Below, piece by piece: positions 1 through 64,000 of a stretch of 64,000 nt of DNA; positions within the stretch are counted from its first letter, which is position 1; every line of letters starts with the position of its first letter. This DNA comes from Fabrea salina (taxonomy: Eukaryota; Ciliophora; Heterotrichea; Heterotrichida; Fabreidae). A model generated the notes under the pieces. It worked only from the letters and a program-made list of their open reading frames with translations, was not told the origin of the DNA and did not search any database. A program made the translations under genes and the position numbers. Location of the stretch: assembly GCA_022984795.1 (NCBI GenBank), contig JALIHJ010000024.1, positions 124,001 through 188,000 of the forward strand, written 5' to 3'.

Positions 1-2387
1 TTAATTCAGGAAGGAACCTTGTGCACCATCTTGAGTTTGTGAGTGACAATGTTCACTTACTGGCACTTGCAAAGGGTGAAGAATGCACTAAAGTTTTTTA
101 CTACACCCTAAAAGAAACCCAAGGGTCACTTGAAAAAGAAGTCCAGCTTCCTAACGACATTTTAAAAATCAGAGTGTCACCCAACTGCAGGTATATTGCA
201 AGCTTTGCAAGTGACTTGATCATTAGAGTTTGGGACTTCTATATGACTCAAACGCCCCAAGCCTTTATTGGGCATACTAAAGAAATCATCGACTTGCACT
301 GGTCTAGCGATTGCACAAAAGTTTTCAGCGGTTCAAGCGAAGAAGGAGTGTTTATATGGGAGTTTTTAGGTGACAAGTCAGTTTACACTCTGCCCTCTGT
401 TCCTGAGTCAGAGCACATTCAAGAAATCCCCGAAATCCCCCAAATAACCCCTGAAGTGGACTTTGCTGCTGAAATAGAAGACTACCTCAAGCAAGTTGAA
501 ATCATTCAGACACAAAACAAACCCACCCAAAAGCCTTTACTAGAGTACTTGATTGGACACACACCTTACCCAGAAAACTTGATTTGGAGTCCTGAAAAAG
601 GAGTACTGGTTTACTCAGTTTCCAGCAACATAATAAAGACTCTGCTTGCAGGCCAAGCAACTCAGTCTTTACTCCACGGCCACTACTCAAACGTTTCAGT
701 GCTTGCCTTAAGTCCTAACTTGAGTTTGCTAGCTTCAGCCGAAGGACTTAGTATGGAGGGCTACGCTAAGATTCTTATTTGGAGCATTGACTCAGAACAG
801 GTGCTTAGAACCCTAGCTTTCCACGAAAAGTGTGTAAGGTGCGTGGAGTTCTCAGCATGCGGGGAGTTTTTAGTTTCAAGCGGAGGAATAGACGAAAACT
901 TAGTGGTGGTGTGGGACGTAAAGACTGGAAAGGTGCTTGCTACAAGTGTTTTGGAAACTCCAGCACATCAAATTAAGTGCTTGCCAAGTATTTCTTCTTT
1001 TGAGTTTGTAACAGTGGGAAGAGCTGAACTTATTTTTTGGAGACTCAACCAGTTCAGGGAGTTGGAGTTCTTGCCAGCCTACTTGCCTGACTTGTATGAA
1101 CCTATGAACTGCGTGGAGTACACTAAGTATATTGAAAGGATCTCTGGACATCTTTTGTTAGTTGGAACTGAGACTGGGCATGTTCACATATTTAATGCAA
1201 GAAGCGGAACTTTGATAACTTCAAAGCAAATAATGGACAGCTCCATAAACTTAATTTCTTGCAAGGACGAAAGAATGGTTGTAGCAGGAAAGTCTCCTTA
1301 TGTTTACAGTTGGAAGTGGGAAAATGGACTTTTTTCGGGAGAAGCAGAGGCTTTGTTGCTGGACGGAGAAGCTGTTGGAATGAGCTTTGACAAGTCAGGG
1401 GACGAAGGCGTGGTTTCTACCAACCAAAGCACAATATGGTTCTTGAACTGGGAAGAAGGAGACACTATCAGGATACTGAGCAGTCACTCAGCAAGCATCA
1501 CAAGCATTGCTGGAAACTCAAGAATAGCTTCAGCGGGACTGGACAACACTATTAGGCTTTGGAACATTGAGTCTCGAGAACAAGAACTCCAGTTCAAGTG
1601 TGTAAACTCTGCTTGCATAAGTTTGACTCTGCACTCTTCACTGCCTTACTTGCTAGGAGGTTTTGATGATGGGTCGCTCAGAGCTTTTGAGTTAAGTGGC
1701 AAGTGCGTAGGAGTAGCCCAAGTAAGCAATGCAGTAGCAACAAGTGTGATGGTGTGTGACGAAGACAGCTTAGTAGTAGGAACGTCTACAGGAATGATGG
1801 TGTTGGTTATGGTGGAGAAGTGGAATCCTTTCACAGTGAAGTTGCTGGACTTTGGAAGAGCAGGGGCCTATGTAACCGCACTGGATAAAACTCAGAACAG
1901 GTACCTACTTGCTGCAACTACTGAGGGGAAAGTGAGTATTTGGCAAAAGAAACTTACAGGAGAGTCGCTTCTGCACTCCAAAATGTTTAAGGACTCAGAA
2001 TTTATCCTTGCAGACATCTACAACGTTATTGACCCCGAAAAACAAACCTTGTTTTTTGCTCACGGAGAAAGCTTAGAGGCCAAAGCAAGGTTCTATTCCG
2101 ATGGAAAGACCGTCCTGATTGTGGTTAAAAGCATCCAGTACCTACTTTTCAGGGACTTCAGCAGCCACACAATTACCAGAAGAGTAAGTCTCAATGCTTA
2201 CCCTATGAGTTTAGGAGTCTTAGGCACTAAAATTGGAGTGGGACTAAGTGACCGAAGAGTGCTAGTTTACCATGAAGGGCAGATCCAGGAGTATGATGCG
2301 CACTCTGACTCAGTTTCAGCACTTATATTTACGCAGCACCACCTTGTAACTTGCTCAAACACTGAAATTGCAGTTTGGAACCTTTAA
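1..2387 (+). CDS. WD40-repeat protein, WDR90/POC16-like (5' end outside window)
   Basis: The reading frame is open to the left edge, so the N-terminus lies outside the window; a GTG at 21 is not a credible start. The visible ~794 residues form many WD40 blades, with repeated GH...W-D/W-N signatures such as SAGLDNTIRLWN. The central part (about residues 440-520) has a VVSTNQSTIWFLNWEEG pattern that resembles the C-terminal beta-propellers of WDR90/POC16, a centriole-wall and ciliary protein. That assignment is from memory of the family; a generic ciliary WD40 protein is the alternative. It ends TAA and is followed by 225 bp before the convergent TRAPPC5 gene. Confidence 0.8.
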   Translation, partial: NSGRNLVHHLEFVSDNVHLLALAKGEECTKVFYYTLKETQGSLEKEVQLPNDILKIRVSPNCRYIASFASDLIIRVWDFYMTQTPQAFIGHTKEIIDLHWSSDCTKVFSGSSEEGVFIWEFLGDKSVYTLPSVPESEHIQEIPEIPQITPEVDFAAEIEDYLKQVEIIQTQNKPTQKPLLEYLIGHTPYPENLIWSPEKGVLVYSVSSNIIKTLLAGQATQSLLHGHYSNVSVLALSPNLSLLASAEGLSMEGYAKILIWSIDSEQVLRTLAFHEKCVRCVEFSACGEFLVSSGGIDENLVVVWDVKTGKVLATSVLETPAHQIKCLPSISSFEFVTVGRAELIFWRLNQFRELEFLPAYLPDLYEPMNCVEYTKYIERISGHLLLVGTETGHVHIFNARSGTLITSKQIMDSSINLISCKDERMVVAGKSPYVYSWKWENGLFSGEAEALLLDGEAVGMSFDKSGDEGVVSTNQSTIWFLNWEEGDTIRILSSHSASITSIAGNSRIASAGLDNTIRLWNIESREQELQFKCVNSACISLTLHSSLPYLLGGFDDGSLRAFELSGKCVGVAQVSNAVATSVMVCDEDSLVVGTSTGMMVLVMVEKWNPFTVKLLDFGRAGAYVTALDKTQNRYLLAATTEGKVSIWQKKLTGESLLHSKMFKDSEFILADIYNVIDPEKQTLFFAHGESLEAKARFYSDGKTVLIVVKSIQYLLFRDFSSHTITRRVSLNAYPMSLGVLGTKIGVGLSDRRVLVYHEGQIQEYDAHSDSVSALIFTQHHLVTCSNTEIAVWNL

Positions 2388-2398
2388 TAATGTAATAA

Positions 2399-2444
2399 TT
2401 CCCGCCAAAAATATGAAATTGCCGCGAAAAAGGGCGCGAAAAAA
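2399..2444. promoter_or_regulatory. Cluster of three E2F-like motifs
   Basis: The AT-rich gap between two convergent genes contains TTCCCGCCAAAA, then GCCGCGAAAAA and GGGCGCGAAAAAA within 46 bp. All three resemble the E2F/DP consensus (TTTSSCGC and its complement). No annotated gene start lies nearby. A 24-codon basic micro-frame (2413-2487) overlaps the last two motifs, so the G/C pattern could be coding instead. Function is inference. Confidence 0.25.
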
Positions 2445-2612
2445 CCATAAACTCCGTAAAAGACTTAGAAGTTACGCAAAGGACTAGCTAACACCCTCAG
2501 TTAACACTCTAAATTGCACCCAACACTAATCTAGCAAGTTAATAACTAAAAACTAAGCATTCCAAAATGAATTGTTTCATATTTAGGCGGAACTCACAGG
2601 AACTGGAGGGAA

Positions 2613-3179
2613 TTACTTCTGTTTGCCAGACTCACGTTCAAGAACTTCAGGAGCAAACTTGATGAGGTACACAGTAGAGCGGCCTTCAGGGTGATTGCGG
2701 AAGTGGGCAGTGACTCTGCTAGGGAACCCTGCAGCGTTCAAAAGGCCTTCAAGGATTCCTGCCACAAAAGCCCCACAGTTGATGTGGGTAGCTCCCCTAG
2801 GCAAGTAAGCGAACTGATTACAGAGACTAGGTTCATTTTCTGTGATCATGTACTCTGCTTCGTCTTCTTCGGACTTTTCTATTTCTGTTGCAGTCTTGTT
2901 GAAGAGTGTACGCCACAAAGGCGTGTGTATAAAAGTCAAAATGCTAATTATACTGGTTTCTTTGCGAGAATACTTTTCTCGGAAACAAACCAGCTCCAAA
3001 AAGCGCCTTCCTAGTCTGTAGCCTAGTTCCTCAAGTTTCTTTTCGAGTTCTTGTGAGTCGTTTGAAGACTTAGAAAGCGTGTACTGCACTACTTCGCAAA
3101 ACAAAAAGTGAAACGCAGAAGCAGAGACTTCTTTGCGTGTTTTAAGTGACTTTTCGTAGAGTGAATTGGACCTTTTCAT
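2613..3179 (-). CDS. TRAPPC5: TRAPP complex subunit 5 (TRAPPC5/Trs31)
   Basis: The 188-residue protein matches the usual length of TRAPPC5, a core subunit of the TRAPP tethering complexes, which act as Rab1 exchange factors at the ER-Golgi boundary. The diagnostic C-terminal alpha/beta block is clear at residues 135-153 (CGAFVAGILEGLLNAAGFP), followed by SRVTAHF and a terminal YLIKF strand. The N-terminus SNSLYEKSL matches the family start. The start codon sits 24 bp from the divergent neighbour's ATG, so the two genes probably share a promoter. I see no missing parts. Confidence 0.93.
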   Translation of the reverse strand: MKRSNSLYEKSLKTRKEVSASAFHFLFCEVVQYTLSKSSNDSQELEKKLEELGYRLGRRFLELVCFREKYSRKETSIISILTFIHTPLWRTLFNKTATEIEKSEEDEAEYMITENEPSLCNQFAYLPRGATHINCGAFVAGILEGLLNAAGFPSRVTAHFRNHPEGRSTVYLIKFAPEVLERESGKQK

Positions 3180-3203
3180 ATTTAGAGTCTGAAACTAATT
3201 TAA

Positions 3204-3560
3204 ATGAAAAGCTTAAGGTCCAACTTGAGGAGAGTCAACTTAAACATAAGTCAGCTTGAAAAAGGCGAAGTCTGCCACGTAATGCCTAGGTCTGTAAGTC
3301 CGTTTGAAGAAGTCAGAAGTCCTCGAAACGAAGTAAGTAAACTCCAAAAACAAAATCAAGAACTCGTTTCTCAACTCCGAGAGTCCCAAGACGAAGTCTT
3401 CTTACTCAAGAAGCGAGTAGCTCAACTCGAAAAACAACTTAGAATCTCTAAAGCCAAAAACAAAGCCCAAGAAATAGACTCTGAAAAAGAAAACTACTGG
3501 GACGAAGCCTTCACTGGGTTTTACAAAGACAGAATCGGAAGGTATTTAAAACGATCTTAA
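3204..3560 (+). CDS. Small coiled-coil protein of unknown function
   Basis: I do not recognise this 118-residue protein. Residues about 45-90 form one Leu/Gln/Glu-rich coiled coil (VSKLQKQNQELVSQLRES), and the basic N-terminus is MKSLRSNLRR. The C-terminus carries ENYWDE followed by FTGFYKDRIGRYLKR; NYWDE also occurs in the IFT43 gene downstream, though a five-residue match may be chance. It is divergently paired with TRAPPC5 across 24 bp. A ciliary or scaffold role is possible but not shown. Confidence 0.7.
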   Translation: MKSLRSNLRRVNLNISQLEKGEVCHVMPRSVSPFEEVRSPRNEVSKLQKQNQELVSQLRESQDEVFLLKKRVAQLEKQLRISKAKNKAQEIDSEKENYWDEAFTGFYKDRIGRYLKRS

Positions 3561-3599
3561 ACTACGCACCCTTAAATAAATTTAAAACAAATTCAACAC

Positions 3600-3605
3600 T
3601 ATAAG
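3600..3605 (+). promoter_or_regulatory. TATA-like box upstream of the telomerase RNA candidate
   Basis: TATAAG lies about 20-28 bp before the proposed RNA start at 3624-3628. This is the place of the TATA box in Pol III type-3 promoters, which ciliate telomerase RNA and U6 genes are known to use. I did not identify a proximal sequence element with confidence. The spacing is seen; the use is inferred. Confidence 0.45.
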
Positions 3606-3662
3606 AAGCAACCTTGCTAATATGGTTGGGCGGGTGACGCGTCACTCCGGCTTAGCCGTAAT

Positions 3663-3674
3663 CACCCTAACACC
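3663..3674 (+). other. Putative telomerase template, 12 nt
   Basis: CACCCTAACACC is periodic with period 8 over exactly 12 nt; the bases on both sides break the period. That gives an 8-nt copying region plus a 4-nt alignment region, the usual logic of a telomerase template. On random-sequence arithmetic, a 12-nt match to any phase of an 8-nt repeat on either strand is expected about 0.06 times in 64 kb. Confidence 0.75.
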
Positions 3675-3803
3675 AGCAGTACTTGTAAGGTTCCTCACTC
3701 CGCTCCTCCAAAGGAGCTGAGAGTGTCGCCCGAGGAACTGACCGCCATAGAGGAGCTCATGCTCAGGTTCTACCGATCTCTGTGTCTACGGTCAGTTCTG
3801 CCC

Positions 3804-3807
3804 TTTT
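3804..3807 (+). terminator. T-run, likely Pol III terminator
   Basis: TTTT follows the 3' strand of the distal hairpin (ending 3798) by 5 nt. Runs of four or more T end Pol III transcripts, and ciliate telomerase RNAs end in U-runs. The next gene's ATG is 20 bp further on. Confidence 0.5.
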
Positions 3808-3827
3808 GCACTTTGAAACCTCTATAA

Positions 3828-4205
3828 ATGTCAGGTTGGGACAACCAAAGCACAGGATGGGGAGAACCTCCTTCAATGCAGCAGATCGAAACCACTAATC
3901 GTAACAGAAAGAACTATTGGGATGAAGGGGAAGTCCAGCACATCCCTACAATGCTTGCTGAAAACACTTTGGAGCCCTCTTCGGAGGTAGCTGCTCCTCC
4001 CACTGCTTACGCGGGAAAACAACTAGGAATTGACTCTTTGAACCAACAAGTGACTCTTCCATCACAGCCTGAAGAAGGAATTGACTTGTCCATACTGACT
4101 TCTGTAGTCAGACCTGCTGAATTGGTTTTTGAGCACGATGAAAACTGGAGTTACCAACAGTTGATTATTGAAGTTTCTAAACTTATAGCTAGTAATGACT
4201 TATAA
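3828..4205 (+). CDS. IFT43: Intraflagellar transport protein 43 (IFT43)
   Basis: The 125-residue protein has a disordered, Asn/Gln-rich N-terminus with RKNYWDEGE at 28-36 and an IFT43-like core. IPTMLAE (39-45) matches the IP-x-L segment of the family, and GIDLSILTSVVRP (84-96) followed by ENWSYQQLIIEVS matches its C-terminal signature. IFT43 binds IFT121 in the IFT-A complex for retrograde transport in cilia, expected in a heavily ciliated cell. It is shorter than the animal protein but has the conserved end. A LINE is inserted 15-30 bp past its stop codon without touching the frame. Confidence 0.85.
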   Translation: MSGWDNQSTGWGEPPSMQQIETTNRNRKNYWDEGEVQHIPTMLAENTLEPSSEVAAPPTAYAGKQLGIDSLNQQVTLPSQPEEGIDLSILTSVVRPAELVFEHDENWSYQQLIIEVSKLIASNDL

Positions 4206-4219
4206 TTCTCAAGAATGAA

Positions 4220-4234
4220 ATTTAGCTCATAAAT
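4220..4234. repeat. Target-site duplication of the LINE, left copy
   Basis: ATTTAGCTCATAAAT here is repeated exactly at 5798-5812. The two copies bracket the LINE, and the bases beyond each copy differ, giving a 15-bp target-site duplication. Confidence 0.9.
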
Positions 4235-4251
4235 TTATTTATTTATTTATT
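4235..4251 (-). repeat. LINE 3' tail, (AATA)n
   Basis: Read on the minus strand, the element ends in about four AATA/AAAT units. The first TAA of this tail supplies the stop codon of the element's open frame. Confidence 0.8.
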
Positions 4252-5797
4252 GGAATTGTTGTAAGCCGTCTAGGCCTCTGCTTCGTGTCTTGGGAAGTTT
4301 TTTGGTTGGGTTGTCATTTTCTTCTGCCGTTCTTTTCCTCTTGAGTTCCGTTCGTGTTTCTTCGTGTTTTGGGAGCGTCATTGTTCCGTTTTCTAGGCCT
4401 CTGCTTCGTGTCTTGGGTAGTTTTTTGGTTGGGTTGTCATTTTCTTCTGCCGTTCTTTTCCTCTTGAGTTCCGGTCGTGTTTCTTCGTGTATTGGGAGCG
4501 TCGTTGTTCCGTCTTCCTGCTTTGTTTCTTCGTGTAGAATCTTTCTGGTTTTAATGATTGTGTTTACGTAGTTCTTAATTTCTGTGTCTAGTTTTTGCTT
4601 TTGTTTCGTCGTGAGCTGGTTCCTTTCGTCTTCTAGTTTGTCCGACTCTAGTGTTAGGTGGTAGATGAGTGATTCCCTTGGTTTGAAGAGTTTTCTTGCG
4701 ATTTTCCTGAGTTTTTCCCTTGGAATGCTGTTTTTTGGGCAGTGTTCTAGGATGTGTTCGACTGTTTCCTCTCGTCTGCACCATGTGCAGTTGGGGTCTG
4801 GTTCCATGTGTCTGATGAAGCGTGTGCTTCTTGCGTCGCTATGTCCTGCTCTCCACCTGTGGATCGCCGCGATTTCGTCTAGCCTGTGGCTGTTGAATTG
4901 GACGTAGTCCTTCGCTTTGACCTCACCGTGGAATGAGCTGACGTTCAGGAAGTCTTCACATGTCTTCTTCTCTAGTGCATGTTTGATGTTTTTCTGTCTT
5001 CTGTATCTCCTTATTGCTTTTTCGAGTTCTTTGTTCCATTCTTCGGTGTTGCTTTCTGCGTCTATGCCATATTTTTCCTGTAGTTTGTTGGTTCGAGAGA
5101 CTATTGGTAAGTCTTCTTCTTTGGCTATTCTGAGTGCTTTGTGGTAGATTGAGTTCTTGTGGCTTTTAAGGATTTTTCTGTAGAAGTTTAATGTTCTTTT
5201 GTTAACTGTGTCTTTAATGGGAAGCCACCCGAGGTCTTCTAAGGTGGTCTCTATAGCTGATTGTTGTGGTACTCTCAGCACATACCTTGCTGCTTTCCTC
5301 TGGATTCTATTCAGTGCTTCTGCCGCCGTCTTGTTGACCTTGGACTTGTGCGCGGCTTCTTGAGCGTACGTTGCTACTTGGGTTATCATTGCGTTTGCTA
5401 TGAGTTTCTTTTGGGTGATTTTGATTGAGTGCAGTCTTCTGAGGATGCTGAGGGTGTGTTTAAGTGCTGCTTTGGTCTTCGTTATTCTTTCTTGCATGTG
5501 GTCTTTGTTGGTGCACCTCTTGTTGATTATGTAGCCCAAGTATTTTGCGTTGCTTGCTGTCTTGAGTTCTTTTCCTCGGTATTTGACTTCTGGGTTGTTT
5601 TTGGCGTTGATTAGGATTGTTTCTGTCTTCTGGGTGTTTATTTCTAGCTCGTACTTCTGTGCCCATTCTTCGACTGTTTGTAAGTGCTTGTTCATTTCCC
5701 TAGTCGTCTCAGTCACTAGTACTATGTCGTCTGCGTACATTAGGAGTCTGATTCTTGCTAGAGTTGATTTTGTCTTTAAAGTGTACCCTTGCATTTT
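4247..5797 (-). CDS. LINE reverse transcriptase, C-terminal remnant
   Basis: About 516 codons of the element remain open. The first recognisable block is the reverse transcriptase motif YADDIVLV, about 20 residues from the truncated end. It continues through the thumb (KTETILINAKN, AKYLGYIINKR) and the helical region IQRKAARYVLRVP with DLGWLPI. A CTWC...VEHILEHC zinc-knuckle-like motif follows, as in many LINE C-termini. The basic C-terminus contains a 41-residue tandem duplication. The frame also runs upstream through the target duplication to an ATG at 5827 in host DNA, so that ATG is not the element's own start. The motifs upstream of YADD are missing, so it cannot be autonomous. Confidence 0.88.
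   Translation of the reverse strand, partial: KMQGYTLKTKSTLARIRLLMYADDIVLVTETTREMNKHLQTVEEWAQKYELEINTQKTETILINAKNNPEVKYRGKELKTASNAKYLGYIINKRCTNKDHMQERITKTKAALKHTLSILRRLHSIKITQKKLIANAMITQVATYAQEAAHKSKVNKTAAEALNRIQRKAARYVLRVPQQSAIETTLEDLGWLPIKDTVNKRTLNFYRKILKSHKNSIYHKALRIAKEEDLPIVSRTNKLQEKYGIDAESNTEEWNKELEKAIRRYRRQKNIKHALEKKTCEDFLNVSSFHGEVKAKDYVQFNSHRLDEIAAIHRWRAGHSDARSTRFIRHMEPDPNCTWCRREETVEHILEHCPKNSIPREKLRKIARKLFKPRESLIYHLTLESDKLEDERNQLTTKQKQKLDTEIKNYVNTIIKTRKILHEETKQEDGTTTLPIHEETRPELKRKRTAEENDNPTKKLPKTRSRGLENGTMTLPKHEETRTELKRKRTAEENDNPTKKLPKTRSRGLDGLQQFQ
4270..4515 (-). repeat. 123-bp tandem duplication in the LINE C-terminus
   Basis: Two adjacent 123-bp units (4270-4392 and 4393-4515) encode two near-identical 41-residue units rich in Lys/Arg, each containing KRKRTAEENDNPTKKLP. 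The unit length is a multiple of three, so the frame is kept. A partly similar, more diverged segment precedes them. Confidence 0.85.
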
Positions 5798-5812
5798 ATT
5801 TAGCTCATAAAT
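5798..5812. repeat. Target-site duplication of the LINE, right copy
   Basis: Exact second copy of the 15-bp ATTTAGCTCATAAAT at 4220-4234, at the 5' (truncated) end of the element. Confidence 0.9.
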
Positions 5813-6012
5813 AATCATGAAGATCAAAGCTGGTTAAGGAACCCAAGAAAAGGTTGAAAAGAAGAGTAAGTAAAAGAGTAAATTGGGAAGTTTATAGATT
5901 AAAAAGGATAGACAGAAGAGTACCTGAAAGTACCAAAGCTGTGTGGAAAGGTATGTTCAAGCTTTAGATAAGGCTATATAACTGAATAACTCTGATCTGA
6001 AACTCAAGTTAG

Positions 6013-6594
6013 GAAATTATAGGAAGCAAATCCGCTCCTAAACTCTCTAAAGAAAAAGCCCAAAGTCTTGTGCAGCGCCTTACTCAAGATGCACAGAAAA
6101 GACTTGAAATCATCAACTACAAAAGAGAACTCAAAAAGAAACAAGAAGAAGAAGAAGCAAAACAAAAACTCCAAAAAGCCCATCCCAGACGCCCACTTGA
6201 CCCAGAAGTCCAAGCAAGGCTCACTAAGCAGTCGTGTTCTCCCCAAAGAACCCCTTCTCCTACACGCAAGTCTACTCAATCTACCAAAAGGCTTGAGTTC
6301 ACTCCCCAACCCAAACAAAAGTCCAAATTCAGTCATGTAAAGCCTAGGTACGGCTTGGCTTTGTTTAAAAACAAAAACTCCCAAAGTTTCAGGACTTGCT
6401 TTGATATCAGTGAACTAAGTCCTTTGAATAAAAAACCTTTTGGAAAAGAAAACAACTCTTTTGTAAAATCCAACAAAAGTGTGGTGTATGTAAGTGAAGA
6501 TATTTTTACAGGTTTAGAAACTTCAAACCTATCAAGTTCGCCTAAGTTTGGCCAAAAGGCACAAGTGAGAGTAAAACCTAACCGAAGGTCTTGA
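6013..6594 (+). CDS. Orphan basic protein, start unresolved
   Basis: The frame is open from 6013 to a TGA at 6594 (193 codons) but has no in-frame ATG. The N-terminal third (SKEKAQSLVQRLTQDAQKRL, then a Lys/Glu helix) is a coiled coil. The rest is a basic, Ser/Pro/Lys-rich low-complexity region with SPQRTPSPTRKST, which could be phosphorylated. I looked for a 15-nt intron joining an upstream ATG; the only GT-AG candidate of that size nearby (6008-6022) leads into a stop. The 5' end may have more than one exon or may have been lost; the LINE lies about 200 bp upstream. Function unknown. Confidence 0.5.
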   Translation, partial: EIIGSKSAPKLSKEKAQSLVQRLTQDAQKRLEIINYKRELKKKQEEEEAKQKLQKAHPRRPLDPEVQARLTKQSCSPQRTPSPTRKSTQSTKRLEFTPQPKQKSKFSHVKPRYGLALFKNKNSQSFRTCFDISELSPLNKKPFGKENNSFVKSNKSVVYVSEDIFTGLETSNLSSSPKFGQKAQVRVKPNRRS

Positions 6595-6623
6595 AAGATG
6601 TACCCAATTAATTAAATTAAGTT

Positions 6624-7688
6624 ATGGGAAACGGCAACCTAAAAGGTGGAATGCACATTCACTTGGAAAAGTTCAACTTTAGTCCAGGCGATGAAGTACT
6701 AGGAGTAGTTTACTTATATTTAAGGGAATCTTCCCCACCTGGAAATTTATGCCTCATTTTCCAAGGAACAGAGCAAACACGCTGGAAGCAAAACAACCGC
6801 AAGTACTTTGGAAACCACGCTGTGTGTGAGTACAGGTTTGTGCTAAAAAACTTTAATGAAAGTATCACTCATAACGGAGTTAAGGTTCCCTTCTGTTTCA
6901 AACTGCCGTATGAGCTTCCAGGGTCCTTTGTTTACGGTAGTTTAGAGGACACGGCCCAAGTAGTTTACAATTTAACTGCTGAGTTCCAGAACCAAAACAG
7001 TGGATTTCTTTCCAACTCTACTGAAGTTTGTATTTTAGAAAACTCACAACCATTCCTAGCTACTGAAGCCACTGCTAGCATACAGGGACTTTGTTGCTTC
7101 AGCAAAGGAAGTGTTTCCTTCAACTTGACTACTGACAAAGACTACTACACTCCTGAAGACTTAGTAACCGTAAAAGCCCATATTGATAATTCCAAATGCA
7201 AGTCTAACATCACCAGAACTAACTTAAGGCTTCACAGGAACCTAGTTTTCAGAGACCGTTCTGGAAACCCCAAGTTTGAAACTCAGTGTCTTTTGGAAAA
7301 CTGTGCTGAAGGGGTTAAAGCCAAGCAACAAGGAACAGTTGAAATTGACTTAGAAATAAGAGCTATCAAGGAGATCTTTGCAGAAATGTACTCTACTGAG
7401 GGACACTTAGTGCAATGCAAGTATTTCGTTGAAGTAATTCTTGAGTTGGAGGGTTCTGCTTTTTCCAGTCCCCAATTTCCTACTCTTGAAAAAATTATAC
7501 CTATTCACCCAGTTCCCAGCCAGAAGAAGCCTTTGCCTTCTAAGCCCTCTGACTGGAACCCACTTGAAGTTCCAAAGGTTCTTCTTGAAACAAGTTCTCA
7601 AGGGAAACCTCAGGAAAACACCTGCAACTCAGAAACTAACCGTCAAACTGATGCCTTTGACCTGTCTTTCACTAAGCTCGGGTATTAA
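6624..7688 (+). CDS. Arrestin-domain protein, copy 1
   Basis: The 354-residue protein has the two-lobed arrestin fold of ARRDC/alpha-arrestins. The N-lobe contains FSPGDEVLGVVYLYL, then an FQGTEQTRW strand and VKVPFCFKLPYELPGSF; the C-lobe starts near residue 165 with VSFNLTTDKDYYTPEDLVTV. These proteins usually link cargo receptors to ubiquitin ligases in endocytosis. The start MGNGNLKGG offers Gly2 for N-myristoylation (inference). The C-terminal tail is Pro/Ser-rich. A paralogue with the same first nine residues lies at 8650, with one coiled-coil gene between. Confidence 0.85.
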   Translation: MGNGNLKGGMHIHLEKFNFSPGDEVLGVVYLYLRESSPPGNLCLIFQGTEQTRWKQNNRKYFGNHAVCEYRFVLKNFNESITHNGVKVPFCFKLPYELPGSFVYGSLEDTAQVVYNLTAEFQNQNSGFLSNSTEVCILENSQPFLATEATASIQGLCCFSKGSVSFNLTTDKDYYTPEDLVTVKAHIDNSKCKSNITRTNLRLHRNLVFRDRSGNPKFETQCLLENCAEGVKAKQQGTVEIDLEIRAIKEIFAEMYSTEGHLVQCKYFVEVILELEGSAFSSPQFPTLEKIIPIHPVPSQKKPLPSKPSDWNPLEVPKVLLETSSQGKPQENTCNSETNRQTDAFDLSFTKLGY

Positions 7689-7722
7689 TTTGCATCTTTA
7701 GTTAACAGTTTTATAGATAACA

Positions 7723-8580
7723 ATGGAGAGCAACCCTGACTGCATTTTGATTTCTGTAGTGAGAACTGGAAACCAGGTAGAAGAGATCTACATCAACAAA
7801 AAGGAGTACATGGATCACTTAGACCAAGAAATTGCTAAATCCAAAGCAGAGAGTCAGAGAATGCAAGAAGAGATCTACTCAAGGTCCATGCCTAACAGTC
7901 AAGAAGACCAAGAAAAACTAAATGAAGCACTCAAACAAATAAGACAAAGGTACCAGCAAGAACAAGAAAGAATATTCCAAGACCATATCAACAGAATCAA
8001 CACTTTAGACGAAGAATCCAAAGCTGCAATCAACCAAATACTCAAGCACAGGGAAGAGCAAAGAACTAAGCACGAAGCTGAAATGAAGCAGATGGAAAGA
8101 GACCACCAAGAAATCATGCAGAACTGGAAAAACGAACAAACAGAAATAGCAGAACAGTCCAGAGTGAATAAAGCCAATGAAGAAGAACTAAGAAAAGCAC
8201 AACAAGAAAGAAACAAGAAAAAGCAAGAAGAACTAGACTCTAGACTAGCTAGGCAACTTCAAGAACAAGAACAAGCCAGAACCCAGGCCACTCATCAGTT
8301 CAAAGCTGAACAGGAACGGCTGGATCAAGAGCATAAGGAGAAACTCCAAGGATTAGATGAAGAAAGTGTTAAGAACCAGCAAAGAATGGAACGTGAAGCT
8401 AAGGCAAGTTTGGATGCCTACGAAAGAAAGTTAAAAGAAGAAGAAAAGCGCAAGGAAGAAGAGTTTCAAAGGGAACTTGCCAGAATAGAGCAAGAAAAGA
8501 AGAAAAGACTCCAAGAAATCCAGTCTAAGAAAAGAAACTGGTTTAGTGGACTTTTTAGCCGCTCCAAAAATAAGAACTAA
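7723..8580 (+). CDS. Long coiled-coil protein
   Basis: The 285-residue protein is a short folded head (CILISVVRTGNQVEEIYIN) followed from about residue 30 to the end by a Glu/Lys/Gln-rich coiled coil, closing with a basic aromatic tip (KRNWFSGLFSRSK). A related protein at 41015 shares the architecture and an RxNKANEEE/NRANEEE patch. It lies between two arrestin paralogues on the same strand, 34 and 69 bp from them. No specific family recognised; a structural or membrane-adaptor role is possible. Confidence 0.8.
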   Translation: MESNPDCILISVVRTGNQVEEIYINKKEYMDHLDQEIAKSKAESQRMQEEIYSRSMPNSQEDQEKLNEALKQIRQRYQQEQERIFQDHINRINTLDEESKAAINQILKHREEQRTKHEAEMKQMERDHQEIMQNWKNEQTEIAEQSRVNKANEEELRKAQQERNKKKQEELDSRLARQLQEQEQARTQATHQFKAEQERLDQEHKEKLQGLDEESVKNQQRMEREAKASLDAYERKLKEEEKRKEEEFQRELARIEQEKKKRLQEIQSKKRNWFSGLFSRSKNKN

Positions 8581-8649
8581 TGCAGTGTAATTCTATCTTG
8601 AATAAGTAAGTTGCTTCAGGGAGTGTAAAAACTACTGCAGTTACTAAAC

Positions 8650-9738
8650 ATGGGGAATGGGAACTTAAAAGGAGGAGTCCACGTTCAGTTAGAAAAAGGA
8701 ATTTACAAGGGAGGAGAGGAAGTAACTGGCACAGTGTTTCTGCAACTCCAGGAGCCTTCGCCTTCAGGAGTTATAGTTCTGGGGTTCCAAGGAACTGAGT
8801 ACACGCGTTGGAAGGAAAGAAGAACTAGAGGCACTGGCAAAAACAGAAGAACTTACTACGTGACTCGGTCTGCAAAGGCAGTTCTGTGCAACTACAGGTT
8901 CACTCTGTACCAGTTCCCAGGAGAAGTGCCTTCGCAAGGCATTACGATTCCTTTCCGTTTTGTTTTGCCGCAGAACTTGCCAGGGTCTTTTAACTTGTCT
9001 TACTTCAACACCCACGCAGAGATCTCTTACTTTGTGAGTGCAGAGTTCACAAACATCGAGCAGAGGGGAATTAGTAACTTTTCCAGACTTAAGTTGTACC
9101 AGGAGATCCAGAGTCTAGGCCAAGCAGAGTCTGTTTCTAAGTCTGCGAAGCTGTCGACTTGGTGTTGTTTGGACAAGGGAACTTGTTCCATCAGAGCGGA
9201 CTACCCACAGAGTTCCTACACGCCTGCTGAGACTGCTGCAGTTAACGTGACTCTTGACAACTCTGAGTCCAAGATTGCAGTCAACAGCATTTCTATGAAA
9301 CTTTTCAAAACTATCCGCTTGCTTGCGCACCCTGGAACCAAGGTAGTGAGGTACTGCATTGTTGAAGCTTCAGGCCAGGGAACTGAAGCAGGAACTGAAA
9401 ACCCCAAAAGTCTAACCACGCAGTTGTCTTTGAACCTTTCTTCGATAGCTAACCAGTTTGACGACCAGTACACTACGCAGGGCAACCTGATCAGCTGCGA
9501 GTACACTTTGGAAATCTCGGGGGACATGGATGGGTGTTGTATGTGTTGTGGAGAAGTTCCTAGTGTGCAGAAAAGGGTAATTATCCTGCCTCAGTACATG
9601 CCTCCTCCGCCCTTACCTCCACCACTTCCTGGTTGGAATCCCCAGTACATGAACCAAGTGGCTTTTATGTACCCTGCAGAGTATCAGCCTCAAGTTCAGA
9701 ACTTCGAAGAGCAAGAAGACGACAATCCTAATTTCTAA
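8650..9738 (+). CDS. Arrestin-domain protein, copy 2
   Basis: The 362-residue paralogue of the 6624 gene begins MGNGNLKGG and keeps KGGEEVTGTVFLQLQ, FQGTEYTRW and the ITIPFRFVLPQNLPGSF strand pair. The C-lobe starts near residue 175 (CSIRADYPQSSYTPAETAAV). Unlike copy 1 it has a CCMCCGEV cysteine cluster and a Pro-rich tail (PPPPLPPPLPGWNP), possible sites for palmitoylation and for SH3- or WW-type partners. The frame ends 8 bp before the next gene. Likely an endocytic or trafficking adaptor. Confidence 0.87.
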   Translation: MGNGNLKGGVHVQLEKGIYKGGEEVTGTVFLQLQEPSPSGVIVLGFQGTEYTRWKERRTRGTGKNRRTYYVTRSAKAVLCNYRFTLYQFPGEVPSQGITIPFRFVLPQNLPGSFNLSYFNTHAEISYFVSAEFTNIEQRGISNFSRLKLYQEIQSLGQAESVSKSAKLSTWCCLDKGTCSIRADYPQSSYTPAETAAVNVTLDNSESKIAVNSISMKLFKTIRLLAHPGTKVVRYCIVEASGQGTEAGTENPKSLTTQLSLNLSSIANQFDDQYTTQGNLISCEYTLEISGDMDGCCMCCGEVPSVQKRVIILPQYMPPPPLPPPLPGWNPQYMNQVAFMYPAEYQPQVQNFEEQEDDNPNF

Positions 9739-9746
9739 GCATAAAT

Positions 9747-10358
9747 ATGATTCTTTTAGTTCTGAGTTTGCCTTTGGCATTTGCAGTGTTTTGCAATAAA
9801 GAGTGTTTGAACAAGAAGCAAAACTACGTGTGCGATATTGAGTGCAACGTTGAGAGGTGTGATTATGATGGAGGAGATTGTGAGGGCTACTGCACTACCG
9901 GTTGTAAAACTTCTTCGATAGGAGATGGAACCTGCGATAGGGACTGCAACGTTGAAGAGTGCAACTACGATAAAGGAGACTGTGACTACTGTTCAGGAGG
10001 CTGCAAGTACACCCAAATAGGAGATGGGACTTGCGACATAGATTGCATGAACAACTACTGCGAAATGGATGGAGGCGACTGTGACTCCTTGTGTTTTCCT
10101 GGGTGCACTGAGTCTATGCAGGGCGACGGCATTTGCAACAGCGAGTGCAACGTTTACGAGTGCTTTTACGACAAAGGAGACTGTGTGGGGAGTTTCTGTT
10201 TCACGAGCACTGAGTGTAAAGAAGGCATGATTAACGACGGCAAGTGCGACTTCCAGTGCCTCAACCAAGAGTGCAGCTACGACGGAGAAGACTGTGTGTT
10301 GCTAGAAAGCTACTCAAGCACTTTAAAGTTAGCTTTGTTATTTAAGGCATTTATCTAA
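9747..10358 (+). CDS. Secreted or anchored Lin12/Notch-repeat (LNR) protein
   Basis: The 203-residue protein starts with a signal peptide (MILLVLSLPLAFA) and then consists almost wholly of five LNR modules, each with six cysteines and a D/E-GDC end (GDGTCDRDCNVEECNYDKGD is one core). LNR modules bind calcium and occur in Notch and in many ciliate surface proteins. A hydrophobic C-terminus (LKLALLFKAFI) could be a GPI-attachment signal. Its TAA overlaps the stop of the convergent HYPK gene by four bases. Partner unknown. Confidence 0.85.
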   Translation: MILLVLSLPLAFAVFCNKECLNKKQNYVCDIECNVERCDYDGGDCEGYCTTGCKTSSIGDGTCDRDCNVEECNYDKGDCDYCSGGCKYTQIGDGTCDIDCMNNYCEMDGGDCDSLCFPGCTESMQGDGICNSECNVYECFYDKGDCVGSFCFTSTECKEGMINDGKCDFQCLNQECSYDGEDCVLLESYSSTLKLALLFKAFI

Positions 10359-10609
10359 CTAGTGACTAACTCAGTGAGTGCAGAGATAACGTTGCCTTGG
10401 TTTCTCAAAAGCACGTTTTCAGCCTCAGTTCTTTCTAAGTCCATTTCCTGAACTATGACTCTGAGGTCTTCTTCCCTGATCTTGATGACTTGTTGGGTGG
10501 GTTCTTGGCTGATTTGTTCAAGGGCACTTTGGGCAGACTGGGTGTCAACTGTTTTCTCAGGCCCAGTTCCTACGTTTTCCAAGGCCTTTTCTTGCTTTTG
10601 TTTTTCCAT
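10355..10609 (-). CDS. HYPK: HYPK-like UBA protein (NatA-associated)
   Basis: The 84-residue protein ends in the HYPK/NAC-alpha UBA domain: REEDLRVIVQEMDLERTEAE followed by NVLLRNQGNVISALTELV. HYPK binds and tunes the NatA N-terminal acetyltransferase at the ribosome and has chaperone-like activity. The N-terminal half is charged and likely helical. The gene is squeezed: its stop overlaps the LNR gene's stop, and its ATG lies 1 bp from the divergent WDR4 ATG. Confidence 0.85.
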   Translation of the reverse strand: MEKQKQEKALENVGTGPEKTVDTQSAQSALEQISQEPTQQVIKIREEDLRVIVQEMDLERTEAENVLLRNQGNVISALTELVTS

Positions 10610-10610
10610 T

Positions 10611-11384
10611 ATGAAGGTGACTTGTGCAAGTGTGGAGAACGAAGAACTAGCTTGGGCTTTTGGAACAGCAGTGTACTTCCGAAAAGACTTGCTGAAGCAC
10701 TCTTCTTACTCCCACAGCGAGTTCGTTAGGGGCTTGGCTAAGTTGGGGGAGTTCTGGGTTTCTGGAGGAGACGACAAGTTCATTAGGTTCCACAGGGTTA
10801 ACTGGGGCAGTGGAGTGGAAGTGGTGAGGGAGTTCCAACACAAGAAAAAGGTCACAGGAGTGTTGTGTGTGGGGGGTGAGTTGGTGTTTGCTGACAAACA
10901 CGGAGAGGTTTGGAAGCTTGGACTTGAAGGACCTCCAGAGTTTGTTATGGGGCACCAAGCAAGTATCACGAGCATGAGTTTGGGCAGTGACTGTGTGGTG
11001 AGTGTGGACAAGGACTACAAAATCAAGGTGAGTGAAGCAGAGTGTTTGTGCAAGTTAAGAGAGGTGCTGCTGGGGCATACTTCTGAAGTTGTTTCAGCTG
11101 TAGAGTACAAGTCCAGAATCTACTCTACAGACTCAAACACCTTAGTTAAGTGGAGTGGGACCAAGCCTCTGCAAAGCATTGCGACAAAGGAACCTTTGAA
11201 GTTGCTGTCTTCTAGTGAGTGTTTGGTGGCTGTTTCGTGCAACTCAGTTTACTTAGTGGAGAGTGAGTACTTGCAGTTAGTTCCTTTAAGCATTCCCTTA
11301 GTGCTTGACTCTGTGGCTTTGCTGGTGGGCTGCCAACTTTATCAGGTTTCAGAAACAGAAATCTCTATTAACGCTGTTAAATAA
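10611..11384 (+). CDS. WDR4: tRNA m7G methyltransferase non-catalytic subunit (WDR4/Trm82)
   Basis: From the ATG at 10611 the protein is 257 residues. The frame is open further upstream, but that part is antisense to HYPK. WD blades include SGGDDKFIRFHRV, KKVTGVLCVGGELVFADKHG and MGHQASITSMSLGSDCVVSV with DKDYKIKVSEA, and LLGHTSEVVSAVE. These are the spacing and AD-K-G/D-x-D-x-KI-x-VS signatures of WDR4/Trm82, which scaffolds METTL1/Trm8 for m7G46 in tRNA. It is shorter than the yeast and human proteins. It ends abutting the guanylyl cyclase stop codon. Confidence 0.85.
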   Translation: MKVTCASVENEELAWAFGTAVYFRKDLLKHSSYSHSEFVRGLAKLGEFWVSGGDDKFIRFHRVNWGSGVEVVREFQHKKKVTGVLCVGGELVFADKHGEVWKLGLEGPPEFVMGHQASITSMSLGSDCVVSVDKDYKIKVSEAECLCKLREVLLGHTSEVVSAVEYKSRIYSTDSNTLVKWSGTKPLQSIATKEPLKLLSSSECLVAVSCNSVYLVESEYLQLVPLSIPLVLDSVALLVGCQLYQVSETEISINAVK

Positions 11385-14276
11385 CTAGTTACTTAGCATC
11401 CAAAGCTGGACTTCTCGGCTGATCTTAGGGAGTTCAATGGTTTTGTGGAACTGGAAATCTAAGGAACTGCAGGCCTCCAACAACTGCTTGGTGCTTTCGC
11501 TCACACACACTCTGCCTGGTTCTCCGTTGCTTTCTGCCTTGTTGGCTATCAGCACGTCTGACCCGTAGATGTCGTACCGCACTATGCTTGTGCCAGTCAC
11601 TCCTCCAATCACTTCTCCTGTGTGCACTCCAATCCTCATGTCCAGGTTGGTGCCTTCTTCGCGGTTGACTTGCTGGATCACTGAAATCATTCTCTGCGCA
11701 AACTCAGCTACGTTCAGGGCTTCCTGGAGGGGGTCTCTGGCAGTAGTGGAGTTGGTGCCCATGACTACGTAGCAGTCGCCGATGGTGTGGACTTTGTAGA
11801 TGCCTAGTTGTTTGCAGTGCTGGTCGAAGTGGTTGAAGAGACGGGAAAGCATCTCAACTACTTCGATGGGCTCTTTGCCAGAGGACCACTGAGTGAAGCC
11901 CACAATGTCGGCGTAGAGAAGAGTCATGTTGTGGAAAGTGTCAGTTTGGGTTTTTTCTTCCTTGAGGTTCTCAAGTACGTGTTTGGGCATTACCCTACTC
12001 AGCAAAGAGTCTGTTTTGGCCTTGTCTTCTGATATTTGCTGGTTGTAGTAAATGTAGAGTTTGAGTATCTTTTCTTTGTAGAATAAAGAAAAAAAGACAA
12101 TAGTCAGCATGACGAACAAGTAAGTAACTAAGTATCCGGTTTCCTGAACTTCGCCTAAGTAAAGCATATAAACCAGACAAACAAAAGCTGTAAACAAAGT
12201 ACTGAAGAGAGACTGTTTGAATCTGAGGAAACTGCACATAGACATCAGCAGTAGGTTGTGGATGACAGCCCCGTTCAAGAACCTCAGAGAGTAAAAGCCA
12301 GAAGCTAAGTAAGTAAACAAGTCCAGAAGAGCCAAGGTCAAGTAAAACCCCTGGAGTATCCACCCTAACTTTTCTTTTTTGTAGATGTAACTTACCAGGC
12401 AAAGCAAGCACCCCTCCACCAGAACCTTGAATATGAGTATTAATATGAAGTAAAGGAACTCCCCCAAATATATGGTTTCTGCTATGGCATAAACCAAGAC
12501 TATGGCGTCGCAGGCAAAGTAGAATACCAGAGCAATGTAAATGATGCTTTTTACGCGCAAGTTCCTTTTTGGCATGAAATCCTGAAGTTCTTGTTGGTTG
12601 ATGTCAATCTCATAAACGTAGTCGTACCTGTTGTCGAACACCGACTTTTGAGACCTCTTTTCTGCTTTAGATTTGTTGGCTATTTCGTTGCACTTCGACT
12701 TTTCTAGGAACTGGAATTCAAATTGGTCTTCGTGAACCGAAGAATGAGTTAGTCCGAAGTCTAAGTTTTGGTCAGGTACTGGAACATCATAAGTGATCAT
12801 GTTTCCTTTTCCTTTGGCGAAGATTTCTTTTTGTTCGAAGTGCAGTCCAGACCTGTCGTCCAGCAACTCATAGGCTTCTCCTGACACCTGGATGGTGTTT
12901 TCGGCTGTGCTTGCCATTCTGCTGGCAGTGTTCACAGTGTCGCCTACCAAAGAGAACTGGGGTTTGTGGCTGCCCACGACTCCTGCTGCCACTGGTCCAG
13001 AGTGGATGCCTATTTTGAGTTTGAGTTGTCTGCCTTCGAGTACCCTGATTTCCCTGCACTCACTCGCCATCCCCACTGCCATCTCCAAGGCCCTCCTCAC
13101 CTGGGACACTATCTGGAGTCGTTTGTCTAAGTCGCGCTCACTGTCAATGAGTCCTGCACAGGCCATGTAGGTGTAGCCTACAGTCTCTACCTTGGTCATG
13201 CCTACTTTGGTGCACAGGTCGTCGAACTTCCTGAACACAGAATCTAGTAGTTTAGTGAGTTCATAGGAAGAGTAGGAGTGGACAATCTCATCGAAGTGAC
13301 AAATGTTGCAGAAAAGGACAGTAACGTCGCCCTGGTCTTCAGCAATGTAAGTAACTCCCTCTTTGACGCGTTTGCGGACAAAGGAAGGCAGGATGTACTT
13401 GAGGACTTGGTTGGTCTTCTTCATGTCTTGGTTGACTTCTTGTCTGAGCTGGAAGTCCCTGCGTTTTTGTCTCTCCATGAAGTAAAGAAGCATTGCGCAA
13501 GTGACATTGAAGCAAACGAACCTGACGAAGTACAGAAACATTTGTTTGCCCCAGTCATCTTCAGTGTAAGTGTCCATAAAAAAGTAGTAGATCCTTATGG
13601 TTCCAACGCTGACTCTGAAAACATTTCCAACGATCATGTACAGCCAGTCAACGTCCAAGGCTACGTAAAAGACCAAAGGAGACACTAAAGAGAATTCCAC
13701 AGTTTTCACTGGAGTGAAAGAAATCACTAAGTAAGTAAAACACCCTAAGGTGTTTGAGTACCAAAAAATGAACTTCTCAGGGTGCCTTTTGAAGCAAGAG
13801 GACAAAGTAATTAGTATGTACCCCAGAGTGAGAGCCAAGGAAGCAAAGCCGTAGATAGTTGAAAATATGTTTTGCTCTTCAAGCAAGAAGTAGATTACTG
13901 CCCTTATGCAGAAGATACTGAATACCAGGATGAGGCAAACCCTGTACTTCTTAGTTTCTATCGAAGAACGACTGTTTAGGTACATTTGCTCAACTTCGTG
14001 GTCCAGAAACCTAAGGGTGTAAAGGTTCATGCTGAACTTTTCTCGTTTGCTTTTAAGAGTTGTTTCTGAAAACACCTTTTTGAACCTAGAGCCTAGAGCT
14101 TTGATTCTGTACCTCAGAATTTGGAACTTGAGGAAACTCGTTTTGGCTTGTTTTCGCAGCTCAAAACTTCTTCTGAGCAGCCCCAGAAGAAGGGTTACTA
14201 AACAACACACTAAAGGACTCAGGAAGGAGTAAAGCAGAACTAGTGGGTGCTCTGCAACTACTTGGTAGTTCTGCAA
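11385..14276 (-). CDS. Guanylyl cyclase copy A, 3' part: two cyclase domains
   Basis: Two class III cyclase domains, each preceded by a six-helix membrane block, make up the C-terminal half of copy A. The first domain has N and Y in place of the two metal-binding Asp (FCNICHF, VGYTYMA) but keeps purine-selecting Glu (KVETVG), Ser (QFSLVG) and NTASR. The second has ADIVGFT and IGDCY with both Asp. This is the inverted C2-then-C1 order known from ciliate and apicomplexan guanylyl cyclases. Glu/Ser points to GTP. The true upstream continuation is the gene part at 14161-17103. A 19-bp tandem duplication at 14252-14289 puts the two in different frames, so the ATG here is fortuitous. If no sequence error is involved, copy A is a frameshifted gene. 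Confidence 0.85.
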   Translation of the reverse strand: MQNYQVVAEHPLVLLYSFLSPLVCCLVTLLLGLLRRSFELRKQAKTSFLKFQILRYRIKALGSRFKKVFSETTLKSKREKFSMNLYTLRFLDHEVEQMYLNSRSSIETKKYRVCLILVFSIFCIRAVIYFLLEEQNIFSTIYGFASLALTLGYILITLSSCFKRHPEKFIFWYSNTLGCFTYLVISFTPVKTVEFSLVSPLVFYVALDVDWLYMIVGNVFRVSVGTIRIYYFFMDTYTEDDWGKQMFLYFVRFVCFNVTCAMLLYFMERQKRRDFQLRQEVNQDMKKTNQVLKYILPSFVRKRVKEGVTYIAEDQGDVTVLFCNICHFDEIVHSYSSYELTKLLDSVFRKFDDLCTKVGMTKVETVGYTYMACAGLIDSERDLDKRLQIVSQVRRALEMAVGMASECREIRVLEGRQLKLKIGIHSGPVAAGVVGSHKPQFSLVGDTVNTASRMASTAENTIQVSGEAYELLDDRSGLHFEQKEIFAKGKGNMITYDVPVPDQNLDFGLTHSSVHEDQFEFQFLEKSKCNEIANKSKAEKRSQKSVFDNRYDYVYEIDINQQELQDFMPKRNLRVKSIIYIALVFYFACDAIVLVYAIAETIYLGEFLYFILILIFKVLVEGCLLCLVSYIYKKEKLGWILQGFYLTLALLDLFTYLASGFYSLRFLNGAVIHNLLLMSMCSFLRFKQSLFSTLFTAFVCLVYMLYLGEVQETGYLVTYLFVMLTIVFFSLFYKEKILKLYIYYNQQISEDKAKTDSLLSRVMPKHVLENLKEEKTQTDTFHNMTLLYADIVGFTQWSSGKEPIEVVEMLSRLFNHFDQHCKQLGIYKVHTIGDCYVVMGTNSTTARDPLQEALNVAEFAQRMISVIQQVNREEGTNLDMRIGVHTGEVIGGVTGTSIVRYDIYGSDVLIANKAESNGEPGRVCVSESTKQLLEACSSLDFQFHKTIELPKISREVQLWMLSN
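11420..11987. repeat. Near-identical tract with 19797-20364 (second cyclase domain)
   Basis: 568 bp of the C1-type cyclase domain of copy A align without gaps to copy B with few substitutions, and similarity stops abruptly on both sides. The sharp edges are what gene conversion would leave. Confidence 0.85.
12784..13492. repeat. Near-identical tract with 21200-21908 (first cyclase domain)
   Basis: 709 bp of the C2-type cyclase domain match copy B without gaps; the encoded proteins differ at about two residues. The adjoining membrane segments are strongly diverged. Confidence 0.85.
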
Positions 14277-17103
14277 CTACTTGGTAGTTCTGCACTCCTG
14301 CAGACGCCAGCAAAACAACTAGAAACACTGAATAAAGCACCACTGGGCCTAGTTTTATTCTGGGCAGAAGCAACACAGCAGTTCCACTTAGAGTTAAAGC
14401 TAAGGAAAGCAACATACAGCCTCTAAGTGTTTCTAAGTCCTCTGTAAGTCCTTCTGAGTTAAGCACTTCGTAAGAAAAAGTTACTGTCAGGAGACTCAGG
14501 ATTAGTCCATGAAGCACTCCAAGTGCACTGTGCAGGCAAAGTTCGGCTTTGGAGACTTCTTTGTGAGTTTCTTTATCAAGTGAACTCGATTTTTCGAAAA
14601 CTGACTCAATAACTAAAGGAACTGTGAGCAAAAAGTGAGTGCACAAAAAGAAGTCCCACTGGTGAATAACCAACTCTCCTGAGTAGTTGCAGTAACTCTG
14701 GTAAAAAGCCACAACTACAAGCAGTGCAGAGTTTTTGTAAACTTCCAAGTAAGCTGCTCTGCGAAGGTTCAGGTACAAACTGCAGCTGTAGCCCAGAACT
14801 AAGTTTTTGAGGTCAGAAAAACTCTGCACTACCACGTCACCTTTGAGTGAGAAATCGCCAACTCTAACTAGAGTTTGAGTGCTTTGTACGCACTGGCACC
14901 AAACTTCAGACTTGGCAACAGCAAAGCTCTGGACACTTGGTTTGGACTTTTCTAGCAAAGAAGAAACCAGTTTTAGGGTGGTGGGCTTCACTAGCGAGAA
15001 CTTCGCAAACTCTGCATTCAGCAGCAAAGAAGCAAGCAACTCAGTGCAAGTTTTGCTGGAAGTTGCAAAGTTCAGGGCTTGGCTCTGGAGGTAAACTGCG
15101 TAGGTCTTTTCATCCTGGACAGAGAGAGGGTTTTCTTCTATTTCTGCGCCGAACTCGTTTCTAGCACTAGTGTCAAGTTCAGTCTGCAGGATTTCTCCTT
15201 CCAAAGCCCTTTCAAGGAGTTTCTTGAGTTCTTTTTTGCTTTCAGTGCCATAAATGCCAATCGAGTTGCCGAACTTGCTGCAAACGTTTAGCTTCTCTGG
15301 AAGGTGTTTGGTGTTTTGTTCTGAGTCACTTGAAAACAACCAGGTTTTTTTGTTGGCCTTTTCAAGAGTTTCTTTGGTTTCGGAGAAGTGGTGGTCGTCT
15401 AGATTGACGAAGCCCAGGAACTCAATGTTGTGGGTGTAGTTTCTGAAGAGAGTTGAAAGTCTTCCTTTGGAGTTCACAGGCGTGTTGAGGGCTGTTTGGT
15501 AGAGGTAGGAGAACTTCTGGGCTTCTTTTCTTTCAAGAGTTTTGAACCCAAAGTAAACCTGCTGCAGTTCTTCGTTTTTAACTAACTTAAGTTCGCCAAT
15601 TTGAGTGTAAGAAAGGCCGTACCCTACTGCACCTAAACTTTTAGTTCTGACGTAAAGAGTCACTTCTTGGGTAGTTTCGTTTTCAACTACCATACAAACT
15701 ATTTTTTCTTTATTGGAGTAGTAGTAACCAACAACCTTGAACTCAGACTCAGAACCACCTAGTTCAAGCAGAATGCAGTTTTGCTCAAGCACAGTGAAGC
15801 TAGCTCCTAAGTTTTCAGCAACCGAGAGAACTGCTTTATCAGTTACTAGTTTTTCCTTGTAAGACTGGTAGAAATAGTTGAAAGTTATGCGGTTGCACAA
15901 CACCATAGCTTCTAGTAGTCTGTAGTTGATGCTGAGTAAGGGTGACTGCACTTGGTCCAGGTTAACTACTTCTAGATCTTCAAGAACCAAACTGCGTGGT
16001 ATCAAGTTCCTTGACTTGAAAAGTGCAGAGTCTTCGAGCAGGAGGTACTTAGAAGGCTGAATGTTTTCAAGGACTTGGCAGTTGTTGACTTGCACAGTGT
16101 CTTCTTTGCGGTTGATGCTGTAACTAAACCCAAGCCTCACTGCATTCAAAACAAACACAAAAGAAGTGGGCAGCAAACAACTAAAACTGGTTGCAAATTC
16201 CAGCAACTTGGTAACGAATTCTGTGTCTGAGTTTTCTTTGAAATACAAACCTGTGTAGATGGCCACAAGTCCACACCAAGCCAACACAGTAACTAGCATG
16301 AATGTTTTAGTTTGCTTTTCAAGTAATGGTTCTTTGGGCAGACTCAACTCTGAGTTAAGTGAGACCTTGGATTCTTGGGAGTCGTAAACAACCAGTCCTA
16401 GGACCCAGTCTTCGTGTTCATTAACACTGCCTTTTAGCACTAAGTGCTTCAACTTAAGTGGGTAAGTAGTTGGCCAGGACTCTTCTTTGTAGTCACCTTC
16501 GAACTTGTCAAAGGCTGCTTGAGGCTCGCCTACTCTTACTTGTCCTTGCAGTTTAGCAACCTTTTTGCTGATTAAAGATGAGTCCTTTTTAAAAAGGTTA
16601 TTGAGGAACTTCAATGGAGTTTTGGCTTTGCTGTTTCTGGCGCCAAAAATCTGGGACTCGTCGAAAGAACTCAAAGTGCACTTGGAGCAGTTGGACAGAA
16701 GAAGCATGTCAGCTGGGACGGTTTCTTTTTTCCTGAGGAGAACTAAGTCCCACTTATTTAATTCCGATTCAGGTTTTTCCTGAAAACTTTCACCTTTCCA
16801 TACTTGGTAGCTTTTTTTAGGCTTTTTCGGAAAGCTTTGGTTGAGGCAAGTCAAGGAATGAGCAAAGAACCCCATAAATAGGGGGAGTGCTGTGAATGCT
16901 TGTGCAAATGAGGACTGCAAGTAAAAGGCATTTAAAATGAACACTGCAAAAAGTGCTGCTAAGCTTGGGTAGCGTTTGAAGTGAGTGAGTGTGAAGTTTT
17001 TGAAGGTTTTAAAGAACGCAGTTGCTTTGTAAAGACCGGATTCTCTTCTAGAACCTTCTTGCCCTAAACTCTTTAGGCTGAATGACCTTGTTTCTTTGGC
17101 CAT
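14161..17103 (-). CDS. Guanylyl cyclase copy A, 5' part: P4-ATPase-like domain
   Basis: This 5' half encodes about 940 residues of a P4-type ATPase-like module (N-terminal basic start MAKETRSFSLKSLGQEGSR, paired membrane segments, and a cluster of helices near the end). Catalytic motifs are lost: the DKTGT position reads LEDSALFK, and I see no DGET or GDGAND, so it should not pump lipid. The last ~35 residues, after QNYQVVAE, are out of frame because of the 19-bp duplication. Without it the protein would run into the twin cyclase part, as in copy B at 19765-25704. The ATG at 17103 is the only good start. Role inferred: membrane or regulatory platform of the cyclase. Confidence 0.85.
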   Translation of the reverse strand: MAKETRSFSLKSLGQEGSRRESGLYKATAFFKTFKNFTLTHFKRYPSLAALFAVFILNAFYLQSSFAQAFTALPLFMGFFAHSLTCLNQSFPKKPKKSYQVWKGESFQEKPESELNKWDLVLLRKKETVPADMLLLSNCSKCTLSSFDESQIFGARNSKAKTPLKFLNNLFKKDSSLISKKVAKLQGQVRVGEPQAAFDKFEGDYKEESWPTTYPLKLKHLVLKGSVNEHEDWVLGLVVYDSQESKVSLNSELSLPKEPLLEKQTKTFMLVTVLAWCGLVAIYTGLYFKENSDTEFVTKLLEFATSFSCLLPTSFVFVLNAVRLGFSYSINRKEDTVQVNNCQVLENIQPSKYLLLEDSALFKSRNLIPRSLVLEDLEVVNLDQVQSPLLSINYRLLEAMVLCNRITFNYFYQSYKEKLVTDKAVLSVAENLGASFTVLEQNCILLELGGSESEFKVVGYYYSNKEKIVCMVVENETTQEVTLYVRTKSLGAVGYGLSYTQIGELKLVKNEELQQVYFGFKTLERKEAQKFSYLYQTALNTPVNSKGRLSTLFRNYTHNIEFLGFVNLDDHHFSETKETLEKANKKTWLFSSDSEQNTKHLPEKLNVCSKFGNSIGIYGTESKKELKKLLERALEGEILQTELDTSARNEFGAEIEENPLSVQDEKTYAVYLQSQALNFATSSKTCTELLASLLLNAEFAKFSLVKPTTLKLVSSLLEKSKPSVQSFAVAKSEVWCQCVQSTQTLVRVGDFSLKGDVVVQSFSDLKNLVLGYSCSLYLNLRRAAYLEVYKNSALLVVVAFYQSYCNYSGELVIHQWDFFLCTHFLLTVPLVIESVFEKSSSLDKETHKEVSKAELCLHSALGVLHGLILSLLTVTFSYEVLNSEGLTEDLETLRGCMLLSLALTLSGTAVLLLPRIKLGPVVLYSVFLVVLLASAGVQNYQVVAELPSSCRAPTSSALLLPESFSVLFSNPSSGAAQKKF
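14252..14289. repeat. 19-bp exact tandem duplication within the cyclase gene
   Basis: CTGCAACTACTTGGTAGTT occurs twice in a row (14252-14270, 14271-14289), with a further CTGCA after it. Read on the minus strand it duplicates QNYQVVAE and changes frame by one. Paralogue B shows no duplication at the matching place. Confidence 0.95.
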
Positions 17104-17248
17104 TTATAGGTTAAGATTTAATACTCAAATAGAGTTCCTGTTGAATATCCTAGGTAAATGTCTTCGTAATGAACTTAATTGATTTGTTTAAGCAGGAATT
17201 AAAGAGCTGGGTGCTTCCCGAAGCAACTTGGCAACTAGTTATTTAGGG

Positions 17249-18199
17249 TTACAGTTTAGTGGTTTCTATGTTTAAGGCTTCCTTATCTGGTTGGGGACTC
17301 CTTTCAGTATCTGGCTTGTACTCAAGTGGTGGGTAAATAAACACTTGAGCAAAAGCCAGAGCAAGCATTTCTGAACACATCAATAAGTTGCTAGCAAAGA
17401 CTGTTGTTTCACTTACACTGCAAACTTCAGTGTCTGCAACGAGTCCTAGAGTAGCAAAGACCCACAAAACCAAAGGCTGGAACTGAGTAGCCATGAAGCA
17501 CAGTTTGATGCTTGTGAACTTGGTACCTATGTTAAGTTGGTCCAGGTACGGAACTTGCTTAAGGGCTCCTGAAAAAGTAAAGAAGTGGTAAAGGGCTACT
17601 AAAGTGCTGAGCAACTTAACTGCTGTTATGCCAGCATACCCACTTTCTTCTAAGTCACCTACACTTGAACTTCCGTCAACTATGATGTAAACTACTCCTC
17701 CAACGAAAACCAGCACCAGCACAACCAAGTACTGCATCACGCAAATCTTAACTCTTTTGAGGAAAGAAGCTACAGCTTGGCCGGAGTCAAGTTTGATTTC
17801 TCCAAAGCACTTCAGTAGGTGCTTCACACTTCCAAGTTCCAGCAGTGAAGTTTCTAAGTTAGTAGGGTTGAACTTGTAGGAATCACCGTTAAGCTCTTTG
17901 CCCAGCAAACAAATAGCGTAAAGGGTGAAGAAGTACGAAAGAACTGCCTTGGCCATGTCAGCCAGCAACTCTAGAAAAACTGCTTCTTCTCCTGCAACAA
18001 GGACTGCCCAAGAAGGCCACCCAAGCAGCACAGGGGCAGCTAAGACCACAAACAAAAGCTTTTGAGCAGAGGGGTAGTTTAAGTTCTTGTAGTGCGCAAA
18101 GACCAACTTAGCACAAAGGACTGTGGACACCAACATACCAAAACCCGACACCCAGATGCTTCCTCCTACTCCAAGAGTGTCAGTTTTGTAGCAAGTCAT
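17249..18199 (-). CDS. TMEM184/organic-solute-transporter-alpha-like membrane protein
   Basis: From the ATG at 18199 (chosen because it follows the SET gene's stop by 7 bp) the protein is 316 residues with about seven hydrophobic helices. The segment GTKFTSIKLCFMATQFQPLV and the later LLMCSEMLALAFAQVFIYP match the KF-x-SIK and N-x-x-ICxEM-x-x-x-A-x-A-x-x-F signatures of the TMEM184/Ost-alpha family. Members are membrane proteins of uncertain transport role. The C-terminal tail is hydrophilic. The family call rests on these two patches. Confidence 0.7.
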   Translation of the reverse strand: MTCYKTDTLGVGGSIWVSGFGMLVSTVLCAKLVFAHYKNLNYPSAQKLLFVVLAAPVLLGWPSWAVLVAGEEAVFLELLADMAKAVLSYFFTLYAICLLGKELNGDSYKFNPTNLETSLLELGSVKHLLKCFGEIKLDSGQAVASFLKRVKICVMQYLVVLVLVFVGGVVYIIVDGSSSVGDLEESGYAGITAVKLLSTLVALYHFFTFSGALKQVPYLDQLNIGTKFTSIKLCFMATQFQPLVLWVFATLGLVADTEVCSVSETTVFASNLLMCSEMLALAFAQVFIYPPLEYKPDTERSPQPDKEALNIETTKL

Positions 18200-18206
18200 A
18201 ATTAAA

Positions 18207-18788
18207 CTAACTAAAAAGAACAGAGTTAGCTGCTTCAGAAGGCTCCAAGTACTTGTAGGGGTCTTCCCAAAGGTCAAGCTTGATTCCGTAGATCACTTCA
18301 AACACAAAGCTTCCTTGGCTCCAGAAACTACCAGAGTCTTCGCTGGCTTCGAAGAGTCTGAAGAAGCTTTGTTTGTCTTCTTGGTCCAACTCTTGCACAC
18401 AGAAGTCTTTCTGGACAAGCACCCCTGAAGCTGTGTAGGTGTGAGGTGGTTCGTCACTAACTGCTACCCACAAGTTGGGGTTTGAGAAGTAAGGGTTGCT
18501 TTTGAACTCAAGTGTGAGTTTGTAGGTCACTGAAGAGTTCCTGCCTGCAAATTCGTCTACAGAAAAGTCCTCTAGGTACTCCAGTAAGTCCCAGTCGTGC
18601 TGGGTGAAGAGTCTGGGGAGTGTGTGGTGGTTTTTAAGGACTTTGAGCCAGAAGTTAGGGTGTTTTTTGATTTCTAGACTCCTGGTCATGAATTCATTTT
18701 TGAGCAACTCAGAGTATTTGCTTTCCACTTCAGCAATTTCAGTTGCCTTTTGGCTGAGCAAACGGTTGACTCTTTCTTGTGCAGACAT
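18207..18788 (-). CDS. SET/NAP-family histone chaperone
   Basis: The 193-residue protein begins MSAQERVNRLLSQKATEI, giving the N-terminal dimerisation helix of NAP proteins, followed by YSELLKNEFMTRSLEIKKHP and NFWLKVLKNH. LLEYLEDFSVDEF, LEFKSNPYFSNPNLWV and the SFFRLF...DLWEDPYKYL end complete the SET/NAP core. It lacks the long acidic tail of animal SET, so only the core is present. NAP proteins deposit H2A-H2B. Its ATG is only 3 bp from the divergent PPIH-like ATG, so promoter elements must lie in coding DNA. Confidence 0.88.
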   Translation of the reverse strand: MSAQERVNRLLSQKATEIAEVESKYSELLKNEFMTRSLEIKKHPNFWLKVLKNHHTLPRLFTQHDWDLLEYLEDFSVDEFAGRNSSVTYKLTLEFKSNPYFSNPNLWVAVSDEPPHTYTASGVLVQKDFCVQELDQEDKQSFFRLFEASEDSGSFWSQGSFVFEVIYGIKLDLWEDPYKYLEPSEAANSVLFS

Positions 18789-18791
18789 ATT

Positions 18792-19280
18792 ATGCAAGCT
18801 AACCCAGTTGTTTTCTTAGACATTAGTTTGAACACTTCGCAAAGACTCCTAGTTGAACTCTTTGCTGACCAGTTTCCTACAGTAAGTCCTAAGCAGTTCT
18901 GTGAAAAGTTCAGGCAACTCTTTACAGGCGAGTACAGACCTCAAGGAAAACCTCTTGGTTACAAGGGCTGCAGAGTGGACAGAGTTGTGCAAGGAAGTTT
19001 TTTCTCAGTAGTTCAGGAGTTAGAAGTCCAAGACTGGGAACTAAGTGAACTCAAAGCTGGCAAGCACTCAGAAGCAGGACTCTTAGGAGTAATTCCTGAA
19101 CAACTTCCAGGTTTCTACGTAACTCTTGGGCCTTGCAGGTGGATGGACACTGAAGGCTTTGTAGTGGGGCGTTTGGAAAAGGGCAGTTTGAAAGTTCTTG
19201 AAGAGTTAGACAGTCTTGCTTTGCAGCCTGGAGGCAAACCAGTGTACCCAGTTGTAGCAGAGCAGTGCGGCCAGATGTAA
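18792..19280 (+). CDS. Cyclophilin-type protein, PPIH-like, active site degenerate
   Basis: The 162-residue protein begins MQANPVVFLDISL and has LLVELFADQFPTVSPKQFCE, LFTGEYRPQGKPLGYKG and a final PVYPVVAEQCGQM, close to PPIH (the U4/U6 snRNP cyclophilin), whose insert K-x-GxP-x-GYKG it shares. Key catalytic residues differ: the FHRV-IKDFMIQGGDF stretch is replaced by VDRVVQGSFFSVVQEL, and QFFITC by GFYVTL. It is probably a binding module with weak or no isomerase activity. The ATG chosen (18792) matches the family start; in-frame codons upstream are antisense to the SET gene. Confidence 0.82.
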   Translation: MQANPVVFLDISLNTSQRLLVELFADQFPTVSPKQFCEKFRQLFTGEYRPQGKPLGYKGCRVDRVVQGSFFSVVQELEVQDWELSELKAGKHSEAGLLGVIPEQLPGFYVTLGPCRWMDTEGFVVGRLEKGSLKVLEELDSLALQPGGKPVYPVVAEQCGQM

Positions 19281-19739
19281 TTAATTAAATCTTACTTTTA
19301 CAGTTGAGGACTCCTTGATTTCCTGGTTTTCAGTTTTAATGTGGACTTTAGGACGCTTTAAACTGTAGCTGTAAAGGTGGTGTGTGCTTTTGGGCGAGAG
19401 TTTCCTTTTTAAAGCTGTGACTAGTGGGGAGTCGCTTAAAAGAAGGGTCTGTTGGAAACCTGTTTCCTGGAGTTTGGGCTTTTTTGAGTTAACTTGGGGT
19501 GTAATGAATGTGTAGGCTAAAGACTTGTCTAGGGTTTCGTTGTTTTTGATTTGAAGGGGTTTTAAGTAGGATGCGGTTCTTTTGCCATAAGGTATTGAGT
19601 GCAAAGCACTTAGAATCTTGGCTGAAATGCTAGTTCCTTTGCACAAAAGAGGCGAAGATGGAACTGTGTAAAATTCATTTTCACTGATTTTGGTTTTATC
19701 AAAAAGATCTTCAAGTTTCTTGTCTAGGTCACTAGTCAT
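19281..19739 (-). CDS. Hypothetical basic protein
   Basis: I do not recognise this 152-residue protein. It has a short acidic helix at the N-terminus (DLDKKLEDLFDKT), then a basic Ser/Thr/Lys-rich region with ALKRKLSPK and SLKRPKVHIK, which could act as a nuclear localisation signal. Its stop abuts the PPIH-like gene's stop (TAA/TTA, 0 bp apart) and its ATG is 25 bp from the end of guanylyl cyclase B. Codon use is like its neighbours. Confidence 0.6.
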   Translation of the reverse strand: MTSDLDKKLEDLFDKTKISENEFYTVPSSPLLCKGTSISAKILSALHSIPYGKRTASYLKPLQIKNNETLDKSLAYTFITPQVNSKKPKLQETGFQQTLLLSDSPLVTALKRKLSPKSTHHLYSYSLKRPKVHIKTENQEIKESSTVKVRFN

Positions 19740-19764
19740 TTATTATAGCGTTTGAAAGAACCGT

Positions 19765-22700
19765 TTAAGTTAGTAAGAAGTAGTTAACCTTTTGGTTGAT
19801 CTTAGGGAGTTCAATGGTTTTGTGGAACTGGAAGTTGAAGGAACTGCAGGCCTCCAACAACTGCTTGGTGCTTTCGCTCACACACACTCTGCCTGGTTCT
19901 CCGTTGCTTTCTGCCTTGTTGGCTATCAGCACGTCTGACCCGTAGATGTCGTACCGCACTATGCTTGTGCCAGTCACTCCTCCAATCACTTCTCCCGTGT
20001 GCACTCCAATCCTCATGTCCAGGTTGGTGCCTTCTTCGCGGTTGACTTGCTGGATCACTGAAATCATTCTCTGCGCAAACTCAACTACGTTCAGGGCTTC
20101 CTGGAGGGGGTCTCTGGCAGTAGTGGAGTTGGTGCCCATGACTACGTAGCAGTCGCCGATGGTGTGGACTTTGTAGATGCCTAGTTGTTTGCAGTGCTGG
20201 TCGAAGTGGTCGAAGAGGTGGGAAAGCATCTGAACTACTTCAATGGGCTCTTTGCCAGAGGACCACTGAGTGAAGCCCACAATGTCGGCGTAGAGAAGAG
20301 TCATGTTGTGGAAAGTGTCAGTTTGGGTTTTTTCTTCCTTGAGGTTCTCAAGTACGTGTTTGGGAAGGATGTTGTTGAGTAGGTTTTCAGCTTTTTCTTT
20401 GTCTTTTATGGCGTTGTTATTACGTGTGATATAAATCCTCAGTATTTTTTCCCGGAAATACAAAGTGAAGAGAATAAATCCTAAAAAAAGTGATACGAAA
20501 GCCAGTTGAAAAACGAAAATGTTATACAACTCAAGATTGAGTATTTGTAGTAAGTAGATTAGAACAGTTAGAGAAGTAGTCCAAACTATGTGTTTGAAAA
20601 CTAATGAGCTGCAAAGAGACATTAGCATTAAGTCATAGTACACTAAGAGATTCTGAACTTCTATTGAAAAAGCATTCGAGATGTTCAAATGTAGGCTGTC
20701 AAAAATGAAAATAGTAAAGTAGGCTACCTGGAGCACCCACCCATACCAATAGCGGGAGCAATGCCTCTTGCTGGAAATCAATAAAATGATCAATCCTAGA
20801 AGTTTGACAAATTCTATGATTAAACTTCTAAGTCTATTTTGCTCCCTGTAAATCAAATATGAAGCAAATAAGTGAATTACATAAACTAGAGAGCTGAATG
20901 AATAAATTCCAATTGCAAAATTTATGGACTGGAACTTTCTTTGCGATGACATTACTCTTAGTTCTTCGTTTGCTTCTTCGTTTTTCAAGCAAGAAAACAC
21001 ACTAACTGATATGTTCTCTTCTGATTCTTCCTTAACCTTCTCTAGGTTCCTTTCCGTAAGATCTGATTGTGAGAAGCTACCAATAGTGCTTGTCCTGTTT
21101 CCGTTGAACACTTGATTCATTTCTCTTATTGTTATCGGCTTGAATGTACGTTCTTTTTTCAGCTCTATTAGAAAAGTAGAGATTTCATCATCTAGTTTCA
21201 CATCATAAGTAACCATGTTTCCTTTTCCTTTGGCGAAGATTTCTTTTTGTTCGAAGTGCAGTCCAGACCTGTCGTCCAGCAACTCGTAGGCCTCTCCTGA
21301 TACCTGGATGGTGTTTTCGGCTGTGCTTGCCATTCTGCTGGCAGTGTTCACAGTGTCGCCTACCAAAGAGAACTGGGGTTTGTGGCTGCCCACGACTCCT
21401 GCTGCCACTGGTCCAGAGTGGATGCCTATTTTGAGTTTGAGTTGTCTGCCTTCGAGTACCCTGATTTCCCTGCACTCACTCGCCATCCCCACTGCCATCT
21501 CCAAGGCCCTCCTCACCTGGGACACCACCTGCAGTCGTTTGTCTAAGTCGCGCTCACTGTCAATGAGTCCTGCACAGGCCATGTAGGTGTAGCCTACAGT
21601 CTCTACCTTGGTCATGCCTACTTTGGTGCACAGGTCGTCGAACTTCCTGAACACAGAATCTAGTAGTTTAGTGAGTTCATAGGAAGAGTAGGAGTGGACA
21701 ATCTCGTCGAAGTGACAAATGTTGCAGAAAAGGACAGTAACGTCGCCCTGGTCTTCAGCAATGTAGGTAACTCCCTCTTTGACTCGTTTGCGGACAAAGG
21801 AAGGCAGGATGTACTTGAGGACTTGGTTGGTCTTTTTCATGTCTTGGTTGACTTCTTGTCTGAGCTGGAAGTCCCTGCGTTTTTGTCTCTCCATGAAGTA
21901 AAGAAGCACTCCACAGGTAACGTCTAAACAAAAAATTCTTGTTAAAAAGAAAAACATTTGATCCTTGTAGTCTTCTCCTTGGTAAACTTCATAAAAGTAG
22001 ATAGAATCATGAATGTAAACAATGATTGCACGGGTGATGTTACTAATGATGATGCAGCACCAGTCAGGGTCAAAAGCAATCATAAAGTATATAGGGAAGA
22101 TAATCGAGGTTTCAGTGAATATAGGCTTATCAACAATAATAAGCAAAAAAATCATAAGTTGGTTGATAAAGCTGTATATCAAAATAACTTTAAGGTGATT
22201 CTCCTTGAAACTAGTCCTCAAGCTGCTTACTACAAAAATAAAGCAGATAAAACTAACAAAAAAGAACCCAAATAGCCTAAGAGGATCATGTTCTGAAAGA
22301 GACACATACGCAGCAGTGATCATCAACATAAACCCAAACGCACCCAGAAAAATCAGCCTGTACTTCTTGAGTTGTAGTTTCGGAACAGACATTCTGTAGT
22401 CCCTTTCTTTGTCTGCAAACCTGAATTTAAGAGTCCATTTGCTGTATTCCAACTTCTTGGATTGACTCCTATTAGTTTTTCTTCTTACAGAGTCTTTGAT
22501 TCTAGACTTGTACTTTTTAGTTGAATTAGTTCTGCTTTTCCTTTTAGTAACTCTTGTAACTTTCTGGGAAATCTTTAAAATAGTTACTTGCGAAGCTTTA
22601 AACAGATAAGTTACCAAAAAGCAAAAGCAAGGTGTAGTTAACACTAAAACTAACTCACAAGGACTACTTAATAGTATTTCTAACTGCTCGGAATATATTC

Positions 22701-25700
22701 CACTTGCAATCAAAACAACTGATACACACAAAATTAGCAGATGACTACCAATGGTGTAAATATTAGTTGCTGAGCTTAATACTAAAGAAGTGGTTTGTAG
22801 TACAAGTATAATGTCAATGAGTATTCCAAACGAATGAGTTTCCAAACTTTCAGTAAAGCCTTCAGAGCTAAGAATCGATGAAGTTAATAAGAACCTCAGC
22901 AAAAAAATACTCAAGCCGTGAAATAGTCCCAAAGCAAAGAAGCACAAAAGAGAAGCACTAGGAAGACTATTGTCAAAAAAGCCTTTCTGAGGAACTGACA
23001 AATGCTTTTCACTAGATTTCTGGGTAGAAACTGCTTCAGTTACCATAGAACTAAATAGTACTACATGGAATACATAAAAACTTTCCCAGTTCCCCAATAA
23101 GCTAGTTCCTGAGTACCCAGAGTAAAACTGGTAAATAAGCATCAGTGCACCAAGCAGAGTGTTTTTGTAAACTTCCATACAAACTACCTTGCAAATGTTG
23201 GACTTGAACCACTTTCCGTAGTTGAGAATCAATTTTTTAAGTTCTCCAGAATTAGAGACGATGATGTCCGATCCAAATGATGAATTAGTGGCAACTTGGC
23301 AACTGATGCTTGAGTTGTAAGCTAAAGTTTTCCACATAAAGCTCTTCCCTACACTCATTGTTATCAGATTCGACGAAAAGTTGTCTTTAACAAAATTCGA
23401 AATAATCTTAAAAGAGTTAGGGTCTATCCCTACAAAGACTGAGTAGTTAGCACAATTTAAAGCCCTACATAACAAAGCAGTGCACTTTCCACTTAGATTC
23501 GCAGTTTTTAGCGACCTGCTATCAACATTAAGTCCGAATTTCTCAACATCTAAATCTTGGTATTCAACAGGAGTAATTGCAGTGTTGTCCTTAATCACAG
23601 TGGTGATGGACCTGTTACTTAGACAGTTTTGAGAAGCTTCAGGTTTTTTTTTTTCAGAAACAGTTTTTTTCTTTCCAGGAGATCTTTCGTCGTAGACGTC
23701 ATGGTACTCAGAAACTCTACTTAACTTTTGCTTCAACTCGTTTTTGTCTCTGATATCTAAAAGTTCGAAGAAATCCTGGGATTCATTGTAGAGTGCTAAT
23801 TTGGTAGAAAGGCTTTTGGCAGTTTCATTGTTTTGATTTGAAAAAAGCCAAAACTTAAGCCGGGCGTCTGAAAATGACTCTAGGGTTTCGTTCAGAGTCT
23901 CTTCTGTGAGTTGGTATATGTTAGCAAAGCCTAAGTAGTTTAGGTTTTTTTCAGTTTCTTCGAACAGAGCTGAAATTCTTCCTTTTTTGTTGATTGGGGC
24001 TCTTCTGGCATTCTCTAGTAGGTAATCGTACTTTTGCCACTCGTAGTTCTTAAAAATTTTCATGCCAAATAGTACTTGCTTTGAGCCTTGCAATCTGGAC
24101 TCCTTTATTTTTTCTAGGAGTTCGAGTCTTTCATGCCTATCCATACTGAAAGCTGGGACCATGGACTCTTCGGGGCCTCTCACAATTAGAATCACTGACT
24201 TGCTTTCTCTGTTTCTAATGATTACTCTTATTTTTTTATCGATCCTGTTAAAGTCTTCGTAATCCAAAACTTTGAACTCAAAATAATCCGTTTTGGTTCT
24301 GAAGTTAAAATCTTTTTCGTCTAAAAAATCGATGGAAGCACCTAGTGCTTGTGAAGCTTGGATCAAAGCTTGGTCCTCTGGGTAAGGATTGTGGAACTCT
24401 CTAAGGTTAAAAACAAACTTGTTACAGATTGTCATTGCTAGCAAAAAGTTGTTTTGGTTAAAGCACTCAAGAAAGTCTACATCGTATGAGTCGCTATTTT
24501 CAATAAAAGAGCCTTCATTGCTTGCATAGTCTTTGGGAACTAACTGGATTTGGTCCTTTACAAAGACTTCCTCTACAGTGAACTGCTTAACTAAGTTGGC
24601 TTCTTCAAGCATTAGGTACTCAACATTCCCTAAGTCATCTAGAACTTGGCTGTTTTTGATCTGTATGTTTTCTTCGTTTTTATTCACTTTGTAAGCATAA
24701 AGGAACCTTACAGAGTAAATAACTAAGACTACTGATGAAGGTAGCAAATTACCAAATGCTATGCCTAGGTCTAGCAACGAAGAACTTTGGTATTGAGTTA
24801 GTGAAAGCAAGTAGCAGAAAAGCACTATCAGTGCCCACAATCCAATGCAAAAAATGCTATACTTAGCAAATTCTCTTTCAAAAGTAGTAAGTTTGAGCTT
24901 CGGGCTGGTTGAATTCAGGTTGATTTTAGTTTGGGAGCCAACGTACACAGCTAAACCTACTACCCACTCAGTATCCCTTAGAATACTTCCTTCAGTTACG
25001 AAGTGGTTCGGCTTTAGCCTATAGCTTACAGGAGAAGTGGGTAACTTAAACATCCCTCTAAAATTTTCAAAGTTGGAACTAGGTCCTCCTAGTTTTACTT
25101 CTCCTGAAATGTTTGAAACGTACACGTCCAAGTTAGCCAAAACAGCTCCTTCAAAGTCTTTTTGAATGAGTTTTATAGGCTTTTTAGTGTCTGTTTCCTG
25201 TTTTCCAAAGGTTTCAAAATTATTGAAGAAACAGTATTGGCTTTCGGGACAGCAAGCTAGGAGTAAAAGATCTGAAGGGGCTTCTTGGTCTTTGTGCAGA
25301 AGCACAATGTCCCACTCCTTTACTTCTTGGCGTTTTCTCATTTCAAACTCTTCGAGGTTCCAGACCTTTACTTCTGACTCGTTCCTTGAATTTTGGAAGT
25401 TCTGGATGTAATTCCTCAAAACAAAGTGCTTGGTTAAGTCCGCGCCTAGAATTCCTACTGCCAAAAGAAGAAGGTAGTTGGGATTCTGGCCTTCACCACT
25501 GAACATTTCTAGGGCTGTTAAAGCCGATATTACCAGTAGGGATGGGTATTTTTTGAGAAACAAGTAAAGTATTTTGGGCAAGAACTTCCGGAACTTTAGA
25601 CTGGAAAGAAACACTTTGTTGTTGGCCAAACTAGCATTCTCACTTGCTAAAGGATTGATGATGTGCTTTTTAGTATGCCTTTTAGCCAATTCCTTTTCTT

Positions 25701-25704
25701 CCAT
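19765..25704 (-). CDS. Guanylyl cyclase copy B: P4-ATPase-like domain plus twin cyclase domains
   Basis: One uninterrupted frame of 1979 residues. Residues ~1-1050 are P4-ATPase-like but catalytically degenerate: the DKTGT site reads LEEANLVK, DGET reads SGEV and GDGAND is gone. Then come a basic linker (RKSRTNSTKKYKSRIKDS), membrane block 1, the first cyclase domain (FCNICHF, KVETVG, VGYTYMA), membrane block 2 and the second domain (ADIVGFT, IGDCY, ESNGEPGR). The first domain should bind the guanine base and the second the metals, so one catalytic site is expected at the dimer. cGMP in ciliates is tied to motility and photoresponse (established in general; role here inferred). The cyclase tracts are nearly identical DNA to copy A while the ATPase part is diverged and visibly more A/T-rich. 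Confidence 0.93.
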   Translation of the reverse strand: MEEKELAKRHTKKHIINPLASENASLANNKVFLSSLKFRKFLPKILYLFLKKYPSLLVISALTALEMFSGEGQNPNYLLLLAVGILGADLTKHFVLRNYIQNFQNSRNESEVKVWNLEEFEMRKRQEVKEWDIVLLHKDQEAPSDLLLLACCPESQYCFFNNFETFGKQETDTKKPIKLIQKDFEGAVLANLDVYVSNISGEVKLGGPSSNFENFRGMFKLPTSPVSYRLKPNHFVTEGSILRDTEWVVGLAVYVGSQTKINLNSTSPKLKLTTFEREFAKYSIFCIGLWALIVLFCYLLSLTQYQSSSLLDLGIAFGNLLPSSVVLVIYSVRFLYAYKVNKNEENIQIKNSQVLDDLGNVEYLMLEEANLVKQFTVEEVFVKDQIQLVPKDYASNEGSFIENSDSYDVDFLECFNQNNFLLAMTICNKFVFNLREFHNPYPEDQALIQASQALGASIDFLDEKDFNFRTKTDYFEFKVLDYEDFNRIDKKIRVIIRNRESKSVILIVRGPEESMVPAFSMDRHERLELLEKIKESRLQGSKQVLFGMKIFKNYEWQKYDYLLENARRAPINKKGRISALFEETEKNLNYLGFANIYQLTEETLNETLESFSDARLKFWLFSNQNNETAKSLSTKLALYNESQDFFELLDIRDKNELKQKLSRVSEYHDVYDERSPGKKKTVSEKKKPEASQNCLSNRSITTVIKDNTAITPVEYQDLDVEKFGLNVDSRSLKTANLSGKCTALLCRALNCANYSVFVGIDPNSFKIISNFVKDNFSSNLITMSVGKSFMWKTLAYNSSISCQVATNSSFGSDIIVSNSGELKKLILNYGKWFKSNICKVVCMEVYKNTLLGALMLIYQFYSGYSGTSLLGNWESFYVFHVVLFSSMVTEAVSTQKSSEKHLSVPQKGFFDNSLPSASLLCFFALGLFHGLSIFLLRFLLTSSILSSEGFTESLETHSFGILIDIILVLQTTSLVLSSATNIYTIGSHLLILCVSVVLIASGIYSEQLEILLSSPCELVLVLTTPCFCFLVTYLFKASQVTILKISQKVTRVTKRKSRTNSTKKYKSRIKDSVRRKTNRSQSKKLEYSKWTLKFRFADKERDYRMSVPKLQLKKYRLIFLGAFGFMLMITAAYVSLSEHDPLRLFGFFFVSFICFIFVVSSLRTSFKENHLKVILIYSFINQLMIFLLIIVDKPIFTETSIIFPIYFMIAFDPDWCCIIISNITRAIIVYIHDSIYFYEVYQGEDYKDQMFFFLTRIFCLDVTCGVLLYFMERQKRRDFQLRQEVNQDMKKTNQVLKYILPSFVRKRVKEGVTYIAEDQGDVTVLFCNICHFDEIVHSYSSYELTKLLDSVFRKFDDLCTKVGMTKVETVGYTYMACAGLIDSERDLDKRLQVVSQVRRALEMAVGMASECREIRVLEGRQLKLKIGIHSGPVAAGVVGSHKPQFSLVGDTVNTASRMASTAENTIQVSGEAYELLDDRSGLHFEQKEIFAKGKGNMVTYDVKLDDEISTFLIELKKERTFKPITIREMNQVFNGNRTSTIGSFSQSDLTERNLEKVKEESEENISVSVFSCLKNEEANEELRVMSSQRKFQSINFAIGIYSFSSLVYVIHLFASYLIYREQNRLRSLIIEFVKLLGLIILLISSKRHCSRYWYGWVLQVAYFTIFIFDSLHLNISNAFSIEVQNLLVYYDLMLMSLCSSLVFKHIVWTTSLTVLIYLLQILNLELYNIFVFQLAFVSLFLGFILFTLYFREKILRIYITRNNNAIKDKEKAENLLNNILPKHVLENLKEEKTQTDTFHNMTLLYADIVGFTQWSSGKEPIEVVQMLSHLFDHFDQHCKQLGIYKVHTIGDCYVVMGTNSTTARDPLQEALNVVEFAQRMISVIQQVNREEGTNLDMRIGVHTGEVIGGVTGTSIVRYDIYGSDVLIANKAESNGEPGRVCVSESTKQLLEACSSFNFQFHKTIELPKINQKVNYFLLT
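19797..20364. repeat. Near-identical tract with 11420-11987
   Basis: The copy B side of the 568-bp shared second-cyclase tract. Boundaries are set by abrupt loss of similarity. Confidence 0.85.
21200..21908. repeat. Near-identical tract with 12784-13492
   Basis: The copy B side of the 709-bp shared first-cyclase tract. Codon use inside this tract is G/C-richer than in the A/T-rich membrane and ATPase parts of the same gene. Confidence 0.85.
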
Positions 25705-25795
25705 TGATAAATTATAACATATTAGTAGGCTTAATCACAAATATTATAAGACTAGGTATTCTAAACAACTTTAAAACCTTAACTCAGTTTAAAAG

Positions 25796-27895
25796 ATGGA
25801 AGGTAAGGGTTTCTTTGATATGATGCCTGCAAACCTATTGCACGGTCTTGCAGGAGTAAAAGTAGAAAACGAAGAAGACATTGAGATGGAAAAAAAAGCA
25901 CTTGCTGAAATAGACAAACTCACTAAGGAACTTGAACACGAAGAATTCACTATTTCTTACCCCCAGTCACGGGAAGACAACTCTTACTCACAGTCCTCAC
26001 TACGTGGAACGCCTGAACCTAGGCCTAAAACTACTGTGTCTCAAAAACCCACTGACTTGCCTCCTTCGCGGGGGTATGATTCAAACGAGCCCATTCCAAC
26101 AATAAGCACTCGAATTTCCCGCCGCAGAACAATTAACGAGTCCAACACACCTAAAGAAGAGTCCTTTGCTGATGACTCCCAACTCAAAAGAGCTATTTCA
26201 GCATACCCAGAAGAGTCTTCTATACAGGCCTTAAATACCCGCTCTTCCAGACGCAAAAGAACCATAGGGAGTGACAGGCCAGTAACAGCCCCTTCTCTGA
26301 AACCTGCTCTTAAGAAGCCCCAAGACCAAAGACTTGCCACGCCTATGAGCGAAGGCTTCAGACCCAACACCCAAGAAGACCATAAAACCGTCACAATTCA
26401 AGAACCGTCACAACTCAGCCCAGAAGAAATGAAGCTGAAACTACTAGAAACCCAACTCAACAATGCTTTGACTTACAGAGAAAAAGCCTTTACAGAGGCT
26501 AGACAAAGGTTCGACAACATGATTAAACTCGAAGTTGAAAAGCAAGAAAAAGACCACGAAAAAGACGTAGAACAACTCAAAGACTGGTTTGAATCTAAAA
26601 GAAACGCTTTAGAAGGCACTCGAAGACAACAAGAAAAAATCGCCAGTCTCATGCAAACACTTTCAAAACACTCACAAACCATCAACTCAATGAGCAAAGA
26701 GTTTTCAAGGGACTCAAAGTATTCAGAAGAGCTAAAAGAACAAGAACTCTTATCCAAAGAAAAAGGACTGGAGCAACGCCAAGTACGACTTACTACTGAA
26801 GCCCAGTTAATAGAACAAGACAAGCAACGCTTAGACTCGAGAAAAGCCTTGCTGGAACAAGTTGAAGCCCAAAGAAGAGAAATGCTGCGCCAAGAAAACA
26901 GTTTACTAGAAAAAGAAAGAATCAAACTCCAAGACTTACAAAACTTCTTGAAACAAGTCCAACGGGAAAGGGCTTCGGACCTAGCAGTCCAAGAGCACAA
27001 GTTGTCTTTGTCAAACGAAGAACACCAAACAAACCAAGCAACACTCACCCAAGACTTACAGGAACAACAAAACAACCTTACACAAAGAATTTCAGACTCC
27101 GAAACTAAACGCCAAGAAACCTTAGCTTCCCTCAACTACGAAAAAAACAGCCTTCTCCAACAAATAGCTTACTTTTCTGACTTCAAAAGGAACTTAGCTT
27201 CTATGAATGCTGAGTTAGAAAAAAGAAACAAAACTGTTCACGAAAAGCTAAAAGAAATAGTACACGAAGAAGAGTCTTTGCGTAAGATGAAAACCCAACT
27301 TGAAAAAGAAAAAGCACAGTTTGACCAAGAAGCAGAAAAAGTACACTGTTTGTCTTTGGAGTTAAATGAACAGGCTGAAGCCATTACTGCAGCCAGGTCA
27401 CAAATAGAAACCCAAAAAAACCAACTTGAAGAACAAAGACAAAGGGCTTACGCCATGCTTAACTCTGCCAGGAAACAAAAAACCCAAGCTGAAATCCAAA
27501 AGCAACAACTACAGACTAGACTCCAGACCTACCAGCAAGTAAAGCACTCCAAACCTCTGCCTGAAGTAGAAATTCCTGAAGTTCCAAGTATTCATGACAT
27601 ACCTAAGCCTCAAAGGTCTAGGTCGGTAGTGCCTGTTGCTCAGAAGTTCAAAGCTTCTAACTACCTTAGAGAACTGGAAACCTACACCTTTGCCCAGGCA
27701 AACCTACAAACTTACCTAAACTCAGAGTCAGAGCAACTCCTTTCGAGTAAACTTGCTTATGAAACTGGGTTTACTAAAAGTTTTCTTTCTGGGAAGCCTT
27801 CTGAAAGATCTTCGTTCTACATTTCTAACCCGCCTAACTTCGATAGTGAGTTCAAGCCTATGAGTACTTCGTTTTCTATCGGCTCTAAACTGTAA
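25796..27895 (+). CDS. Large coiled-coil protein, possibly ciliary (FBF1-like?)
   Basis: The 699-residue protein has a short N-terminal head (MEGKGFFDMMPANLLHGLAG), a disordered basic Ser/Thr/Pro region to about residue 200, and a continuous Gln/Glu/Lys coiled coil from ~205 to ~580. The C-terminal tail contains SNYLRELETYTFAQANLQTY. The layout of a disordered N-half and long C-terminal coiled coil recalls the transition-fibre protein FBF1 and other basal-body proteins. No single motif proves it. It shares a 91-bp divergent promoter region with guanylyl cyclase B. Confidence 0.75.
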   Translation: MEGKGFFDMMPANLLHGLAGVKVENEEDIEMEKKALAEIDKLTKELEHEEFTISYPQSREDNSYSQSSLRGTPEPRPKTTVSQKPTDLPPSRGYDSNEPIPTISTRISRRRTINESNTPKEESFADDSQLKRAISAYPEESSIQALNTRSSRRKRTIGSDRPVTAPSLKPALKKPQDQRLATPMSEGFRPNTQEDHKTVTIQEPSQLSPEEMKLKLLETQLNNALTYREKAFTEARQRFDNMIKLEVEKQEKDHEKDVEQLKDWFESKRNALEGTRRQQEKIASLMQTLSKHSQTINSMSKEFSRDSKYSEELKEQELLSKEKGLEQRQVRLTTEAQLIEQDKQRLDSRKALLEQVEAQRREMLRQENSLLEKERIKLQDLQNFLKQVQRERASDLAVQEHKLSLSNEEHQTNQATLTQDLQEQQNNLTQRISDSETKRQETLASLNYEKNSLLQQIAYFSDFKRNLASMNAELEKRNKTVHEKLKEIVHEEESLRKMKTQLEKEKAQFDQEAEKVHCLSLELNEQAEAITAARSQIETQKNQLEEQRQRAYAMLNSARKQKTQAEIQKQQLQTRLQTYQQVKHSKPLPEVEIPEVPSIHDIPKPQRSRSVVPVAQKFKASNYLRELETYTFAQANLQTYLNSESEQLLSSKLAYETGFTKSFLSGKPSERSSFYISNPPNFDSEFKPMSTSFSIGSKL

Positions 27896-27933
27896 TATCA
27901 GTAATTTAAATGCACTATTGACAGTTTTGTCTA

Positions 27934-29322
27934 ATGGAGTTAGACAGCATCCCTCTCGAAGGAAGAGCTTGCAAAGAAGTACCTCCTCCTCCCTTAAGGC
28001 CTTTGGATTCCGAAGACCTTTTCCCAAAGCACTTAGGTGGAGTTCCAGACACAGAAGCGCTTAAGTCCCATTTAATAAAAGAAGGGAAGCTTTTGAAAGG
28101 AGACGTTCTTAGAATAGTTTTTCAAGCCCGAGAAAGCTTCAAGCGTGAAAAGAACCTTCTCAGAGTTTCAGAACCAATTAATATTGTAGGGGATGTGCAT
28201 GGCCAGTTTTACGACCTAGTGAATTTACTAGAAATAGGAGGAGACTCCAAGTTCTTGTTTTTAGGGGACTACGTAGACAGAGGGTGCTTTTCTCTAGAAG
28301 TAGTTATGCTTTTGTTTGCTCTTAAGATCAAAAACCCCACCAACTACCTACTTCTAAGAGGGAACCACGAGTCCAGACAAATGACTACCCACTTCAACTT
28401 TAGAAAAGAAATAATTTCCAAACTAGATATTGAAGTTTACGACGCTATTATGGAAACCTTTGACTTCTTGCCTTTGGCTTGTGTGGTCAACAACCAGTTC
28501 TTTGCCGTGCATGGAGGTATCTCACCTGAGTTCGCGAACTTCCAAGAACTAGAAACCATCCACAGAACTTCAGAACCTCCCCGTAGAGGGGCAGTGTGTG
28601 ATTTGTTATGGGCGGACCCAGTTGAGGACCAAAAAGTGAGTACTCAAAAAGACTTTCTAGACAACAACCAAAGAGGATGCAGTTTTAGGTACGGAAAAGA
28701 CGCAGTTTCTAGTTTCCTCAAAAAAAACAAGTTGCTATCTGTGATAAGAGCCCATGAAGTCCAGGCTGAAGGCTACAAAATGCACAACTGGAAAGGAAAA
28801 AGCAAGTTTCCTATGGTGATCACAATATTTTCAGCCCCTAACTACTGCGACGTTTACCAAAACAAAGGAGCTATTATAAAACTTAAAAACAACTCCATGG
28901 ACATTCACCAGTACAACAACACTCCCCATCCTTACGTGCTAGGGGATTTCGAAGATATTTTTACTTGGAGCATTCCTTTTGTAGTTGAAAAAACTATGGA
29001 GATCATGCTTAGTATTCTTAAAAAGAAGCCCCCTACTTCTACTTCCGACTTGCCAACTCACCTAAATGAACTTGAGTCTGCTGTGAAAGAAAGCAAAAAA
29101 ACTGCAGTTAAACGCAAAATCCGAGCTGTTACTAAAATGATGAGTATGTTTAGGAACCTCAGGGAAGAACAAGACTTAGTTTTGAAGTTGAAAGGAATGT
29201 GTCCTGACAACAAGATTCCCCGTGGACTGCTGCAAGAAGGCATTGAAGCTATGCAAAGCACTTACGAGGCATTTTCTCGTGCTAGGGAGTGGGACTTACA
29301 AAATGAAAAAAGACCTGAGTAA
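27934..29322 (+). CDS. Calcineurin A (PP2B catalytic subunit)
   Basis: The 462-residue Ser/Thr phosphatase has all metal and active-site motifs: GDVHGQ (86-91), GDYVDRG (111-117), RGNHES, AVHGGISPE and IRAHEVQ. The calcineurin B-binding helix FTWSIPFVVEKTMEIM follows, then the basic calmodulin-binding segment VKRKIRAVTKMMSMFRNLRE and an autoinhibitory-like EEQDLVLKLKG. It is therefore Ca2+/calmodulin-regulated PP2B rather than PP1 or PP2A. It lies 38 bp after the coiled-coil gene on the same strand. Confidence 0.95.
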   Translation: MELDSIPLEGRACKEVPPPPLRPLDSEDLFPKHLGGVPDTEALKSHLIKEGKLLKGDVLRIVFQARESFKREKNLLRVSEPINIVGDVHGQFYDLVNLLEIGGDSKFLFLGDYVDRGCFSLEVVMLLFALKIKNPTNYLLLRGNHESRQMTTHFNFRKEIISKLDIEVYDAIMETFDFLPLACVVNNQFFAVHGGISPEFANFQELETIHRTSEPPRRGAVCDLLWADPVEDQKVSTQKDFLDNNQRGCSFRYGKDAVSSFLKKNKLLSVIRAHEVQAEGYKMHNWKGKSKFPMVITIFSAPNYCDVYQNKGAIIKLKNNSMDIHQYNNTPHPYVLGDFEDIFTWSIPFVVEKTMEIMLSILKKKPPTSTSDLPTHLNELESAVKESKKTAVKRKIRAVTKMMSMFRNLREEQDLVLKLKGMCPDNKIPRGLLQEGIEAMQSTYEAFSRAREWDLQNEKRPE

Positions 29323-29535
29323 TTATAATAAAAATGTCTCAATCCTAGAATTGAGAGACACTAATAGTACCCAACTAGCTGGGTGGCCTTTGTCACTCAG
29401 TTCTGTGATTACTTACAAATAGTTCCATCATAATAAATATTCCTTTTAATGGCGAGCCTTTAAAGGAAGACAGAAAAGGTAACTAGCGAGCTTAAGTCCT
29501 TTGACTCTAAGTTCCATCGCGTACCCACATTAATA

Positions 29536-30831
29536 ATGGCTAAGATTACTTATCAGGCTGGCTTTGGCAATCACTTTGTTTCAGAAGCACTTCCCAACAG
29601 CGTTCCTCAGGGCCAGAACAGTCCCCAAAAATGCCCTCGTGGTCTATACGCTGAACAGCTCAGTGGAACTGCTTTCACAGCGCCTCGCCACTTAAACGAA
29701 CGCAGTTGGTTGTATAAAATCAGGCCTAGTGTGGCTAGCACCACACCATATAAAAGGGTGGACCACCCTACTTTCAGCAACAAATTTTCAGAGTTTATCG
29801 CCGAGCCTACGCAACTGCGTTGGAAAGAAATGCCTTTCCCCGAAGAAGGAAGCTCAGTCGACTTTATCCAAGGAATGGTGACTATGGTCGGGAACGGGGA
29901 CCCCTCCATGAAATCAGGACTTGCTGTTTATATGTACTCCTGCAACCAGTCCATGAACAACAAAGCTTTTTACTCCTCTGACAGCGACTTTATTATTGTT
30001 CCTCAGGTAGGAGCCCTTACTATCAAAACGGAAATGGGAATCATTGAAGCTGAGCCCATGGAAATAGTAGTTATCCCGAGAGGAGTCAAGTTCTCTGTGG
30101 AAGTTAGCGGCAACTCAAGAGGCTATGCTTCTGAAACTTTTTCTGGGCACCTTAAGATTCCGAACTTAGGACCAATTGGAGCTAACGGCTTAGCAAACCC
30201 AAGGGACTTTTTAGTGCCTGTGGCTTGGTTCGAAGACAAAGAACAGGAGCACACAATTGTAAACAAATACTGCGGTGAACTGTTTGAGTACTCGTTGCCT
30301 CACTCCGTGTTCGATGTTGTAGGGTGGCACGGGAACTACTACCCCTACAAGTACGACTTAAGACTCTTCAACGCAGTAAACACTGTTACCTTTGACCACC
30401 CTGACCCTTCCATTTTCACTGTACTGACTTGCCAGTCCCTGGAACCAGGAGTAGCAGTGCTTGACTTTGTAGTGTTTCCACCTAGATGGATAGTGGCAGA
30501 GCACACTTTCCGTCCTCCTTATTTCCATCGCAACACCATGAATGAGTTTATGGGAAACATTATAGGGGATTACGATGCTAAAGAAGCTGGGTTCACTCCT
30601 GGAACAGCTAGTTTGCACAGCTGCATGTCTGGTCACGGACCTGAAGTCCATGTTTTCGAAAAAGCTTCAAATGAAGAACTGAAGCCGACTGTGAATCCCC
30701 CTAATACGTTCCAGGTTATGTTTGAAAGCACTTATATGCTGAAGGTTGCTCCTTGGGCTATGGACACTGAGAAACTCGACAACGAGTACCTCCAAGTTTG
30801 GCAGGGCTTCAACAAGCATTTTACAGATTAA
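29536..30831 (+). CDS. HGD: Homogentisate 1,2-dioxygenase
   Basis: The 431-residue protein is full length for HGD, which opens the ring of homogentisate to maleylacetoacetate in tyrosine degradation. The start YQAGFGNHFVSEALP is diagnostic, as are RPSVAS and the ADVVGWHGN-like VFDVVGWHGNYYPYKYDL. Iron ligands are visible as YFHRNTMNEFMG (His and Glu) and ASLHSCMSGHGPE (His). The 213-bp gap before it contains small hairpins (29332-29358; 29371-29386) but nothing I recognise. Confidence 0.96.
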   Translation: MAKITYQAGFGNHFVSEALPNSVPQGQNSPQKCPRGLYAEQLSGTAFTAPRHLNERSWLYKIRPSVASTTPYKRVDHPTFSNKFSEFIAEPTQLRWKEMPFPEEGSSVDFIQGMVTMVGNGDPSMKSGLAVYMYSCNQSMNNKAFYSSDSDFIIVPQVGALTIKTEMGIIEAEPMEIVVIPRGVKFSVEVSGNSRGYASETFSGHLKIPNLGPIGANGLANPRDFLVPVAWFEDKEQEHTIVNKYCGELFEYSLPHSVFDVVGWHGNYYPYKYDLRLFNAVNTVTFDHPDPSIFTVLTCQSLEPGVAVLDFVVFPPRWIVAEHTFRPPYFHRNTMNEFMGNIIGDYDAKEAGFTPGTASLHSCMSGHGPEVHVFEKASNEELKPTVNPPNTFQVMFESTYMLKVAPWAMDTEKLDNEYLQVWQGFNKHFTD

Positions 30832-30874
30832 TTCTAACACTCTTAGTATTAGTTGGTATAAAACGGATATAAAG

Positions 30875-31438
30875 ATGATTAGGGAAGTGATACTGACTAT
30901 GCTGGGAACGGTAGCACTGGCAGGTGAGCAGGAACTCCCTGCAAACCTGTACTTAACTTGGGAGTTTCCCTCTGAAGACATGGTTAAGTTCTCTTACTAC
31001 ATACCTACTAAGAAGCTAGACCAGTGGGGCTGGGTAGGTGTGGGGTTCAAGTACGAAGAAGATGGAGTGAGCATGTCCAACTCTGACTTGGTAAGCATCA
31101 ACTTGCAAACTGACGAGATACTCGACAGGTATGCTTTCCTTAACGAGTACCCTCCTACTGACGACGACTGGGGTGGGACTGATGATTTAATGAGTTACGA
31201 AAAATCTGAAGTCGAAGACTCCACTGTTTACAGCTGGACTCGCAAAATGAACACCCAAGACGAGTACGACAATATTTTTGAAAAAGACAAAACATACTGG
31301 GTTCTCTGGGCCTACGGTGACCTAGACGAGTCTGGAGACATTTCTTACCACAGAAGGCGGGGAATGCAGCCTTTTGTCCTTTCAGAAGATTTTGTTGGGG
31401 AGGAGTCCCACACTGAGTTTATCGACTTGCATAAGTAA
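30875..31438 (+). CDS. Secreted DOMON-domain protein 1
   Basis: The start chosen (30875) gives a 187-residue protein with a signal peptide (MIREVILTMLGTVALAG) followed by one DOMON domain. The frame is open upstream but overlaps HGD. The two heme-ligand positions of cytochrome-b-type DOMON are present: Met in GVSMSNSDLVS and His in SYHRRRG. The family binds heme or sugars in extracellular or lumenal redox roles. A tandem paralogue starts 9 bp after its stop. No membrane anchor. Confidence 0.8.
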   Translation: MIREVILTMLGTVALAGEQELPANLYLTWEFPSEDMVKFSYYIPTKKLDQWGWVGVGFKYEEDGVSMSNSDLVSINLQTDEILDRYAFLNEYPPTDDDWGGTDDLMSYEKSEVEDSTVYSWTRKMNTQDEYDNIFEKDKTYWVLWAYGDLDESGDISYHRRRGMQPFVLSEDFVGEESHTEFIDLHK

Positions 31439-31447
31439 TAATTAGAA

Positions 31448-32023
31448 ATGGGACTAGGGTTGCTGGCAGTGGTTTGTTTTGCAAGTTTAACTTTGGGTGG
31501 AGAAATAGAGTTTCCTTTTAATTTGAAACTATTATGGAGGTTTACTTCTGAAACCACTATAGAGTTTGACTTGGAAGTTCCTGAAGAAGTCTTTGAAGAC
31601 TACGGCTGGGCAGGGGTGGGAATTAAAGAACCGTCTACTGGGGGCAATATGGCTAATGGGGACTTTGTCACTGTGAGTTTCGACCCTTTGAAAATAGAGG
31701 ACCGCTATTCTGCTTCCAACGGGTACGCTCACCGCGACCAAGTAATGGCTGGAAAAGATAACTTGTCGTGGGAAGATAAAGTTACAAAAAAAGACTCTAA
31801 GTACGTATACACCTGGTCGAGACAACTCCAAACAGGCGAAAAGTACGACTGCGATTTGATCAAGGACCGTGAGTACTACTTGCTTTGGGCAGTAGGTCCG
31901 GTTATAGAAGGCGATACTGCTATGCACAGTTCCGAAGAAAGAGGAACTTTCCAAATAGTTCTTTCTGAGGATTTTCAGCAAGAATACGTCGGCAAAGTTG
32001 ACTTTTTGTCTATTTTGAAGTAA
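31448..32023 (+). CDS. Secreted DOMON-domain protein 2
   Basis: The 191-residue tandem paralogue begins with a signal peptide (MGLGLLAVVCFASLTLGG) and one DOMON domain: DYGWAGVGI, NMANGDFVTVSF (Met ligand position) and AMHSSEERG (His ligand position). It shares the ending F-x-x-VLSEDF with copy 1. The order and 9-bp spacing indicate local duplication; low protein identity suggests it is old. Substrate unknown. Confidence 0.8.
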   Translation: MGLGLLAVVCFASLTLGGEIEFPFNLKLLWRFTSETTIEFDLEVPEEVFEDYGWAGVGIKEPSTGGNMANGDFVTVSFDPLKIEDRYSASNGYAHRDQVMAGKDNLSWEDKVTKKDSKYVYTWSRQLQTGEKYDCDLIKDREYYLLWAVGPVIEGDTAMHSSEERGTFQIVLSEDFQQEYVGKVDFLSILK

Positions 32024-32105
32024 CTATTAAACTATTCTGGAACAACTCAGAAGTAAGTAGAGTAGTTAATTTGAATTTCCATTAAACTTAATCTGTGGTA
32101 AAAAA

Positions 32106-33392
32106 ATGCTGCGAGCTTGTGCAAGGTCTTTCGCGAAGTTTGTAAGAGACAAGCCCCACATGAACGTTGGAACTATTGGACACATTGATCACGGAAAAAC
32201 TACTTTGACTGCAGCTATCACCCACTACCTTTCAGACAAGCAAATGGCAGAAAGTCGCAGTTACGAACAAATTGACTCTGCACCTGAAGAAAAGCAAAGA
32301 GGAATCACAATCAACACAGCAACTTTGGAGTATTCCACAGAAAAGCGCCATTACTCGCACATGGACTGTCCAGGCCATGCAGACTACGTCAAAAACATGA
32401 TCACAGGAGCAGCTCGTATGGACGGAGCTGTTTTAGTAGTGTCTGCTCCTGACGGAGTAATGCCCCAAACTAGGGAGCACGTGCTTCTTTGTAGACAAAC
32501 AGGTGTTAAAAACATTGTGTGCTTCATTAACAAATGCGACCTTCTGCCCGACGAAGAACTCCAAGAAATCGTGGAAATGGAAGTCAGGGAAATCCTCAAC
32601 AAGTACGACTATGACGGAGAAAACGCTAAGTTTGTCAAAGGGTCTGCTTTGTGTGCACTTGGGCAGGCTGAGGGCGACTACGGGCTTAAAGAAATTGGCC
32701 AACTGCTTGATGTGATGGACGAAAACCTTCCTCTTCCCGAGCGTGCCAAAGACAAGCCTTTCATGCTGAGTGTAGAAAGTTCTTTTAACATTGCAGGCCG
32801 CGGCTGCGTAGTAACAGGCACTATTGAAAACGGAGTAATCAAAGCAGGAGTTGACGCTGAAATCATTGGGCTCCAAAAATCTCCTGTGAAGACTGCAGTG
32901 GTGAGTGTGGAAACCTTTAAAAAGACTCTGGACCAAGGCGAAGCGGGAGACAACGTAGGACTTTTGCTGAGAGGACTTAAAAAAGAAGACATTTCCAGAG
33001 GTCAAGCTGTGGTGAAGCCTGGAGCTTACTCTGTTCACTTTAACTTCGAAGGACAACTTTACGTACTTACTGAAGAAGAAGGAGGCCGGAAAAAGCCTTT
33101 CTTCACAGGGTTCAGTCCCCAGTGCTTCGTTAGAACAGCAGACATCCAGACCAAGATTGAACTGCCTAATGACAAAAAGATGGCTGTAGGAGGCGACCAC
33201 TTTACTGGAAAGTTCAAACTACAAATGCCTTTGCCAATATACGAAGGGTGCCGGTTTGCTTTGAGAGAAGGAGGAAAAACCGTAGGGGCTGGAGTTATTT
33301 CTAAGATCCTTCCGGACGAACAAGTTGATGTTGAATCTGACAAAGAAAGAGCTAGCAGAAAAGCAGCTAAATCCACTACTAAAAAGAAGTAA
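32106..33392 (+). CDS. TUFM: Mitochondrial elongation factor Tu
   Basis: The 428-residue GTPase starts with a presequence-like [15 protein letters not shown] and then [21 protein letters not shown] motifs are [20 protein letters not shown] and a SAL block; [11 protein letters not shown] is switch I. Bacterial-type EF-Tu in a nuclear gene with such a leader is expected to act in mitochondria, carrying aminoacyl-tRNA to the ribosome. Val of the bacterial GHVDHGKT is Ile here. The Lys/Ala-rich tail ([12 protein letters not shown]) is an extension past the usual end. Confidence 0.95.
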
Positions 33393-33424
33393 ATAACTAT
33401 CAAATGTTAGCTTTTTAAAGGTTT

Positions 33425-34444
33425 CTAAAGGTTTTGAGGGCTCTTAATGAACTTGTTTATAAAGTTTGTGAAGTAAACTTTGGACTCCTTTTTTTCTAGG
33501 CCTTGAAAAGTTTCTAGCATTTTAGCCATACTTTTTAGGTTTTTAATGTCTTCTTTATGGGAGAATTCATCCATTCTGCTAACTATTCTTTTGGCTAACA
33601 CTTTGTCAAAGCTACTTATGTTTTGGCATGAGTTAGTGCGCTCTTTCCACTTTTTGTAGGAGTGCTTAGGCTTTCTAGAGCCTATCAAAAGGTTAACTTG
33701 GGAGTCTAGGTCACTAAGCTTAGTTCTTTCAGTAGCAAGTGGAGAAACTACTTCTCTTGGGGAACCCATTCTAGTGCTGGAAACTCTTTTCCCGGTGTCA
33801 ATTACAAGTTTTCCAAGGTTTGGTTTTTTTAAAGGCTTTTTGGAGACCTCAAAGGCAAAAGAAATGTTTAAGACTACCCACTTACTTTGAGTGCTGAGTC
33901 TGAATTCTAGTTGGAGTTGTTTGGGAGTGCTAGAAGTTCTTTTTATAAAGCCAAGGATAGCTTTAAGTGAATTGTCTATTTTAGAGGTGTTTTGAGTCAG
34001 CCGAACAGGAGTGGATTTCTCCAGATCTAGATCCAAATACTCAATTTGGCAATTACTAGGAGCCCAGTGCAGCTTAACTAAGTGGTTTTGCTTGTTTTTA
34101 GGAGGAACAAAGCCCTCTATTACTAAGTTTTTGAACTTCTTGAGTTCATCTATTATTTGACTTGAAGTAAAGGTTAAAAACTGAAAGTTTTCAGACCACA
34201 AAACTGCGTTAGGGTGGCCCTTGCTCTCAGGAAAAAGTCTTTTTACCTGGGATTTTATTTGTTCTTTTGGAACTCTGTGGAAACTCACAGTGCTGTTTAA
34301 GGTGTAAAACGAGACCGGCAAAGAGTAACCAAAACCTACAATAAGAGTATTTGGAATTTCTAAAAACACCGGCCTAGTTCTTTTTGCTTCGTAAACCAAC
34401 TTGTAAAAAGCTATCTTGTTTTTTTGATAGTTACTGTTTTCCAT
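33425..34444 (-). CDS. Hypothetical protein
   Basis: I do not recognise this 339-residue protein. The N-terminal ~210 residues look like a folded alpha/beta domain (FLEIPNTLIVGFGYSLPVSF; LVKLHWAPSNCQIEYLDLDL). A basic Ser-rich linker (GKRVSSTRMGSPREVVSPLA) follows, then a helical end with FDKVLAKRIVSRMDEFSH. It converges with EF-Tu across 32 bp and is divergent from the eIF4G-like gene across 79 bp. Confidence 0.7.
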   Translation of the reverse strand: MENSNYQKNKIAFYKLVYEAKRTRPVFLEIPNTLIVGFGYSLPVSFYTLNSTVSFHRVPKEQIKSQVKRLFPESKGHPNAVLWSENFQFLTFTSSQIIDELKKFKNLVIEGFVPPKNKQNHLVKLHWAPSNCQIEYLDLDLEKSTPVRLTQNTSKIDNSLKAILGFIKRTSSTPKQLQLEFRLSTQSKWVVLNISFAFEVSKKPLKKPNLGKLVIDTGKRVSSTRMGSPREVVSPLATERTKLSDLDSQVNLLIGSRKPKHSYKKWKERTNSCQNISSFDKVLAKRIVSRMDEFSHKEDIKNLKSMAKMLETFQGLEKKESKVYFTNFINKFIKSPQNL

Positions 34445-34523
34445 TTTCTCAAATAATAATGCAATTAGCGTTAGTAATAACTCTCCAGCACCCTAAACTC
34501 AACTATCAAAGCAATACATATAA

Positions 34524-36017
34524 ATGGCTATGAACTTTAACTTCAACCCCAGTGCAATGGAATTCAACCCCGGTGCCATGGAGTTCACACCTGGAGGACT
34601 TGCAGAACTCAACCCAGAAGCTTCTGCGTTTACACCCACCACACCAAAAGAAGACCCCCCTGCTTACAAAATTTACGCAATAAAAGAACTCCTGCAATTA
34701 CGCGAAAACTGCAAAACACTGCCTCCCGATGTCAAAGTCCCTGACATGTATAGTGCTTTTTCCAAAAAGAAAAAAAACCCACGCAAAGGCAGCCGCTACA
34801 GAAACAACTCCCCGCGAGGGGGATTCAGGGCCGCTAATATTTTCGAAAGCTCGGCCATTCTAACCCCAACTGAAAACTCCTTTTTGAAGAAAATGAAACA
34901 AGAAGCTGACGAAGTAGAAAAACAAGCTAGGAAAATCAGGTCCACTCTCAACAAACTTTCTGAAAGCAACTTTGAAAAGCTCTCCAGCACCCTGGCTACT
35001 GAGTTCGAGTATGACCGTCCTTTGATAGTTAAGCTTGTTGACTTTATTTTTGACAGGGCCACTGCTTTTAACTTCCCTGAGCTCTATGCCAAACTGTGCC
35101 GTTTTCTGACTCGCCACTTCAAAAAACAGGACCCCCAACAAGCCAAAGACTTCAGAACTCAGCTTTTGGCTAAGTGTGAAGACTGCTTTTACCGAGAAGA
35201 CGAACCTATGGCCGACGACGAACTCATGGACGCTGAGTACAAACGCAGAAGAAGGCTGTTGGGCAACATCAAGTTCATCGGTCTGCTTTACAGGTACGGA
35301 ATGCTTAAAGCTAGCATTATGTTTGAGTGTTTCGACGTGCTTTTAAAAGCAGAGACCCTGTGTGACGAAACTCTGGAAACTTGTTGTCACCTGTTCCAGG
35401 AGTCAGCTAAGCTGCTTGCAGTGAAGCACTCCCAGGAACTAGAAGACTACTTTAGTTTCGTCACAAGTTTCCGGAACAGTGACAAATTTTCCAAAAGAGT
35501 GCAGTTTCTAGTCCAGGACATCATAGAGATCAAAAACCAGTTGTTTACTCCCGAAAACGGGTCTTACTCACCCACTAAATCGAAGCCTGTGCCAAAAGGA
35601 GTGTTTTTCCAGGATCTGGAAGAAGAAAAAACTCCTCAGGACAAAGAAATTGTTCACTCTTCTATAAGGGGCTACTTGTCTGACAGTGACGACCAAACTA
35701 CTATTAAGGAACTACTTGGGGTGTTCGGGGGAAAAGACACTCAAACTCAAACTGGTTTGTTTGTGCAGGTATTCAAGTATACTTTGCTGGAGCACAACAA
35801 AGAAGAAGAGTTCACAGCTGTTTGTGAACTTGTCAAAAAACTCAGTGAGCAAATGCCCCTAGAAACCCTTGAAGACAGCTTAGAAGAAGTCAAAGAACAA
35901 CTGCCTGACATCAAGTTAGACAGTCCCCACGCTGAGAAGTTCTTCATACATATTATCAATACTTTAGAGGAGCTTTGCCTCGTCACGAATACACATCAAT
36001 TAAGAACCTTCACTTAA
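34524..36017 (+). CDS. eIF4G-like MIF4G protein with PAM2 and eIF4E-binding motifs
   Basis: The 497-residue protein carries a MIF4G HEAT domain at about 125-335 (IRSTLNKLSESNFEKLSS, VDFIFDRATAFNFPELYAKL, LLGNIKFIGLLYRYGMLK), the eIF4A-binding core of eIF4G. Two short motifs precede it: LNPEASAFTP (29-38), a PAM2 motif for the PABP MLLE domain, with two FNP/FTP near-repeats before it, and YAIKELL (51-57), fitting the eIF4E-binding Y-x4-L-phi. It is a compact initiation scaffold able to link cap, PABP and helicase. Motif function is inferred from consensus. Confidence 0.87.
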   Translation: MAMNFNFNPSAMEFNPGAMEFTPGGLAELNPEASAFTPTTPKEDPPAYKIYAIKELLQLRENCKTLPPDVKVPDMYSAFSKKKKNPRKGSRYRNNSPRGGFRAANIFESSAILTPTENSFLKKMKQEADEVEKQARKIRSTLNKLSESNFEKLSSTLATEFEYDRPLIVKLVDFIFDRATAFNFPELYAKLCRFLTRHFKKQDPQQAKDFRTQLLAKCEDCFYREDEPMADDELMDAEYKRRRRLLGNIKFIGLLYRYGMLKASIMFECFDVLLKAETLCDETLETCCHLFQESAKLLAVKHSQELEDYFSFVTSFRNSDKFSKRVQFLVQDIIEIKNQLFTPENGSYSPTKSKPVPKGVFFQDLEEEKTPQDKEIVHSSIRGYLSDSDDQTTIKELLGVFGGKDTQTQTGLFVQVFKYTLLEHNKEEEFTAVCELVKKLSEQMPLETLEDSLEEVKEQLPDIKLDSPHAEKFFIHIINTLEELCLVTNTHQLRTFT

Positions 36018-36042
36018 TTTAATTAAGGAACTTAGAATTTAA

Positions 36043-37335
36043 ATGGGGTACGGACCCTCAGGAGTTTACATTCTAGACATGAAGGGCAAAGGCATCATCC
36101 ACAGGGCTTACCGCAGAGACGCGCCTTCAATCAACACTGTGAGTGAGCGCTTCACACGACTAGTGCTGGAAGCTGAGGAAGAAAACATCAGGCCAGTCTT
36201 TTTGCACAACGAGATCAACTATATGTGGATCAAATACAACAACTTATTTATAGTGGGCACATCGGCGCTCAACGCCAACGCTATGATGGTTTTTGCGTTT
36301 TTATACAAACTAGCTGAGGTCTTTTCGCAGTACTTCGGGGAACTCGAAGAAGAAAGCATGAAGGATAACTTTGTAATCACTTACGAGTTGCTGGACGAAA
36401 TGCTTGACAACGGGTACCCACAAACTACCGAGCATAAAGTACTCATGGAGTACATCAAAAGCGAGTCCCACCGACTTGAAGAAAAAGAAGTTTCTGTTCC
36501 AGTGAGTGTGAGTAACGCTGTGTCTTGGAGGACAGAAGGTATCAAGCACAAAAAGAACGAGGTCTTTGTGGACGTTATAGAGAAGCTCAACCTTTTAGTT
36601 GCTTCCAACGGAACTGTTTTAAGGTCCGAAATACTAGGAGTGCTTAAGATGCGGAGTTTACTAAGTGGCATGCCAGAACTGAAACTAGGCCTGAATGACA
36701 AACTTATGTTCGAAGCTATGGGCAGGCAAACTAGAGGCAAGTCAGTAGAGCTCGAAGACATAAAGTTCCACCAGTGCGTAAGACTTGCCCGTTTCGAAAG
36801 CGACAGAACAATCAGTTTCATTCCGCCTGACGGGGAGTTTGAACTGATGTCTTACAGACTCAGCACTGCCCACATAAAGCCTTTGATTTGGGTAGAAGCT
36901 AGGATAGAGCACTTTTCTTCTTCAAGACTAGAATTAGTTGTCAAAACTAAAAGTCAGTTTAAAACACGCTCCATAGCCAACAGCGTAGACATACTCATTC
37001 CTGTGCCTAACGATGCAGCTTCGCCCAACTTCAAGTGCACAATAGGTCAGGTTAGGTACGATCCTACTCAAGACTCCATAGTGTGGACGATCAGACAATT
37101 CCAAGGTCAAAAGGAGTTTATGCTGCGGGCTTCTTTCAGTTTGCCTTCAGTTGAGTCCGAAGACAGGAACCGCTTCCAGAAAATACCCATCAGAGTGACT
37201 TTTGAGATTCCTTACTTTACGGTTTCAGGGATACAAGTTAGGTACTTGAAGATTCTGGAGAAGTCAGGCTACCAGGCTTTGCCTTGGGTGCGCTATATTA
37301 CTCAAAACGGAGATTACCAGATAAGAATGTTTTAA
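36043..37335 (+). CDS. AP1M: AP-1 clathrin adaptor mu subunit
   Basis: The 430-residue protein is full length and aligns throughout with AP-1 mu. The longin domain has VYILDMKGKGIIHRAYR and MWIKYNNLFIVGTS, then GELEEESMKDNFVITYELLD and NAVSWRTEGIKHKKNEVF. The mu homology domain has SGMPELKLGLNDK, VKFHQCVRL-type IKFHQCVRLARFESDRTIS, SFIPPDGEFELMSYRL and the end ALPWVRYITQNGDYQIR. It selects YxxPhi cargo at the trans-Golgi and endosomes. Its stop shares TTAA with the convergent neighbour. Confidence 0.95.
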   Translation: MGYGPSGVYILDMKGKGIIHRAYRRDAPSINTVSERFTRLVLEAEEENIRPVFLHNEINYMWIKYNNLFIVGTSALNANAMMVFAFLYKLAEVFSQYFGELEEESMKDNFVITYELLDEMLDNGYPQTTEHKVLMEYIKSESHRLEEKEVSVPVSVSNAVSWRTEGIKHKKNEVFVDVIEKLNLLVASNGTVLRSEILGVLKMRSLLSGMPELKLGLNDKLMFEAMGRQTRGKSVELEDIKFHQCVRLARFESDRTISFIPPDGEFELMSYRLSTAHIKPLIWVEARIEHFSSSRLELVVKTKSQFKTRSIANSVDILIPVPNDAASPNFKCTIGQVRYDPTQDSIVWTIRQFQGQKEFMLRASFSLPSVESEDRNRFQKIPIRVTFEIPYFTVSGIQVRYLKILEKSGYQALPWVRYITQNGDYQIRMF

Positions 37336-38099
37336 AGTTCTAGTTCTTTAGCGGAGTTCTGTATAGGTATTTTGTTGATGAGGTCGTCAATACCGCTTGG
37401 TTCGGGGGGCGTGTACTCTTCGTAGTCATCAGAGTATTCCTTCATTTCTTCTGAGTACTTCTCTCTGATTTCCCACCAAGTGTGCATGTTGCTGAACTTC
37501 TTGCCTTTCATGGGTTTGGGCCAGGCTGCTAGTTCTTTTTTTTTGAGGTTGAAGTTTATTCTGCCTACAGAAGTCACTGAGTAGTTGCTTTCTTCTGGGT
37601 CTATGTCTGAGTACAGGTCCATGTTAAGGTTAATTTTGATTCTTTGGTTGGACCTGCTGCAGAGGCCTGAAAATTCCAGTTTCTTGTCGCCAATAGACAC
37701 TTGCATGTCTTTGAGTTCCAAACACCCAGGGGAGTCTAGTCTGTGGGAAAACTTCACGTCCAAAAACACAAATGAAGGCGACTGGGCCCATTGGAAAGCG
37801 GGAGACACCAAGCTAACTTTGCCGTGGGAGTCAAGTATCTGGACTAGTTTGTCTAGGTTCCTTTTAGAGGTTCTGAGTTTTTCTCTGAGTCCAGTTGGGA
37901 GTTGTTCTTCTTTGTCCACAGCTATTTCTGCTAGTGCAACTCCTAGTTGGTACCAGCCCTTTTCTATAGCAGGTTCTATGCAGTCCACTGCAGAGTCTAC
38001 TTGTTTAGTTTTGAGTTCTTCCAGTGTTTCTTTTTGTGTGCTTTTGAGTAAAGAGCAACTTGAAGCAGACACTACCAAAAAGACTAAGTGCACTAACAT
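37332..38099 (-). CDS. Lumenal CS/p23-like domain protein
   Basis: The 255-residue protein has a signal peptide (MLVHLVFLVVSASSCSLL), a helical segment, and then at about 95-200 a beta-rich region resembling the CS/p23 fold: FQWAQSPSFVFLDVKFSHRL, LELKDMQVSIGDKKLEFSG, INLNMDLYSDIDPEES and INFNLKKKELAAWP. A charged Glu/Tyr-rich tail follows. Most CS proteins are cytosolic Hsp90 co-chaperones; a secretory-pathway version is less usual. No ER retention signal at the end (AKELEL). Function inferred from fold only. Confidence 0.68.
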   Translation of the reverse strand: MLVHLVFLVVSASSCSLLKSTQKETLEELKTKQVDSAVDCIEPAIEKGWYQLGVALAEIAVDKEEQLPTGLREKLRTSKRNLDKLVQILDSHGKVSLVSPAFQWAQSPSFVFLDVKFSHRLDSPGCLELKDMQVSIGDKKLEFSGLCSRSNQRIKINLNMDLYSDIDPEESNYSVTSVGRINFNLKKKELAAWPKPMKGKKFSNMHTWWEIREKYSEEMKEYSDDYEEYTPPEPSGIDDLINKIPIQNSAKELEL

Positions 38100-38120
38100 A
38101 CGTGTTTAATTCTTATTTAA

Positions 38121-40568
38121 ATGTACAATTCCAAACTAGAAATCAAGGGCAAACGCGCAGCAAAGTCCCGCTGGAAAAACTTTGCGAAGAAGAACGAAAA
38201 GGGTTTGGAACAAAGTGCCTCAGAAGCCTGGGCAGGCGAAGTGTACACTTTAATGTTTCATTCAGCCCAGTTTTCTTCGGCAGACTTGTTGCTTAGGGAA
38301 GAAATCTTTTCAGGAGTGGAACTTCAAAAGTGCCTTGAAATAGTTCCTGAAGACCCTAAGATTCCAGGGTTTGTAGTCCAGGTGTCAACTCTTAGTTCCA
38401 AGCCTAACATCAACATTAGCATCAGCACCCACTTAGCAAGTGTTTTAGGAATAAACCACCTTAGGTCACTTGAAGTTAGGGTGTTCAGGCCTGACTTGTC
38501 GAAGTACCAACTGGAGTCAGTGCTCATTACAATTAAAGACCAGAGTCTTTCTAGAAGTGACTTGTGGTACTTTTCGCAAAGTCTCCAAAGAGTTCCTGTG
38601 TACAAGTCACAAAGGATTTCTAGAAACGGAGTAAGGGCTGAAGTAAGTGACTTAAGCATAAACTCCCAGCCAGTGCTGAGCGGAGTGATTACAGAAAACA
38701 CTTTAGTGTCTTTTAGGTCGAGGTCTTCCAAGTTCACTTACTTGCTAGAGCTGTCCAGAGAAATGTGGGAATACTCTCCTTCAGGCCTTCTTTACTATGA
38801 AAAGTTACTGTTTCTTTTGGAAACTGCCTTTGAAAGACAGTTGCTCAAAAAAACCACCCACGAAATTTTAATAGTGTTTTACTGCAGGGTTTACTACCCC
38901 GAGTTAGCTGACGAGGTTCCTTACGATGGATTTGAAGTAGACGAAAAGTGCATTCCTTACCTAGACGTTTACAAAGAAGTTCTTCAAACCAACGACTTAA
39001 AAAATACCTGGAAAGACGTTATCAAAATCATTAAGCGGGAGATCTTGTTTTTCCCTTCACTCATCAACTGGGAAATCAACCTGCCTTACGCTGCCAAAAA
39101 GTCTAAGGAGTTCTTTAAGCCTGGCGACTTCTGCATTGGTAACTTAAAGTTGCATTCTTCACTGACTTACTTTTACAACTCAAAAACTTCAGTGCTCACA
39201 ACTAAGGCTTGTTCGCTTGCAGCTTCAAACAACTCTAACTTCTTAGAAGCCATTAACTTAGCTCTTAACAAGTACACTTACAAAAAAAACAACGTTACAG
39301 GGTACAGCATTTTGTTGCTTTCGGCTGGCAGTGCTATATACAACACTAAGCACCGTCTAGCTAAACTGACTAAGATGCGACTGCTTACAGAAGGAGTCAA
39401 GCTGGACTTAGTATGCTTGAGAAGACACCCTATGCACTCAAGTCCTGTGCTCGTCTACGACCAAGCAGTTATCCACGGATTAGACAACTCAAAGGACTTT
39501 GAAATGTACTTTCAGAGCGAAGAAGACTCCTCCAAAAAGATGAGTTTCCCTTTTTGGCTCAAAGTCCACTGGATTTACTCCTCCACACAAATAGAAGGAA
39601 CTTGCAACTTGCAGTCTGCAGTTCACACCATTGTAGCTGAAAGACCCAAAAAGTTCCACCCTTTGTTCCGACTCCCGCCTAATCACTGCCCAAAAATAAA
39701 CTTTTCTATTGAAAAAAGCCAAGAAGGCCCAGTCTTTGGGTGCTCTAGTGCTAATCTTTCAGGAGACAGTGGGGATGAGCACCACAAGCCAAGGCGTCTC
39801 AAACAAAGTCCTTCCAAAGTTGCCCTTTTGTTTAGCATTGAAAAAAACAAACGCAAGTACTCAGACTCTGGAAGCGAAACTCCACGCCGCTTCAGCATTG
39901 ACAGCATTCGAAGAGACAGCTTCTATGACTCCCGGTGTTCTGACAGACAACTCTCTTCTGAAATTGTTCACTTCTTTAAAAAGCGGTTTTCAGCGCTTAA
40001 AAGAAGGTGGAGTTCAGTGTTCAGAGTCCAAAAAATCCTTCCAGAAGAAGTCTTTGAAGATGAAAACTTGCTGTACGAGCAAGAAGCTTTAGAGTACTAC
40101 GAAAGTATGTGGAGTAACTTACTAGAGCCTACTTTGCTTCCACTCACCACTGACTTTTGGCCTAGAGAAGAAGACTTAGGAATTAACCAGCCCTACCAGT
40201 CGTATGTGCCTTTCCATATTTCGAGAGAAGAAGCCATCCAGCAACTGGTGTCTCAAAGACTTGACTCAGGCTTTCAAATAGTTCAGAAGAGCTCCTTCGA
40301 TTCCTTCGGAAACAAGTCTGTGGCTCCAGACTTAGCCTTCTCCCTAGGTCCCTCTTACCACCAAATAATTCTTTCCACAATAGACGACTTCAACATTAAC
40401 TTTAGAATATTTACACCCAAGGAACAAAACATTTCTTACCAGTCCAAGTTTGCGTGCTACGATTATGCCAGAGGCAAGTTTGTTTCGGAAACTGTTGAGT
40501 TTAGTTTTAGTTACTTTAAGAACTGGGACAAAAAGGACTCCTACGTTCTGGGCCACACTAATATGTAA
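38121..40568 (+). CDS. DEPDC5/Iml1 homologue (GATOR1), lacking DEP half
   Basis: The 815-residue protein matches the N-terminal half of Iml1/DEPDC5, the GATOR1 subunit that restrains TORC1. Landmarks are SVLITIKDQSLSRSDLWYFS, RVPVYKSQRISRNG, VLSGVITENTLVSFRS, LSREMWEYSPSGLLYYEKLL, EILIVFYCRVYYP, FLEAINLALNKY, GYSILLLSAGSAIY and GVKLDLVCLRRHPMHSSPV. The DEP domain and the large C-terminal part of the animal and fungal proteins (about 1,600 residues) are absent, and an unrelated gene starts 6 bp after the stop. Either a natural short form or a degenerate gene; the frame is clean, so the former is likelier. Confidence 0.85.
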   Translation: MYNSKLEIKGKRAAKSRWKNFAKKNEKGLEQSASEAWAGEVYTLMFHSAQFSSADLLLREEIFSGVELQKCLEIVPEDPKIPGFVVQVSTLSSKPNINISISTHLASVLGINHLRSLEVRVFRPDLSKYQLESVLITIKDQSLSRSDLWYFSQSLQRVPVYKSQRISRNGVRAEVSDLSINSQPVLSGVITENTLVSFRSRSSKFTYLLELSREMWEYSPSGLLYYEKLLFLLETAFERQLLKKTTHEILIVFYCRVYYPELADEVPYDGFEVDEKCIPYLDVYKEVLQTNDLKNTWKDVIKIIKREILFFPSLINWEINLPYAAKKSKEFFKPGDFCIGNLKLHSSLTYFYNSKTSVLTTKACSLAASNNSNFLEAINLALNKYTYKKNNVTGYSILLLSAGSAIYNTKHRLAKLTKMRLLTEGVKLDLVCLRRHPMHSSPVLVYDQAVIHGLDNSKDFEMYFQSEEDSSKKMSFPFWLKVHWIYSSTQIEGTCNLQSAVHTIVAERPKKFHPLFRLPPNHCPKINFSIEKSQEGPVFGCSSANLSGDSGDEHHKPRRLKQSPSKVALLFSIEKNKRKYSDSGSETPRRFSIDSIRRDSFYDSRCSDRQLSSEIVHFFKKRFSALKRRWSSVFRVQKILPEEVFEDENLLYEQEALEYYESMWSNLLEPTLLPLTTDFWPREEDLGINQPYQSYVPFHISREEAIQQLVSQRLDSGFQIVQKSSFDSFGNKSVAPDLAFSLGPSYHQIILSTIDDFNINFRIFTPKEQNISYQSKFACYDYARGKFVSETVEFSFSYFKNWDKKDSYVLGHTNM

Positions 40569-40574
40569 TTAACT

Positions 40575-41009
40575 ATGAACGAGCAACTGCTTCAAGACTA
40601 CACAAGAGCCTGTAAAGACAAGGCTTGGGTAAGTAACTTAGAAAACACTTCTCAAGAACCAGAAGCTACTAGGCAGCATAGCCTAGAAAACTTGTCTTTG
40701 GTGCTTAAAAGCACCTTACTTGCTGCAGTTCTTTTTTTTGGCAATTGGATTGGTTACTTGGTTTTTTCACAGGTGTTAGTGGCTTGGTTTTTTTTGGATT
40801 GCTCTGACGCTTTGGTAATTTACTCTGTAGTTACTGTTTTTCCGCAGGCTTTGGTCCCTTATCTTTTTTTTCAGTCAAGTTATGTTTGGTATGCCGGTTT
40901 ATTAGTTTACTGTAGCATGCTTGGCTGTGTGTTAGTCGAAAAAAAGAAGCAACAAAGGGTTAAGTTGCTGGCTACAAACATTAAGGAAGTGCGAGAATTT
41001 TATAGATAA
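40575..41009 (+). CDS. Small multi-pass membrane protein
   Basis: I do not recognise this 144-residue protein. It has a hydrophilic N-terminus of ~45 residues and three or four hydrophobic helices between ~45 and 120 (LLAAVLFFGNWIGYLVF; LVAWFFLDCSDALVIYSVVT; AGLLVYCSMLGCVLV). A short basic cytosolic tail follows (EKKKQQRVKLL). Layout recalls PRA1 or reticulon-type ER shaping proteins, without motif support. It starts 6 bp after the DEPDC5 homologue and ends 5 bp before the next gene. Confidence 0.65.
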   Translation: MNEQLLQDYTRACKDKAWVSNLENTSQEPEATRQHSLENLSLVLKSTLLAAVLFFGNWIGYLVFSQVLVAWFFLDCSDALVIYSVVTVFPQALVPYLFFQSSYVWYAGLLVYCSMLGCVLVEKKKQQRVKLLATNIKEVREFYR

Positions 41010-41014
41010 TAAAT

Positions 41015-41953
41015 ATGGATGAGCAAGTTGTTCTGGCTGGTGAAAGTAAGCATAAGTGGGAAACCATCGAAAGACTGTGTGAAAAAGGAGAAGGAATTAT
41101 TGAAATTAGCAGTACGGGCCCAAAGTATGATGTTGATGAAGAAGGCAACCATCAAATGATTGAAAAATCAAGAGATGTTTTGATTTACAAGCCAAAAGAC
41201 GTTTACAATAAAGAACTGGAATCAGCCCACGAAAGAAGCATTTTACAGATCAAACAAGAAACTACACGAATGGAAACTCAGTTAAGGGAAACTTTGAGCC
41301 ACGAACTGGAGTCAAAAAAAGAAGACAATCGAAAGTACCTTGAAGAATTAAAACAAGGCTATGAAAACGAAGATAAAGCAAGGACCACCAAACTAAAAGA
41401 GTACAAAGCCCAACTGAAACACAAGCTTCAAGAATTTGATCAACGTAACACCCAAGAACTGGAATTAAGGAAGCAAGATGCTGAAAGAGAAAAGACACAG
41501 CTAGACCACCAACTCGAACAAGTCAAAGAAGAAAACAAGACTGCTATCCAGAGAATGTCTGAGACTAACAGAGCCAACGAAGAAGAAATGAGGATAAAAA
41601 CTGAAGAAAGAATCAAAGCTGCAGAAAGAGCTCTACAAGAAAGACTTGCCCAACAACAAAAAGAATTTGAAGAGAAAAAATACCAAACTCAACTAAGTTA
41701 CCAAAAACAACAACAAGAAGCTGAAGAAGCTCACCAAGAAAGATTGAAGAGGATGGAAAATGCTTCCCAAGAACAAAGGAAGCAAATGGAAATTGAACAC
41801 CAAAAAGCAATCACCGATTTACAACTCCAACATAAAGCTGCTCAAAAAGCTATGGATAGGGAAAACCAACTTGCAATCCAGAGAGTAAAAAGTCAAGGTG
41901 ATATAGCTGTTGCTGAGGCAAGTAAGCCTTCAGGTGGATGCAGCATTTTCTAA
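41015..41953 (+). CDS. Long coiled-coil protein, relative of the 7723 gene
   Basis: The 312-residue protein has a ~75-residue N-terminal head (GEGIIEISSTGPKYDVDEEG) and then a continuous Gln/Glu/Lys coiled coil to the end, closing with a small Cys tip (SGGCSIF). The ETNRANEEEMRIKTEER patch parallels VNKANEEELRKAQQERN of the 7723-8580 protein, suggesting a family. The terminal CSIF fits the C-a-a-X form of a farnesylation site, which would tether it to a membrane (inference). Spacing to both neighbours is 5 and 12 bp. Confidence 0.78.
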   Translation: MDEQVVLAGESKHKWETIERLCEKGEGIIEISSTGPKYDVDEEGNHQMIEKSRDVLIYKPKDVYNKELESAHERSILQIKQETTRMETQLRETLSHELESKKEDNRKYLEELKQGYENEDKARTTKLKEYKAQLKHKLQEFDQRNTQELELRKQDAEREKTQLDHQLEQVKEENKTAIQRMSETNRANEEEMRIKTEERIKAAERALQERLAQQQKEFEEKKYQTQLSYQKQQQEAEEAHQERLKRMENASQEQRKQMEIEHQKAITDLQLQHKAAQKAMDRENQLAIQRVKSQGDIAVAEASKPSGGCSIF

Positions 41954-41965
41954 TTAACTAATAAT

Positions 41966-42667
41966 ATGAGAAAAACAGGGTTTAGTTGTCCATGGCATCC
42001 CTTGCAAATGATTTCATGGGTAATAACTGCTTTCAATATCATAGTTTGTTCTATTATGTTCTCTACAGTCTTCAAACTTCCTTACAGTGCCATTGGAGGA
42101 GTTCTATTCTTTGTGTCCCAAGCTAGTGTACTAGTTTCTGGGTTCTTAGTGACAAACTCGGACCCCAAAGACATTACTCCTGAAGAAAACATAAGTTTGG
42201 ATTTTTCAAAACTTGTTTGTACAGTGTGCATGCTTAATGTGAATCCAAGAACTAAGCACTGTTCTCTGTGCAACAAGTGCATTGCTCAGTTTGATCATCA
42301 CTGTAGTTGGCTCAACAACTGCATTGGTGCAACTAACTTCAAGCGGTATCTGTGTTTAGTTTTTTCTTTAGAAGTTAACTTACTTTGCATTCTGGGATTT
42401 GGAGCATTGGGCTTATATTACTACTCAGAGCTAAGGGTTCTATTATGGATGGTGACACTAGAAAGTGGTTTAGTTGCAGTGGTTAATACTTACTTGTTAA
42501 GCTTTAACTTGTGGCTTTGTTGGAAAGGAATGACTACATACGAGTACACTGTGTCTAGGCAGTCGAAAGTACTTGAAGAATCTAACCAAAAAACTAGTAA
42601 AGATAATCAACCCCAAGTTGTATTGGGTCCTAGCATCATTTTAAGCACCGAAGGAAAACTTAATTAA
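41966..42667 (+). CDS. DHHC palmitoyltransferase
   Basis: The 233-residue protein has two hydrophobic helices (31-80), the cysteine-rich DHHC domain (CTVCMLNVNPRTKHCSLCNK, then QFDHHCSWLNNCIG) and two further helices after it. This four-helix arrangement with catalytic Cys in DHHC is the classic S-acyltransferase. Several proteins encoded nearby have N-terminal Gly-Cys tips that are plausible substrates, but no link is shown. Its TAA shares TTAA with the convergent SPO11 stop. Confidence 0.93.
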   Translation: MRKTGFSCPWHPLQMISWVITAFNIIVCSIMFSTVFKLPYSAIGGVLFFVSQASVLVSGFLVTNSDPKDITPEENISLDFSKLVCTVCMLNVNPRTKHCSLCNKCIAQFDHHCSWLNNCIGATNFKRYLCLVFSLEVNLLCILGFGALGLYYYSELRVLLWMVTLESGLVAVVNTYLLSFNLWLCWKGMTTYEYTVSRQSKVLEESNQKTSKDNQPQVVLGPSIILSTEGKLN

Positions 42668-43800
42668 ATCCAAGCACCTTTAGTAACTTTATCGGTAATG
42701 AAGTCTGAAAGTCTTTGACTCACCAAAACACTTTCAATTTCATATTTACAATGCAACTCAAGCATCTTTTCAAAGTTCTGTTTCCACTGTGCGAAGCGCC
42801 GGTTTTGGTAGTTAGTTGGAGGGTAGGAAAACTGCGGAAGCGACACTAACTTGTTAAGGAGCTTGACGTCAGGAGTAGTTAAAGGAAGCGGACTAGAAAC
42901 AGTATCAGTGAAGTGCACTCCTAGCCAGTGTGCAAAGGGCAGGGCTAAAGAATCGCACTCACCTGACTTGCTTGCTGAACCAAAAGCGTAAGTGCAGAGG
43001 ATATTTACTCCGTGGGGGTCAAAGTCACACACTACAAACACCGGCAACCAACTTCTTTCCTCCACAATCCTTCTAACGAACTCTCTGGTAGCTAAGTCGG
43101 GGTATCCGCAGCCTGTAACTCCTATAACCTTGCCTTGAAAGTACCCCTCTTCAACTAGTCTACTCAAAACAGTGTCTTTTTCAAGAACTAGTACAAACTC
43201 AGCTTCAGTTTGGAAGTTCCAAAGACTGTCTACTTCAAAGGGGATTTTGGTTACTCGGTTTCCCACAGTAACTTCGGTGTCGTTTTCACAGAACGAAAGA
43301 TTCCCAGCTACCAAGCCTTTGCCTGCACTCAGTACATTCAAGCGGTTCCTGGGCACTTGCAGAAGGGCTGCAATCTCCTCTATGATGTTATCTGAGTTTT
43401 TTTGGTTTTTAAAAAGCTGTGGGTTCTTATAGTACAGTTCCCGCTTGGTTGACTTAACGCCCTGGGAAACATTTTCGTGGATTGACTCAAGTAAGCACAA
43501 AAACCTAGCAAAGTGCCTTGTCTTTTTCAAGTTCCCAAAAGATATGGACTTATACTTAATATTGGACAGTCTGTTGATGCCTGTTTCAGGGTCATACTGG
43601 TAACTTTCTTTTGGACTCACTAAGCTTACACTTGGTTTTTCGCCAGAAAAGATTTGAGAAAGCACTTTGCCAACAACTTCCTGAATTCTTTCTAAAACTT
43701 CTTGAGAACTTACTTGGTGACTGAAGTGCGACAGAGTAGGTATGAGCTTTTTGTACTCTGTCCAGTACTGTAAAGAAAGGCTTTGCAAACTTTCCAGCAT
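42664..43800 (-). CDS. SPO11: SPO11 meiotic DNA double-strand-break enzyme
   Basis: The 378-residue protein is a Topo VI-A/SPO11 homologue. The catalytic region KSTKRELYYKNPQLF contains the Tyr pair used for the DNA-linked attack, and the Toprim domain has FVLVLEKDTVL (metal-binding Glu) and VCDFDPHGVNIL (DxD). The ATG at 43800 is preferred because it follows the Kelch gene's stop (43815); one at 43833 would sit inside that gene. SPO11 starts meiotic recombination, so a working copy implies a sexual (conjugation) cycle. All key residues are present. Confidence 0.92.
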   Translation of the reverse strand: MLESLQSLSLQYWTEYKKLIPTLSHFSHQVSSQEVLERIQEVVGKVLSQIFSGEKPSVSLVSPKESYQYDPETGINRLSNIKYKSISFGNLKKTRHFARFLCLLESIHENVSQGVKSTKRELYYKNPQLFKNQKNSDNIIEEIAALLQVPRNRLNVLSAGKGLVAGNLSFCENDTEVTVGNRVTKIPFEVDSLWNFQTEAEFVLVLEKDTVLSRLVEEGYFQGKVIGVTGCGYPDLATREFVRRIVEERSWLPVFVVCDFDPHGVNILCTYAFGSASKSGECDSLALPFAHWLGVHFTDTVSSPLPLTTPDVKLLNKLVSLPQFSYPPTNYQNRRFAQWKQNFEKMLELHCKYEIESVLVSQRLSDFITDKVTKGAWI

Positions 43801-43814
43801 AAGATACACTATTA

Positions 43815-46169
43815 TTACAAAAGAAAAATACACAGCAAAAGACTGAGCTCTATAGCCACAGAGTTGCTTTGCTTCAAAGAGCAGTCAGTGCCTTGGTAAC
43901 CTTTGAAGCACTCACACTTGCCAGTTGTTAAGTCGCATTCTCCATTCCCACTACAGCCCTTTTCGCAAAACACCACTTCGCAAGAGTCCCCTCCTCTGTT
44001 TCCAGGGCAGTCGCACTGTCCAATGACTCCTAGCTCTACACAGTTAGTGCACTCTCTGCACTGTAAAGTGCTGCAGTCTTCTCCTGTCCAGCCTTCATTA
44101 CATTTGCACTCTCCTTGTTGGCACTTGCCATTTCCAGAGCACTCAATGCATTTTTCTTCCCAAGAGTCTTCATCGTAGATACAAAGGGATCCTTTGCACA
44201 ACTTGTGTTCACAAGTAGTTCCGAAGTGGTTTGTGTCGCAAAAACAAGTAGAATAAGCACAGGTTCCATTGCCATTGCAGTCTTCTGGGCAATGAGAAAA
44301 GTTTAAAAAGTGGACTCCTTGCACAAACCCTACCTTTTTGGTGTTTTCTGGAACTGTTACGCTTGTGTTGAAGCAATCGTTTTGAGTTAAGTCGTAGAGT
44401 TGTTGTTGCCGGTCTTCAAAAGACTCAGTTCCTACTTGTGAAATGTCTACTCCGTAGTCTTCGAAAACTTGGGAGCATTTAGACTCAAAAGACTGGTACT
44501 CTTTAAGAATGGCATCTGAAAGTTCGAGGTCTGCTTCTTGGGTGTAAGTTCCTCCATAAAGCACTAGACCCTTTTCAGACTTAACCATGGATGCTTTGTG
44601 GCGTCCTGTGGGGTACTCTGAATAAGCTTTTAAATTCTCAGTCCACTCATACCACTGGTTGCTTTCAAGGTTGAAAACCCAAGTATCGTCAAAGATCTTG
44701 TCTTGGTTTCTTCCGCCAAACAAAACTATTCTTTTAGTGTCTAGTTGTGCTATTTGGGCTTCAAACCTCGACTGAGGCCCCTTGTTAAAGGGAACTACTT
44801 GTGTCCACTTTTGGGTGTTTATGCTGAAAACCCAGAAGTCCCCTAAAGTCACTGACACATTTCCACTTTCGTATAGCCTTTTCCTAAAGCTCGTTCCTCC
44901 AAACAGTAAAATGTAGTCTTCCGTGCTTTTGAAGTAAGTCATTGCACCTGAGACTCTTGGCAGAGGCTTAGTTCCGTTGCTTGAGTACTCTACAGAGTCA
45001 CTTGGCTTCATGTTTTCGATTTCAATTTCTCTTTGGACAGTTAAGTTATTGTAAAGAGTAAACTGTCTTTTGATGCTTGAAATTCCGTAGGTAACTAGTT
45101 CTTCCCAAGCATCGTTTTGAATGTTGTACCTCCAAATGTCGTTTAAGTAACTGCCTTCTCTGTAACCTCCGAACAAGTAAATGTAGTCAGAAGAAGCAAC
45201 TAAGTTGTGCTTCATCCTTTTTCCAGGAGAATACTCGTTCTTAAGTTTCTCCCAGTGAGCCCCTCTGTTCCAGTAAGTTCCCTCTGGCTCTGGGTAGTAC
45301 CTTTGCGCTGCCCAAGGAATCTCGAACCTCCAAAAGTCGTCGCAGGCATCAGCGCACTGCAAAGCAAACCCTCCGTAAACGTACATGTACTTTCTCAAAA
45401 CAAACTGGCTAGTGTATGAGTCCTTTGCTACTACCTCTGCGTAAACTGCATCGTGTCCGTACCTAGGGTAAGGGAAGTTGTAGGTAGTATCTATGAATTG
45501 GTTGTAGGTGGGCTTTACGTAAGACCATTCCTTTGTGTGGATGTTAAAGCGCCAAATCTCGTTTAAAAGAACAGTTCCGCAGGATGAAACAAAGTCTAGA
45601 GACACTCCTGAATCTTGGGCTTTGAGTTTGTTTTCTTCAGTGCAGTTGTTGTACAGGTGGTCTCCGTGAACTGTAATGTTCCTTAAAGCAACTCCTCCAA
45701 ACACTAGCATATACTCCTCTTGAGGGTTAACGATTTCCCCTAAAACGTCGTGTGACCTTTTGCAGTTTTCAGACTCACAGCAGTCGTAGGGACAATAGCT
45801 GTCGTAAACAGTTCCTACAGGATTCGGAGATCCCTCAGGTTCAGGCAAGTTTCTACCCCCTGCAGTTTTATTGGTGACGTCTTGGGGAATAGCTTCTTCT
45901 ACAAAGCACTCAGAAGAACTAGAAGAACAGTAAGGCCCACACGAGTTCCCAGGACAAAGGTTATCAATGTCTTCTTGACTCCAAGTTGTGTAAACAATTG
46001 CTGAGTGTGAATGGCGTGGAAAAGGAAACCTAGGAGGCTGTGCACAAACAGCACTGAAGTACTGACAGTAGTACAAGTCCTAAGTAGCACTTACGGTGTC
46101 TTCTCCTTCTATAGAGTAGAACTCCCAAAGGCCAAGTGCGCCCACTACCAAAACAACCAAAGTCTTCAT
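43815..46169 (-). CDS. Kelch-repeat/EGF-like cell-surface protein (one 15-nt intron)
   Basis: The first exon starts at 46169 and encodes a signal peptide (MKTLVVLVVGALGLWEFYS); a 15-nt intron at 46080-46094 joins it in frame to the main exon, giving 779 residues. Kelch repeats run to about residue 580 (YGGFALQCADACDDFWRFEI; LFGGYREGSYLNDIWRYN; LFGGRNQDKIFDDTWVFN), then four EGF-like modules (CNEGWTGEDC; CFKGYQGTDC). A hydrophobic C-terminus (VAIELSLLLCIFLL) with no tail after it suggests a GPI signal. Attractin-like extracellular architecture; ligand unknown. The start is 8 bp from the divergent neighbour's ATG. Confidence 0.87.
46080..46094 (-). other. 15-nt intron in the Kelch/EGF gene
   Basis: GTAAGTGCTACTTAG, with A at position 10. 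Removing it joins a signal-peptide exon to the Kelch exon in frame (D-T-D-L-Y-Y) and removes a stop. Confidence 0.9.
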
Positions 46170-46177
46170 TATAGTTT

Positions 46178-46687
46178 ATGGACATTAGAAAAACTACCGA
46201 GTTCCAAGAAAAACAGAAGCAAAAGCTAGAAGAACTCCAGAAACAAGAAATCTCCGCCCGAAACATTCTAGCTACCTTAAACACACTCGAAGAACTGCGT
46301 CACAACGTTTACTCCGAATACAAGGTTGGAAGTCAAGGCATAATGAACTTGATGATTATGACTTCTTGTGTGATGTCAGTAGTGACTTTGAGTGGCAGGT
46401 TTGCCAAAACGTTTCCAAGAGTTTCAGGCATTTTAGGCCAGTCTTACATGCCCAGAATAGTGCTTGTTTACTTAAGCATGACTCTTGGAAGGACTCTTGA
46501 AAAGTACAGAGTAGACCACCACTTAAACCCTGAAGCTTACAAAGAGTACATTAGTGTCTACAACTACTACCGAAGCCTCAAAACCAGAAAGGTGCAGTCA
46601 GTGGACTGGGTAGAAAGATTAGAAGTTCTCTTTGGAGTGCATCTGAGGCAGTGGGTCCCTGAAGTTTTTAGCACTCAAGAAGAATAA
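46178..46687 (+). CDS. Hypothetical membrane-associated protein
   Basis: I do not recognise this 169-residue protein. It has an N-terminal helix rich in Gln/Glu/Lys, a hydrophobic segment at about 53-72 (GIMNLMIMTSCVMSVVTLSG), a second apolar stretch (RIVLVYLSMTLGRTLEKY) and a charged C-terminal domain (NYYRSLKTRKVQSVDWVERL). One or two membrane helices are likely, possibly in an organelle. It is divergent from the Kelch/EGF gene (8 bp) and 5 bp upstream of the ACT gene. Confidence 0.62.
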   Translation: MDIRKTTEFQEKQKQKLEELQKQEISARNILATLNTLEELRHNVYSEYKVGSQGIMNLMIMTSCVMSVVTLSGRFAKTFPRVSGILGQSYMPRIVLVYLSMTLGRTLEKYRVDHHLNPEAYKEYISVYNYYRSLKTRKVQSVDWVERLEVLFGVHLRQWVPEVFSTQEE

Positions 46688-46692
46688 TAAAT

Positions 46693-47286
46693 ATGCTAAG
46701 GAGTCTGGCCAGGTTTATGTCTGTGACGGGAAGAAAGCAAGTTGTAGTCACAGGTGCAGGAAAAGACAGACTAGGCATAGTCAAAGACATCTCAGGCATC
46801 ATCATGGACTACGATGGAAACATCGTTGACTCCCGCATGTCTAACCTTGGTGGGTATTTCGCCACAATGCTTTTGGTAGATGTGCCAGTAAACAACCTCC
46901 AACTCCTTAAAAAAGAGATTATTGACAGTGGAGATGAACTAGGAATGCACCTAGACTGCAACGAAGTCATGACGCAAGGACACCCCGAACACCACCATGC
47001 CAGGTACAATGCCCAAATCCAGGTAAAGGGAGCAGACCACCCAGGAATCATCCATGAAGTTTCGGAGTACCTAAGTGAGCAAGGAGTTAACATTGAAAGC
47101 ATCAGAACCAGTACCGAACCTGCTCCTATGGGAGGAACTACGCTTTTCAAAATGCTGGGCAGAATAAACATTCCTGAGTTAATCGACATTAAAAACCTCC
47201 AAAACAACATAAAAAAGGCAGAAAGCAAAATAGGGGTTGACATCATTATACAAACAGAAGAAGAAAACGAGAACCCTGCTTATTAA
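46693..47286 (+). CDS. Tandem ACT-domain protein (GcvR-like), probably mitochondrial
   Basis: The 197-residue protein begins with an Arg-rich, Asp/Glu-free leader (MLRSLARFMSVTGRKQ) suited to mitochondrial import, then has two ACT domains. The first is VVVTGAGKDRLGIVKDISGI with DSRMSNLGGYFATMLLVD; the second is IQVKGADHPGIIHEVSEYLS with GVNIESIRT. The arrangement is that of the bacterial glycine-cleavage regulator GcvR. ACT domains bind amino acids; in a eukaryote a role in organellar amino-acid sensing is inference. Confidence 0.87.
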   Translation: MLRSLARFMSVTGRKQVVVTGAGKDRLGIVKDISGIIMDYDGNIVDSRMSNLGGYFATMLLVDVPVNNLQLLKKEIIDSGDELGMHLDCNEVMTQGHPEHHHARYNAQIQVKGADHPGIIHEVSEYLSEQGVNIESIRTSTEPAPMGGTTLFKMLGRINIPELIDIKNLQNNIKKAESKIGVDIIIQTEEENENPAY

Positions 47287-47293
47287 TAAATGG

Positions 47294-48235
47294 TTAGGAC
47301 ACTGACTTGGTTTTGGGGGACACGGAAGTGCTGAAGTCCACAGAGTGGTTCATTTCTAGCATTTTATAGTTAACTGAGCGCATGCCTTCTCTAAAGTTAA
47401 CTTTGGACATATAGCAGGGCAATTCATTATCAGGTCTTGACAACGACTTTTTGAAGTCTGGGGACTTGCTTTTTTTGTCTACCATATCGTAGTTGACATC
47501 ATATTTGTCAATTAAGCAGTACTTCCTGACTCTAGCAGGTTTCCTGCCTAGGTAACAGTCAAACTTCTGGGGGTTACCTGTGCTTCTCCAAACTAGCTTG
47601 TAATTAGGACAGTAGCTGTGATTAGGAGTTTGGAAGTTCAATTCAGTGCTTCTACCTTTTCTTTTTTTTAGATTAGGACTTTGGACTCTTTTGAACTTAG
47701 CATAACTTTCAGGGATCTCGTAGCTGATAAATCTGCCTTCGTGAGCATTATTGAGCTGCATTTCAGGCCTGTCAATTTGTTTGCTGAAGTCAACACTGTG
47801 TCTGATTTCCCTGCCTATAAAGGACTGGACAGCCCTGTTTTGAGGAGAGTAGCTAGTTGCCCGGGAGCTTTTTGTAGGACTTGAGTGGTCTAGACTTGCA
47901 ATAGAGACTTTTTTATTAACTTGGCTGAAGTTGCAATCGTAGTACTCGGTTATTGGAGTAGTTGTTTTCTTTCCCTGGGATCTATAGTAGCTTTCTCTAG
48001 ACTGAGAAGCAAAGGCAGCAGTGCTTTTAGGGCGTTTGTTTCTAGCGGCTGGAGTGTAAGAAACTACATTAAATAATTCTTCTATTTCTTTAACAGACTT
48101 GTTTTTTCTTTTTCTGGACTTAAAGAAGCTTTTTAGGTTCTGCTTTTTGCTTTGTAGACCGTTCTTGCTGGGGTTTTCTTTCAAGAACCTTTCCTCTAAG
48201 TACTTTCCGTACTTGCTGAAGGTTTTGGCTTCCAT
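47294..48235 (-). CDS. Hypothetical basic protein
   Basis: I do not recognise this 313-residue protein. It is Lys/Ser/Tyr-rich with few hydrophobic stretches, starts MEAKTFSKYGKYLEERFLKE, has a strongly basic KSFFKSRKRKNKSVKEIEEL segment and later NLKKRKGRSTEL. It is probably disordered and nucleic-acid- or cytoskeleton-bound. Its ATG follows directly on the TAA of the ACSF2 gene (0 bp). Confidence 0.62.
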   Translation of the reverse strand: MEAKTFSKYGKYLEERFLKENPSKNGLQSKKQNLKSFFKSRKRKNKSVKEIEELFNVVSYTPAARNKRPKSTAAFASQSRESYYRSQGKKTTTPITEYYDCNFSQVNKKVSIASLDHSSPTKSSRATSYSPQNRAVQSFIGREIRHSVDFSKQIDRPEMQLNNAHEGRFISYEIPESYAKFKRVQSPNLKKRKGRSTELNFQTPNHSYCPNYKLVWRSTGNPQKFDCYLGRKPARVRKYCLIDKYDVNYDMVDKKSKSPDFKKSLSRPDNELPCYMSKVNFREGMRSVNYKMLEMNHSVDFSTSVSPKTKSVS

Positions 48236-49885
48236 TTAGTTATTATTATCCATGTATTCAGCTCTCATTAGAAACTTCTTAATCTTCCCAGTAACTGTCA
48301 TGGGAAACTCGTCCACTACTTTTATGAGTTTAGGTATTTTGTAGTGGGCTATTTTGCTTTTTCCAAAAGACTCCAGACCTTCTAAGGTAAGTGGTGCTTT
48401 TCCAGGCTTCATCTTAACCCAGGCACACACTTGCTCTCCAAAATCCTTATCAGGCACTCCAATTACTTGGATGTCTTCGATGTCTGGGTGTCCCATGTAA
48501 AAGTTCTCTACTTCAGCAGGGTAGATGTTTTCGCCTCCTCTGATGATCATGTCTTTGTTCCTTCCAATGATTCTTACGTAGCCTTCTTCGTCCATAGAAG
48601 CAAGATCCCCCGTGTGCATCCAGCCTTCTTCATCAATGACCTTTTTAGTAGCTTGGGAGTCATCCCAATACCCCTTCATCACAATGTACCCTCTTGTGCA
48701 GAGTTCTCCTGGCTCGCCTTTGTCCACTATTCTTCCTTCTTTGTTAATGATCTTTGCTTCGCAGTGGGGGTGGATCTGCCCTACTGTAGAGATTTTCTTA
48801 TCGAAGTTATCTTTTAAGTGACTTTGGAAAGACACCGGAGAGGTTTCAGTCATTCCGTAAGCATTGGTCATCTCAGAAATGTGCAAGTCGTCAATGATCC
48901 TTTTCATAAGTTCAGGAGTGCACACGGACCCAGCCACTATTCCAGTTCTCAAAGTCATAACTTCGCGTCTTTGTTTGTCGTTTTCACGCAAACACCCAAT
49001 AAACATAGTAGGTACTCCGTACAAAGAAGTGCATTTTTCTTTTTCAACTGAATCCATTGTAGACACTGGCGAAAAAGAGTAGTCCGGGTACACCATTGCC
49101 GCTCCGTGAGTAATGCAGGCTAGGTTCCCCAGCACCATTCCAAAGCAGTGGTAAAGAGGTACTGGAATGCACACCCTGTCGTTGTGAGTGTACTTCAGAG
49201 TTTGTCCTATGTAGTACCCGTTGTTAAGTATATTGTGGTGAGTTAAAGTTGCAGCCTTAGGAGTCCCTGTAGTTCCAGAGGTGAACTGGATGTTAGTAGG
49301 GTCCTCAAAACTGACTTCAAGGCCTCTATGAAGGTACTCGTGACAAGAAATTCCGTACAAGTCGTCAAAATTCATAGTTCCTTTGTATTTTTCTTTGCCA
49401 ATTAAAATTAGGTGTTTTAGTTCAGGGAGTTTTTGGCTTGTTTTGTTTTCAAAGACTTCAGGTGCAATTTGGTTAATAGATTCAATGTAGTTTGAAGACT
49501 TAAAACCCGAAGTCATCACCAAAGCCGATACTCCTACCTTTTTCAACGCATACTCCAGCTCAGTTGTTTGGTAAGCGGGGTTTATATTAACTAGCACCAA
49601 GTCTGCCAAAGACGCTGCAAGCTGAGTAACAGTCCACTCTTTGCAGTTAGGAGCTAAGATTCCTATCCTAGCTTGTTTAGGGAGACCCAGTCCTACTAGT
49701 CCCTCCGCAATTTGCTCACTCCTTTCTAAAAGTTCTTTGTACGAGTAAGTTACTTTTTCGTGACAACTAACCAAAGCGTCTGACCTAGGCCACTTTTTAG
49801 CTGACTCTCTTAAAGCATCCCCAATAGTTAGTCCAAACAGCCCCTTGCCGCCTCCTGAAACGTAAGCCAAGTGCTTAATTCTCAT
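48236..49885 (-). CDS. ACSF2: Acyl-CoA synthetase, ACSF2 type
   Basis: From the ATG at 49885 the enzyme is 549 residues; a GTG 12 bp upstream is not used as start. It has the AMP-forming adenylation motifs: P-loop QFTSGTTGTPKAATLTHHN, NAYGMTETSPVSF, the MHTGDLASMDEEGYVRIIGR hinge, and the C-terminal Lys in TGKIKKF. Whole-length pattern (PVPLYHCFGMVLGNL; RGGENIYPAEVENF) is that of ACSF2 medium-chain acyl-CoA ligases of mitochondria. A clear targeting leader is not obvious. Confidence 0.93.
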   Translation of the reverse strand: MRIKHLAYVSGGGKGLFGLTIGDALRESAKKWPRSDALVSCHEKVTYSYKELLERSEQIAEGLVGLGLPKQARIGILAPNCKEWTVTQLAASLADLVLVNINPAYQTTELEYALKKVGVSALVMTSGFKSSNYIESINQIAPEVFENKTSQKLPELKHLILIGKEKYKGTMNFDDLYGISCHEYLHRGLEVSFEDPTNIQFTSGTTGTPKAATLTHHNILNNGYYIGQTLKYTHNDRVCIPVPLYHCFGMVLGNLACITHGAAMVYPDYSFSPVSTMDSVEKEKCTSLYGVPTMFIGCLRENDKQRREVMTLRTGIVAGSVCTPELMKRIIDDLHISEMTNAYGMTETSPVSFQSHLKDNFDKKISTVGQIHPHCEAKIINKEGRIVDKGEPGELCTRGYIVMKGYWDDSQATKKVIDEEGWMHTGDLASMDEEGYVRIIGRNKDMIIRGGENIYPAEVENFYMGHPDIEDIQVIGVPDKDFGEQVCAWVKMKPGKAPLTLEGLESFGKSKIAHYKIPKLIKVVDEFPMTVTGKIKKFLMRAEYMDNNN

Positions 49886-49919
49886 ATTTACGGCCACTAG
49901 ATTTGAATCTAGACTTTAA

Positions 49920-50558
49920 TTAACAACACTTTTTCTTTTGCTTTTTTTCTTCGTGGTTCCGGGCAACTAAAAAGCTTTCCTTGCTTTTATCTAAGTAAGT
50001 AGGAGTGATTTCAATATTAGCCAGAATCTTGGCAGTGACGAAGTCAAGCATATCGTTAACTCCTTCTCCTGTTTTAGCTGAAGTTTCGAAGTAGTACAGT
50101 TGGTGCTCTTCAGCAAGTTTCCTTCCTTCTTGCTCAGAAACTACTCTGTGGTTCTTCATGTCTGATTTGTTGGCTACAATCACGTTGAAAGTCTGTTCTG
50201 AACAGTTGTTAGAGATCTCATTTATCCATCCAGACACCATTTCAAAAGAGTTCCGGTCTGTGACATCAAACACGATCATGACTCCGTGTGCCCCCCTGTA
50301 AAAGTTACTTGTAATGGTTCGGAACCTTTCTTGGCCAGCTGTGTCCCAGAGTTGCACACGTACTCTTTTCTCTCCAGCTAGTATTATTTTGCTTTTGCAC
50401 TCCACTCCAATAGTGCTTAAAAAGTTATGCGAAAAGTGGTTATCCTACTTATAGAATACAGTGTAACGCAGAACAATGCTGGTTTTCCCAACCCCTGAGT
50501 CTCCTATTGTTAAGATCTTAAGAATAAAGTCTCTGACTAGCACTTACACTTTTGACAT
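49920..50558 (-). CDS. Rab GTPase with two 15-nt introns
   Basis: Joining three exons gives a 202-residue Rab. Exon 1 is only MSK plus two bases; exon 2 supplies DFILKILTIGDSGVGKTSIV (G1); exon 3 starts DNHFSHNFLSTIGVE (switch I). The rest has WDTAGQERFRTITSNFYRG, VANKSDM, ETSAKTGEG and ends KKKCC for double geranylgeranylation. It is closest in type to the Rab1/8/35 group, acting in secretory traffic, but the exact subfamily is uncertain. Both introns restore conserved residues in frame. Confidence 0.93.
50445..50459 (-). other. 15-nt intron 2 of the Rab gene
   Basis: GTATTCTATAAGTAG, A at position 10. Removal joins VLRYT to DNHFSHNF, the conserved run between the P-loop and switch I. Confidence 0.93.
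50533..50547 (-). other. 15-nt intron 1 of the Rab gene
   Basis: GTAAGTGCTAGTCAG, A at position 10. It splits an 11-nt first exon from the rest; the codon at the junction becomes GTA (Val), giving MSKVDFILK. Confidence 0.9.
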
Positions 50559-50569
50559 TGTATTTATTA

Positions 50570-51196
50570 TTAAAGCTTGACTAGACTGTCAGAGCTTTCG
50601 TGGAACCTCGAGTTGTAGTCTTCTAAACTAACCTCAAACAAACTTTTCTTTCCGCAGTTGTTCATAAAGTACCTCGAAAAACTTTCAGGGTTCTTCCGGG
50701 TGCCTTTTGAAAAGATGTTATTATGTGGAGTGATAGGTTTGATTTTAGGCATTTTTCTTTGGCTTTCTAGTACAAAGGGGTTTTTTACTTTGGGTTTAGG
50801 AACGTTTCCTAAGAAGTTGGTGTTCCATGAAACTCCTTTGTCTTTCTGGGAACTAAATAGTTCTCGAAAACTTTTAGACCCTAACAAGGGGTCTGGTTGG
50901 TGAAGAATAGTTTCTTCTCCTGAAAAGTTGATACTGGAAGTACTGTTCCGGCTGATTCTGAGTAAGGGCTGTGGCTGGAAAGAAGACCCTACCTTTACTG
51001 CAATGGTGGATTTGTGCGAATTAAAAGAGTACGACCTGAAGTTAGGTACAGAGCGCACTTGGTTGTTTGAAGAAGTTTGGGTCCCGAGACTGTTTGTAAG
51101 TAGTGAGTCTTTGTATTTCTGTTGTTTTAGCTTAGCTTTGGGTTTCTGCTTGCTTTGGAAGCAAGGAAAAAAAGAACTGCATCCTGATTTAGACAT
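50570..51196 (-). CDS. Hypothetical basic protein
   Basis: I do not recognise this 208-residue protein. It begins MSKSGCSSFFPCFQSKQKPK, with two Cys in an aromatic, then basic context, and continues as a Ser/Asn/Lys-rich, likely disordered chain with KNPFVLESQRKMPKIKPITP. The cysteines could be acylated. It lies 11 bp upstream of... and in the same direction as the Rab gene, and 44 bp downstream of the CK1-like kinase gene. Confidence 0.6.
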   Translation of the reverse strand: MSKSGCSSFFPCFQSKQKPKAKLKQQKYKDSLLTNSLGTQTSSNNQVRSVPNFRSYSFNSHKSTIAVKVGSSFQPQPLLRISRNSTSSINFSGEETILHQPDPLLGSKSFRELFSSQKDKGVSWNTNFLGNVPKPKVKNPFVLESQRKMPKIKPITPHNNIFSKGTRKNPESFSRYFMNNCGKKSLFEVSLEDYNSRFHESSDSLVKL

Positions 51197-51240
51197 TTTG
51201 GGATTATAACTGCTTTAATTAATTTAAAACAGGTTAAAGT

Positions 51241-52557
51241 TTAAAATAAGAGGCATTTAGTTTCTTCAGCTGATTGCGGAGTAGGTGTAGGTTCCCTTTC
51301 TGGTTTTAAATGCCTCAGAATCGACCTGTCTTTTATTTCGGGCATTTTTGCTGGAGGGGTTTCTTCCAGTTGGTCTGAGTCGCCTGAGTAACTGCAGTCT
51401 TTAATCACAAGGTCTTTTTTGACTTGGAAACTTTTGTAGTGGTTCCCAGCGTCACTGCAGTCCATAGTGTTAATTCCTGTGCTTAAACAAAAAGAATTGT
51501 TTGTGCTCAACAAAGTAGCCGACTTCTGGACCTTTACACGCAAATGCTGAGGCTGTGGGTTAGGAAGTCTTTCTTGGGTGTTAGATTCTATACAAGTGGA
51601 CTTTTTGGTTCTGATTTTGGAATGGCTTTCAGTTCTTAGTTTCTTTTCGGTGCTCGCTCTCTTAATAGTTCTTTTAGGTATGAACATTTTGTCTTCACTC
51701 ATGCACCATTCCAAGTACCCTTCTTGTAAGTTGTTCCTCAGCCTAATACCACTGAGTATGCTTTTTAGATAATCGTAGTCAGGCTTTTCTTCGTACCTGA
51801 TGGTTCTGCAATAGTTTATTATATGTATAAACTCCCTTGGACAGTTCTCGCAAAGTTCTTCTACCCGAATTGAAGTCTTTGCAACAAAAACTTTTTGCCA
51901 CTTACTCAACGTGTTCTTTTTACCATAAATCTGCCAGGGTAACTTTCCTTTGATCATGTAAACAAGCATGTAAGCCCACGACTCAATGTCGTCTCTTCTG
52001 CTTTGTCTAATTCCCATGTGGTTGTTGAGTGAAGTAAAGCTAGAATTACCTGCTCTTTGGCAGTTGTTTTGCAGAGGTATGTGCTGGGTGTGCAATATGT
52101 AGCGCTTAGCTAATCCAAAGTCAACCAGGTATAGTTTTTTTTTGTTAGTTGACTCTACTACTTGTTGGGGCTTTAAGTCCCTGTGAATGAACCCCCTGCT
52201 GTGAATTAGTTCTAGCCTGGAAAGAACTTGCAGTCCTACTGTCAATGTAGTGGCTAAGGAAAACTTCCCCGAACATTCTTTTTGGATCGAGGACAAGTTC
52301 CTGCCTAAGAGTTGAATAATCATGTAGTGGGTGTCATCGCTTTTTCCGAAATCGATTAGTTTAGGAATGCCTTCTCCTTGTAAGCACTCCAGCACTTTGG
52401 CCTCACTAACTACTGCTCCTTTACTTTTTGTGTCAACTTTAATCGCAACGCGTTTATTGGTTTTGATATTCTGTGCTTCGTACACCTTTCCGAACCCTCC
52501 AGATCCTAATTCTTTTTGAATTCTGTACTTATTCAAGAATATCTGGTCTTCTATCAT
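51241..52557 (-). CDS. Casein kinase 1-family kinase with altered catalytic Asn
   Basis: The 438-residue protein has a CK1-type kinase domain at about 10-290: glycine loop LGSGGFGKVYEA, Lys40 in VAIKVD, LIHSRGFIHRDLKP, DFG at 146-148 and the CK1-like substrate lobe RRDDIESWAYMLVYMIKGKL-PW. The residue that is Asn in HRDLKPxN is Gln (Gln132), which may weaken metal binding or mark a low-activity kinase. The C-terminal ~150 residues are basic, Ser/Thr-rich and likely regulatory, ending CLLF, which fits a C-a-a-X prenylation pattern. Confidence 0.88.
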   Translation of the reverse strand: MIEDQIFLNKYRIQKELGSGGFGKVYEAQNIKTNKRVAIKVDTKSKGAVVSEAKVLECLQGEGIPKLIDFGKSDDTHYMIIQLLGRNLSSIQKECSGKFSLATTLTVGLQVLSRLELIHSRGFIHRDLKPQQVVESTNKKKLYLVDFGLAKRYILHTQHIPLQNNCQRAGNSSFTSLNNHMGIRQSRRDDIESWAYMLVYMIKGKLPWQIYGKKNTLSKWQKVFVAKTSIRVEELCENCPREFIHIINYCRTIRYEEKPDYDYLKSILSGIRLRNNLQEGYLEWCMSEDKMFIPKRTIKRASTEKKLRTESHSKIRTKKSTCIESNTQERLPNPQPQHLRVKVQKSATLLSTNNSFCLSTGINTMDCSDAGNHYKSFQVKKDLVIKDCSYSGDSDQLEETPPAKMPEIKDRSILRHLKPEREPTPTPQSAEETKCLLF

Positions 52558-52615
52558 TTTTTAATTAATTTATTGCAATGCGGTTCTGTTTCGCTGAGAA
52601 GGATTATTTTTGTGG

Positions 52616-53380
52616 CTATTTAGTTAACTTTAAGTATCTAGTTCTTCCAAACTGATCTTTAAACAGTTCACCTTGCAAAAAAGTATGGCTTGAATCCACT
52701 TCCATGCACAAACAACCCCCCTCTGCTACCCAATCTTTCTCCATGATGAACCTTATTAAGCTAGTTCCGTTTTCTCCTCCGTCCAGGGCTTTTTTGCTTT
52801 CGAAGTTTTTAACTTGCTTTTCAAGAGACTTAATGGACCCACTAGGTATGTAAGGAGGGTTGCTTACTACAAGGTCAAACTTGCCTTTAGGCTGGAACTC
52901 TAAAACGTTTGCTTTGACTACAGTGAGTCTTTTAAACCACTTAGGCCCTAGCAGCTTCCTTGCATTGCGCTTAGTGAGTTCTACAGCAGCATCGCAGTAG
53001 TCAATTGCTAGCCCTGAACACTCAGCGTTCTTTAGTAAGTACAAACTAATGCACCCACTTCCGCATCCAAGATCTAAGAAACTAAACGACTCCTTGTTTT
53101 TCATGGCTTGCAAAGCTAACTCGCACAAGCCTTCAGTTTCTACTCTTGGAATAAGCACAGGCTTTTCCACAAACATGCGCATGCTTCCAAAGTAAGTGTC
53201 TCCAAGAATATACTGAATGGGTTCGTGTTTTAGTCTTCTGTGGAGTCTTTCTTCTTAGTATTTACTGTGCAACACCCTAGGCGAAACCTTCTTTGAAATC
53301 AGAAACTTTGCAGAAAAGTAACTCTCAGGAACTTTGGCTTTTCTGAATACTCTTGTCCAGTGCCTTACTAGTCTATCCAT
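52616..53380 (-). CDS. HEMK1: PrmC/HemK release-factor glutamine methyltransferase (one 15-nt intron)
   Basis: Two exons give 249 residues. Exon 1 (from 53380) encodes MDRLVRHWTRVFRKAKVPES, a plausible mitochondrial leader; after the intron comes RLHRRLKHEPIQYILGDTYF, the family's substrate-recognition motif. The SAM pocket FLDLGCGSGCISLYLL and catalytic SNPPYIPSG follow. PrmC/HemK methylates the Gln of the GGQ loop in peptide release factors, here probably of mitochondria. Its ATG directly follows the neighbour's TAA. Confidence 0.93.
53251..53265 (-). other. 15-nt intron in the PrmC/HemK gene
   Basis: GTAAATACTAAGAAG, A at position 10. Splicing gives VLH-K-RLHRRLKHEPIQYILG in frame, restoring the conserved PrmC N-domain. 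Confidence 0.92.
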
Positions 53381-54157
53381 TTACATTAAAGCTTTGGAAA
53401 ACCTTTCCTGGAGTTGCCTGAACTCCTCTAAAATAGGGTCATCTTCTGAAACTTTTAGGGTTTTAAAAGCCCACTCAATTTCTTCTTCTTCGAGGTTGTA
53501 AAGTTCAAAGGTTTCGTCTGCCAAAAGAACTTTTACAATAACTTGTTTGTTTGGTTGGTTCCTCACACTCCTGGATAGTTCTTCAAGTCTGTTGACTCTG
53601 AAGCTGCAGATTTCTAGGAGTTGGTCAATGTAAACAATGGGAGGAACTTTAGGAGGAAACGAGTTAAGGTTCTCAATCATTTCTAGAATTAAGGGGTCAG
53701 AGGCGTGTTCTAGTATGCTCATTTCAAAGATTTTTTCGTCCAAACCATAGTTTTCCAAAACACTGTTTCCGGTTTCTTTTAAAGCTTTTTCTAGTTCTTT
53801 GTTTTGAGTGGTGATCATCCTGTGCAGGTTGTTTTTTAATTCTAAACACAAATCTTCGTACTTACTTCCCCAGTGCCTAGCTTTTGTCCAGAAGTCTTTT
53901 CTTTGCTGTCTGAACTCGTCTTTGAGTTTGTAGTAGGTTTTAGACCCTTCATCTTTGCTTTTAGTTAGCACTAGCTTCAAGTTAGACTTAGTGAGTTTTC
54001 CAAACTGGATTTCTTGGTTGGAGATATCAAGTAACTCACCTTCACTCTCCATCCGAGGCTTGAACCCAGGGCTAGCTAAGAACCTGCTTTTAAAGCTAGT
54101 GGACTTGGGATTGGCAGCTGACCTTTCTTGCTTCATTTCTTGCAGTTTGTTACCCAT
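53381..54157 (-). CDS. Hypothetical helical protein
   Basis: I do not recognise this 258-residue protein. It starts MGNKLQEMKQERSA, is basic to about residue 60, and then mostly helical and charged (DEFRQQRKDFWTKARHWGSK; LCLELKNNLHRMITTQNKEL), with a compact acidic C-terminal part (FELYNLEEEEIEWAFKTLKV). Its stop codon abuts the ATG of the PrmC/HemK gene. It starts 3 bp after the stop of the AT-hook gene. Confidence 0.62.
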   Translation of the reverse strand: MGNKLQEMKQERSAANPKSTSFKSRFLASPGFKPRMESEGELLDISNQEIQFGKLTKSNLKLVLTKSKDEGSKTYYKLKDEFRQQRKDFWTKARHWGSKYEDLCLELKNNLHRMITTQNKELEKALKETGNSVLENYGLDEKIFEMSILEHASDPLILEMIENLNSFPPKVPPIVYIDQLLEICSFRVNRLEELSRSVRNQPNKQVIVKVLLADETFELYNLEEEEIEWAFKTLKVSEDDPILEEFRQLQERFSKALM

Positions 54158-54160
54158 TAA

Positions 54161-54916
54161 TTATAAGTTAGTTAAAAATGACTCAATAAACGATTCGTTG
54201 TCAATTCCTACCATACTAAACTCTACTGGTTCTTGTTCGTCTGGTGGAGAAGCACAGCTCAAAGGAGAGTCTGGACCTGACCCACTATCCTCTGGAACAA
54301 AATTCACCAGTTCCTTGCAAGCGTAATCGTAGAAAACAAACCACAACTCAGTCCCGGGTTTGCACTTTTTCTTGAGTTCTTTTTCTCCGAACTCAGCAAA
54401 CCAACGTCTGAACTTTTCTACAAACCAAGGATGTGAGAACAGGTAGTTCTTGTACCTTTTTCCGTAAGAAAGGAACTTGTTTCCTTTGTCAGGTTTGCCT
54501 TCTGGTCGCAGATGCTCGATCCAAAAGTTCCTTTCTTCTGTGTTTAGGTTCTTTTTCACCTTGGAAAAATTCTTTTTCATGTAAGCTCTAAAAGCCCTTA
54601 GCCAGTATTTATCCCTTTCCTCGGTTTTCTTGCGTATGGGGTCGTTAGGTCTGATAGGTTTTCTGCCTCTTTTCTTTTTTGAAGGCTTCAGGTCACTTAA
54701 AGTTTCAGGTGACGCAGAGCGTTGTTGCATGTGTTTGGCAAGAACTTGATCTAGTTCTTGTTCTAAGTTGAGTGTTCCAGAGTTAGGTGACTCAGGTGCT
54801 GAACCCCAAGTATCTGATTCCGAGAAGCATGGCGATGATAGTAGGGAGGATTCATAATCTTCTTTTAAGTAGAATTCAGATTCAAGTTCCATGGAACCTT
54901 TGTTTGACTCTTCCAT
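54161..54916 (-). CDS. AT-hook-like nuclear protein
   Basis: The 251-residue protein has an acidic N-terminus, an AT-hook-like KKKRGRKPIRPND at about 79-91 and a helical, Trp/Phe-rich central region (RDKYWLRAFRAYMKKNFSKV; ERNFWIEHLRP; FLSYGKRYKNYLFSHPWF; FRRWFAEFGEKELK), then TELWFVFYDYACKEL and an acidic tail. The aromatic spacing superficially recalls an HMG box but the HMG signature is absent. A DNA-binding regulator is a reasonable guess; the helical domain may be ciliate-specific. Confidence 0.65.
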   Translation of the reverse strand: MEESNKGSMELESEFYLKEDYESSLLSSPCFSESDTWGSAPESPNSGTLNLEQELDQVLAKHMQQRSASPETLSDLKPSKKKRGRKPIRPNDPIRKKTEERDKYWLRAFRAYMKKNFSKVKKNLNTEERNFWIEHLRPEGKPDKGNKFLSYGKRYKNYLFSHPWFVEKFRRWFAEFGEKELKKKCKPGTELWFVFYDYACKELVNFVPEDSGSGPDSPLSCASPPDEQEPVEFSMVGIDNESFIESFLTNL

Positions 54917-55091
54917 TTTACTTCTTCAGTTAAAGCTTCATGTTTGCGATTTTAGTGGCTCAGTCACTAAATTTTAAATACTCTTACAGGGTTCTTCTTG
55001 GAAGAAGTCTTGTATAAGTACTCTAACTCCCAAAGCAAACTGAACCTAACTACAGAAACACAACTGACCTGAACTAAAAGTAATATTAATA

Positions 55092-55379
55092 TTAAGACTC
55101 AGAAGGCCTAAGTTCTTCAAGTTCCCGGGTTAGCTCTTCAACCTGACGTTCAAGTTCAGCGTTGCGCTCTTTAAGGGCTTCGTACTCGTTCCTAAGAGTG
55201 TCTACGTCAATGTCAGAAGGAGTTCCTAAGTACCGCTTGATGAAGTCGATAGCGTTGTTGGGTTTTTCAGGTTCTTCGTACAGTCCAACTAGCACGCGTG
55301 TAAGTTGGTCTATTACGCCGCTCTTTTCTAAGTATTTCCTGAATTCTTCTTTTTTAGAGTCTGTCGTTTGGAAACTCAT
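55092..55379 (-). CDS. MYCBP: MYCBP/AMY-1 homologue
   Basis: The 95-residue protein is close to c-Myc-binding protein (AMY-1): DSKKEEFRKYLEKSGVIDQL, TRVLVGLYEEPEKPNNAIDF and IKRYLGTPSD, followed by a coiled coil (EYEALKERNAELERQVEELT). Outside animals MYCBP homologues occur with ciliary AKAP/radial-spoke proteins, so a ciliary docking role is likelier than Myc binding. A 105-bp divergent region separates it from the USP gene. Confidence 0.93.
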   Translation of the reverse strand: MSFQTTDSKKEEFRKYLEKSGVIDQLTRVLVGLYEEPEKPNNAIDFIKRYLGTPSDIDVDTLRNEYEALKERNAELERQVEELTRELEELRPSES

Positions 55380-55484
55380 TTTAATATTATCGGTTTCGTA
55401 ACAATGGCTAAGAAAGCCAACTTCAATAATTCTTAAGTTTAACTTCCCAAAGTTAGAGTGCTCAAGTATTCTAAAGGGTTATAA

Positions 55485-57443
55485 ATGTACTGTGAACATA
55501 TCAGGCAAGCTAACTCTTCTAAAACTCGCCTAAAAAATGACTTGCTTGATTTAGGCTGCAGGTACTGCAAAGACAGCTCTGACGTTTGGAGATGCCTAAG
55601 TTGTGGAGTAAAAGCATGCTGTTACCATGCAACTAATCACTGTGAGTCAGAAAACCACCTTGCCTTTGTTAACTTACCCAAAAAACTCCTTTGGTGTATG
55701 TTCTGCAGGTTCACTTACACGGAGTTTCCTAAAAGTTTCTCAGAAGGAAAGCTAGCCCAACTTTCTAAAATGAATGGGTTTAAAAAGTCCCTAACTGGAC
55801 TTGCAAACTTAGGCAATACTTGTTACATCAACTCCGCTGTTCAGTGCCTTTGCAACACTTACTCCCTTTCGCGCTTTTTCAGAAAAGCATTTAGCATCCA
55901 AGAAAGCAATTCTGACGATTTGATGATGCATTTCCAAGTCTTAGTGAAGGTTTTGTGGAAGGGTAGAGGGGCTTTTGAACCAGTGGAGTTTGTTGAAGGA
56001 GTTTTTAGAAGGTGGCCTGACTTCAAGCCCGGAACGCAGCAAGACGCCCAAGAATTTCTGAGGCTGTTCCTTGACTACTTAGACACTACATCCATAGTTA
56101 CCGAAACTTTCAGAGGCAAGATTGAAAACCAAGTAACTTGCAAAAACTGCAACACTGTGCACAAACTTACTGAAGACTTCTTCGACCTTCCTGTGTGCAT
56201 TCCTAACAAAAAGGAACTAGAGCATATTGAGTCTTGTCCAGAGCAGTTAATGGACGAGGCAGACAGAAGTAGTTACCACAAAAAGTCCTCTTCAGTTTTC
56301 AACGCTTTTAAGAAAATGATTAATAAGGACTGGGGCAAACTCCTAAGTTTGTATGACTGCTTAGAAAGTCACTTTTACCCTCAAGAGCTAAATGAAGAGG
56401 GCAACCTGTACTACTGCAGCAAGTGTGGTGGAAAGCACCACAGTTCCCAAACTTACAAAATCAAAGACTTCCCTAACACTTTAATAATTGTTCTGAAAAG
56501 GTTCAAGTACGCTTACTGGGGCTCAAAAATATCTACACACGTTCAGTTGCCTATGAGCTTAACTCTGGACAAGTTCAGTGCTGAAAAGCCTTCACCAGAG
56601 TACTCACTTACAGGTGTAATCCACCATAGAGGAGGGCTTTGGAGAGGGCACTACATTGCTTACTGCAAACACCCTAAGTCAGGAACTTGGTATGAGTACA
56701 ATGACCACAAAGTCAGAGAATGTACTGAAGAAGACGTTCTTTCAGCAAAAGCGTACATTGCTTTTTACTCACAAAATTTAAAGCAAAGACAACCACTTGG
56801 ACAAGGAAAGGACTTTTATATTCCTCTGAAATGGGTTAATAAGTACAAAACTTTAGCTGTGCCTGGACCTATAACTATGGAAAGTGTTTTGTGCAGCCAC
56901 AACAACTTAGCTGTTGGAGGAAACCAAGTTTTAGGGATTTCAAGTGAAACTTGGAATTACTTGTCACAGGAGTTCGGAGTAGAGGGCACCCAACTTAAGT
57001 CTTGCCAGCCGTGCAGAGTGTGTACTTTGCTTCTTGAAAAGGTAGAGTTTCGTCTTAGAAGAGAAAAAGAACTTATTAGGCAGCTAGATGAAGCAGCAAA
57101 TAAACAAGGTCTTTGGTTCTGCATTTCGGTGAACTGGGCTAATAAGTGGCGTAGATTTGTGAATAGCAATACCAAGCTACCCTATGAACTAGAGCTTCCA
57201 GGGCCTGTGGACAACTCTGACTTGCTAACCCAAGGAGAGCCAAGAAAGGGGCTTGTAGCTCCAAAAGACTACATAGTAGTCAGGGGAGATGTTTGGGAAG
57301 CCCTGAACATTCTGCACGGAACTAAGTTTGCGATTGCTGTGTTGGAACCAAACATTTACTCAGAGCCAGCCAACTCAGAGCAAATTAGCTTTTTGGAAAC
57401 TGAAGTTCTGGACGAACTGCAGAAGATTAAAGACTTGCTATAG
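55485..57443 (+). CDS. Ubiquitin-specific protease, USP20/USP33 type
   Basis: The 652-residue protein has an N-terminal ZnF-UBP (CRYCKDSSDVWRCLSCGVKA; YHATNHCESENH), the catalytic domain with Cys box LTGLANLGNTCYINSAVQCL (Cys113) and His box GGLWRGHYIAYCKHPKSGTW, and a CxxC pair (CKNC...YYCSKCGGKH). Two C-terminal DUSP domains begin near IPLKWVNKYKTL and SVNWANKWRRFV. That domain order defines USP20/USP33 deubiquitinases. Catalytic residues look intact. Confidence 0.94.
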   Translation: MYCEHIRQANSSKTRLKNDLLDLGCRYCKDSSDVWRCLSCGVKACCYHATNHCESENHLAFVNLPKKLLWCMFCRFTYTEFPKSFSEGKLAQLSKMNGFKKSLTGLANLGNTCYINSAVQCLCNTYSLSRFFRKAFSIQESNSDDLMMHFQVLVKVLWKGRGAFEPVEFVEGVFRRWPDFKPGTQQDAQEFLRLFLDYLDTTSIVTETFRGKIENQVTCKNCNTVHKLTEDFFDLPVCIPNKKELEHIESCPEQLMDEADRSSYHKKSSSVFNAFKKMINKDWGKLLSLYDCLESHFYPQELNEEGNLYYCSKCGGKHHSSQTYKIKDFPNTLIIVLKRFKYAYWGSKISTHVQLPMSLTLDKFSAEKPSPEYSLTGVIHHRGGLWRGHYIAYCKHPKSGTWYEYNDHKVRECTEEDVLSAKAYIAFYSQNLKQRQPLGQGKDFYIPLKWVNKYKTLAVPGPITMESVLCSHNNLAVGGNQVLGISSETWNYLSQEFGVEGTQLKSCQPCRVCTLLLEKVEFRLRREKELIRQLDEAANKQGLWFCISVNWANKWRRFVNSNTKLPYELELPGPVDNSDLLTQGEPRKGLVAPKDYIVVRGDVWEALNILHGTKFAIAVLEPNIYSEPANSEQISFLETEVLDELQKIKDLL

Positions 57444-57445
57444 TA

Positions 57446-57973
57446 TTACTTTTTTCTAATTAAAGCACTTAAAACAGACTTCATCATTTTAGTAATTCCA
57501 GTGTTGCTAGAAGCAGATATTATGAAAACTCTGCTGTCAGAACTCATTGCCAAAGCACTTTTGATTTTGTCTGCGTCTTGTTCAGTGTAAGTGCCTAAGT
57601 CACTCATAGTGATTGCCACGTGTACTTGAGGAATGTTCAGTTTGCGTGCTTGGTCCAGCCAGTCTTTGTAAATATCTTGGATTTCTTCTATTGGGTAAGT
57701 GCTTTCAATTGTAATGATAGCAGCGTCCATAGGCACAGTTAAGTTGTTTTGGAGTTCCCAAAGTTCCAGTGTCATAACTCCATTTGCTTCGTCCAAAACG
57801 TAAGACTTAACTGCAACAATGTTTTTGCGCGTGTGGGTGTAGTTGGGGTTGAAGGAGTTTGAAGAGAACCTGTTTACAATAGCTGTTTTTCCTGTGCTGG
57901 ATCCTCCTAAAAGTCCTATTTTGAAAGTAAAACCATCGTAAGGTTTAGTGCCAGATTTAAAGCAATTTCCCAT
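57446..57973 (-). CDS. Divergent small-GTPase-like protein, N-terminally acylated
   Basis: The 175-residue protein has a Ras-like P-loop LLGGSSTGKTAIVNRFSS (GxxxxGKT) but lacks the G3 DxxG (LELWELQNN) and the G4 NKxD (ITMSDLG). It may bind nucleotide weakly or be a pseudo-GTPase. MGNCFKSG fits N-myristoylation at Gly2 and palmitoylation at Cys4, replacing a C-terminal prenyl anchor. It starts 8 bp from the divergent helical-repeat gene. A membrane-docked switch or scaffold is inferred. Confidence 0.78.
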   Translation of the reverse strand: MGNCFKSGTKPYDGFTFKIGLLGGSSTGKTAIVNRFSSNSFNPNYTHTRKNIVAVKSYVLDEANGVMTLELWELQNNLTVPMDAAIITIESTYPIEEIQDIYKDWLDQARKLNIPQVHVAITMSDLGTYTEQDADKIKSALAMSSDSRVFIISASSNTGITKMMKSVLSALIRKK

Positions 57974-57981
57974 TATATAGT

Positions 57982-59379
57982 ATGATTAGAAGGTTTTGTA
58001 AAGCTGTGCAAATTAAGCAACTAAGAGAAGACTTTTCTAAACAACTTAGACTTCCTAAACTTGATGGAACTCAAGAAGAAGCTAAAGAACTCTGCCTTTT
58101 AATACAAAGTTACAACCAAGTTCCTTACTTGCACAACTCTAAAACCTGGAAGGCCCTTGAAGTTGCTGCTAGTCGCTTGCAGAACCAAACTGCCTTTTGC
58201 AGAGTTTTGCACGCTTTCAGCAAAACCCAACACGGAAGTTCGCTTTTTGAAAGCTTTGAGCCAAAGGCTTTGGAGCTTATAGAACAACTAGACTCTTTAG
58301 AGCTAGCTTACCTTGCCAAAGCTTACTCCTCTAAACAGAAAGGAGGTGCTCTGTTTTACCAAGCAGTGTCTCAAAAAGCCAAAAAAGACCTGCTTTTCTT
58401 AAGTCCAATCGACCTGAGTTTTTTAGTAAACGCTTTACTAAACATTGGTTACGACTGCCAAGACACACTAGACAAGCTGCTAGAAAGAGCTTCTGAAACA
58501 CTAGAAGGGTTCCAAACCACTTACCTGGTTCAAATGACCAATGGACTTTGCAAAGTGCCTAAGTACCACTGGTTCATAGTTAAATGCCAACCGAAAATGC
58601 TTGAGAGTTTAAGTAGTCTTTCACAACTTGACAAAATAGTACTTTTCAAAAACATGAACTTAGCACAACTAGCTGACAAACACTTCAACACAGAAATCTG
58701 CAAAGGAATTAAAGCAGACTTAAAAACCCTTCCTCTGGACTTTACAGCTACTTTAATGAACACACTTACATTATTTCCAAAACACTCTAAAGAACTTTTG
58801 CCTGAAATTCAAAAACACCTAAAAACCAAACTATCTAAAAAAGCAGACCCCAAATCACTTATGCTAATCACGCGCTCAGCAAACATACTTGGAATAGGAA
58901 AAGAAAGTTGCACTACTTTGCAGGAAAAAGTTTACGAGTACTTGCCTGGATTTACTTTTAAACAACTTGCACACTTAGTCTACACATATGGGTTCACAGG
59001 AGTTGGGTCAGTTAAACTTTGGAAGGCCTTTAGAGACCGGAGTTTAGCTTTGATTGAAGATTCTGACGTAGACAGCCTAAGTTTAGTTGTTTATGCCTTG
59101 AGGAACAAAGGTTACTTAGACCAAGACTTCTTTAAAGTTGCTGAGTCAAAAGTGTTTGAGAAAAAAGGCATCAACAAAAAGACTCTGGAAAAACTAGTCT
59201 GTGCTTGCTCTGACTTCCCAGACTCAAAACTGTTTTCAGAACTCAAAGAGGTATTTAAGCAACTCTACACAAGTTTCCCCAAAAACAAAGCTTTGATTTG
59301 CATAAACTACTTTAAAGAAGCAGGGAAGATGGACTCAGACCTTTACTGGATACTTAAATCTATAAAAACTAAGGCTTAA
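57982..59379 (+). CDS. Helical-repeat protein, probably a mitochondrial RNA-binding factor
   Basis: The 465-residue protein begins with a basic leader (MIRRFCKAVQIKQL) and continues as repeated helix pairs of about 35-38 residues with recurring L-x-x-L-V-x-x-L/Y-A motifs (DLSFLVNALLNIGYDCQDTL; QLAHLVYTYGFTGVGSVKLW; SLSLVVYALRNKGYLDQDFF). This resembles the heptatricopeptide/FASTK-like repeats of protist mitochondrial RNA-processing and ribosome factors. No RAP domain is visible at the end. Its last codons overlap the convergent METTL25 gene by 11 bp. Confidence 0.75.
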   Translation: MIRRFCKAVQIKQLREDFSKQLRLPKLDGTQEEAKELCLLIQSYNQVPYLHNSKTWKALEVAASRLQNQTAFCRVLHAFSKTQHGSSLFESFEPKALELIEQLDSLELAYLAKAYSSKQKGGALFYQAVSQKAKKDLLFLSPIDLSFLVNALLNIGYDCQDTLDKLLERASETLEGFQTTYLVQMTNGLCKVPKYHWFIVKCQPKMLESLSSLSQLDKIVLFKNMNLAQLADKHFNTEICKGIKADLKTLPLDFTATLMNTLTLFPKHSKELLPEIQKHLKTKLSKKADPKSLMLITRSANILGIGKESCTTLQEKVYEYLPGFTFKQLAHLVYTYGFTGVGSVKLWKAFRDRSLALIEDSDVDSLSLVVYALRNKGYLDQDFFKVAESKVFEKKGINKKTLEKLVCACSDFPDSKLFSELKEVFKQLYTSFPKNKALICINYFKEAGKMDSDLYWILKSIKTKA

Positions 59380-60712
59380 TAGCTGCAATTGCAACGTTCC
59401 GAGGAGACTTATCCTTTTCAAAAACTTGTCTGAGTTCCACGTGACACCCGTTCTCTTGCAAAAACATAGCTCTGTCAAGCAGCACTAAGTTCTCAATTAC
59501 TCCACTCAAAACACTTCTTAAACTCCAAAAAACGGCACAGGGTTTTTCGTACTGCTGATACTTCCTTTCATAAATGAGTTGCATTTCTTCGGGGGAGTAG
59601 GGCAAGTCTAAGTTCATTTTAGAAAACGCTATTGCTGAGTAGTCTCCGAAGTTCAAGTACCTTTTGATCTTCCTTCCAAGGCAGTAGTGAGTTGACAGTC
59701 CAGGGTAACTTTCTTTAAGTAAGTCTTGGAAAGCTGCCCTGTACACAAACTTCCTCAAAGTGCTTTCAGGGTTTTCTAGGTGGGACTTGTTGGCTTCGCT
59801 CATTGATAAAACCCTTGACATCCTTCCCAGAAAAAACTCTGGGTGCCTTTTTTTAAGATAATTACTTAAAGGATACCCTGCAGTTTCTTCTGGAGCGTAA
59901 ACGCTTTCATCCAAATTCATTCCTTTGAAAGAAACTCCTAAGGAACTAATGTACTTCCTTAGGAGAGGTTGGGCTTGGTCTGCTACGTACTCTGAAAGGT
60001 GGTTGTAACAGCAGCCTACATTTACAATTCCTTTGACTTTGTGGTTGTTTACAAATAACTTAAGCGAAGTAGCAGCCAAGTCACCACAGGTGTGGAGACC
60101 AATGATCATGCAGGGGTCAGTGGTATATTCCTCTAGGTTTTCTGTGTTTGCGTATAAAGAAACAGCTTTGTATTCAGCTTGGGATTGCAGTTTTTCAGTC
60201 AAAAACTTGCTTCTTTTTTCTGCTTCGTGGGAATTGTGGTCCTTAGCTTCTATTCCTGTGACAGAGAACCCTCCCCTTGTTGCAAGCAAGTGGGATAAGT
60301 ACCCCTGGCCAGCTCCTAAGTCTACTAACTGAGTTATGCCTTTTTCTTGAGCTTTCTGGGTTATGAAGGCTCCCAGACGCGTCACTTCATGGAGTTTCTT
60401 TGGATTCATTCCAACTCCTTCGAAAACTTGGATACTGAAACTCTCTTCAAAAGGGGGGTAGTTGGGGGAGAGTTCTGTGCACCTGGACAAGTAACTGTGC
60501 AGGGAAGGAAGTTTTATCTACCTATGCAATACTTCTGGTGTGAAGTCAAGGATTTGAATGAGCTTGTGGTACGGAAAGTCTATTAAGTAACTCATCCACT
60601 CTTGAGGAACTAAACTCAGTAAGTCGTCTGTGAAGGTTGAGGAGATGTGTGCGTCGAGTACCCTTCTGTACTGTTTGAGGAAGTCAATTATTTGGTCTAT
60701 TTGGGCTTCCAT
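59369..60712 (-). CDS. METTL25: METTL25/RRNAD1-type methyltransferase (one 15-nt intron)
   Basis: Exon 1 (60533-60712) encodes FLKQYRRVLDAHISSTFTDD and exon 2 the rest; together 442 residues. The catalytic domain has GMNPKKLHEVTRLGAFI, the SAM motif LVDLGAGQGYLSHLLA, VTGIEAKDHN, MIIGLHTCGDLAATSLKLF and VGCCYNHLSE. These match METTL25/METTL25B (RRNAD1), putative rRNA or protein methyltransferases of uncertain substrate. The intron restores the expected link between the N-terminal QYRR segment and the core. Confidence 0.92.
60518..60532 (-). other. 15-nt intron in the METTL25 gene
   Basis: GTATTGCATAGGTAG, A at position 10. Splicing gives DFTPE-IKLPSLHSYLSRCTE in frame and removes an in-frame TAG. 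Confidence 0.9.
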
Positions 60713-60733
60713 TGTTTATGTGTAGAATGCAAA

Positions 60734-61909
60734 ATGGGACAAACTTCATGCAAGCCCTGCAGCTGCAAATTCCGCGAACCTGAAGTTATCATAAGGGAGT
60801 CTGAGGTCTTTGCTTCGCAAGCAGACTACCGAAACTACATAGCAACTTACGTTGACTCAGAAATAGAGTCTTCTAACTTAAGTTCTGTCGTTAAGATTCA
60901 GTCTTTTGTGCGCAAGCTACTTTCCCAAGTGCGGCTTAAGAACTTCTTGCGGGTTTCGAAGCCGAAGTTCCCTTACTTTTCTTTGGAAGAAGTTAAGGAA
61001 ACTCTTAGCACAACTTCACGGGGGCAACTGAACCTTGAAAGAAAACCCCCTTATAAGTACAAGTCTGGAGGCGTTTACAAAGGAGAGTGGAAAGGAGGCT
61101 TTAGAGAAGGCTACGGAGTCATGCAGTACCAAGACGGTGCTCGTTACGAAGGCTCTTGGGAGTGGGGCCGCCCGTACGGAATGGGCAGGTTCATTACTTC
61201 AGATGGTGAGCAGTTCACAGGGATTTGGCAGCACTACTTTGGAGCTGGAGTAGAAGACGGGTACAGTAATGGTTATCTAGAGTGGCTGGTAAACAAGTAT
61301 GCACACAAGAGTGCCCCTTCAAGTGAACTCCAAAGAATACTTGGAAGGTTTGAGTCTATAAAGCACGAACTCCGGAAAAACATTCCCAACATAAAAGTTA
61401 ACGAAAGAACTGAAACAAGGTACAGTGATGGAAGTCTTTTTATAGGAGAAATAGTAGAGGGACTCAGGGAAGGAATGGGGAAACTAGTTTGGCCAGACGG
61501 AGAACTTTATGAAGGAAACTGGAAGCAAGACCAACAAGAAGGCTGGGGAACAGCCAAGTTCACAGACGGAGGAACTTACTCAGGCCAGTTTAAGAACGAC
61601 CAAAAAGAAGGAGTAGGCATGTATGAGTGGGAAGAAGGAACACAGTACATAGGCGAGTGGGCAAGCAATGCAATGCAAGGAGTTGGTAAGTACAAGTGGC
61701 TTGACGGAAAAGAGTACTTAGGTGACTGGCACCAAGGAACTATGCAAGGCTACGGAGTGCTTACTTGGAAAGACGGACGCAAGTTTGAAGGAACTTGGCT
61801 TAAAGGAAAAAAGCACGGAGAAGGCATTAGCTACTTGCCAAACGGAGAAGCAAGCAAAGACGTATGGAAGCACGGGAAAATAATCAAGCCGGACTTAGCA
61901 AACCGTTAA
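60734..61909 (+). CDS. MORN-repeat protein with IQ motif and acylated N-terminus
   Basis: The ATG at 60734 is chosen because it gives MGQTSCKPCSCKF, a Gly2/multi-Cys tip fit for myristoylation plus palmitoylation; the open frame upstream is antisense to METTL25. The 391 residues include an IQ motif for calmodulin (VVKIQSFVRKLLSQVRLKNF, ~60-80) and about nine MORN repeats in two blocks (YKGEWKGGFREGYGVMQYQD; YEGNWKQDQQEGWGTAKFTD; YLGDWHQGTMQGYGVLTWKD). MORN proteins dock to membranes or cortical and ciliary structures; a Ca2+-regulated cortical scaffold is a fair inference. Confidence 0.9.
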   Translation: MGQTSCKPCSCKFREPEVIIRESEVFASQADYRNYIATYVDSEIESSNLSSVVKIQSFVRKLLSQVRLKNFLRVSKPKFPYFSLEEVKETLSTTSRGQLNLERKPPYKYKSGGVYKGEWKGGFREGYGVMQYQDGARYEGSWEWGRPYGMGRFITSDGEQFTGIWQHYFGAGVEDGYSNGYLEWLVNKYAHKSAPSSELQRILGRFESIKHELRKNIPNIKVNERTETRYSDGSLFIGEIVEGLREGMGKLVWPDGELYEGNWKQDQQEGWGTAKFTDGGTYSGQFKNDQKEGVGMYEWEEGTQYIGEWASNAMQGVGKYKWLDGKEYLGDWHQGTMQGYGVLTWKDGRKFEGTWLKGKKHGEGISYLPNGEASKDVWKHGKIIKPDLANR

Positions 61910-61921
61910 AGTTTAATTTAA

Positions 61922-63361
61922 ATGGATTCAAGTTGGGACTTCGACGAAGAAGACATCGACGAGAATGTGGCCGAGAGGTGCGTGCACAAGTCCAGGTTGG
62001 AGAACTCAGTTATTTCAAACCACGGGTTCAACCCTATCCAGTCGCCTGAGTTGACTTCAGACCCTGAAGAAATAGAAATCAAAAGACCTGAATTTGCCAA
62101 ACCCAAACACGCTTGTGAAGACTCGCAGCATCCATTAAGAGAAACACTTCAAAAAAAGCCCCCAATAGACTTGTCGCGCTTTTACAGGCACCTTGAAAAA
62201 GTCCAGGCCAAAAACCTCCACCTCAAAGAAGAAGCAGAAAAAAAGGCTTTAAGAGAGTGCACTTTCTCTCCTAAAATCAACAGGAAACATCACGAAAGGA
62301 GAAGAAGTCTAAACGAGTTTTTAAACTGCTTGTCTGTGTTCGAACAAACCAAAACCCAAAAACTCTTGGAACAAAAAACCAAAAACCTCGAAAAAACACA
62401 CCAAAAACACAGCTTCAAACCCAAAATATGCCCTAGGTCCAAAGCTTTAGCTCCTTCTAACAGTTCTGAGTTGTTCCAGAAACTCCATTCTTACGAAAAA
62501 AAACGTCATTCACCTCCAAAGTACCCCTTCAAACCCAAAATTAACAAGTGGAGCTTCAAAGAAAACCACAATTGCCCCAAAAAGAAAAGCGAACCCACTC
62601 CTTACAGTATCTTCAACCAATCTGCTGAAAAAGTCCTTAGAAAAAAACTAAGAAAGGACCTTAAAGAACTCAGAAAACACTACACTAAAGAAATCAACAA
62701 AACCCAGGTAAAAGAAGTACTTCAAAAACTCGGCTTCTTAAGCGGAACTCAAGAAGAAATTAAAGAAACTAACTTCATACTCAACTATTTTGAAACCCAA
62801 ACAGTCAGGTTCAAGCAACTGTATGAGTGCTTGAAGTGCGTAATTTCTAGTGAACCTGGCTACATATCCCAAAACTCCAAAGTTCTTTACAAAAACTATA
62901 GAAACTACATACACAGCTTAAGGAACCGCTCTGAGACTTTAAGTTTCAACTTCAAACCTAAGCTGTCCCGAACTACCCAGCACATCGCTCAAACAGTCAA
63001 AGAAAAACGCACTAAGTCACTTGGCAAAACTTACAGTGCGGTTGACTTCTGGACAAACGAAGCCAAAGAACTCGAATACAAAAGAACCAAGTTAAAGTCG
63101 CGCTCTAACAGCCAACAACTCAAAAACTGTACCTTCAAGCCTTCAATCAACTCGCCAACTAAGTTTTTGAAGTCACTTAAAAAGCCCTTTGCCGAGATTA
63201 CTGTGAACCTGTCCAACGGGAAAACTGACTTACTTAAACTTTACTTGGGAAAATCGGTAGGTAACCAAGTGAAGTCTTTCTGTGAGAAAAACAACTTAAC
63301 AAGCAGCAAAAAAGAAACTATAATGACCAGTATATATAACAACCTAAAAGAAAACACTTAA
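61922..63361 (+). CDS. Basic FKPKI-motif protein (cytoskeletal?)
   Basis: The 479-residue protein has an acidic start (SWDFDEEDIDENVAERCV) and then is Lys-rich throughout, with five copies of a C/F-x-F-x-P-K/S-I/L motif: CTFSPKINRK, SFKPKICPR, PFKPKINKW, NFKPKLSR and CTFKPSINS. Such F-x-P-K-I/L motifs recur in protist microtubule-associated and flagellar proteins. Helical stretches separate them (RKKLRKDLKELRKHYTKEIN). Function not established; ciliary or cortical cytoskeleton is likely. It starts 12 bp after the MORN gene. Confidence 0.72.
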   Translation: MDSSWDFDEEDIDENVAERCVHKSRLENSVISNHGFNPIQSPELTSDPEEIEIKRPEFAKPKHACEDSQHPLRETLQKKPPIDLSRFYRHLEKVQAKNLHLKEEAEKKALRECTFSPKINRKHHERRRSLNEFLNCLSVFEQTKTQKLLEQKTKNLEKTHQKHSFKPKICPRSKALAPSNSSELFQKLHSYEKKRHSPPKYPFKPKINKWSFKENHNCPKKKSEPTPYSIFNQSAEKVLRKKLRKDLKELRKHYTKEINKTQVKEVLQKLGFLSGTQEEIKETNFILNYFETQTVRFKQLYECLKCVISSEPGYISQNSKVLYKNYRNYIHSLRNRSETLSFNFKPKLSRTTQHIAQTVKEKRTKSLGKTYSAVDFWTNEAKELEYKRTKLKSRSNSQQLKNCTFKPSINSPTKFLKSLKKPFAEITVNLSNGKTDLLKLYLGKSVGNQVKSFCEKNNLTSSKKETIMTSIYNNLKENT

Positions 63362-63371
63362 AGGTAATAAT

Positions 63372-64000
63372 ATGGGGTGCTTTTCTTCGAAGAACAAAAG
63401 AGTTAAGAAGCATCGCAAGGAAGTTCCTAAGGAACCCAATCCAGAGCAACTTAAAGAACAAGGAAACGCTGCTTTCCGCAATGGAGAAAACGCCAAGGCA
63501 GTGGAGTGTTACACTGAAGCTATTAAACTAAACCCTGATGTATCTATTTACTACTCAAACAGAGGACTCTGCTACATGAACCTCAAAATGACAGAAGAAG
63601 CCAAAATTGACGGAATTGAAGCAGTTGGACTCGACTCCAGTAATGTAAAAGGATTCTTGATCATTTCTAGAGCTACTGCAGAACTTTCTAAGCACTCTTC
63701 TAAAGACTTATGCGACGAAGCTTCATTTTACGCTGAAAAAGCAAAGATCATAGCTACGCACAAAAAAGACTCTGGCGTTCTAGAGTACATAGAAGAACTC
63801 AAGCTGAAAATCCAAGCTCTAAAGAGTTACAAAGACTTCCAAGAAACTTCCCTAACAGCCGAAACTCTAAAAACCCACTACAAACAGGTGCTGGACCCCT
63901 TCAAATTCAGTCAACTTGAAAAGGTTTTGGAAGTTAAAGATGATAACAACTACCTGGAAAGCCTTGTGTGCCCTATAACTTTAGAATTGTTTTGCAACCC
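63372..64000 (+). CDS. TPR/U-box ubiquitin ligase, CHIP (STUB1)-like, 3' end outside window
   Basis: From the ATG at 63372 the frame is open to the right edge (209 codons seen). It begins MGCFSSKNKRVKK, a classic Gly2/Cys3 acylation tip with a basic patch, then three TPR motifs from about residue 25 (EQLKEQGNAAFRNGENAKAV; AIKLNPDVSIYYSNRGLCYM; EAVGLDSSNVKGFLIISRAT). A helical hairpin follows and then LVCPITLELFCNP, the start of a U-box. That order is CHIP/STUB1, the chaperone-linked E3 ligase. Acylation would place it on membranes, unlike animal CHIP. The rest of the U-box lies beyond the window. Confidence 0.88.
   Translation, partial: MGCFSSKNKRVKKHRKEVPKEPNPEQLKEQGNAAFRNGENAKAVECYTEAIKLNPDVSIYYSNRGLCYMNLKMTEEAKIDGIEAVGLDSSNVKGFLIISRATAELSKHSSKDLCDEASFYAEKAKIIATHKKDSGVLEYIEELKLKIQALKSYKDFQETSLTAETLKTHYKQVLDPFKFSQLEKVLEVKDDNNYLESLVCPITLELFCN

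Follow-up and report, generated by a model that had tools for sequence, protein, structure and literature searches.

A Candidate Telomerase RNA Gene Under a Pol III-Type Promoter in a Heterotrich Ciliate Genome

We propose that a short locus at 3629–3807 (+) of the window (i.e., the whole 64-kb stretch of DNA analyzed here) is very probably the telomerase RNA (TER) gene of a heterotrich ciliate. This reading, which was first advanced in an original prediction made from the sequence alone, is now supported by the telomere repeat, a USE-TATA promoter, and a TERT gene, all found in the same genome (an assembly of 18.3 Mb in 103 contigs). All the elements named in that prediction are present base for base: TATAAG at 3600–3605, the 12-nt stretch CACCCTAACACC at 3663–3674, an 8-bp complement between 3626–3633 and 3726–3733 (TTGGGCGG/TCGCCCGA, including two G-U pairs), a hairpin CGGC-TTA-GCCG at 3648–3658 that is separated from the 12-nt stretch by TAAT (4 nt), a perfect 10-bp complement between 3735–3744 and 3789–3798 that starts one base past the enclosing 8-bp stem, and TTTT at 3804–3807. 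A search of the genome for a second copy returned only the locus itself. In the open-licence literature we found no description of a heterotrich TER, although an earlier report elsewhere is possible.

The original prediction was to be abandoned if the telomeres of this genome were not permutations of CCCTAACA, and they are. Three tandem units of CCCTAACA gave 5373 and 4658 matches on the two strands of the genome, compared to none for the reversed control, and among the contigs whose ends were inspected (C1, C24, C41, C73, and C85), (CCCTAACA)n arrays are present at both ends of C1 and at one end of each of the other four. Telomeres of Blepharisma stoltei are likewise permutations of CCCTAACA, according to the accessible part of PMC9942806; what that part reports is the telomeres, while a telomerase RNA candidate is reported here.

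The putative template CACCCUAACACC at 3663–3674 (+) corresponds to exactly 1.5 units of the telomere repeat, i.e., its 12 nt are complementary to more than one repeat of the genome's own telomere. Among 13 telomere-repeat matches of at least 9 nt on both strands of the window it is the longest, followed by two of 11 nt. A single CACCCTAACACC 12-mer is nevertheless weak evidence alone, as it is not rare genome-wide: isolated occurrences, in which the flanking bases break the repeat, were found at eight places compared to three for the reversed control (only this permutation was counted). Four of the eight are in contig-end arrays (C24, C41, C73, and C85) and three in frames without a stop that run for 528 to 1004 codons or more (C36, C6, and C12), and the candidate locus is the only one outside both.

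Upstream of the template is an upstream sequence element (USE), CCCTTAAATAAA, at 3569–3580 (+), and a TATA box, TATAAGAA, at 3600–3607 (+). The USE was spotted by comparing the candidate with the U6 gene, which was located by a family search and also carries CCCTTAAAYAAA in its upstream region; SRP and RNase P RNA provide independent confirmation. The 12-mer CCCTTAAAYAAA occurs at 22 sites in the genome (five for the reversed control), and in an Rfam search of all 22 loci at gathering thresholds, three of these sites directly precede an RNA gene, with a distance from USE to RNA start of 60 nt for SRP and U6 and 55 nt for U4. RNase P RNA, which was found separately, has the 8-nt core CCCTTAAA 59 nt before its start. 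In the candidate, CCCTTAAA at 3569 begins 31 nt upstream of TATAAG, and exactly the same distance separates the USE start from the TATA-like box in U6, SRP, and RNase P. Judged from its sequence, the candidate is thus equipped with a Pol III type-3 promoter, a USE and a TATA box at the spacing typical of this species, and the distances in SRP, U6, and RNase P place its predicted RNA start near 3629 (3628–3629). The combination of CCCTTAAA, 23 nt, and TWTWWRA occurs only once on both strands of the window, at the candidate.

The USE promoter rule is not universal in this genome, since the 110 nt preceding the Rfam start of RNase MRP RNA contain no CCCTTAAA; in its upstream region this gene (L047, G000:C70:57934-58133) differs from that of RNase P. 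U4 (L036, G000:C41:70407 region) was left out as a Pol III reference, because its 12-nt USE lies 5 nt nearer to the start than in U6 and SRP and because it contains an internal TTTT; it may be the USE spacing that determines which of Pol II and Pol III is used in this genome. The USE site at L043, on a contig (C103) that carries bacterial-type rRNA genes, does not fit as a promoter. On this contig, which is probably mitochondrial, a tRNA lies between the bacterial-type SSU and LSU rRNA genes.

In other lineages, telomerase RNAs were identified by searching for a USE and a template no more than 200 nt apart (PMC12133305). Among the USE sites compared in this genome, the two coincide only at the candidate. 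In the interval 12–272 nt from the start of the USE, the candidate has a telomere match of 12 nt, and none of the remaining 21 sites of the 12-mer has one longer than 7 nt. Similarly, CCCTTAAA-N23-TAT occurs at 19 sites in the genome (10 for the reversed control), and in the interval 40–300 nt from the start of the USE, the candidate has a 12-nt telomere match, compared to 8 nt or less for the remaining 18. Rfam recognizes an RNA at three of these 19 loci: SRP, RNase P, and a 5S gene, the last of which is situated behind its USE-N23-TAT site in the opposite direction. The fuller form TWTWWRA is present at four of the 19, three of them being SRP, RNase P, and the candidate. Two of the loci, L053 (G000:C7:291029) and L069 (G000:C93:27837), share an identical 34-base USE-TAT stretch as well as a downstream telomere match, and represent either a duplicated segment or a redundant contig; they were rejected as TER genes, as they are located within a 129-codon open stretch and as a template would need to be longer than their telomere match, which spans 8 nt and is 236 nt away from the USE on its downstream side. 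The exact patterns were also matched twice in the viral_contigs collection (L070 and L071), with no match in genome_contigs.

The first TTTT past the predicted start is at 3804–3807 (+), 5 nt past stem IV described below, which agrees with the original suggestion that the T-run at 3804 ends the RNA and gives a predicted product of about 179 nt (by itself weak evidence, as 174 nt free of TTTT follow 27–28% of the start points in the window). The region 3629–3802 has a GC content of 0.57 between AT-rich flanks (0.31 and 0.33), and its predicted fold is unusually stable, with energy z-scores of -3.73 for 3624–3806 and -3.80 for 3629–3806 and none of 200 shuffles as good in either case. The main helices of the lowest-energy fold are 3632–3640/3723–3731 (stem I, +), 3648–3651/3655–3658 (stem II), 3702–3707/3712–3717, and 3734–3744/3789–3799 followed by 3746–3752/3778–3784 (together stem-loop IV, 3734–3799, +), so that a computed stem encloses the template and is followed by a distal stem-loop. 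Tandem stems of this kind are rare in 5000 dinucleotide shuffles of 3629–3807: a 5′-end stem of at least 8 bp enclosing the template position was found in 550, a 3′ stem of at least 9 bp in 302, and both in tandem in four, by stem criteria chosen after the sequence had been seen.

The enclosing stem of the original prediction, 3626–3633/3726–3733, does exist in the sequence, but an RNA that starts near 3629 would lack the first three bases of this stem, and the fold prefers the longer and more stable 3632–3640/3723–3731 (-43.3 kcal/mol, compared to -33.1 kcal/mol with 3629–3633/3726–3730 and the other stems equal). Stem I is therefore better read as the latter in the modeled structure. The stem II hairpin (3648–3658, +; CGGC/GCCG with the loop UUA) is located just 5′ of the template, where it may serve as a template boundary element. 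A pseudoknot, which the original prediction implied, is possible but not established. Helix listing and crossing-pair enumeration of the stem III region (3689–3725, +) did reveal H-type options, but the best crossing pairs leave a third loop of only 2 nt and compete with the stable hairpin 3702–3707/3712–3717. In addition, 3684–3690 is paired with part of the template in the computed fold, and an 8-bp helix between 3689–3696 and 3732–3739, whose pairing was checked, would cross stem I, in competition with the basal part of stem IV. A rather unlikely variant of the TER reading would make use of these features: the RNA would lack a classical stem III pseudoknot and use 3689–3696/3732–3739 instead, and 3684–3690 would keep the template closed until TERT opens it. 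This variant would also place the TER on the heterotrich side of the deep ciliate split, departing from the textbook fold.

The candidate resembles known ciliate TERs in layout but does not match their Rfam model. No Rfam family matched at gathering thresholds over the 64-kb window, and at E-values up to 10 over 3560–3830, RF00025 was not listed; the four matches that were (two microRNA families, a viral pseudoknot, and an lncRNA region) are far below their cut-offs and were rejected. The check with a ciliate telomerase covariance model, proposed along with the original prediction, did not come out in its favor, as RF00025 does not detect the locus. A genome-wide search with the same model gave nothing at the candidate and two weak matches elsewhere (L017 and L018), the better of which (L017; 26.4 bits, E-value 0.36) was rejected as a TER since the stretch in it that resembles a template, CAACCCCAAAA, is not one for the telomere of this genome; the same search also gives matches in 6 of 14 control genomes. 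As the candidate does not reach the gathering threshold of RF00025 (52 bits), it is not filed in this Tetrahymena-type sequence family.

Despite the lack of a score, the candidate resembles RF00025 in size class and in the order of its parts: stem I, stem II, template, and stem III region, then the 3′ strand of stem I (3723–3731, +), stem IV, and a U-run. Counting from 3629 as position 1, stem I begins at nt 4 (nt 6 in the RF00025 consensus) and the template at nt 35 (nt 44 in the consensus). The candidate differs in being GC-rich, in having a pseudoknot that is only possible, in carrying GUAA before the template instead of the conserved GUCA, and in templating TTAGGGTG instead of the CAACCCCAA type. 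Its predicted 179 nt, ending in a T-run, is within the range of ciliate telomerase RNAs, which are under about 200 nt (PMC12133305). In layout, it is further similar to the Pol III type-3 TERs of plants and other Diaphoretickes described there, which also have a USE and a TATA box at fixed spacing, a terminator, and a template no more than 200 nt from the USE (PMC12133305).

A TERT is encoded in the same genome, which contains one TERT RNA-binding domain, in a 917-aa frame that also has TEN and reverse transcriptase domains. Its best match among solved structures is 6d6v_A (E-value 7.1e-47), which we take to be Tetrahymena telomerase. In the protein collection searched, this TERT has 12 relatives at 40–53% identity (P0002–P0013) and one at 99% (P0001), and DNA suited to a covariation test therefore exists elsewhere. 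P0001 comes from jgi and ena sources, with a longest contig of 91 kb, and an organism near-identical to this one may be present in public metagenomes. The genome also has three La-domain matches, two of them above the cut-off: one protein (L048) resembles LARP7 (E-value 9e-15) and, weakly, p65 (E-value 0.00076), and another (L049) resembles other La-related proteins.

Based on these features, we suggest the following model. Pol III would start near 3629, driven by the USE at 3569 and the TATA box 31 nt further, and stop at the TTTT at 3804–3807, releasing an RNA of about 179 nt that may fold into stem I as the enclosing helix, a small stem II 5′ of the template, the stem III region, and the long stem-loop IV. 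This RNA would be bound by the genome's TERT, whose gene is at another locus, and probably also by a La-family protein as a candidate partner. Copied in full from 3674 to 3663, the template would yield GGTG followed by TTAGGGTG. The template may be divided into an alignment region (3671–3674, +), with which a chromosome end in GGTG-3′ would pair, and a copied region (3663–3670, +), which TERT would copy from 3670 down to 3663, adding TTAGGGTG, until halted at C3663 by the stem II side. The extended end would again finish in GGTG and realign on 3671–3674, so that each round adds one 8-nt repeat and yields (TTAGGGTG)n, and native overhangs are expected to end in ...TTAGGGTG.

A Pol III-type promoter alone indicates no more than transcription by Pol III, chance copies of the isolated 12-mer are present in three long open frames, and no Rfam family matches at gathering; the locus could accordingly be some other lineage-specific Pol III non-coding RNA with a telomere-like stretch arising by chance. 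We consider this quite improbable, because promoter and template coincide at just one of the 22 and one of the 19 sites, the match is exactly 1.5 repeats and sits just 3′ of a hairpin, and, in line with the layout of RF00025, a long 3′ stem comes after the enclosing one. The locus might also be a copy that has decayed or fallen silent, the functional TER residing at another place with a different promoter or template permutation. This is very improbable given that the promoter, stems, and terminator are intact, that the genome yielded no second copy, and that RF00025 points to no credible gene elsewhere, even though the genome-wide count covered CACCCTAACACC and not the other permutations of the repeat, and USE-TTT sites such as that of U6 escape the USE-N23-TAT search unless they carry the 12-nt USE.

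Finally, the T-run stops 20 nt before the ATG at 3828, which would be in keeping with a segment of the leader of the IFT43-like gene that follows, or the 12-mer might be an interstitial telomere remnant. Either is barely credible: the Pol III-type promoter spacing and the terminator speak against both, and a telomere remnant would leave the tandem stems unexplained. The TER reading is therefore the one we prefer.

If true, a heterotrich TER would serve as an outgroup to other ciliate TERs and help to establish the age of the TER fold in ciliates. The sister group of the heterotrichs, the karyorelicts, includes Loxodes, in which neither telomeres nor telomerase could be detected in the study cited (PMC11441545). 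TERs might then be findable in Stentor and Blepharisma by a USE-plus-template search, and telomere addition during macronuclear development of heterotrichs would become directly testable. Besides, the USE with its 31-nt spacing rule offers a handle for other Pol III genes in this genome.

The candidate locus sits between two ATG frames, 3204–3560 (+) and 3828–4205 (+), the latter matching Pfam IFT43. Further upstream, the minus-strand frame 2613–3179 encodes a TRAPP component, for which a protein search gave 10 proteins; the nearest named one, from Blepharisma stoltei, is 57% identical, and two others are closer (99% and 60%). This match and the shared telomere repeat of Blepharisma are our grounds for placing the genome in the heterotrichs, whereas a WD40 protein search, judged on 120 of its 370 matches, was of no use for placement. 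In the 64-kb window, ARAGORN found neither tRNA nor tmRNA, and a count of GTA...TAG spacings gave no peak at 15 nt. Introns of this length are described for heterotrichs (PMC11441545), and the missing peak neither supports nor, alone, excludes a heterotrich. Beside the candidate, at 4247–5818 (-), is a 523-aa frame with a partial RVT_1 match, a weak zf-RVT match, and a near-repeated segment in its C-terminal part, which looks like a fragment of a non-LTR retroelement.
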